Below are positions 1-26,613 of a stretch of 26,613 bases of DNA, piece by piece; the stretch's first letter is position 1; every line of letters begins with the position of its first letter. Under the pieces are notes generated by a model that was not told the DNA's origin, made no database searches, and was given only the letters and a program-made list of their open reading frames with translations. Source of the DNA: a virus; IMG/VR virus record IMGVR_UViG_3300037193_000301, positions 1 through 26,613 of that record; one strand, given 5' to 3'. The translations under genes and the position numbers were made by a program.

Positions 1-42
1 AAGACGAAGACGAAGACGAAGACGAAGACGAAGACGAAGACG
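1..42 (+). repeat. Tandem hexamer repeat (AAGACG x7)
   Basis: Seven perfect head-to-tail copies of AAGACG fill the first 42 bases and decay into mixed GAC/GAA codons up to about base 60. Read in the frame of the overlapping gene they encode an Asp-Glu run. The repeat starts at the very edge of the window, so its full length is unknown. Such simple coding repeats can change length by slippage. Confidence 0.9.
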
Positions 43-665
43 ACGAAGACGAAGACGACGAGCCCAAGAAGGGCAAAGGGAAAGGCAAGGCGAAGGCCAA
101 GCCAAAGGCCAAGCGTGGCAAGTCCAAGGATGAGGACGACGAGGATGACGAGGACGACGAGGATGAAGACGAGGACGAAGACGAGGACGATGAGGACGAC
201 GCTCCCAAGAAGTCCCGCTTCGGCAAGAAGTCGAAGTCCAAGCGTGCCGCCAAGGATGACGATGACGATGATGACGACGATGGGGACGACAAGAAGCCGT
301 CGCGTCGAAACACCAAATCCAAAGAGTCGAAGGAGAAGTCTGTGAAGAAGGCAAAGAAAGGCGGCAAGGCTGACAAGGCCGAGGTCAAGAAGGGCAAGGG
401 CGCGAAGGCCGAGAAGGTCGAGAAGGCCGAGAAGGGCGAAGGCAAGAAGACCAAGGCCGTCAAGATCGAGGACGGCACGGTGCTCAGCCTCGTGAAGAAG
501 CGTCCGGGCGGCGGGCCGAAGTCCGACCTGATCGCCCTGATCCCCAAGAAGGGCATCAAGGTGAAGGCGCTGCTGGCGACGGCGAAGGAAGAAGGGTTCA
601 ACACCGCCAAGGTGAAGAACTGGCTCCCGCTGTTCCTGAAGCGCGGCTTCATCAAAGCTGCCTGA
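3..665 (+). CDS. Highly charged protein with alternating acidic and Lys-rich blocks (5' partial)
   Basis: The frame is open from base 3 to the TGA at 663-665, giving 220 visible residues; the start lies outside the window. Blocks alternate: a pure Asp/Glu run, a Lys/Ala/Gly stretch, a second Asp/Glu run of about 24 residues, a Lys/Ser/Arg block, a third Asp run, then Lys-Ala-Glu-Gly repeats. The last 55 or so residues look folded, with motifs KSDLIALIPKKG and NTAKVKNWLPLFLKRGFI that resemble a small winged-helix or SAP-like unit. A GTG at 342 could give a shorter form, but the same frame is plainly coding upstream. I do not recognise the family. The low-complexity Lys tail resembles histone H1-like nucleoid proteins, so DNA binding or condensation is an inference. 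The first terminator follows the gene. Confidence 0.8.
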   Translation, partial: DEDEDEDEDEDEDDEDEDDEPKKGKGKGKAKAKPKAKRGKSKDEDDEDDEDDEDEDEDEDEDDEDDAPKKSRFGKKSKSKRAAKDDDDDDDDDGDDKKPSRRNTKSKESKEKSVKKAKKGGKADKAEVKKGKGAKAEKVEKAEKGEGKKTKAVKIEDGTVLSLVKKRPGGGPKSDLIALIPKKGIKVKALLATAKEEGFNTAKVKNWLPLFLKRGFIKAA

Positions 666-700
666 ACCTGAACTGCCGACACGCTTAGGCGTGTAACACT

Positions 701-735
701 GAGCGCGGCTTCGCTTAAGAGGCCGCGCTCTTCTT
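701..735 (+). terminator. Probable rho-independent terminator
   Basis: The arms 701-709 and 722-730 pair over nine bases (GAGCGCGGC with GCCGCGCTC) around a 12-base loop and are followed by a short T-rich TTCTT. Just upstream, 679-684 and 689-694 form a second hairpin (ACACGC/GCGTGT) with a TTAG tetraloop. Together they lie between two genes on the + strand and probably end transcription of the charged-protein gene. The T tract is short, so termination may be partial. Confidence 0.6.
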
Positions 736-745
736 GGGGACTGAA

Positions 746-934
746 ATGAACGAAGCGATTAAACAAGCATTGCGGTACCTTCTCAACACTGGCGAGGCCG
801 TCACCGAAGAACAGTTCGACGATGACCACGCGCCAGTTGGGCCACAGCTTCGATATGACATCGCCAGATACTATGTCGTGCGCGACGGCAAGATGAAGCT
901 CACCGAAGAAGGGCGCAAGCTATGTTCGAGTTGA
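746..934 (+). CDS. Small protein of unknown function, possibly winged-helix
   Basis: The start is the ATG at 746, preceded by GGGGA at 737-741; a TTG twelve bases upstream is in frame but less likely. The product is 62 residues with no membrane segment. The pattern of an N-terminal helix (EAIKQALRYLL), a short polar stretch, a second helix (GPQLRYDIARYYV) and a C-terminal LTEEGRKL would suit a minimal winged-helix fold, but there is no diagnostic motif. It starts directly after the first terminator, and the hairpin array begins at its stop codon. Confidence 0.6.
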   Translation: MNEAIKQALRYLLNTGEAVTEEQFDDDHAPVGPQLRYDIARYYVVRDGKMKLTEEGRKLCSS

Positions 935-1125
935 TCCTGTTGATGTGCACGTGGGACGGGCCAACAGGATTCAAACCTTCCTCCACGCTGGTGTGTGGAG
1001 AGCGTGTGCTTGTTAGATACAGGCAAGCGGTTCAATGCGACCTCGCATTGGATCGTGTGAAGACAGACGGCAGGAACGTTACTGTCTTCTGTCGTTACAA
1101 ACCGACGGTGAACGTAGAGAAGTAA
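922..1125 (+). CDS. Doubtful small ORF overlapping the hairpin array
   Basis: A 67-residue frame starts at ATG 922, inside the end of the preceding gene, and stops at TAA 1123-1125. The only ribosome-site candidate is AAGGG about ten bases upstream. Four Cys and several aromatic residues occur in the product, but no family is recognised. The same bases carry at least five consecutive inverted repeats, which is unusual for coding DNA. The stretch may therefore be a structured RNA or untranslated leader. The reading as a gene rests mainly on the frame being open. Confidence 0.35.
   Translation: MFELILLMCTWDGPTGFKPSSTLVCGERVLVRYRQAVQCDLALDRVKTDGRNVTVFCRYKPTVNVEK
934..1110 (+). other. Array of consecutive hairpins; candidate structured RNA or leader
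   Basis: Inverted repeats follow each other almost without gaps. 934-942 pairs with 962-970 (9 bp). 981-988 pairs with 993-1000 (8 bp, one G-U, tetraloop TGGT). 1008-1012 pairs with 1024-1028 (5 bp). 1028-1039 pairs with 1044-1055 (12 bp with two G-U pairs, loop ACCT). 1059-1066 pairs with 1082-1089 (8 bp). A smaller CGTT/AACG pair encloses ACCGACGGT near 1094-1114. The array begins in the stop codon of the upstream gene and ends about 45 bases before the sigma-factor gene. It does not fold as a tRNA. It could be a small RNA, a regulatory leader for the sigma factor or an attenuator; nothing in the sequence decides which. Confidence 0.4.
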
Positions 1126-1153
1126 GCAACGTCTTCGTACAGGGAGTTGCGTC

Positions 1154-1651
1154 ATGGATCATGCACAGTTGGCGAGCTGGTTTACGAAGTGGCGTAAGCC
1201 AATAAGATCATGGTTGCGCAGCAGGTCGATCCCTCCGGGAGACATCGACGACGTGGCGCAAGAAGTGTTCCTGCGAGTGCTGCGATATAGTGACGACACC
1301 TTGATCGAGAACCCGCAAGGGTACTTGTTCAGGATCGCGTCCAACGTAGCCAATGAGTGGCGTGAAAGATCGAGAGTACGAAAGCCGCACGACGACGAGT
1401 GGCTGAATGAGCTGATAGACGAAAGCGACACACCAGAGGACGTGCACTGGCGAGGTCGCACAGTTGCCAAAGTTACAGCGGCGTTGGACGCGTTGCCTAA
1501 CAGGCAGGGAGTGATTCTGTTGATGCACGTCAACGACGGGCTAACTTACAAAGAGATAGCCAAAGAGTTGGGACTTACGTATAGGTTGGTGCTGCGCGAG
1601 CTGACTCGTGCATATGCCAAGCTGCGTATAGAGTTGTTCGAAGAACGTTAA
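1154..1651 (+). CDS. ECF-type RNA polymerase sigma factor (sigma-70 family)
   Basis: The 165-residue product has the two-domain layout of extracytoplasmic-function sigma factors. Region 2 lies at about residues 8-75 (DIDDVAQEVFLRVLR, then NPQGYLFRIASNVANEWRER, the FecI-like pattern). Region 4 lies at about 108-160 (ALDALPNRQG and the helix-turn-helix TYKEIAKELGLTYRLVLREL). There is no region 1 or 3, as usual in this group, and length is normal. The start at ATG 1154 has AGGGAG upstream. In the cell it should bind host core RNA polymerase and redirect it to particular promoters. The obvious inference is a phage regulator that switches transcription to a later class of phage genes, or modulates host stress promoters. 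No anti-sigma gene is apparent next to it. Confidence 0.88.
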   Translation: MDHAQLASWFTKWRKPIRSWLRSRSIPPGDIDDVAQEVFLRVLRYSDDTLIENPQGYLFRIASNVANEWRERSRVRKPHDDEWLNELIDESDTPEDVHWRGRTVAKVTAALDALPNRQGVILLMHVNDGLTYKEIAKELGLTYRLVLRELTRAYAKLRIELFEER

Positions 1652-1669
1652 CAAACATCGGAGAAGTGA

Positions 1670-1846
1670 ATGTCTGACCAACCTCGGTTGAATCGTATTC
1701 AGCGGGCAATCCGCAGAGCCCACGCCAGCAGCGACGCGGCGGAGCGTGCTACGTCCATGCGCAAGTTCCTGCGCAGAGTACGGTACATACGTCACATGCC
1801 AGTGGGCCGCGTGCGCACTTCGTCGGTACTCGGACTGGAGGCGTAG
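1670..1846 (+). CDS. Small Arg-rich protein of unknown function
   Basis: ATG 1670 to TAG 1844-1846 encodes 58 residues, with GGAGAAG eight or nine bases upstream. The product is very basic: RIQRAIRRAHASS at the start and MRKFLRRVRYIRHMPVGRVR in the second half, with few acidic residues. No family is recognised. Nucleic-acid or polymerase binding would fit the charge but is inference. The gene sits snugly between the sigma factor and the next gene, whose ribosome-binding site (GGAGG) overlaps its last codons, so it is probably translated as part of one operon. Confidence 0.65.
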   Translation: MSDQPRLNRIQRAIRRAHASSDAAERATSMRKFLRRVRYIRHMPVGRVRTSSVLGLEA

Positions 1847-1849
1847 CAA

Positions 1850-2113
1850 ATGGCGACGGAGCGCGATTTGAAGTTGTCGCGGAAGATGCAGAAGCTCGTC
1901 CGCAAGTTTCAGGAACTCGTTCGAAAGGAGATGGGCCAGGACATGGGCGTCGCGGTTATCGTGTGGCCGTGGGCCGAAAAGGAAGACGGCGAGATCGCAG
2001 AATTCCAATACGCTTCGAACGCGCACCGTTCCTTCATGCACGAGCGGCTCAAGGAGCTGGTGAAGAAGTGGGACAAGGGTGAGCCCGACTCTCCTCCGCA
2101 CGAGAGGCATTGA
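1850..2113 (+). CDS. Conserved-looking small phage protein, unknown function
   Basis: 87 residues from ATG 1850, with GGAGG at 1837-1841. Helices at both ends are rich in Lys and Glu (SRKMQKLVRKFQELVRKEMG and MHERLKELVKKWDKGE). Between them is a hydrophobic strand (GVAVIVWPW) followed by an acidic turn, which suggests a small alpha/beta fold. No catalytic motif, membrane segment or zinc motif is visible, and I cannot assign a family. It lies four bases after the Arg-rich gene and two bases before the next small gene, in an operon of very small proteins. Confidence 0.7.
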   Translation: MATERDLKLSRKMQKLVRKFQELVRKEMGQDMGVAVIVWPWAEKEDGEIAEFQYASNAHRSFMHERLKELVKKWDKGEPDSPPHERH

Positions 2114-2115
2114 GC

Positions 2116-2286
2116 ATGAAGACTTCAACGAGCACATCGAAGTGTCAGCATGTGTGGGTCACCTGCGAAGGCAGGACCGTGTGTCTATGGTGTCCGCTCG
2201 AAAAGGTGCGCGACAACAAGAGGCCGGTGCAGCGGCTGAAGATACCACGGGCAGATCCGCCTCGCGGCTTCGTGAAGCGACGATAA
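2116..2286 (+). CDS. Small Cys-rich protein, possible zinc knuckle
   Basis: ATG 2116 to TAA 2284-2286 encodes 56 residues, preceded by GAGAGG. Residues Cys10, His12, Cys17, Cys23 and Cys26 (CQHVWVTCEGRTVCLWC) form a compact cluster that could hold one zinc ion. The rest is basic and Pro-rich (KRPVQRLKIPRADPPRGF). A longer frame crosses this stretch from 2079, but it starts inside the preceding gene and lacks the well-placed ribosome site, so I treat it as a shadow. Function is unknown; nucleic-acid binding is plausible. The hypermodification protein gene follows after 26 bases. Confidence 0.6.
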   Translation: MKTSTSTSKCQHVWVTCEGRTVCLWCPLEKVRDNKRPVQRLKIPRADPPRGFVKRR

Positions 2287-2312
2287 CCAAGCAGGCAAGC
2301 AAGGGTAAGTAA

Positions 2313-3296
2313 ATGAGCAAGAAGGCAAAACCGAAACCGCCGAAAATCAAGTGGAAGTGGAGGACGGCACAGCTCCGCTTCTTCTGGTACTGGATCAACG
2401 AGCGGCACAAGATATACGAGGCCCGTAAAGCGGGCAAGGCGTTTCCATGGACGACGGACAAGATACTCTGCGAGTACAAGTTCACGAATCCATTCAGGCA
2501 GCATGACCGGGTCACGCAGGAGTGGACCAAGCGATACATATCGCTGCTCGGTTCGCAGAAGGATCTGAAGGACGAAGACTTGTTGTTTCATGTCTGCATG
2601 TTTCGGCTGTTCAACTGGCCGGACACCTACGACGCTCTGCACTTCGGCATGCGCAAGTGGGATCTCAAGAAGGCCATCGAGATCCTGCATGCACGCAAGA
2701 AGGAGGGCAAGCAGATCTTCACTGGCGCGTACATCATCCCGTCTGCCGGCAAGCCGGACAAGGCGAAGACGATTGCCGAGGCGCTTGAGAAGATATGGGA
2801 TGGCCGGACTGAGAAGGAAATAGAAGACAAGAAGAAACCGACTCGCGTCCTGTTCGCTCGCAAGATCAAGCGCAAGCAGTCCATGAAGTTTGCGACGCAG
2901 CTATTGCAGAAGATACCGACGGTTGGCCCGTTCATCGCGTATGAAATCGTGTGCGACCTTCGGCATACGAGGCTGCTGGCCGATGCGCGAGACAAGCTCG
3001 CATGGGCCAACGCTGGTCCAGGCGCGATGCGTGGCATTCATCGTTTGCTATGGGGAACGTATGAAGTGCCCGACGGAAAGGAACGGCCAGACTACAACCG
3101 CGCCATGCGAGCGCTGTTGAAGATGGCACCACGCAAGTTGAGCAAGGCAGTGAAGACTTGCGGTACTCCATTCGAGATGCGAGAGATCGAGCACTCGTTA
3201 TGCGAGTTCGATAAGTACATGCGCCTCAAGCGCAAGGAAGGCAAGACGCGCAGCAAATTCACCGCACCAGTACAGGAGCAACTTCCGTGGGATTGA
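2313..3296 (+). CDS. DNA base hypermodification protein, HMUDK_hel / aGPT-PPlase type
   Basis: 327 residues. The N-terminal third carries the signature I associate with the helical domain of 5-hydroxymethyl-dU DNA kinases and alpha-glutamyl/putrescinyl-thymine pyrophosphorylases: FFWYWINERHKIYEARKAG, then PWTTDKILCEYKFTNPFRQ and HDRVTQEW at about residues 23-71. A helix-hairpin-helix-like segment (LLQKIPTVGPFIAYEIVCDL, about 197-216) recalls the DNA glycosylase fold to which these enzymes are related. In known phages the family acts on hydroxymethyluracil already in DNA, activating it or displacing pyrophosphate with a nucleophile. No Walker A motif is present, so this protein lacks the kinase half found in 5-HMUDK; any phosphorylation must come from another protein. 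The N-terminus is very Lys-rich. The start ATG 2313 has AAGGG upstream. The fold family is fairly sure; the reaction is not. Confidence 0.75.
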   Translation: MSKKAKPKPPKIKWKWRTAQLRFFWYWINERHKIYEARKAGKAFPWTTDKILCEYKFTNPFRQHDRVTQEWTKRYISLLGSQKDLKDEDLLFHVCMFRLFNWPDTYDALHFGMRKWDLKKAIEILHARKKEGKQIFTGAYIIPSAGKPDKAKTIAEALEKIWDGRTEKEIEDKKKPTRVLFARKIKRKQSMKFATQLLQKIPTVGPFIAYEIVCDLRHTRLLADARDKLAWANAGPGAMRGIHRLLWGTYEVPDGKERPDYNRAMRALLKMAPRKLSKAVKTCGTPFEMREIEHSLCEFDKYMRLKRKEGKTRSKFTAPVQEQLPWD

Positions 3297-3571
3297 TCAA
3301 GAGCAAAGTCAAGATGAAGCAGGAGCCCGACGTTATCAAGAAGCCTCAGACAGCTTCTTACGACGTCGTGCCAGACGGCACGGCAGTAGAAGACATGACT
3401 ACTGCCAGATCACTGTTTGGCACGTCCAGAGTGTGCAAGGTGGTGCGCCACGAAGTGAAGGTCACCGTGCGCTATCTGGTTGAGTACGAGAACGGCGAGC
3501 GCCAGTGGCGCACCGCCCAAGAGCCTGAGATCGAGCACAGCGACAACGACGACGAAGACGACCTGGAGTAG
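3287..3571 (+). CDS. Small acidic-tailed protein, unknown function
   Basis: The start GTG at 3287 overlaps the end of the hypermodification gene by ten bases and has AGGAG eight bases upstream, so I prefer it to the ATG at 3314. The product is 94 residues. A basic N-terminus (KSKVKMKQ) leads to a two- or three-strand segment (RVCKVVRHEVKVTVRYLVEYENGERQW) that looks like a small beta barrel or SH3/Tudor-like fold. An extreme acidic tail ends the protein (HSDNDDEDDLE). No family is recognised. The overlap with the upstream gene suggests coupled translation and perhaps a shared role in DNA modification. Confidence 0.65.
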   Translation: MGLIKSKVKMKQEPDVIKKPQTASYDVVPDGTAVEDMTTARSLFGTSRVCKVVRHEVKVTVRYLVEYENGERQWRTAQEPEIEHSDNDDEDDLE

Positions 3572-3574
3572 CAA

Positions 3575-3910
3575 ATGAACAAGCCGCTAGGGTGTAGTTG
3601 CGATCGGGGCATAGATCGTAGATGCCCGGTTCACCGCCGGCGATACATGCTATCGTCGTTCATCATGAAAGCGTTGATGATGAGCGCGCTGCTCACGTTA
3701 TGTTTCTTCTTTGGGAGTTACGTAGAGAGGCAGAAGGCGCTCAAGCCGGTGGACCATGTGACGTGCAGCACAGACGACGTGCTGTCCGAAAGGCAGTGGC
3801 GCGTCGACTTGAAAGTGCCACTGTTCGATCAGGACTGTTCTCAACACGATTCGTTTCCAAGTAAGATCCTTTGTGAGAGGTTGGTGACGATAGAGTGCGA
3901 CCTGCCGTAA
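3575..3910 (+). CDS. Small single-pass membrane protein with Cys motifs
   Basis: 111 residues from ATG 3575 with GGAG upstream. The N-terminus has a Cys/His cluster (CSCDRGIDRRCPVH, residues 7-20) followed by an Arg patch. One transmembrane segment spans about residues 26-50 (ALMMSALLTLCFFFGSYV). The C-terminal 60 residues hold four Cys, compatible with disulfides if this part is periplasmic, as the positive-inside rule suggests. No family is recognised. A role in inner-membrane takeover or superinfection exclusion is possible, but nothing specific supports it. Confidence 0.65.
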   Translation: MNKPLGCSCDRGIDRRCPVHRRRYMLSSFIMKALMMSALLTLCFFFGSYVERQKALKPVDHVTCSTDDVLSERQWRVDLKVPLFDQDCSQHDSFPSKILCERLVTIECDLP

Positions 3911-3962
3911 GGCGACAGTCGCAATGACCGTATTTGTTTATAACCTAACGGAGACTAGAGTT

Positions 3963-4286
3963 ATGTCGCTTGAAGTTATGCAGACGTTGGAAGGTTGCGG
4001 CGTGAAGGTCGTGCAGTCACTCACCGCCGTCGAGTCCAACATCCTGGATGTGTTGGTTGGCAACCAAGGCAAGATCGTTTCCAAAGCCGAGATCGAAGAT
4101 ACGGTCTACGGCGGCAGCGACAAGATCAAGCCGGCCTCCAACTGTGTCGAAGTGTTCGTGGCCCGCTTGCGCAAGAAGCTGACCGACCGCAAGGTGGTCC
4201 GCACCGTACGCGGCAAAGGCTATATGGTGGTGCTGCCTGAGCCGGTAGCAGACGCCATGCCGCAGGCCGAAGCGGCTGTAGGGTAA
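3963..4286 (+). CDS. Stand-alone OmpR/PhoB-type winged-helix DNA-binding protein
   Basis: Residues 20-95 match the Trans_reg_C winged helix of OmpR/PhoB response regulators: LTAVESNILDVLVGNQGKIV, then SKAEIEDTVYGG, the recognition helix NCVEVFVARLRKKL and the wing VRTVRGKGYMVV. There is no receiver domain, so it is not a phosphorelay protein; 107 residues cover just the DNA-binding part plus a short Ala-rich tail. I chose ATG 3963, with GGAG at 3950-3953, over an in-frame ATG at 3924. A TATAAC at 3939-3944 could be a -10 element, but no convincing -35 is seen. A terminator follows. It is probably a phage transcription regulator; the target sites are unknown. Confidence 0.82.
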   Translation: MSLEVMQTLEGCGVKVVQSLTAVESNILDVLVGNQGKIVSKAEIEDTVYGGSDKIKPASNCVEVFVARLRKKLTDRKVVRTVRGKGYMVVLPEPVADAMPQAEAAVG

Positions 4287-4296
4287 GTGTCCAGTT

Positions 4297-4331
4297 CCGT
4301 GCGCGTCGATGTGGCGCGCACGGTTCCTTCT
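4297..4331 (+). terminator. Probable rho-independent terminator after the winged-helix gene
   Basis: Arms 4297-4305 and 4315-4323 (CCGTGCGCG/CGCGCACGG) pair perfectly over nine bases around a nine-base loop, followed by TTCCTTCT. The hairpin starts ten bases after the stop codon. The next gene's ribosome-binding site lies just downstream, so any read-through would still serve it. The T tract is interrupted, which suggests partial termination. Confidence 0.6.
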
Positions 4332-4347
4332 CAGCGGAGGGTATGGC

Positions 4348-4557
4348 ATGAGTCAGTTTGAAGATGAGATGGCCGCACTAGAGGCGACACGTTGCCCAAC
4401 GTGCAAAGGCTCAGGCGCGTTGGATGATGCAGAGGATGGCGACATCTTCTATCACACGTGGACGTGCGACCACTGCAAAGGCACTGGCAAGAAACCGGAG
4501 ATCAAACATGAGCATAGAGCAGCTGAGGTCGATAAGACAGTCGAAGTTACGACGTAG
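4348..4557 (+). CDS. Small DnaJ-type zinc-finger protein
   Basis: 69 residues from ATG 4348, with GGAGGG seven bases upstream. Two CxxCxGxG motifs (CPTCKGSG at residues 16-23 and CDHCKGTG at 40-47) are the hallmark of one DnaJ-type zinc site, here as a minimal pair rather than the four repeats of true DnaJ. Many phages and bacteria encode such isolated fingers; they may bind protein or nucleic acid, and the precise role is unknown. The 3' end overlaps the next gene by 50 bases in another frame, which is long for this genome. Confidence 0.75.
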   Translation: MSQFEDEMAALEATRCPTCKGSGALDDAEDGDIFYHTWTCDHCKGTGKKPEIKHEHRAAEVDKTVEVTT

Positions 4558-4765
4558 GGCCAAGGCTTACGGCGCGAGAGTGTGCGGCAAGAACTCGCAC
4601 GCCGTACCTATTGCCTTCGTTGGCGACGTGTGGATCGATGGGTACAACGCCGCCGTCGCCGACGTGCGCAAGATAATCAAGGAAGCCGGCGGTCCCGAGC
4701 ACACCATAGGCTCTGAGATCATTCAATGGGCTGACGAGCAGGAACAGGAGACGAAGAAGAAATGA
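4508..4765 (+). CDS. Small protein of unknown function
   Basis: The best start is ATG 4508 (ribosome site CCGGAG about ten bases upstream), giving 85 residues; the frame is open further upstream, but that stretch lies wholly inside the zinc-finger gene. The product begins with a basic helix (SIEQLRSIRQSKLRRRAKAY), continues with a hydrophobic strand (AVPIAFVGDVWIDGYNAAV) and ends in a Glu/Lys tail. No family is recognised. Its TGA overlaps the ATG of the glycosyltransferase gene, so the two are probably translationally coupled. Confidence 0.65.
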   Translation: MSIEQLRSIRQSKLRRRAKAYGARVCGKNSHAVPIAFVGDVWIDGYNAAVADVRKIIKEAGGPEHTIGSEIIQWADEQEQETKKK

Positions 4766-5724
4766 GAACAGCAGTTTGGACATTCATTCAACCGCGTGAC
4801 ACAAGCATAACGCCATCCGACAAGATTGCGCGGCTCGTCGCAGAGTTGGCGAAGGCTCCGCTCGTATGGAACGAAGAGTGGGCCGGAAAGTGGAAGGCCA
4901 AGCACACGGACGTTCTGTTCATCGTGAACGGCGTGTTCGCCTTCTGCAAGAACCTGCCTGCCGTAGCGCCAGCAGTGCGCAAGGCTAAGCGTGTCATCTG
5001 GGTTCAGAACGACTACGCCATCATCCCGCCGAAGTCATCCTCGAAAGGGGAGAGCCCATTCCGAGCCGCGTTCCGTGAACGCATGGAAGCTGGCCTGCCA
5101 GAGATGGAGTTCTGGACGACCGTCGAGGAATCGTTGCAGTCGAAGCGCGACTACTACGTCAATTGGAATGCCATGGCTTACGAGCCGTTGGGCCTCAAGC
5201 CGGTCAAGGCTGTATCGCCAGTGGCCGACAAAGCCGTGTACTACGGATACTTCCGTGACTACCGACGCGACTCGTTCGACCGCTACTTCGCCAAGGGAGG
5301 CGACTGGATCGACGTGGCCTCGCCGAGCAAGGACTTCCCGAAGCTATATCCGAAGCTGAACATCATCGCTCCAATCAAGGGCGACAAGTGGCTCATGCAG
5401 TTGCGCAAGTACGGAGCCGGTTTGTACATTGAAGACAAACGTCAGCACACGGAATACCACAGCCCAGCGACGCGATTCTTCGAAATGCTCAGTGCAGGGT
5501 TGCCCATTGCATTCGACGAGCAGTGTGCTCGAACGTTCGACAAGTTCAACGAGTTCGGTGGGTACGACATCGACATAGATCCGTTCATTGTCTGCAACCG
5601 TAAGGAGCTGAAGACATTCATCAAGCATCGATACGAAATCGCTAAACTACAACACCAGTGGCATCGTGACTTCGAAGGTGATCTTCGTGGCCGCGTCAAG
5701 AAGTTAATGAAGAAGGTGCTATGA
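4762..5724 (+). CDS. GT-B-like glycosyltransferase
   Basis: 320 residues. An N-terminal half with alternating beta/alpha elements (TDVLFIVNGVFAFCKN, KRVIWVQNDYAIIPP) is followed by a C-terminal half with the nucleotide-sugar binding pattern of GT-B enzymes: VYYGYFRDYRRDSFDRYF at about 155-172 and PATRFFEMLSAGLPIAFDE at about 233-251, where Arg and Glu normally contact the donor. The family is not one I can name. The gene is joined by ATGA overlaps to its neighbours and sits between the hypermodification protein and the thymidylate-synthase homologue. Glycosylation of hydroxymethyluracil in DNA is the natural hypothesis. Modification of a surface glycan or a phage structural protein is the alternative. 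Confidence 0.65.
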   Translation: MRTAVWTFIQPRDTSITPSDKIARLVAELAKAPLVWNEEWAGKWKAKHTDVLFIVNGVFAFCKNLPAVAPAVRKAKRVIWVQNDYAIIPPKSSSKGESPFRAAFRERMEAGLPEMEFWTTVEESLQSKRDYYVNWNAMAYEPLGLKPVKAVSPVADKAVYYGYFRDYRRDSFDRYFAKGGDWIDVASPSKDFPKLYPKLNIIAPIKGDKWLMQLRKYGAGLYIEDKRQHTEYHSPATRFFEMLSAGLPIAFDEQCARTFDKFNEFGGYDIDIDPFIVCNRKELKTFIKHRYEIAKLQHQWHRDFEGDLRGRVKKLMKKVL

Positions 5725-6482
5725 CAGATATGAAGAACACTAGTCCCTTTGGGGCAGGACGGAAGCTGGTCTCCTATGCAAAGATAAGCGAGCGGTCACG
5801 GACACCGCTCTACGGAGTTCGCAGGCTCGACAGCCCGCGCTTTGCGCTTCCATTGTTAGTTACTGGCAATGGCAGGAGTGGGACGACGTGGCTTGCCAAG
5901 ACGTTCAAGAAGGCAGGCATCGACTGTCCGCATGAACACTGCGGTCAGCACGGTACGGTGAGTTGGTACTTCTTCGCAGATAGCAATTGGCATCCGTACC
6001 ACGTGAGTCACGCGCCGGTAGGACGTGTGATTCATATGGGTGAGCGACGCAGCGACTTCAAGTTCGACTACGTCGTGCAGCTCATCAGGAACCCCTTGAA
6101 GGTCATCGGCTCCATGAGCCGCGTGATGTCTATGACCGACCATTGGTATGCCGTGGACAACCGTGCATACTCGTCTGAGATCTACAATGACAATCAAGCA
6201 TCGCGATTGCTGAAGACGATGCATATGGCGCACGGCATCTGGGCGAAGACGCTCGGCCAGTCCGACATGACCATACGGCTGGAGGACGTGGGCAAGAAGT
6301 GGTCGACGCTCATGATGATGCTCGGGCAAGACAAGAAGCTGCCGATGCCCGAAGTGGAGCCGACTAACAAGAGCAGCGGTATCTACAAAGCCAACGTGGT
6401 GACCTACGCCATGATGGAACGTGAAGACAGGGCGCTGGCGAAGCACATCGCCAGAATTGCAACAAGGTTCGATTACAACTGA
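5721..6482 (+). CDS. Sulfotransferase-like P-loop protein
   Basis: 253 residues. A beta strand then the loop GNGRSGTTWLAKTF (residues 49-62) matches the 5'-phosphosulfate-binding loop of PAPS-dependent sulfotransferases. RNPLKVIGSMSR (123-134) matches their 3'-phosphate-binding element, with the conserved Arg and Ser in place. Several His residues between them (HEHCGQHG, HPYHVSH) could include the catalytic base. Length is normal for the superfamily. The same fold also occurs in other P-loop transferases and kinases. The gene overlaps the glycosyltransferase by ATGA and precedes the synthase homologue by eleven bases, hence probably the same pathway. A sulfated or phosphorylated sugar on a DNA base would be novel and is only inference. 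Confidence 0.7.
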   Translation: MTDMKNTSPFGAGRKLVSYAKISERSRTPLYGVRRLDSPRFALPLLVTGNGRSGTTWLAKTFKKAGIDCPHEHCGQHGTVSWYFFADSNWHPYHVSHAPVGRVIHMGERRSDFKFDYVVQLIRNPLKVIGSMSRVMSMTDHWYAVDNRAYSSEIYNDNQASRLLKTMHMAHGIWAKTLGQSDMTIRLEDVGKKWSTLMMMLGQDKKLPMPEVEPTNKSSGIYKANVVTYAMMEREDRALAKHIARIATRFDYN

Positions 6483-6493
6483 GGAGAAGTTGG

Positions 6494-7663
6494 ATGGCAA
6501 CGTATGTCAGTCATGTCCGCAACGTCAACGAGGCGTTCGCTGAGTTGATGCGCTTGGCGAGCAACCCGTCGGTATGGCGCAAGGTGTCGCCTCGTGGTAT
6601 GGAGACACTTGAGTTTCGTGGCACGTTCATCACGGAGTACTCGCATCCATTCGAGCGCGTGCTGTTCAGCGCGGTGCGTGATGCGAATCCGTTCTTCCAT
6701 TTCATGGAGTCGTTGTGGATCATGGCTGGCAGGGACGACGTTGCGTTCCTGAACCAGTTCAACTCCAACATCGGCACCTATAGCGACGATGGCAAGACGT
6801 TCAACGCGCCGTATGGCTACAGGCTGCGCAAGCATTTCGAACGCTTCGTTAGTCGAAGCATTACGTTCGGCGATGGCGTAGCTCGCGAAGAAAACTACGA
6901 GACAGTAGATCAGATTGCCGAGGTGATCGACCTGCTTCGTCGTGAGCCTGATACTCGTCGTGCGGTGCTGTGCCTCTGGGATCCAATCAAGGATTTGAAT
7001 CGCGACAGCAAGGACATACCGTGCAACGACTTGGTCGCGTTCAAGCTTCGCGATGGCGCTTTGGACATGACTGTTATGAACAGGTCCAACGACGCCATGT
7101 GGGGAGCGTATGGCGCTAACGCGGTTCAGTTCAGTGTGCTGCATGAGTTCGTTGCATGCGCCGTCGATGTGCTGGTTGGCAACTACCGACAGATCAGCGA
7201 CAGCTTCCACGTGTACACGTCGCAGCTGACTTGGCAGAAGTGCGTCGCAGTGCTGAATGACAAGGGCTTCGTGAACGAGCTGGTCGAGAACCCGTATGTA
7301 GACAACATGGGTCGAGCGCGGCTGAACACGGTCAAGTTGTTCGAGAGGGCGAACAACTGGCAGGAGTGGCTCGTGCAGAACGCCATGTTCCTGAACCAGG
7401 ATTTGCACCCAGACGTTCACAACGTACTGCCGTTCTTCACAAACGTGGCCGAGCCCATCTGGAGCGCATGGGCAGCGTACAAGAACGAAGCGCTCATCAG
7501 CGACAAGAACCGTCGCATCGACGTGGCGCAGCTGAAGGTCAGCAGATGCGAAGCCGAGGACTGGAGGCTTGCATGCTGCGCATGGCTGGAGCGCAGAAGG
7601 CCGAACGTCGACGAGCGCGTCGCCATTCCGGCCGTGGAGCCGTGGGGCAAAGATCGTCCATGA
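6494..7663 (+). CDS. Thymidylate synthase homologue, probable dUMP hydroxymethylase
   Basis: 389 residues, preceded by GAGGAG. The thymidylate-synthase fold is clear: FMESLWIMAGRDDVAFLNQF (Glu72, matching E. coli Glu58), DTRRAVLCLWDP (Arg155/156, matching Arg126/127), catalytic Cys177 in IPCNDL, RSNDAMWGAYGANAVQFS (Arg197, Ser198, Asp200, Asn209) and FHVYTSQL (His239, Tyr241). Asn209 corresponds to Asn177 of E. coli, which selects uracil over cytosine; dCMP hydroxymethylases have Asp there, so dUMP is the likely substrate. The usual PCH is PCN here. A divergent extension of over 100 residues follows the core. In phages with hydroxymethyluracil such homologues hydroxymethylate dUMP. Plain thymidylate synthesis cannot be excluded. 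Coupled to the next gene by ATGA. Confidence 0.85.
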   Translation: MATYVSHVRNVNEAFAELMRLASNPSVWRKVSPRGMETLEFRGTFITEYSHPFERVLFSAVRDANPFFHFMESLWIMAGRDDVAFLNQFNSNIGTYSDDGKTFNAPYGYRLRKHFERFVSRSITFGDGVAREENYETVDQIAEVIDLLRREPDTRRAVLCLWDPIKDLNRDSKDIPCNDLVAFKLRDGALDMTVMNRSNDAMWGAYGANAVQFSVLHEFVACAVDVLVGNYRQISDSFHVYTSQLTWQKCVAVLNDKGFVNELVENPYVDNMGRARLNTVKLFERANNWQEWLVQNAMFLNQDLHPDVHNVLPFFTNVAEPIWSAWAAYKNEALISDKNRRIDVAQLKVSRCEAEDWRLACCAWLERRRPNVDERVAIPAVEPWGKDRP

Positions 7664-8355
7664 ACATACTCAACACTCCACGCATCATTGCGCATCGAGG
7701 ATGTGGCACGCTGGCTCCAGAAAACACACTGGAGGCTGTAGCCAAAGCGGCTGACCTGGGAATACGTGGCGTCGAGATTGACGTGCACGTTACCGACGAC
7801 GGCATTCCAGTCGTTCATCACAACACTGCGCTCAAAGACGGCAGACGCATCATGGACATGAACTCGTGTGACCTGCCTGCCACGGTCAGGCAGCTTCGAG
7901 ACATCTTACGATACTGCCACGTGAGAAGCATCTGGGTCAACGTCGATGCGAAGTTTGAACGTCGCGACAGGGAGACCGAGATGGCGGCGCACATGAGGGC
8001 CATGGCAATGGGGCGTATCATCGCTGAGTTGATGGCGATGTACGCTCCAAAGCCGTACGCGCCTAACATGCTATCGTCATTCAACAACTCCGTGCTCGCC
8101 GGAGCGGTCACAGTAGCTCGCGACCGTTTGTTGATAGCGGCCATCATGTTCAAGCCAACCGCATCGTTGAGAACAGGTGACCCGCCAGAAAACATCGTCA
8201 TCCCTGCATACCTACAGCACGCGACAGGCTTCGAGGAACTTGCGCGAGATCACAACGTATGGGTATGGGACAAGGAAGTCAACAAGACCGACGCGAACGC
8301 ACTGTTCCGCGCCGGAGTCATTGGCATTATTACTGATCGACCAGATCTTCTGTGA
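7660..8355 (+). CDS. Glycerophosphodiester phosphodiesterase-like protein
   Basis: I start this at ATG 7660, which overlaps the preceding TGA (ATGA); the frame is open further upstream, but that part is the synthase gene. The product has 231 residues. GDPD signatures are in order: AHRGCGTLAPENTLEA (His12, Arg13, Glu21, Asn22), GVEIDVHVTDDGIPVVHHN (Glu39, Asp41, His53) and VNVDAKFE (Lys98). At the C-terminus VWVWDKEVNKTDANALFRAG and GIITDRPDLL match the end of the TIM barrel. His54 replaces the usual Asp after the second catalytic His. No signal peptide, so it is cytoplasmic. The family cleaves glycerophosphodiesters to an alcohol and glycerol 3-phosphate. Its place beside base-modification genes could mean phosphodiester chemistry on the modification or turnover of host lipid headgroups. 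Confidence 0.85.
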   Translation: MNILNTPRIIAHRGCGTLAPENTLEAVAKAADLGIRGVEIDVHVTDDGIPVVHHNTALKDGRRIMDMNSCDLPATVRQLRDILRYCHVRSIWVNVDAKFERRDRETEMAAHMRAMAMGRIIAELMAMYAPKPYAPNMLSSFNNSVLAGAVTVARDRLLIAAIMFKPTASLRTGDPPENIVIPAYLQHATGFEELARDHNVWVWDKEVNKTDANALFRAGVIGIITDRPDLL

Positions 8356-8363
8356 GGCTAACG

Positions 8364-8969
8364 ATGGGACACTACGCATCAGAGATGGGACATGGCGAAG
8401 ACGCTGCCCCGAAGACACCAGCGAAGCAAAAGCCGGAACAGCTGAACCTGATGGCTAATGCGCGCCAAGTGGGAGGCAACCACTACAGGAAGGGAGCCGG
8501 AGTGCTTCAGCATTGGGACGTCGTGGCGTTATTCAACCTGGACTACTTCCAAGGTAACATCTCGAAGTACACCTTCCGCTGGCGCGACAAAGCCGGCATC
8601 CAAGATTTGAATAAGGCTCGCCACTACTTGGACAAGTACATCGAGATCGAAACGGCGCGTGCCAATGGGACGTTGACGAGGTCCATTCTTGAACGAGCCA
8701 TCCTGGAGTTGGAAGAGATCGAGCAGCAGGACGACTACGCGTCGGCATTACGAGCACAGAACAATGGCGACTTTCCAGTCGACGACGTTCTCTCAGGATA
8801 CAAGTTCAACGTCATGCCTGATGAGTCGAGCGCCGTTGCTCGCAAGGATCGATGCACGCATGGCGCGGACGATTGCCCGGTACACCCTAACGGCGGTTGC
8901 CCTGCGGCCCCTGGCAGTGGGGCCGCGCCCGGTAGCCTGCCAGCAGGGGCGGCAGGGGCGGCAGGGTAG
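8364..8969 (+). CDS. DUF3310 protein, relative of the T7 gp1.7 nucleotide kinase
   Basis: The ATG at 8364, with GAGG upstream, is preferred over a GTG at 8352; the product has 201 residues. Residues 36-96 are a textbook DUF3310 domain: QVGGNHYRK, HWDVVALFNLDYFQGNISKY, FRWRDKAGIQDLNKARHYL, DKYIE. In phage T7 the DUF3310-containing gp1.7 phosphorylates dTMP and dGMP, so a kinase for (hydroxymethyl-)dUMP is attractive here, next to the synthase homologue. After an acidic middle, a CTHGADDCPVHPNGGC cluster is followed by a low-complexity Ala/Gly/Pro tail that is encoded by the beginning of the GC-rich repeat island. That tail may be an insertion-derived extension. Confidence 0.8.
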   Translation: MGHYASEMGHGEDAAPKTPAKQKPEQLNLMANARQVGGNHYRKGAGVLQHWDVVALFNLDYFQGNISKYTFRWRDKAGIQDLNKARHYLDKYIEIETARANGTLTRSILERAILELEEIEQQDDYASALRAQNNGDFPVDDVLSGYKFNVMPDESSAVARKDRCTHGADDCPVHPNGGCPAAPGSGAAPGSLPAGAAGAAG

Positions 8970-9169
8970 CGCCAGCCAGCCCGCAACGGGCTGTAGGCTG
9001 GCAGGCCACGCCATTGGCCCGCTAAACCGCATGGGCCAGCCTGCCACGCTGGCCCGTTTGCCGTGGGTAAGTAAGGGGTAGCGCCGCGCAGCCTGGGAAC
9101 GCTTATAGGCAGGCTGGCGCGGGCTGCATTATGTTAAGTAGGTGCCCGGTGGCCTGCTTGGGCGGCAGG
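8936..9169. repeat. GC-rich island of CCTGCC/GGCAGG repeats and nested hairpins
   Basis: The hexamer CCTGCC or its complement occurs at 8936, 8951, 8960, 9000, 9040, 9108 and 9164. A 10-base direct repeat GGGTAGCGCC lies at 8964-8973 and 9076-9085. Strong hairpins alternate: 8971-8977 with 8996-9002 enclosing 8978-8983 with 8987-8992 (13 bp in all, loop CAA); 9033-9040 with 9048-9055 (8 bp); 9089-9094 with 9111-9116; 9153-9157 with 9165-9169. By eye the base composition is much more GC-rich than the flanks. No gene is seen from 8970 to 9206. Candidates are an inserted non-coding repeat element, a structured RNA, or a replication or packaging site. Confidence 0.75.
9033..9060 (+). terminator. 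Hairpin with short T run, possible terminator
   Basis: Within the GC-rich island, 9033-9040 and 9048-9055 (GGGCCAGC/GCTGGCCC) pair perfectly around a seven-base loop and are followed by GTTTG. It would stop transcription coming from the modification genes. The T run is only three bases, and the whole island is full of hairpins, so this assignment is weak. Confidence 0.35.
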
Positions 9170-9206
9170 TAACACCGTTGCTTTAACAACAGAACGGAGA
9201 ACCAGC

Positions 9207-9557
9207 ATGGTCGAGATCGTGAGCGGACATAAAGTAACAAACTGCGACGGAAAGTGGATTGATGTTGGAACGCTATTGAATCCGCGTGATCAGATGTGCA
9301 GCATATGTCGTGGTCATCGTCAGAAGCCGCTCGTTGAAGACGAAGAGCGGATGCAGGACGACGGCTACATCGACGACTTCCGCGTTACTCGTACGACGCG
9401 GCATGGCCAAGAAACGGAGTACGACATCGAAGACTATGGCGACGCCAGCCCGCCGCCCAAGTACAGCCACGGCATGCAGATGCTAGGTTACATCTTGGTC
9501 GCGGCGGCTGTGAGCGCTGGTGTCACACTGACAGTTCTGTGGGCATACACTTCATGA
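9207..9557 (+). CDS. Small C-terminally anchored membrane protein with CxxC motif
   Basis: 116 residues from ATG 9207 with CGGAGA upstream. Residues 30-37 (MCSICRGH) carry a Cys-Cys-His cluster in a soluble N-terminal part that is strongly acidic towards the middle. One transmembrane helix lies at about 92-113 (LGYILVAAAVSAGVTLTVLW) with only three residues after it. This is a tail-anchored layout with the bulk in the cytoplasm. No family is recognised. The stop codon overlaps the next ATG. Confidence 0.7.
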   Translation: MVEIVSGHKVTNCDGKWIDVGTLLNPRDQMCSICRGHRQKPLVEDEERMQDDGYIDDFRVTRTTRHGQETEYDIEDYGDASPPPKYSHGMQMLGYILVAAAVSAGVTLTVLWAYTS

Positions 9558-9805
9558 CGAAACGTAACTTCACGATGCTTGGGTTCATCGGCTTTCTGGC
9601 AGTGGCGATTCCATTCATGCTGCACGAGTCCGAAGCGCCACAGGCTGAGCCAGCTCCAAGAAACTGGCGCAACTATACCGTGAACAAGATAGACGTCTAC
9701 GAGTGGCGCGACGGCTTCGGCAGAGTGTGCACGTTCACTAAACTATTTGGAGGACGAGAGCAAGCGCTAGACTGCGACTGGCCGCAGACGCCTAGCGTGG
9801 AATGA
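9554..9805 (+). CDS. Small exported or membrane-anchored protein
   Basis: I take ATG 9554, which overlaps the upstream TGA (ATGA), rather than a GTG at 9539. The product has 83 residues. A Lys/Arg-containing start (MTKRNF) and a hydrophobic stretch (TMLGFIGFLAVAIPFML, 7-23) form a signal anchor or signal peptide. The soluble part has two Cys (VCTFTKLF, LDCDWP), which would suit a disulfide in the periplasm. No family is recognised. It is the last gene of the rightward block, directly before the terminator that faces the structural operon. Confidence 0.65.
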   Translation: MTKRNFTMLGFIGFLAVAIPFMLHESEAPQAEPAPRNWRNYTVNKIDVYEWRDGFGRVCTFTKLFGGREQALDCDWPQTPSVE

Positions 9806-9815
9806 CCAAAGTAAA

Positions 9816-9844
9816 AGGGCGGAGGCCGCAATGACCTCCGCCCT
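9816..9844. terminator. Terminator between the converging gene blocks
   Basis: Ten perfectly paired bases (9816-9825 with 9835-9844, AGGGCGGAGG/CCTCCGCCCT) enclose a nine-base loop. Read on the - strand the stem is followed by TTTTACTTT, a good U tract, so it should end the late structural operon. On the + strand the following bases are not T-rich, but the GC-rich stem may still slow polymerase coming from the left. It sits exactly in the 44-base gap between the two convergent blocks. Confidence 0.85.
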
Positions 9845-9849
9845 CGCTA

Positions 9850-10035
9850 TCACAGGTTGTCGATCTTCAACTGCAACCTGTCGCCAGAGTCCGTGGCCCG
9901 CACCTGGAACGTGGCAAGTTCCTCCTCCGACAAATCCTCCCTGCCTTCTTCCCTCGCTTTCTTGTACGCGAGCATCAATGCATTCAGTTCGCTCGTGAGT
10001 ACGATCGCCAATCGCAGTGCTTCGGCTGCACTCAT
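9850..10035 (-). CDS. Small helical protein at the end of the late operon
   Basis: 61 residues from ATG 10035, overlapping the upstream stop by ATGA. It is predicted almost entirely helical: SAAEALRLAIVLTSELNALM, then a charged stretch KKAREEGREDLSEEELATF. There is no membrane segment or motif. It ends five bases from the stem of the terminator. The overlap and codon pattern make it credible as a gene; no function can be assigned. Being translationally coupled to the holin-like gene suggests a lysis-related or accessory role. Confidence 0.65.
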   Translation of the reverse strand: MSAAEALRLAIVLTSELNALMLAYKKAREEGREDLSEEELATFQVRATDSGDRLQLKIDNL

Positions 10036-10721
10036 GTTCTACCCTCCAAGTATCGCTGGAGCGCTTCCAGAATCTTCAACGTCGAAGCCAAGCGCTCCTC
10101 AGCGGCTCCGAAGTTAACTCCTTTCAAACTCTGCACCACATCCAAGCCTTCCTTTGCTTGATCGACCTGACCCTTCAGGTTCTGAGCATCGGCCTTGATG
10201 GCGGCCACCATGGCTGCGCGCTTCTGCGCGTCAGGCTCCATCTCTGCGACACGCAACCTGCTGTCGATGCGAATTGAAATCGCTTCGTACAGTGCGGTCA
10301 CGGTGGAGTACCCGCCAGCCAAGCGATCATTGAATCCGCCACTCGTTTGCAGTCCGAGCTGAGCGCATCCGGCGACCACCATCAGCAATAACGTCGATAG
10401 AAACATGAGCACCGCTGGATGTGCGAACCCGCCTTGATCCTTCTCACGCGAGCCCTGTTCCTGCATCAGCCGTTCCTGCGTGGCCTTCGCCGCTGTCTCT
10501 GTGAGCGGAGGTGTCGGCTTGAAGACACGGGCATAGTATGCCCACGCGATGCCGCCGAGCGACACTAGCGCCACGAGCTTCTCACCCCATCCTTCCAGCT
10601 TCGCCTGGAACACCGCTTCATCAACGCCGAAGAACGACGCAATGAGAACCAACAACGGGATGGTCGCAACGATCAATCCTCTGACCGTTCCGGCATCCAG
10701 CTTCTTGATAATCTCCAACAT
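10032..10721 (-). CDS. Holin-like membrane protein fused to a lipoprotein-like C-terminus
   Basis: 229 residues, with AGGAG upstream of ATG 10721. Two hydrophobic helices lie near the N-terminus (LIVATIPLLVLIASFFGV at 16-33, LVALVSLGGIAWAYYARVF at 49-67), then a charged linker. A third hydrophobic stretch (106-118) ends in VVAGC, a good lipobox with Cys119. The remaining 110 residues are soluble and helical. The first part looks like a phage holin; the second looks like a small outer-membrane lipoprotein such as an o-spanin. An internal ATG at 10406 begins right before the lipobox stretch but lacks a clear ribosome site and a basic n-region. Whether one or two products are made is open. The neighbours are the endolysin and other small membrane proteins. 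Confidence 0.6.
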   Translation of the reverse strand: MLEIIKKLDAGTVRGLIVATIPLLVLIASFFGVDEAVFQAKLEGWGEKLVALVSLGGIAWAYYARVFKPTPPLTETAAKATQERLMQEQGSREKDQGGFAHPAVLMFLSTLLLMVVAGCAQLGLQTSGGFNDRLAGGYSTVTALYEAISIRIDSRLRVAEMEPDAQKRAAMVAAIKADAQNLKGQVDQAKEGLDVVQSLKGVNFGAAEERLASTLKILEALQRYLEGRT

Positions 10722-10730
10722 ACCTTTCTC

Positions 10731-11639
10731 CTACTGAACCGTCTTAGTGACGATGTTAGACAATGCGCTCTCCGTCCCGTTGGACGTGTACGCGCGTACT
10801 GCAAAGAACCAAACGCCAGACTCCGGCAGTGTCAGAACGTAACGCGTCGCTCCTGGATTAGCGACTTGCACAGTGCTGATCAACTCGTTCTGCGACCTGC
10901 CATAGCTAATCCTGTAACCTGCGAGATTCGTCAGTGACGTGCCGTTGGTGTTCGTCGTAGGCGACGTCCAACTAAGACTCGCCGCTCGCGTTGCCGGAGT
11001 GCACTCATTCAGCGGAGAAGTGGCAGGCGACAGCACTATCGCCAACGAGCATGACGGAGCCGGGCCAACCGTCACGCTAACCGTTTGCGTCCATGTATCG
11101 CCAGTCGTTCCTTCAGGGCACCCTCGCGAAAGATTACGTGAAGCCGGGGGCGCGGGGCACGTCACCGGTGTCGGTGGCGGGCACACGGGACACTCGGGCT
11201 CCGGTTCCGGCTCTGGATCAGGAGCTGTGCCAGTGTACCGTGCGATGTAGTTGAACGTAGACACGCACGTCGGCGGCTGAAACGCCGTGCTGTAGTTGGT
11301 AGAAACCACGCACGAGTTCACGTTGCCGCCAGTAGTACGTGTCGCCGCGTCCGCAATGAGACGAGCACGCACTGCCGCGATGCATGCCTCTTGCGACGTC
11401 TCAGTTCCCAGCACTGCGCCACTACCAGATCTGATCTGGAAAGTCTGACGTATAGCGCCAGGATTCGAAGTTCTATCACGCGCTGCCGTTTCGCATTCTG
11501 CTTGCGACGTATAGCGCGCTAGTTCAGACGGTCCTTGTCGCAAAGCATACGACTTACCACCTTCCTTGAGTGGCCCGTCGAGCGCCGCATGCGCAGCACA
11601 CGACGCTAACAATCCTATCGACAGAAGTAACGTTTTCAT
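10731..11639 (-). CDS. Secreted FN3-domain protein in the lysis region
   Basis: 302 residues, ATG 11639 overlapping the endolysin stop by ATGA. The N-terminus is an export signal (MKTLLLSIGLLASCAAHAA). It can be read as signal peptidase I substrate (cut after AHA) or, because of LASC, as a lipoprotein anchored at Cys14. Two related Cys-containing segments follow (TSQAECETAARDR, TSQEACIAAVRARL), which look like a repeat. Then come a Pro/Glu linker with CPVCPPP, and a fibronectin type III domain at about 215-302 (GYRISYGRSQNELIS, WFFAVRAYTSNGTES). Such proteins bind proteins or glycans at surfaces. A virion decoration or envelope-associated protein is possible; the role is unknown. Confidence 0.65.
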   Translation of the reverse strand: MKTLLLSIGLLASCAAHAALDGPLKEGGKSYALRQGPSELARYTSQAECETAARDRTSNPGAIRQTFQIRSGSGAVLGTETSQEACIAAVRARLIADAATRTTGGNVNSCVVSTNYSTAFQPPTCVSTFNYIARYTGTAPDPEPEPEPECPVCPPPTPVTCPAPPASRNLSRGCPEGTTGDTWTQTVSVTVGPAPSCSLAIVLSPATSPLNECTPATRAASLSWTSPTTNTNGTSLTNLAGYRISYGRSQNELISTVQVANPGATRYVLTLPESGVWFFAVRAYTSNGTESALSNIVTKTVQ

Positions 11640-12064
11640 GGGTCCACCAGTTCGACGTGAGGAGCGTCCAAGAATGATTCACTGGGATCACGATTGACGC
11701 TCCTGAAGTCGCCATCCCAGTCCAAGCCGAAACGAAGTTCCAATCCACGGCGATAGGCGCAAGCCTGCACCACTCCCATGATCCGTCCGAATGCGATGAG
11801 ATCACTCCAATCGATCTGCATCTTCTTGGCGTCGTAGTACACTGGCGCGATGTCCACAGCACGCGATGGAAGCGCGTTATGATTGCCAGTGGGCCACGGC
11901 TTCTGACTCTTGCCTTCTTGAACAGCCTTGTCCTGCAAGTGCTTCGGACGATGTCCCTCCAGGACCGTAAAGTCTACGATCTCAATTGCGTCCATCATGA
12001 CGAACTGAAGTCGCATATCACATGTATCAAGGCGTTGCCTTGAAAGAGGGCTGAACCTAGGCAT
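11636..12064 (-). CDS. Endolysin, M15-type L-alanyl-D-glutamate or D,D-peptidase
   Basis: 142 residues from ATG 12064 with TAGGAG eight bases upstream. The M15_4 (VanY-like) pattern is present: GNHNALPSRAVDIAPVYYD supplies zinc ligands His62 and Asp71, and FLDAPHVEL supplies His136 and its acidic partner Asp133. The spacing of His and Asp is the longer HNxxPSxAvD variant common in phage endolysins. There is no signal peptide or membrane anchor, so release depends on a holin. The enzyme would cut peptide stems of peptidoglycan at the end of infection. Neighbours are small membrane proteins, making this the lysis region. Confidence 0.82.
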   Translation of the reverse strand: MPRFSPLSRQRLDTCDMRLQFVMMDAIEIVDFTVLEGHRPKHLQDKAVQEGKSQKPWPTGNHNALPSRAVDIAPVYYDAKKMQIDWSDLIAFGRIMGVVQACAYRRGLELRFGLDWDGDFRSVNRDPSESFLDAPHVELVDP

Positions 12065-12075
12065 GGCGATTGCTC

Positions 12076-12288
12076 CTACGACTCCTCGTGCTCGTGGTCG
12101 TGACCTTGCATCTGCCTGACCTGCCTGAGCAGCTTAGCCACGCGCTTACCCACTTCGTTGTCCGACAGATCATGCGATGGCACGTACTCCACCGTAACGT
12201 TGATGGACTCGGCCTCGTGCAACGCTATGATCCCGCCGCCTTCGGCTGGAGCCTGCGCAACCGAGCTGATAATAATTCTGTGACTCAT
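12076..12288 (-). CDS. Small protein with His/Glu tail, unknown function
   Basis: 70 residues, ATG 12288 overlapping the upstream TGA. The N-terminus forms two or three strands (HRIIISSVAQAPAEGGGIIAL, then SINVTVEYVPSH), followed by a helix (EVGKRVAKLLRQVRQMQ) and a GHDHEHEES tail that could bind metal. No membrane segment. No family is recognised. Its place between putative lysis-associated membrane proteins and the endolysin is the only clue. Confidence 0.6.
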   Translation of the reverse strand: MSHRIIISSVAQAPAEGGGIIALHEAESINVTVEYVPSHDLSDNEVGKRVAKLLRQVRQMQGHDHEHEES

Positions 12289-12587
12289 TTCTGATTCTCC
12301 TCTGCCTCTTCGTGATTGGCTGGAACCTCAATGCCTCTGGCGTTGAGATAAGCCCTGATGAACTTCAAGTCATCTTCCATGACACGCGTCTCACGTTCTG
12401 TGATACGCGCCATCTCCTGCGTCGACTGGTATCCAACGATACTAATGCCGAACGCGACCCCTGCCAGAATGGCGATCCCGACCAGCAGCGGTACGAACCG
12501 CGACGAGTCCATGATCACCACGCTAGCGCTATGGTCCTTCACATCGGGCGCGACCACTTGGTTATTCTTAACGACAGGCTCGGTCAC
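12285..12587 (-). CDS. Single-pass membrane protein of the lysis region
   Basis: 100 residues, starting at GTG 12587 that overlaps the upstream TGA (GTGA). One transmembrane helix at about 31-52 (FVPLLVGIAILAGVAFGISIV) separates a 30-residue N-terminal part from a charged helical C-terminal part (EMARITERETRVMEDDLKFI). It could be a holin of the single-pass kind, an antiholin or an i-spanin-like protein; the sequence does not decide. The three-gene chain 12584-12916, 12285-12587 and 12076-12288 is translationally coupled. Confidence 0.65.
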   Translation of the reverse strand: MTEPVVKNNQVVAPDVKDHSASVVIMDSSRFVPLLVGIAILAGVAFGISIVGYQSTQEMARITERETRVMEDDLKFIRAYLNARGIEVPANHEEAEENQK

Positions 12588-12916
12588 GGCTTGCGCTCCT
12601 CATCTCTAAGCCTCATGTCCAGAGATTCTATCCTTCGATCCAAATTATCAAACCTTCTGTCCTGAGCATCGTTCACACGCTGTAGTGCCGTGTTCTGCTC
12701 AACGACCTTGACCATAGTTTCATTAAGCCTGTTTATGGACGTGATCGTCCATCCGCCAACAACAATCAGCACAGTCCCTATGGTGACCATCAGCCAATTC
12801 TGCAAGGCCGATAGTCGAGGATCTGCCATCGTCACAGATGCGCCTCTACGCGAGACAGCCTCTATGATCTTCTGCATGTCCTCAGGACTGAGCGACGGAG
12901 GTCTTGTTAAAGCCAT
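12584..12916 (-). CDS. Membrane protein with coiled coil, possible i-spanin-like or holin partner
   Basis: 110 residues, ATG 12916 with TAGGA upstream. A soluble N-terminal helix (SPEDMQKIIEAVSRRG) leads to one transmembrane segment (about 41-60, WLMVTIGTVLIVVGGWTITS) and then a coiled coil to the end (heptad-like NRLNETMVKVVEQN, RRFDNLDRRIESLDMRLRD). A transmembrane helix followed by a periplasmic coiled coil resembles inner-membrane spanins. The same layout occurs in other phage membrane proteins, so the role is inference. It is the first gene after the LamG adhesin. Confidence 0.6.
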   Translation of the reverse strand: MALTRPPSLSPEDMQKIIEAVSRRGASVTMADPRLSALQNWLMVTIGTVLIVVGGWTITSINRLNETMVKVVEQNTALQRVNDAQDRRFDNLDRRIESLDMRLRDEERKP

Positions 12917-12928
12917 GATGTTGTATTC

Positions 12929-14935
12929 CTAAGCTGCGTCTGCAAATGCGATTGGCGGCGGTGAGAAGTTTCCTTGGTAGCGTCCAGTACCTCTCGTGAC
13001 ACGTATGTCATCGTACTGACCTGTCAGTGTCCCGAACCCTCCGCCGGTGTCTCCGTTCGTTCCAAGACGCACTCTGTTCGCCGGATAGTTAGTCGTATCC
13101 GCCGTCCAAGTGCTTCCTACTTGAGTGCCATTGTGGAACATCCGTGTGTTTGGACCATTGCGTGAAATAGCTATGTGCTGCCACGCTCCGGCAACAATCG
13201 GCGTCGCTCCTGTGATCCTTGTGACTCCGCTAACGAAGTACAACAAGTTACCTGACTGCTGGAATATAGTCGGCACCGCACTAGCTGGCCCGCGTTGATC
13301 CCAGAACATCAACGTGCCAGCGTTAGACGGTACATACAACCAGAACTCAATCGTGAAGTCGTCTGTGCCAAATCCCCATTCTGCGCCACCATCAGAGTTC
13401 ACCTGATTCGTCGATGACGCACCAGTGAACTGCAACGACGCGCTGCCGAATCTGGCAATGGCCGTGTCGAGCAAACCGCCGTTCGCGCCATTCGTCCAGG
13501 TGCGGCCAGCGATCTGATCCGTGTAGACAGTCTGTCCATCGACACCGTCCCAATGGTTGAGAGAAATAACGTTGTCGAAGAACGGGTCGCCAACACGGTT
13601 CGGATGCGGGCGCATCGGCGGCTGGAAGTCGCTGACGTACCTCGCGAAGTTAGACGCTCTGAAGTCTTCTATCCAACCATTCAGCGTGCCAGTTCCAGCA
13701 GGCTGCGCTCCCAGTCGTATAGCCTGACTGCTGAAGTTCGTCGAGTTCGTGGCGCTTCCCGCCAACGTGCCGTTGATGAACAGACGCATGGTCGTGCCAC
13801 GTCTGCAGAGTGCGACGTGATACCATACGCCAGTCGTAGGCGACACAACGCTAGTTATAGGGTTCGCTGATACCCCGTCAAACACGCCCCACGTTCCGTT
13901 AGAACCCAATCTGTACGCGCCCCATCCGCCACCGAACGTGAAGATGAAGTTGTTGCCAGACGTCGCACTGAATCTCGTCCAGCACTCTATCGTGAAATCT
14001 CCTGTGCCCCAAGCGAAGTCGGCATCAGTCGCATCCACCCAGTCGCCTGTTCCATCAAGGCGCAACGACGCACCACCGAATCTGCTCTGCGTCGCATCGA
14101 TCGCGGCGTTGCCAGCTGGCGTCCATGTAACTCCACGTTCATCGTCGAAGTCCGTATCGAGATGCAGAATGGAAACTGCCGTGGCGAAGCGTTCATCGCT
14201 CGGGATACCGAGGTTGTCGTAGTGCGCTCGTACTGGCCTAGAGAACGTTTTCGTATACCGCGCCGCGCGCGTGATGCGCACGTCATCGATCCAACCGTTC
14301 ATATCGAAATCTGCGCCATTCGACTGCGTGCCGATCTGAAGCGTGGAGTTCGCGTTGAAGATAGTAGCCGTGCCGATGTTGCCAGTGCCAAGCAGCTGCC
14401 CGTCTACGAAGAAGTAGACAGTCGGGCCGAAGCGAACGACGCTCACGTAATACCACGTCGCCGCTGCGGGGTTCCACGCTGCTGAGAGAGTGGTAGAACC
14501 AGAGCCGTCAGTGCTATACACGAATCGAAGCGTGTTGCCATTCAACCCGAATATCCAGCCTCTCTGATTGGCAGGAGAGTTCGCCTCCCAATGAGAAACA
14601 AACGTCGCGCCTCCCGTGCCTGGATCGACGTTGAACCTCACCCAACAGTCTATGGTGAAGTCACTACTTCCAAACCCCCAATCTGCATGGTCTGGCGAAG
14701 TGATGAAATCGTCCGTTCCATCCAAGAGCAGTGACGCACCACCGAACTTGCTCTGTGCCGTGTCGATCTGCGCCCCGCCACTAGCGGTGAACACATGGCC
14801 CTTAACGTCGGTGAAAACAGTCGAGCCATCTGTTCCGTCGAGATGCAGACTCGCAACGACGTCATCCCAGAACGGGTCGCCTATAGCGCCGGCCAGCGCT
14901 CCCGGCGCACGAGAAGCTACGATGCCTGGGATCAT
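12929..14935 (-). CDS. Tail adhesin with three LamG-like jelly-roll domains
   Basis: 668 residues made of three tandem concanavalin-A/LamG-like domains at about 20-225, 243-445 and 450-662. Each begins with a LHLDGTDG-like strand, continues with FGGASLLLDGTDD and WGFGSSDFTIDCWVRF-type motifs, and ends with GWIDDVRITRAARY or equivalents (GWIEDFRASNFARY, GQYDDIRVTRGTGRY). The domains are clearly homologous but diverged. Such domains bind carbohydrates; here they would form a receptor-binding tail fibre or tip that recognises a surface glycan. The very short N-terminus (IPGIVASRAPGALAG) is the likely attachment part. The gene is coupled by ATGA to the DUF2793 gene. Confidence 0.8.
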   Translation of the reverse strand: MIPGIVASRAPGALAGAIGDPFWDDVVASLHLDGTDGSTVFTDVKGHVFTASGGAQIDTAQSKFGGASLLLDGTDDFITSPDHADWGFGSSDFTIDCWVRFNVDPGTGGATFVSHWEANSPANQRGWIFGLNGNTLRFVYSTDGSGSTTLSAAWNPAAATWYYVSVVRFGPTVYFFVDGQLLGTGNIGTATIFNANSTLQIGTQSNGADFDMNGWIDDVRITRAARYTKTFSRPVRAHYDNLGIPSDERFATAVSILHLDTDFDDERGVTWTPAGNAAIDATQSRFGGASLRLDGTGDWVDATDADFAWGTGDFTIECWTRFSATSGNNFIFTFGGGWGAYRLGSNGTWGVFDGVSANPITSVVSPTTGVWYHVALCRRGTTMRLFINGTLAGSATNSTNFSSQAIRLGAQPAGTGTLNGWIEDFRASNFARYVSDFQPPMRPHPNRVGDPFFDNVISLNHWDGVDGQTVYTDQIAGRTWTNGANGGLLDTAIARFGSASLQFTGASSTNQVNSDGGAEWGFGTDDFTIEFWLYVPSNAGTLMFWDQRGPASAVPTIFQQSGNLLYFVSGVTRITGATPIVAGAWQHIAISRNGPNTRMFHNGTQVGSTWTADTTNYPANRVRLGTNGDTGGGFGTLTGQYDDIRVTRGTGRYQGNFSPPPIAFADAA

Positions 14936-15792
14936 GCGGCCTCCGTGATGCCGAACAGATCGGCTTCATCAGCAGCGACGATCTTCACAGTGAACGTTCC
15001 TTGAGGTGGAATCACAAGCGTGCCACCCGCAGGTGGATTGATCGTCATGCCTCCGGCCTCTGTGATCGTTAACGTGCCCGATCCCGTGTATCGACCATGA
15101 TACTCCGCCCCAATCTCGAAGCCTTCGGCATCGTCGAAAGTGTACGTCGCAGCGGCGTCGCTGAAGCGCGTGTACTGGCCGGCGTTACTCGCCGTCGCGT
15201 CGGTATTCACCGCCGCAGTGTTAACGACCTCGGGTCCTCGTAACTGCAAGAGGCCAGAATTTGGAGACAGCTCCGTGAGCCTGAACTCTGTCCCAAGTAG
15301 AAGCGCTCCAAGTTGCACAGACGTGGCCGGACTACCGTCGGTTGCTTCGACAGTGGGCGAAATGAATTGCACCCACGACAGGCTCTGACGGAAGTACGCC
15401 TCGCCGTCGTTCGGCGCATCACCGAGGCCAGCAGCGAGAACCCAAGACGGCGGCGACCCGTCTACCCACTTGTACAGGTTGCCGTCTTCCAGATTGATGA
15501 TCAGCGATGCCTCACTGCCAGCTTCGAAGAACTGCCAGTAGTCACCTTCCTCGACATAACGAGCCAGATCAAGCTCGTGCCCTGCCCAATCGCCCGTCGC
15601 AACGCCGCCAGTCCCGGCAACGATATAGAGCGCTCCGTCATCGATTGGCGATCCTGGAGGTGCGTTCAAATCCATTGCAATGACCGCTGTCTGCAGCAAC
15701 GCGTCGATGAAGTTCAACGCGAGGTTAAGGCCAGCAGCCGGATCTAACGTGCCCTCCGGCACGTAAGGAATATGCTTGTTCGGAGTTGTCAT
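14932..15792 (-). CDS. DUF2793-type tail fibre or baseplate protein
   Basis: 286 residues, ATG 15792 overlapping the hub gene stop by ATGA. The first 100 residues match the DUF2793 pattern: TLDPAAGLNLALNFIDALLQ, then APPGSPIDDGALYIVAGTG, TGDWAGHELDLARY and GDYWQFFEAGSEASLIINLEDGNLYKW. In other phages this domain precedes fibre or receptor-binding regions. The C-terminal half is beta-rich and ends in TGSGTLTITEAGGMTINPPAGG, which looks like a small bead or tip. It probably links the tail hub to the LamG adhesin encoded next. Confidence 0.75.
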   Translation of the reverse strand: MTTPNKHIPYVPEGTLDPAAGLNLALNFIDALLQTAVIAMDLNAPPGSPIDDGALYIVAGTGGVATGDWAGHELDLARYVEEGDYWQFFEAGSEASLIINLEDGNLYKWVDGSPPSWVLAAGLGDAPNDGEAYFRQSLSWVQFISPTVEATDGSPATSVQLGALLLGTEFRLTELSPNSGLLQLRGPEVVNTAAVNTDATASNAGQYTRFSDAAATYTFDDAEGFEIGAEYHGRYTGSGTLTITEAGGMTINPPAGGTLVIPPQGTFTVKIVAADEADLFGITEAA

Positions 15793-17459
15793 GCTACGAT
15801 AACCTCGACCGACGGACCGTCGCCCGTCAAGTCATTCTGTTGAACCACACTAACCGTAATCGGCGAAGACGATAGCGCCGACACGTTTTGCGTCAGCCCT
15901 TGTGCGTCCGTTTCAACAACGATGTTGGGGTTCACATCGTCGCTGAATGTAACCTTGTATCCCGCGAAGCGTGCGCCATGCGCCACAGACCCGCCGCCTC
16001 CAAGCCTCCCGACTCCCTGCCATGACACAATCATGTTCGAGCCTTCACGACGTGCCATGAGGTATCCCACTCGACGCTCGATCTGCGTACGACCGACGTA
16101 TGTGAATGTCACAACAGTTCCAGTGTCCACGCTCGTGCCGAACGAAGTGGCTCGCAACGTTATACTACGACCGATGTCTGTCACGCTTGCAGGTTCAAGA
16201 CTGATGAACCCACGCTCCAGCAGCACGAACCGTTCGCCAATGCCGTGCGACGTCGACAACGTTCCAAGCCTGCCGCGCAAGAAGCCTGACAGTTCCCACA
16301 GGCCAGTGCTGACCTCGTTGGCAGTTTCGAAGCAGATGATCTCATCGCCAATGATCGCTCTGTTCGCTCTGTTCTGCATTCCTTGCAGATTGGTTGAAAA
16401 CAATTCCGCATCCGCAGTATCGACGCGCACCGTAACAGTGTTGTGATAGTCGGGGTACTCAGCAGGGTGGTCGCCGAGTGCTGTCATGGTCTCGCCCATG
16501 ATCGCACTTAGCCTTGCCTCGCCAGACTCCACGTAGTTCTGACCACCGTCATAACTAAGCTCGATGGTCGCACCTTGCCACGCCGAGAAGATGCCAGCAA
16601 CGGCGATGTACAATCCGAGGCCAGTGTTGTCGTCAGCATCACGAAGTATGCTGATGTCCAACGGCTGTATCAACGTCGGACCAACGAGGCCGGACGGTGG
16701 CGGAACTTGCGGTGCAGCCGGTATACCTTGCGCGTGAGACCTGTACGCACTCTGACGATCACGCACACAAGCGTATTCCTGATAGCCGTCTTGAACGTCG
16801 ACCTTCGCGATGCGTACGCGATCCACGCGGCCATCATGCGAAACGAAGATGTTATCGGCAGTCGTTAGATGCAGCCAGCTATCCGGCAACATGAATCGCA
16901 ACTCGCCCTTAGCATCTTCGATCATCACCTTGTGATGAACCGCGATCATCTTCGCTGCTTCTTCAGAGTGCATCAACACCGGAGTCTGAATGGTCGACTC
17001 ACCAGTCGCACGACGATCACCGGATCGCTCGCTCGATTGTTTGTCAGGAGCGAGCCCACCGAAGATATCGAAGTAGCTCAGGTGTAGTACGCGCGGAATG
17101 GCAATGGGATCCGCACGTAGCTGCTGCTCGATCTCCTCCTCAGTGTCCACCATGTCGTCTTCCGTAACCGTGGCAATCGCATCAGCTCCGCGTGGCTGGA
17201 AGTGGATACGACCATCGTAGTTCGCGGGCTCGAACATATAGACTTGCGACAACGCACGCAACGCCTCAGAGGCAGGGTACGTCGCGATCACGGCAAAGCC
17301 GCGCACACGCCACTCGCGCAACTGCGAAGTGTCGAGTTGACGTGGATCCATGCCAGCACGAATGCACAGTTCAAGAACGACGTTCTCTAACGACCAAGTG
17401 CATGACTCATTTGGATCGGTAACAGTGAACGATATAAGATCGCGTACTAAATCGTACAT
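15789..17459 (-). CDS. Tail hub protein, C-terminal part (Phage-tail_3 / GTA-like)
   Basis: 556 residues starting at ATG 17459. It opens like the middle of a long GTA-type hub: SLENVVLELCIRAGMDPRQL and ASEALRALSQVYMFEPANYDG. It continues with DDMVDTEEEIEQQLRADPIA and SYFDIFGGLAPDKQ, and a terminal part with AYRSHAQGIPAAPQVPPPSG and the beta-rich CFETANEVSTGLWELSGFLR and GRLGTLSTSHGIGERFVLL. These match the Phage-tail_3 and C-terminal regions of baseplate hub proteins of siphoviruses and gene transfer agents. In relatives a single long polypeptide carries both halves. Here the N-terminal half is a separate gene (19006-20013), with two genes in between. It acts at the tail tip during adsorption and DNA delivery. 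Confidence 0.75.
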   Translation of the reverse strand: MYDLVRDLISFTVTDPNESCTWSLENVVLELCIRAGMDPRQLDTSQLREWRVRGFAVIATYPASEALRALSQVYMFEPANYDGRIHFQPRGADAIATVTEDDMVDTEEEIEQQLRADPIAIPRVLHLSYFDIFGGLAPDKQSSERSGDRRATGESTIQTPVLMHSEEAAKMIAVHHKVMIEDAKGELRFMLPDSWLHLTTADNIFVSHDGRVDRVRIAKVDVQDGYQEYACVRDRQSAYRSHAQGIPAAPQVPPPSGLVGPTLIQPLDISILRDADDNTGLGLYIAVAGIFSAWQGATIELSYDGGQNYVESGEARLSAIMGETMTALGDHPAEYPDYHNTVTVRVDTADAELFSTNLQGMQNRANRAIIGDEIICFETANEVSTGLWELSGFLRGRLGTLSTSHGIGERFVLLERGFISLEPASVTDIGRSITLRATSFGTSVDTGTVVTFTYVGRTQIERRVGYLMARREGSNMIVSWQGVGRLGGGGSVAHGARFAGYKVTFSDDVNPNIVVETDAQGLTQNVSALSSSPITVSVVQQNDLTGDGPSVEVIVA

Positions 17460-17462
17460 GCG

Positions 17463-18047
17463 TCACCCGGTCGGATACAGCTGAAACTGGAACCGCATCA
17501 CTCTATTCAGGCCGATCTGCACGAGTCCGTTCGGCGCTACGTTCTCAGCAAGCAAGTGCTGAATCTGATAGCGCTCACGCTGCTGTCTGTAGTACAGGTT
17601 GCCGCTAATCACGTACGCAAGTATGATGTCGCTCGACGTTGTCTCCAGATCACGGTTGTCGTCATGCGCACATCGCGGCGTGATTGTCCCTAGTGGCAAC
17701 GTGGTCGTCACGAAGTTAGACACCAGACTGTCGAACCAATAGAAGTTGCAGAACCCATTCGTAAGCTGATAGGCTATGAACACGTTCATGTTTCTATCGA
17801 ACGTAAACTGAAACTCTTCAACACCGGCCACGGTCAGGACCGGTGTCGGTGGCACGCCCTCCGCAGAGAGAACGATCTGTCCATCGATGTACTCTCCTTT
17901 CCAAACCTTAACACGCAACCCACGTGTACCGTCTTGAATGTCAACGCCACCGTATTCGTAGTCGACAAGCGGACGCCTCGGCGTGCCTCTTGGATACAAG
18001 AAGCCAGCCGATATGATCTCTGTCGACAGGACACCATCTGGAATCAT
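17463..18047 (-). CDS. Tail-associated structural protein, unknown family
   Basis: The best start is ATG 18047, forming an ATGA overlap with the preceding stop and having GAGGG upstream; an in-frame TTG 21 bases further up is less likely. The product is 194 residues, beta-rich, with EFQFTFDRNMNVFIAYQL, NFYWFDSLVSNFVTTTLP and ISGNLYYRQQRERYQIQHLL. It ends with QIGLNRVMRFQFQLYPTG, reminiscent of proteins at the tail tip that carry short beta-propeller-like repeats. No named family is recognised. The position between the two hub halves implies a part of the baseplate. Confidence 0.65.
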   Translation of the reverse strand: MIPDGVLSTEIISAGFLYPRGTPRRPLVDYEYGGVDIQDGTRGLRVKVWKGEYIDGQIVLSAEGVPPTPVLTVAGVEEFQFTFDRNMNVFIAYQLTNGFCNFYWFDSLVSNFVTTTLPLGTITPRCAHDDNRDLETTSSDIILAYVISGNLYYRQQRERYQIQHLLAENVAPNGLVQIGLNRVMRFQFQLYPTG

Positions 18048-19009
18048 GTGATCGACCCTCGTGTCCAAGTGATGCCGAACTCAAGCGTCAGCGTGTTAGT
18101 ATTGTCCTTCGGAATGAGGGCGTCGAACCCAGTCTGCATGCATCCTAGCGAAGAATTTCCTCCTGGAGTTCCAAACGTGGTCAACGCCCAATTGATTCCA
18201 CCGAAGTTCCCTACATCCAATCCACACGTGACAGACGTACGTCTGGTCAAGCTAAGATTGGTGTACGCAGCAGGAGTCGCGTTCAACAGAACGTTAGATC
18301 CAGATGGGGAACTTGTAATCGCACCTATCGCACCGTTACCGAATCGGCAACTATTCAGTCCACCACCGCCAGCGCTTGCCGGCAAGTACCAATTGGTAGT
18401 ATCCGTCACGTTCGCGGCACGCACGGTATAGTCATAGTCGACGCCACCGATGTTAGCCGTTCCAGTCACATCCACGAGCGGCGGATAGTTTCGAATCTGA
18501 TAGGTGGCATCAAGCACTTCATCCGAAAGCACTGTGATGGTAGTCGGATTGCCGTCGGAATCCAAGATCAGCGCACGGCTGAACAACACGCCAGAAGCGT
18601 TAGCAGCCGCCGTCGCGATGCCGATCTCTTGCAGATTGCCGGCAGCAGCGCCCTGCGCGAACCTGTAGACTCGCGTCGTTGACTGATAGTATGGCGGCGT
18701 GGCCTGCGCAGTGGCGTTGGTCGATCTTTGATCCGTCGTACCTGCAACATGCGCTTGCAGGTTCGTATCCAACGCCGAAGGAGTCGCGCTGCCTGTTCCA
18801 ACTCTGCACGCGGCCATCCAACTGTTCAGCGTTCCAATGGCGTTCAGCCCGCCATCCGTGATGATGTTTGGAAACCAACCCGTAAGCGGACGACGGCGAC
18901 CATCAGGCCGCACCGCTTCCAGCTTAAAGAAGCCCGCCACGCGATGCTTGTAAAGAATCGCGTCCTTCGCTTCGATGATCTTAAACTTAGGAACCCAGAT
19001 ATTTGTCAT
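18044..19009 (-). CDS. Tail-tip or fibre protein, unknown family
   Basis: 321 residues, ATG 19009 overlapping the upstream stop. The N-terminus (FFKLEAVRPDGRRRPLTGWF and NIITDGGLNAIG) looks like the start of baseplate-attached fibres. The rest is rich in Thr, Ala, Gly and Asn with a beta pattern (TRVYRFAQG, GVLFSRALILDSDGNPTTI, YTVRAANVTDTTNW), typical of phage surface proteins. No enzyme motif is seen. Probably structural, sitting next to the hub and perhaps contacting the receptor. Confidence 0.65.
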   Translation of the reverse strand: MTNIWVPKFKIIEAKDAILYKHRVAGFFKLEAVRPDGRRRPLTGWFPNIITDGGLNAIGTLNSWMAACRVGTGSATPSALDTNLQAHVAGTTDQRSTNATAQATPPYYQSTTRVYRFAQGAAAGNLQEIGIATAAANASGVLFSRALILDSDGNPTTITVLSDEVLDATYQIRNYPPLVDVTGTANIGGVDYDYTVRAANVTDTTNWYLPASAGGGGLNSCRFGNGAIGAITSSPSGSNVLLNATPAAYTNLSLTRRTSVTCGLDVGNFGGINWALTTFGTPGGNSSLGCMQTGFDALIPKDNTNTLTLEFGITWTRGSIT

Positions 19010-20013
19010 GATAGCGTACCTGAAACAAATGAGAACCCCGTGATCTGAACGGCTTCGGGAAGCCCGTCTTCGTACCCAATAAGAATGACATTCAGCTCGC
19101 CTGATACGAACTCGAAAGATGTGATCTCAACAGCTTCGGGATCTCCATCTTCATACTCGCTGAATATAGTTTCGTTAGTAAAGCCGCCAACGAACTCAAA
19201 GCCTGTGACTTCAATCGCTTCTGGCTCTCCATCCTGATACGGCGGCAATACGACTTCATTGAGATCACCGCCTACAAACGAGAACCCCAAGTTCACGGCC
19301 TCTCTTAAGTTAGGCTGCAACTTCGAGTTCATAGAGAAGTCGACGTCAATCGCATTGATGTCGTTCGCAGGGTACGGGCGCGACGTCAAGTACGTCCCTT
19401 CGCAACGTTCCACTTGGAACACGTATTGCGGAATGGCCCCACGAAGATCGGTTAGATCTTCATTGGCCATCACCATGTACGCCGTTCCTCTATGCGATGG
19501 CGTGGTGCCTACGCCGAACTTGCTTTCTAGATCCGGCGAAGCGTTCTGTGTAAACGACCCATAAAAGAATCGCGCGTTCTGAAGGAACTTGTTATTGTCC
19601 CCAACAGTGAGCAGCGGATTCTCGCTCGTGTCGTACACGAGCATGTTGTTACGCCACACTCGAACGAAGCGATGGATAGGACCTTCGCACACGCCGATTG
19701 CATACGTGCGATACACACTTTCCGTTTCGACTTTCGGTCCGCCCTTACCCTGACGCTGGCGCTTCCTAACAATGTCAGGCTCACCGCTCGCGATGATGTT
19801 GCCTGCCATTGGTTGCGACAGAGCAAATACAATCGGGCGCGGAATGCCCTCCATGCTAGTCTGACGCGCGATATCTCCAATGCTCGGGCCCTTGATGACC
19901 TCAGGATCAACGGCATTACCGATCGCAGATCCGATCGCATAGCCGAGCTGCGGGTTACCAAAGTACGCGCCGACCGCTGTGCCGATTACTGTTATTGCGT
20001 CTCTTACAGACAT
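19006..20013 (-). CDS. Tail hub protein, N-terminal part, with a repeat tail
   Basis: 335 residues from ATG 20013. The start matches N-termini of large GTA-like hub proteins: GTAVGAYFGNPQLGYAIGSA, NAVDPEVIKGPSIGDI, then IPRPIVFALSQPMAGNII. The next part (YRTYAIGVCEGPIHRFVRVW and FLQNARFFYGSFTQNASPDL) also follows that family. In the usual protein the chain continues for many hundred residues. Here it breaks off after about 237 and ends in a 27-residue repeat (four units, the last truncated). The C-terminal half lies downstream at 15789-17459. A natural split gene or a shared-assembly design are both possible. Confidence 0.75.
   Translation of the reverse strand: MSVRDAITVIGTAVGAYFGNPQLGYAIGSAIGNAVDPEVIKGPSIGDIARQTSMEGIPRPIVFALSQPMAGNIIASGEPDIVRKRQRQGKGGPKVETESVYRTYAIGVCEGPIHRFVRVWRNNMLVYDTSENPLLTVGDNNKFLQNARFFYGSFTQNASPDLESKFGVGTTPSHRGTAYMVMANEDLTDLRGAIPQYVFQVERCEGTYLTSRPYPANDINAIDVDFSMNSKLQPNLREAVNLGFSFVGGDLNEVVLPPYQDGEPEAIEVTGFEFVGGFTNETIFSEYEDGDPEAVEITSFEFVSGELNVILIGYEDGLPEAVQITGFSFVSGTLS
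19009..19302 (-). repeat. 27-residue coding repeat in the hub N-terminal gene
   Basis: Four consecutive units cover residues 238-335. They start with EAVNLGFSFVGG, EAIEVTGFEFVGG, EAVEITSFEFVSG and EAVQITGFSFVSG, each but the last followed by a loop and then YQDGEP, YEDGDP or YEDGLP. The last unit is cut after 16 residues by the stop codon. Unit length is 27-28 residues. The pattern of two strands and a turn suggests a stacking beta structure. Confidence 0.85.
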
Positions 20014-20016
20014 GAC

Positions 20017-20433
20017 TCATTTCCACGGTCTATACACTTCAACAACCACGCGATCGTATGGCGCTGCCAACGATGTTTCTATCACGCCGTGCAAGTTGTG
20101 GGCGTGAATCAACGTGAGCCCTCCATCTGGATGATCACCAACTATAGCCATGTGCGACGGCTCGTTCTTGCTCCAAGCAATCAGAGCGATGTCCCCAGGT
20201 CGCGCTTCAGACGGCGGCAATGGCTCGCCCCATCGTGCGCGACACCCTTTACGAAGTCTATCTTCCCAAGGCTCACGACCGTATCCGTTCTCGTCGTAAG
20301 TATTCAAGCTGCTGTTCTCGCCAGCGAGAGCGATGAGCCCGATGCAATCTACGGCCCACGGCTTTCGGCCGCGATGTCTCCACTTCGCACCGAGCAGCTT
20401 TCTTGCTTCTAGTACAAACGCATCGGCGCTCAT
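20017..20433 (-). CDS. NlpC/P60 family tail-tip peptidase
   Basis: 138 residues, ATG 20433 overlapping the DUF2163 stop. Catalytic Cys30 lies in WAVDCIGLIALAG, catalytic His94 in EPSHMAIVG, and the third polar residue is His110 or His112 in LIHAHN. This is the compact single-domain form used by siphovirus tails. At the tail tip it would cleave peptidoglycan peptide stems during DNA entry. Gene order DUF2460, DUF2163, NlpC/P60, hub is a hallmark of GTA-like tails. Confidence 0.88.
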   Translation of the reverse strand: MSADAFVLEARKLLGAKWRHRGRKPWAVDCIGLIALAGENSSLNTYDENGYGREPWEDRLRKGCRARWGEPLPPSEARPGDIALIAWSKNEPSHMAIVGDHPDGGLTLIHAHNLHGVIETSLAAPYDRVVVEVYRPWK

Positions 20434-21371
20434 GGCGTGTCTCCTTCTGGAAGATCAGCAGACACATATCCGCCGCCTCCAGGAAGCTGTGCGCCAGGAG
20501 TCTGCACTTGCGAAGAGTCACCGACAGGAATCAACGGCTCGCCTTTGAAGTTCGGACCGTTGCTCCACACGCCAATGCAGTCTTCGTGATACCGCTTCAA
20601 GCAATCCGGCCTGATGCGGTACGTGTCGCCAACCTGTATGGCGTAGGCGGTCGTTTCATTCAACGTGACGACCATGCCCTCCACGTCTTCAGTGGCGAAC
20701 TCCTTGCCGGCGTTGTCGCCTGTCAGCCACTGCACACGACCGGGCATAGGTGTGATCGTCGACAGCGCGCTCGCTGTGAATATACGATCGGTTTCGGCGC
20801 CGACCGCAACAACAGATCCATTCACCCATAACGGGCCAAGAGCCACGCCGCATCCAGTCTGCTGCGCGGCATGCGAGCCAAAGATAGCGCGGCAAGTTCT
20901 GGAATACACCGAACCTACCGGTTGCTTCAGTCGCATCATGTACGACAGCAATTCTGGAATCCAGATCATGCCATACTTGGTACGAACCTCTCCTACGTCG
21001 CCGGCGTCAAGTACGATGTGCCCCATCGACAGATCTTCGAAGTTGACCAAGTAGCAAATCCATTGCGCGTCGTCGAACTCACCGGCGTTCACCATGTCGG
21101 TGTTGACTCCAGGCGTTGGAGCTTGCGTGATCAGCGCGTAACCCTCGGCGTTGTCGACAGAGTAGCCTGTGTCAGTGCTAAACGTGGATGGATCAAAGCC
21201 GTTCGTGGCGGAGTAGTTCACAACTCCACCGCCATCATCGTATGCCACATCCTTGTCTAACGTCGCCAGCCCGTAGACGAAGCCTGACTTCAGGATGATC
21301 TTCAGCAATCGACACGTCGTCGTGGCGTTCTGCTGAAGATGCGCCATCAATCTTGAAGGAACGCGTCTCAT
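20430..21371 (-). CDS. DUF2163 / BR0599-type baseplate protein
   Basis: 313 residues, ATG 21371 overlapping the DUF2460 stop. The N-terminal half shows the DUF2163 pattern (LLKIILKSGFVYGLATLDKD, NGFDPSTFSTDTGYSVDNAE, DAQWICYLVNFEDLSMGHIV). The C-terminal 80 residues show the BR0599 motif (LTGDNAGKEFATEDVEGMVV, RIRPDCLKRYHEDCIGVW, NGPNFKGEP) with paired Cys that in relatives can hold an iron-sulfur cluster or metal. It forms part of the distal tail structure. Confidence 0.85.
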   Translation of the reverse strand: MRRVPSRLMAHLQQNATTTCRLLKIILKSGFVYGLATLDKDVAYDDGGGVVNYSATNGFDPSTFSTDTGYSVDNAEGYALITQAPTPGVNTDMVNAGEFDDAQWICYLVNFEDLSMGHIVLDAGDVGEVRTKYGMIWIPELLSYMMRLKQPVGSVYSRTCRAIFGSHAAQQTGCGVALGPLWVNGSVVAVGAETDRIFTASALSTITPMPGRVQWLTGDNAGKEFATEDVEGMVVTLNETTAYAIQVGDTYRIRPDCLKRYHEDCIGVWSNGPNFKGEPLIPVGDSSQVQTPGAQLPGGGGYVSADLPEGDTP

Positions 21372-21970
21372 ACGCTGAGATCCTCCATGAGCGAAACATC
21401 CGATGTTAGGAACAGCCCGTCAGCTCCCTTGTCGTCGCCGCTGAACGACAACGAGTCGTCTTCGAACATGACTGGCACATCGAACTCTCCGCTCCACCGT
21501 AGTATGCCACCGTTGCTTGCCGTGAAGGTAGCCATTCCAGTGGTGTAGTCCACAGCAGCAGGTATCTCAACACCGTCATCGGTTATGATGACGGTATCTT
21601 CAACTGGCTTGCGAATGTTTCTAACGACGTTACGATCACCGAACTCGTACACCTTGATCAGCTGAACAGTCTGCGGTGAACCAGTGCCGAGCACTGGTAG
21701 CAACTCGTTTGTCGCCTCGAAGTCTGCCCAATCCTTCAACCTGAACGCATACACGCCGCCGAAGCAAGCATTGAATGCATTCACAACTTCCATGTGATCT
21801 TGCGGTAGCAGGTTACGATAGATCACAGTATAGCGATACAACGGCCGCGATCTGCGCGGGTTGCGTCGAATGATTTCGTTTTTCAGACCGATCTTTCGCG
21901 TGGCCCAAGTAGGACCGCCGCGCGTGCCGTAAGACACGCAGTCGAGCAAGCGTGCTTCGACGAATGACAT
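21368..21970 (-). CDS. DUF2460-type distal tail protein
   Basis: 200 residues, its start overlapping the tape-measure stop by one base (TAATG). Typical features are FVEARLLDCVSYGTRGGPTW at the start, NPRRSRPLYRYTVIYRNLL, VVNAFNACFGGVYAFRLKDW and the GDRNVVRNIRKP-type motif. The fold corresponds to the distal tail protein ring that connects the tail tube to the tip. The protein is of normal length for the family. Confidence 0.85.
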   Translation of the reverse strand: MSFVEARLLDCVSYGTRGGPTWATRKIGLKNEIIRRNPRRSRPLYRYTVIYRNLLPQDHMEVVNAFNACFGGVYAFRLKDWADFEATNELLPVLGTGSPQTVQLIKVYEFGDRNVVRNIRKPVEDTVIITDDGVEIPAAVDYTTGMATFTASNGGILRWSGEFDVPVMFEDDSLSFSGDDKGADGLFLTSDVSLMEDLSV

Positions 21971-23928
21971 TAGCCTAACCTCATAGATGCGCTTCGTTGT
22001 CTACGCGATGCTTCCAGTTCCAACTGTCGAGCAGACCGCTGATCTACGCGTCCTTGTACGTAGATGTTCTGCGTTAGCTTCTGCCCTCCGCTTCCTGCCC
22101 AAGCTCCAGCAGGAATGAACTCTCCTGCCGTATCAGGAACAAACAATTCAGGCTGCGCGCCTCGTCCAATGAGATACGCCTGTCCTTTGCGACCGCGACC
22201 TCCTTGGTCTCGCGATCCTCCGAACCACGACATGCCTATGTCAGCAATGTCGCCCCATAGACCACCGCCTCCAGAGCCCGACCCTCCAAACCCTGTGCTG
22301 TCCTCGCCGAAGAGGTATCCTGCGATGTCGGCCGCGATGGCTTGAATGGCCATCTTCTGCAGCATGTCCATGAACGCATCCAGCGCGCCATCGGCTCCCT
22401 TCTTAACTCCGCCTTCCAAACTTTCCTCGATACCCGTCGCCAGAATATCTTGAATGTTTTCTTTGGCACGCTCCTCAAACTTGTCCATCTCATCCTTGAC
22501 TTCTATCATCGTTTCGAGCTCGCCTTCGATGATCTCACGATTGCGCTCGATATCCTTCTTGATAGACTCGTCGATGCCACGCATGAACTCGTCGGTCTCT
22601 TCGGCTTCCTTCTTTAGGTCTTCCAACTTGGCAGTCAGCTCAATGATCGTTTCCTTATACGGCTCTGCCGCTGCCCCTGCTTCCCTGAACGTTTCAGATA
22701 AGTCCCCTTGAGCGATGCGGTAGCGAATGGTCGCCTCCTCGCTCATGTTGAATGTCTCGACCTGCTCACGCAAGCCTTGCTCCAACCGCTTGATCTCCTT
22801 TAGCGCAGAATCCGCTGCCTTCTTAGCCGCATCTTCCGCCTTCTCATCGTTGAATATAAGTGTCTCTTTCAACGTGTTGTCGATCTGCGTGGCAGCGCCT
22901 TCCACTTGCGGGACCGTATCACTCCACACTTGAGCGATCGTCTCCAGGTCTTCCGTGACATTCTGCTTGATATCTGTGAACGTATCCTTATATGCCTGCG
23001 CGGCTGCCTTGAAGTCTCCCTGCACAAGTGATTGCAGCGCCTGAGCATTGCCGTAGATGGCACGCCCAAGCTGCTCAAACACTGATACGACAACAATTCC
23101 CGCAGTCACCAACGTCTTGAGGATCACTGCCAATCCTTTGACTGCCGCCTCCAAAGCTCCGCCTGCCTTGGCGCTCTCGATGAAGTTCGTAGTAATGGCA
23201 GCGAACGTTGGCAGCAACTGTTCCGCCGCCTGATTCGCCAACCCGTTGAACACGGCTTGCGCTCGTGACAGGTTGTCATTGAACTCTTCGGCTGCCTTGC
23301 CTGCCTTCGTGCTGACGGTGAGGCCAAAGCGATCCGCCTCATCTGTCAGCGCCTTGATCCCTGCACGCCCCTGGTTCAAGAACGGAATGAGATCAGCGCC
23401 AGACTTGCCGAACAATTCTTGCGCCAGCGCGGCCTTCGCGGCCCCGTCTTCCATCTGAGAAAATCTATCTGCCACGTCCAGCAGAAGCTCATCCGTACTC
23501 TTCAAAGATCCATCTGCGTTAGTAGCAGACACGCCCAACGCATCGAACGCTTTCTGAGCAGTGTCCGATCCTCGCGCGGCGTCAGCTTGCGCTTTCTGCA
23601 ACTTACGCAAGCTCGTGTTCAGTCCTTCCATGGACGTGCCTGATAAGTCGGCCGCATACTTCAACTGCGACAACGTTTCAGTTGAGACGCCCGTCGACTG
23701 AGCCATCTTCGACAGGTCGTCCGCTGCATCAATGGCACTCTTAGACATCGCCGCGAATGCGACGACTGCACCACTGACAGCAGCGGCCACTCCTGCCGCG
23801 ATGTTCTTAGCGGAAATGCTGGCGGACTTGTCGAATTTTTCCAGTCGTTTGTTCGCCTTGTCCAGCTGCGCCATGTACTGCGCAGTCTGAGCCTCTAGCT
23901 TGACGACTAGTTTTGCAAGATCCGTCAT
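21970..23928 (-). CDS. Tail tape-measure protein
   Basis: 652 residues, ATG 23928 overlapping the upstream stop by ATGA. The N-terminus (ARLVVKLEAQ-like AKLVVKLEAQTAQYMAQL) and the following helical hydrophobic segment (AAGVAAAVSGAVVAFAAM) with SQLKYAADLSGTSMEGLNTS match prophage tape-measure proteins. Further membrane-like helices lie near 260-300 (AVILKTLVTAGIVVVSVF), then long coiled coils (350-500). The end carries QPELFVPDTAGEFIPAGAW, common in this family. The protein fills the tail lumen and sets tail length; at about 0.15 nm per residue it predicts a tail near 100 nm. Confidence 0.9.
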   Translation of the reverse strand: MTDLAKLVVKLEAQTAQYMAQLDKANKRLEKFDKSASISAKNIAAGVAAAVSGAVVAFAAMSKSAIDAADDLSKMAQSTGVSTETLSQLKYAADLSGTSMEGLNTSLRKLQKAQADAARGSDTAQKAFDALGVSATNADGSLKSTDELLLDVADRFSQMEDGAAKAALAQELFGKSGADLIPFLNQGRAGIKALTDEADRFGLTVSTKAGKAAEEFNDNLSRAQAVFNGLANQAAEQLLPTFAAITTNFIESAKAGGALEAAVKGLAVILKTLVTAGIVVVSVFEQLGRAIYGNAQALQSLVQGDFKAAAQAYKDTFTDIKQNVTEDLETIAQVWSDTVPQVEGAATQIDNTLKETLIFNDEKAEDAAKKAADSALKEIKRLEQGLREQVETFNMSEEATIRYRIAQGDLSETFREAGAAAEPYKETIIELTAKLEDLKKEAEETDEFMRGIDESIKKDIERNREIIEGELETMIEVKDEMDKFEERAKENIQDILATGIEESLEGGVKKGADGALDAFMDMLQKMAIQAIAADIAGYLFGEDSTGFGGSGSGGGGLWGDIADIGMSWFGGSRDQGGRGRKGQAYLIGRGAQPELFVPDTAGEFIPAGAWAGSGGQKLTQNIYVQGRVDQRSARQLELEASRRQRSASMRLG

Positions 23929-24359
23929 TTCTTCGCACTCCTACTTTGACCTTTGCGCTTCACTCTCGCCTTCGCTGCCTTCATACGACGCATCCCTTCT
24001 TCGGCAGAGACTGGCGTTGCCACCGATGCCAGTCCAGCAAGCATCTTCTCCTCGGCATTAGCCTTACGATCCGTTGGCGTCCGTACCATGAACTGATCCA
24101 TGTCGATCTTGGTGTTAGGCTTAACGCGACTGCGCCTAACCTCTCTTGCGAGAATGGCCGTGTGCAAATTGTCGCGCCACGGCCCCCAAGGTTCTTCTTC
24201 CCAATACTTCTGCCAACCGAGATACGATCGTAGCGTCATCGATCGTTTCATCTCATCGATATCGGGGCACCCTAGCAGTGCGGCTAACCGATAATCGAAC
24301 AGCTCAGCTGGCGTCAGGCTCTTTTTCGTCGTCGTCCTTGTCGTCGCTCTTGAACCCAC
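23925..24359 (-). CDS. Tail assembly chaperone, T part (frameshift product)
   Basis: The frame is open from GTG 24359, directly after a TGA, to 23925 (144 codons) and overlaps the upstream G gene by 56 bases. As in lambda G/GT and Mu-like phages, it is most likely read as an extension of G through frameshifting in the overlap, giving a protein of about 243-244 residues. After the shift the sequence runs KKSLTPAELFDYRLAALLGC and DMDQFMVRTPTDRKANAEEK, ending in a basic tail. The GTG has no good ribosome site of its own. It helps assemble the tape-measure protein encoded next. Confidence 0.7.
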   Translation of the reverse strand: MGSRATTRTTTKKSLTPAELFDYRLAALLGCPDIDEMKRSMTLRSYLGWQKYWEEEPWGPWRDNLHTAILAREVRRSRVKPNTKIDMDQFMVRTPTDRKANAEEKMLAGLASVATPVSAEEGMRRMKAAKARVKRKGQSRSAKK

Positions 24360-24657
24360 TCAACCTCATGACCTTGTTGAGAATGGGCATCGAAGCGCGG
24401 GCCGACTTCGCAATCGGCTCAGCCTCCTCGGCATTCGTGAAGACCGGGTTACCTCCCGGACCGTCGATCACGCATGCCGCGATCAGCATCGCTGTAGCCT
24501 TGACACGGTTGGCCTTCAACAGTCGCCCGTACTCGGCAAATTCCAGCGTTCCGATCTCGCGCACGTAGAGCTTCTGATCTTCCAGTTCAACTACGTCTTC
24601 TCTGATGGCTGCTATATTTAGCAGCGCTGCCTTTACGGCGACTCCGGCTGAATCCAC
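24304..24657 (-). CDS. Tail assembly chaperone, G part
   Basis: 117 residues from GTG 24657, with GGAGG four bases upstream; it overlaps the tail-tube gene by 25 bases. The protein is mostly helical (EFAEYGRLLKANRVKATAML and PILNKVMRLSGFK) and ends in an acidic stretch SDDKDDDEKEPDAS. Size, place between tail tube and tape measure, and the overlap with the T frame identify it as the short form of the tail chaperone. Frameshifting near its end would add the T part to a minority of molecules. Confidence 0.75.
   Translation of the reverse strand: MDSAGVAVKAALLNIAAIREDVVELEDQKLYVREIGTLEFAEYGRLLKANRVKATAMLIAACVIDGPGGNPVFTNAEEAEPIAKSARASMPILNKVMRLSGFKSDDKDDDEKEPDAS
24322..24326 (-). promoter_or_regulatory. 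Candidate slippery site for -2/+1 frameshift in the tail chaperone
   Basis: On the - strand the G frame reads GAC-GAA-AAA-GAG and the T frame AAA-AAG-AGC, so the T frame is +1 (equivalently -2) relative to G. The run of five A's lets the Lys tRNA re-pair fully after a -2 slip, or as AAG after a +1 slip. No other homopolymer occurs in the 56-base overlap. Mu-like phages use -2 shifts at this place, lambda a -1 shift. Confidence 0.55.
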
Positions 24658-25091
24658 AAAACCTCCCCGCTGATCTTCAAGGTGTACGTAAGGACGGACT
24701 TCTCACCGATGGGGCCGGTGACGTTCCACGCGCGTACAGTCGCGTTGAACAAGAAGTATTCGGTCGGCTCAGGCTCCGGACTAACGTTCGGAGTCTTCTT
24801 GGCGATACGGATCGTGACGATCTCATCGTTCTTGTACGCCAAGTACAGCGTGCGCAGAAGCGTATCCCCAGGGATGTAGTTGTTCTGGAGAGGAATCTCC
24901 ACGCCATCCGCGAGGCCGTTGCGATATGCGCGCCCGTTGTCGCAGTAGCTCGTGACATCGACGAGCGGCTTTTCTTCGCCGACCGAACCGAAGTCGAACG
25001 CTGCGCACAAGTCATCAAAGTCCTCGGGCGACAGTCCGTCACCCAGCTGGACTTTCCAGTCATTACCAATTAAGGTATCTTCCGAAGCCAT
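24633..25091 (-). CDS. Major tail (tube) protein candidate
   Basis: 152 residues from ATG 25091 with TAGGAG upstream. The pattern NDWKVQLGDGLSPEDFDDLC and VDVTSYCDNGRAYRNGLADG, with GVEIPLQNNYIPGDTLLRTL and a terminal beta stretch (TVRAWNVTGPIGEKSVLTYT), fits the beta-sandwich of lambda/GTA-like tail-tube proteins. It is directly before the tail chaperones, the usual place for the tube gene. No sheath gene is present, supporting a non-contractile tail. Length is normal for small tube proteins. Confidence 0.75.
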   Translation of the reverse strand: MASEDTLIGNDWKVQLGDGLSPEDFDDLCAAFDFGSVGEEKPLVDVTSYCDNGRAYRNGLADGVEIPLQNNYIPGDTLLRTLYLAYKNDEIVTIRIAKKTPNVSPEPEPTEYFLFNATVRAWNVTGPIGEKSVLTYTLKISGEVLWIQPESP

Positions 25092-25094
25092 TTC

Positions 25095-25484
25095 TTAACT
25101 CCTATCTTCGTACCAAATGTCCCACTGCTGGGTCCTACGAAACAAACCTGGATCAGAGTCTACGGAGTCGTACTCCGTTGTCAGCGTGCACTGACGTATC
25201 CTCGTCCCTGCCACAACACCGGTGAAGTCGAGCATCCTTTCTCGAACCGCGTCGGCTGTCGATACCATCTCACTGTACTGCCTTGCGTACACGTCTAGCT
25301 GGAATGATCCAGATGCCAAGCGTGTGTCACCGCAGTAGGTGCGATCACGAAACGTGGACACAAGATAGTACACGACAGACGGATAGACGCGTCCCTTCTG
25401 TAGCGAAGGAAAGATGCGCTCACCCACGAGCGCTTCCACTGCCGCGTCTTCGTGCAACAACACATATAAGTCAGGCGTGCTCAT
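25095..25484 (-). CDS. DUF3168-type tail terminator/completion protein
   Basis: I take ATG 25484, which overlaps the upstream stop by ATGA; a longer frame exists only because the upstream gene region stays open. The product has 129 residues. MSTPDLYVLLHEDAAVEALV, ERIFPSLQKGRVYPSVVYYL and the segment SGSFQLDVYARQYSEMVSTA are typical of DUF3168 proteins. In other phages this family caps or completes the tail tube at the head-proximal end. It fits the order head-tail joining, gp10-like, DUF3168, tube. Confidence 0.82.
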   Translation of the reverse strand: MSTPDLYVLLHEDAAVEALVGERIFPSLQKGRVYPSVVYYLVSTFRDRTYCGDTRLASGSFQLDVYARQYSEMVSTADAVRERMLDFTGVVAGTRIRQCTLTTEYDSVDSDPGLFRRTQQWDIWYEDRS

Positions 25485-25915
25485 TTCTTTCTCGCTATCT
25501 TGTCGATCACCTTCTTCAAGTGCTCTGCCAATGCCTTCTGCTGTTGCTCCAACGTCGCCTGGAATGCGGGACGAAGCCATGGCTGCGCCTGCATGTCGCT
25601 CGTTCCCTTTTCCACAAAGTCCACAGCATAGTGCGCTTCCTTCCTAACGCCGATGCTCACGCTGACTTTCTGCTTGTCCCTACTCAGCACCGTTATATAA
25701 CGAATGCTGCGCTTTGCGAACCCTGGACTGACCATGCGCCCTTTGTAGGTACGATGCAGTCGATTCACTTTGTTTACAGGGATCAATCCCTGCGCCTTAG
25801 TGACGACCACGCGACCAGCAGCGCGCCCTCCGGCACGCAGCGCTTTACCATCTTCGAGCTGACCAAGCTCTCGAAGCTTCTTCGTCAACTCAGCAGTGCC
25901 TTCTAGCTCGCTCAC
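25481..25915 (-). CDS. HK97 gp10-like neck/tail protein
   Basis: 144 residues, ATG 25915 overlapping the upstream stop by ATGA. The HK97-gp10_like pattern is present: ELTKKLRELGQLEDGKALRA, GGRAAGRVVVTKAQGLIPVN, a middle part with IGVRKEAHYAVDFVEKGTSD and the terminal MQAQPWLRPAFQATLEQQQK. This family forms part of the head-tail connector or tail completion ring. Position between the joining protein and DUF3168 supports the call. Confidence 0.85.
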   Translation of the reverse strand: MSELEGTAELTKKLRELGQLEDGKALRAGGRAAGRVVVTKAQGLIPVNKVNRLHRTYKGRMVSPGFAKRSIRYITVLSRDKQKVSVSIGVRKEAHYAVDFVEKGTSDMQAQPWLRPAFQATLEQQQKALAEHLKKVIDKIARKK

Positions 25916-26289
25916 GAATCACCTTCCTCAACCTTCGGCGGTTGAAAGCGATCCGGGTTCTTGCACGACAGTTTGATCTCTCGCGCAAGCGTCAAGTCAG
26001 GACTGATACCTTCGATTCCGTAAGCATCGTACGTCCCGCTTCGCGGCGGGTTCTCATGCAGCACGCGCATATCTGATGTCACGCCAGTACGATGTCGTAT
26101 CGTTATCTCAGTTGTAACATTAGGATTGATCTGCTGTGCGGCAAAGAACTTATTGCCACGCAGGTTCTCAATCGCCGCTGGGACGTTCTCCCAAACGGTT
26201 TCCCACGTCGTTCGTACTTCCCCGAAGGAGGCTTTGGTCTCCACCGGCCTTTGAATCGTTACGCGGTGTCTCAACTTTCCGGCTTGCAT
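25912..26289 (-). CDS. Head-tail joining (head closure) protein
   Basis: 125 residues, ATG 26289 sharing one base with the stop codon of the preceding gene. AGKLRHRVTIQRPVETKASF at the start and WETVWENVPAAIENLRGNKF match the PF05521-type head-tail joining family (SPP1 gp16-like). TTEITIRHRTGVTSDMRVLH follows the same pattern. The protein would close the portal exit after packaging and receive the tail. It is of normal length. The next three genes are also connector and tail-completion genes. Confidence 0.85.
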   Translation of the reverse strand: MQAGKLRHRVTIQRPVETKASFGEVRTTWETVWENVPAAIENLRGNKFFAAQQINPNVTTEITIRHRTGVTSDMRVLHENPPRSGTYDAYGIEGISPDLTLAREIKLSCKNPDRFQPPKVEEGDS

Positions 26290-26613
26290 CAGACTGCCTC
26301 CTCAACAAGAACGCCTTCAGTTTCGCACGCGTCTCCATGCACCTTTTGCATGTCATTGATCACCTCATTCAAGTCAGCCATCTTGAAACAACGCAGCGCC
26401 GACCCTGGCGTACAGTTAAGTATCTCAACTCCACGCTCCGCGTACATCGTCGCAGACTTCTCAAAGAAGTGCACGAAGGTCGTATACGGTGAGCGATGAC
26501 TGGCGCGCCACTTATGTTCGCCGAACCAGTGCTGATACTTACCGGTCTTTCGCATGTCGAACCCGATCAACAAAATCCGCGTCGCTCCAAACTTCACAGC
26601 AAGTTGCACAGCT
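26289..26613 (-). CDS. Phage protein of unknown function, DUF115-like pattern (5' partial)
   Basis: The frame is open to the window edge, so the gene is cut; a GTG at 26609 is only the first possible start visible. About 107 residues are seen. The motif string AVKFGATRILLIGFDMRKTG, then HWFGEHKW, a Tyr/Phe-rich middle and GVEILNCTPGSALRCFKMAD is one I associate with a widespread phage protein resembling DUF115/MptE-like Rossmann proteins. The function is unknown; nucleotide or sugar-phosphate chemistry has been suggested only by the fold. It lies upstream of the head-tail joining gene, where a connector gene is often found. Confidence 0.6.
   Translation of the reverse strand, partial: AVQLAVKFGATRILLIGFDMRKTGKYQHWFGEHKWRASHRSPYTTFVHFFEKSATMYAERGVEILNCTPGSALRCFKMADLNEVINDMQKVHGDACETEGVLVEEAV

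Follow-up and report, generated by a model that had tools for sequence, protein, structure and literature searches.

Organization of the cassette and its closest relative

We analyzed a 26.6 kb fragment from an uncultured bacterial virus (IMGVR_UViG_3300037193_000301, positions 1 to 26,613, hereafter the window). Between positions 2313 and 8969, six protein families are encoded on the + strand in a single coupled operon, at the positions given by an earlier reading made from the sequence alone: a PF18723 protein, a glycosyltransferase, a sulfotransferase-like protein, a hydroxymethylase of the thymidylate synthase (TS) family, a GDPD family protein and a DUF3310 protein. Reading the junctions directly, we found ATGA overlaps at 4762, 5721 and 7660, a GTGA overlap at 8352 and a gap of 11 bases between the sulfotransferase-like and hydroxymethylase genes. 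The mostly ATGA-coupled order described earlier thus stands, with the qualification that five small + strand genes separate the PF18723 gene from the glycosyltransferase gene, namely a winged helix gene (3924-4286), a zinc finger gene (4309-4557) and the genes at 3287-3571, 3575-3910 and 4424-4765.

The closest relative, record G001 (length 45,051 bases, terminal repeat of 100 bases), encodes the PF18723, glycosyltransferase, sulfotransferase-like, TS-type hydroxymethylase and DUF3310 proteins, and carries neither the GDPD gene nor the small genes of 3287-4765. Because these are missing from G001, the conserved core consists of five genes and not six. The five small genes are probably an insertion, judging from the PF18723-glycosyltransferase interval of the relative, which is free of them.

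Assignment of the PF18723, hydroxymethylase and DUF3310 proteins

The first gene (2313-3296, 327 aa) encodes a PF18723 protein (HMUDK_hel, aGPT-PPlase clade 1). The match proposed by the sequence-only reading held in a Pfam profile search (201 bits for a cut-off of 25, E-value 3.2e-59), and the protein shares 36% identity with gp55 of Pseudomonas phage M6; a sequence search against the PDB returned no match to it.

The gene at 6494-7663 matches PF00303 and phrog_5131 (E-value 1e-104). A residue check placed an Asn at the position of E. coli N177, confirming the uracil-specifying residue noted earlier. The closest solved structures are CMP 5-hydroxymethylases (E-value 8e-23), with thymidylate synthases reaching only 1.8e-10. 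We therefore classify the protein as a uracil-type pyrimidine hydroxymethylase of the TS family, with predicted activity on dUMP. The DUF3310 (T7 gp1.7-like) protein (8352-8969) was likewise correctly recognized: it scores above the PF11753 cut-off (30.2 against 24 bits), and it also matches PHROGs annotated as nucleotide kinase with E-values down to 2.8e-17. Its gene comes after the hydroxymethylase gene in most related cassettes, and we propose that it may act as an hmdUMP kinase.

A glycosyltransferase family with a predicted BGT fold

The 320 aa protein encoded at 4762-5724 has no family match in Pfam or PHROG profile searches and no match in a PDB sequence search. Its AlphaFold2 model (pLDDT 93.4) was used for a Foldseek search, in which the best PDB match was the T4 DNA beta-glucosyltransferase (BGT; E-value 1.8e-8, TM-score 0.65). 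The two proteins share the GT-B fold, whereas identity over the structural alignment is only 14% and not significant by BLAST. Using hhalign, R165, R168, R238 and E241 were paired with R191, R195, R269 and E272 of BGT, which we take to be its UDP-glucose-binding residues; the four are kept in 50-51 of 51 relatives. D84, kept in 50 of the 51, follows a similar strand and is a candidate counterpart of D100, the catalytic Asp of BGT, although hhalign does not pair the two.

The family comprises about 50 distinct relatives, most of them beside PF18723 (69 of 89 loci) and a hydroxymethylase (66 of 89 loci, both redundant counts). The earlier identification of a glycosyltransferase is thus strongly upheld by the predicted fold and the four binding residues, and the predicted addition of a sugar to the hydroxymethyl base by this BGT-fold family is well supported. 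As a BGT-fold DNA glycosyltransferase family without a Pfam entry it is new here, and it constitutes a source of new DNA-glycosylating tools. A tblastn search of 50,697 phage records, cultured phages of that collection included, found no relative of either this protein or the sulfotransferase-like protein described below.

A recurrent sulfotransferase-like protein

The protein encoded at 5721-6482 (253 aa) matches PF13469 with an E-value of 0.0033 and 18.1 bits. As this is under the 27-bit Pfam cut-off, we call it sulfotransferase-like and did not file it as a member of the PAPS-dependent sulfotransferases. It carries both PAPS-binding motifs, GNGRSGTT (5'-phosphosulfate loop) and R-x7-S (3'-phosphate), in common with the CurM/OLS ST, TPST and SULT sulfotransferases; it differs from these in being shorter and in sitting in a DNA-modification operon. 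GNGRSGTT or variants of it occur in all nine members of the family and R-x7-S in eight, including the window, the exception being L068, where the Ser is missing. A reading as a P-loop kinase was rejected, since none of the members has a Walker A motif. The model of the protein (pLDDT 81) retrieved mostly PAPS sulfotransferases at the top ranks of a fold search (E-values of at least 0.0043, TM-scores 0.26-0.41), and there was no significant sequence match to any solved structure. With PAPS motifs, no Walker A and weak family and fold scores, the sulfotransferase call of the sequence-only reading holds moderately, and we infer both sulfate transfer by this protein and its site.

All nine records of the family carry other DNA-hypermodification genes. 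Eight are PF18723 records, each with some glycosyltransferase, and the ninth is an ADDT/radical-SAM-TAGT cassette. On the PF18723 tree, presence of the sulfotransferase shows five changes of state. The profile scan for this family used a narrower alignment, the full alignment being too divergent and yielding no matches; only four faint relatives were found in the 84,980 bacterial and archaeal genomes scanned. Within the literature searched, a recurrent sulfotransferase in such cassettes is new.

Partners of PF18723 across loci

A glycosyltransferase is present at 71 of 95 non-redundant PF18723 loci, a set gathered in part with glycosyltransferase as bait. In this partly baited set the sulfotransferase is accompanied by a glycosyltransferase at 8/8 loci against 63/87 elsewhere, a difference that is not significant (p = 0.2). 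Around a constant core of PF18723 and hydroxymethylase, the partner enzymes exchange repeatedly (the kinase, TAGT, BGT-fold enzymes or glycosyltransferases of other kinds), and cytosine-type hydroxymethylases also occur. The invariant residues of PF18723 are identical between kinase-type and glycosyltransferase-type cassettes.

We found no match to the M6 5-hmdU DNA kinase (PF18748) or to M6 gp51, the amino acid:DNA transferase (PF18724), among the ORFs of the window, and neither family in G001. Since the kinase and transferase of the amine pathway are missing from both cassettes and a glycosyltransferase accompanies PF18723 at most loci, PF18723 is no mark of that pathway, and taking it as a sign of a kinase/pyrophosphorylase route was too broad. 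The survey thus alters the reading of a family whose Pfam name suggests a kinase accessory. Its constancy beside interchangeable partners suggests a general role, as a candidate reader of hydroxymethylpyrimidine in DNA, and we propose that it may read or flip the 5-hydroxymethylpyrimidine for its partner transferases.

A strict exclusion between kinase and glycosyltransferase, first seen for PF18748 and PF20691, was dropped as a general rule because the BGT-fold family shares 14 of 43 loci with a PF18748-like kinase. The only exclusions that hold are those of TAGT with the kinase (together at 1/26 loci) and of PF18724 with any glycosyltransferase (0/7 loci against 71/88 of the others among the 95, p = 3e-5).

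Proposed product and alternative readings

Gene content, families, fold, conserved residues and recurrence were computed here, and we infer the order of steps. We somewhat favor a cassette whose product, an analogue that bears a sugar and probably sulfate, would take the place of thymine in phage DNA; most likely this product is glycosyl-5-hydroxymethyl-dU with a sulfate ester. The TS-family enzyme would convert dUMP to 5-hydroxymethyl-dUMP, which the DUF3310 kinase would help bring to the triphosphate for incorporation by the phage polymerase. In DNA, the hydroxymethyl base would then be recognized or flipped by the PF18723 protein and would receive on its hydroxyl a sugar that the BGT-fold glycosyltransferase takes from a nucleotide sugar. 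Transfer of sulfate from PAPS to that sugar by the sulfotransferase would leave a base that is bulky and anionic and could block restriction enzymes.

Two alternatives concern the sulfotransferase. It is rather unlikely that it acts on hmdU itself, either capping some of it as a sulfate ester or activating it as a leaving group, in the manner of the M6 5-hmdU kinase, with the glycosyltransferase modifying the remainder or displacing the sulfate. In one PF18723 clade the sulfotransferase is retained and the type of glycosyltransferase varies, a pattern equally compatible with some acceptor that is not the sugar; PF18723 accompanies the M6 kinase as well, and a PF18748-type kinase is found in 0/8 sulfotransferase-bearing PF18723 cassettes against 32/87 of the others. 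This exclusion is statistically marginal (p = 0.048), however, and locus L170 has the sulfotransferase next to a P-loop kinase, which also weakens the notion of a simple kinase substitute. Moreover, G001 has no PF18724 transferase, and the glycosyltransferase is always there, making a leaving group unnecessary. It is also unlikely that the product is glycosyl-hmdU only, the sulfotransferase-like protein sulfating a host lipid or protein or having lost its PAPS activity: its weak family and fold scores and the missing Ser of L068 would fit this, but the confinement of all nine records to DNA-hypermodification cassettes, the finding of only four faint cellular relatives and the retention of R-x7-S in the other eight members speak against it.

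That the cassette runs the known amine pathway (kinase, pyrophosphate, and transfer of an amino acid or amine), its kinase being encoded at another place in the genome, is disfavored to the point of being scarcely credible. PF18723 and the hydroxymethylase are common to M6 and the window, which is only a fragment, but the 45,051 bases of G001 with their terminal repeat hold neither PF18748 nor PF18724, and PF18724 and glycosyltransferases share none of the 95 loci. As for the GDPD family protein (7660-8355, 231 aa), counted earlier as part of the modification system, it scores well above the PF03009 cut-off (70.3 against 23.6 bits) and its gene is translationally coupled on both sides. An integral step, for instance one in which it hydrolyzes a glycerophosphodiester so that the base gains or loses a group, is nevertheless very unlikely: GDPD is found in 0/47 related records in addition to its absence from G001, and its position in other cassettes is taken by an HD phosphohydrolase or is empty. 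Given its absence from the 47 records, it is probably a passenger in the operon, outside the system.

Comparison with known systems

The families, the Asn, and the glycosyltransferase and sulfotransferase assignments bear out the earlier description of an unusually composed cassette for thymidine (hmdU) hypermodification. Phage M6, which makes 5-NedU, likewise has a TS-type hydroxymethylase, PF18723 and DUF3310 in the same order beside replication genes; in place of its PF18748 kinase, PF18724 transferase, radical SAM and PLP enzymes, the window has the BGT-fold glycosyltransferase and the sulfotransferase-like protein. Unlike T4 BGT, the window enzyme occurs together with PF18723 and a hydroxymethylase of the uracil type.

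To our knowledge no sulfated DNA base is known, so that a verified case would be a new chemical class in natural DNA; if true, restriction and modification-dependent nucleases would also face a new challenge. We regard as evenly balanced the broader proposition that some phages naturally bear sulfate esters on DNA bases, as 5-hydroxymethyl-dU with a sulfated sugar or a direct sulfate, and that the sulfotransferases responsible form a family specific to viruses, recruited into base-hypermodification cassettes on several occasions.

In one respect the earlier reading was too broad: glycosyltransferase-type cassettes with TS and aGPT-PPlase1 are already recorded in pelagiphages (PMC9599517), and the isolate Brevibacterium phage LuckyBarnes combines TS and PF18723 with DNA glycosyltransferases. 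In these cassettes the glycosyltransferases belong to TAGT (PF20691) or carry the annotation beta-glucosyl-HMC-alpha-glucosyltransferase, and no sulfotransferase is reported. Bacillus phage SP-15 has a thymine analogue with glucose and an extra negative charge (PMC5977210); there, a phosphodiester-linked glucuronolactone is carried on dihydroxypentyluracil with no sulfate reported, whereas sulfate is proposed for the window.

Composition of the cassette

Family searches of the window, a virus record of 26,613 bases, recovered on the + strand all six proteins that the sequence-only reading had placed in a thymidine hypermodification cassette: a PF18723 (HMUDK_hel / aGPT-PPlase clade 1) protein (2313-3296), a protein without family match that we read as a glycosyltransferase from its fold and conserved residues (4762-5724), a sulfotransferase-like protein with PAPS-type motifs and a sub-cut-off PF13469 match (5721-6482), a thymidylate synthase (TS)-family protein read as a hydroxymethylase (6494-7663), a GDPD (7660-8355) and a DUF3310 protein (8352-8969). 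The proposed PF18723 match was upheld in the profile search (E 3e-59), and chance is excluded by the E-values both for it and for the TS-family match (phrog_5131, E 1e-104). By direct reading, ATGA couples three junctions (4762, 5721 and 7660) as had been described, whereas the junction at 8352 is GTGA. The listed frame of the GDPD begins upstream of 7660, and its likely start is the ATG at 7660, which overlaps the stop of the TS gene.

The closest relative (IMGVR_UViG_3300006853_000025; 45,051 bases) is probably complete, since it carries a 100-base terminal repeat. It shares five genes with the window in identical order (PF18723 protein 78%, glycosyltransferase 72%, sulfotransferase 83%, hydroxymethylase 65%, DUF3310 protein 52%). 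The GDPD and the five genes of 3287-4765 are missing from this relative, and a GDPD was found in 0 of 47 related records; the GDPD was therefore dropped from the unit to explain, which comprises five genes.

Between the PF18723 and glycosyltransferase genes (3924-4557) lie an inserted winged-helix regulator domain and a zinc-finger, Q-antiterminator-like protein, which are possible operon regulators. An ECF-type sigma factor gene is located upstream of the cassette (1154-1651), and a structural module on the opposite strand (12929-14935, 15789-17459 and 20430-21371, all -) encodes a LamG-rich protein and gene-transfer-agent-like baseplate proteins.

Predicted hydroxymethylase and glycosyltransferase

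The TS homologue retains the catalytic Cys and all of the Arg, Ser, Asp, His and Tyr positions. The uracil-specifying Asn noticed earlier is indeed present at position 177, and a second Asn replaces His147, a substitution shared by 112 of 118 relatives, among them gp58 of Pseudomonas phage M6. Its closest solved structures are CMP 5-hydroxymethylases (8e-23), far ahead of thymidylate synthases (1.8e-10). These sequence features support hydroxymethylation as its predicted activity.

The 4762-5724 protein matched nothing in Pfam, PHROGs or NCBIfam, nor anything among 50,697 phage records; scanning IMG/VR with a profile yielded 115 confirmed relatives, and the best 80 of these were retrieved. A structure model built from 51 sequences (pLDDT 93.4, pTM 0.90) gave T4 DNA beta-glucosyltransferase (BGT) structures as top PDB matches (1c3j: E 1.8e-8, TM 0.65), with T4 alpha-glucosyltransferase lower in the list. 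A global hhalign comparison between the family and T4 BGT gave E 1.7e-7 (a single-pair value) and paired R165, R168, R238 and E241, conserved in 50-51 of 51 family sequences, with BGT R191, R195, R269 and E272, the residues that bind UDP-glucose in BGT. The family has in common with T4 BGT a GT-B-type fold and four equivalent binding residues, and D84 is probably the counterpart of the catalytic D100. A radical SAM-SPASM protein often lies directly 3' of the BGT-fold gene (13 of 43 loci, including L090, L091, L127 and L138). At L074:4189-6808, two BGT-fold glycosyltransferases adjoin a radical SAM-like protein in a fetched stretch without PF18723 or TS.

Comparison with M6 and survey of PF18723 loci

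Phage M6 encodes an amino acid:DNA transferase (PF18724, gp51), a 5-hmdU DNA kinase (PF18748, gp54), PF18723 (gp55) and a TS homologue (gp58). Unlike M6, the closest relative has neither PF18748 nor PF18724 in a record-wide search, which also found no TAGT (PF20691 glycosyltransferase); across 49 related records, these families occur in 13, 7 and 17, respectively.

We then considered 95 non-redundant PF18723 loci, counting BGT-fold, TAGT and two GT-B groups as glycosyltransferases within 7 kb. Glycosyltransferases occur in 71, PF18748-like kinases in 32 and PF18724 in 7, proportions that do not represent natural frequencies, because the loci were gathered partly with glycosyltransferase as bait. 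PF18724 never occurs with a glycosyltransferase (p = 3e-5) and always with a PF18748-like kinase (p = 3e-4). The invariant PF18723 residues are identical in kinase-only and glycosyltransferase-only loci, and the PF18723 tree requires at least 16 state changes for the kinase; the minimum counts are 15 for the BGT-fold enzyme, 14 for TAGT and 5 for the sulfotransferase. At five distinct loci, the neighboring TS homologue has the cytosine-type Asp at E. coli position 177; in L010/L011, L013 (= L160), L146 and L159, PF18723 accompanies TAGT or BGT-fold glycosyltransferases next to such a TS homologue. This suggests that PF18723 also serves hydroxymethylcytosine, and the family may act more generally, reading or flipping hydroxymethylpyrimidine on behalf of exchangeable transferases.

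The PF18723 cassettes at L003:5980-7933, L008:13436-15347 and L018:13914-15265 contain APH-like kinase and HAD phosphatase genes, which resemble a phage-encoded pathway for making an activated sugar or alcohol; those of L003 and L008 also contain a MobA-like nucleotidyltransferase.

Sulfotransferase-like protein and proposed pathway

The 5721-6482 protein is present in nine records. In PAPS enzymes, a G-x-G-R-[SC]-G-T-T-type loop is the 5'-phosphosulfate motif and R-x7-S the 3'-phosphate motif; all nine members have a loop of this type (GTGSSGTK in L004), eight have R-x7-S, and none has a Walker A motif. PF13469 matches fall under the family cut-off (E 0.0003-0.003). In a PDB profile search, the two motifs aligned in register to CurM-type sulfotransferases, although the match was not significant; the top fold ranks of the model (pLDDT 81) are mostly sulfotransferases, but at E >= 0.004. 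We named the protein sulfotransferase-like, and PAPS-dependent transfer is its probable activity. A scan of bacterial genomes returned four faint relatives only.

The cassette is real and functionally coherent. The computational analysis shows its families, fold, residues and recurrence, and the absence of amine-pathway enzymes from the cassette and the closest relative; from these we infer both the individual steps and their order. The TS homologue would convert dUMP to hmdUMP, which the DUF3310 protein and host kinases would bring to hmdUTP for incorporation into DNA; the PF18723 protein would then recognize the base, the BGT-fold enzyme would glycosylate it, and the sulfotransferase would carry out sulfation after glycosylation. 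The glycosyl part of the product is strongly supported. Glycosyltransferase-type clusters of TS and aGPT-PPlase1 have been described in pelagiphages (PMC9599517), YerA41 thymidine is substituted with an oligosaccharide-like group of about 1 kDa (PMC9023294), and SP-15 uracil carries glucose and phosphoglucuronate (PMC5977210).

The sulfate part is less certain, and is what makes the cassette exciting. In the literature searched, which lay outside the founding papers of the field, we found no sulfotransferase tied to phage DNA modification. A glycosyltransferase is present in all eight sulfotransferase-bearing PF18723 loci (association not significant), and a PF18748-like kinase in none (p = 0.048). 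Within one clade, the sulfotransferase is retained while glycosyltransferase types switch, so direct sulfation of hmdU stays the main rival to sulfation after glycosylation. Gene order also varies, being aGPT1-ST-GT-TS in L016 and L068, GT-ST-TS in the window and GT-B-ST-radical SAM-TS in L004 (ST, sulfotransferase; GT, glycosyltransferase). A separate hypermodification cassette (L170:5693-11652) combines a glutamine amidotransferase (GATase), PF18724, a sulfotransferase fused to an N-terminal region, a P-loop kinase and a radical SAM-TAGT fusion.
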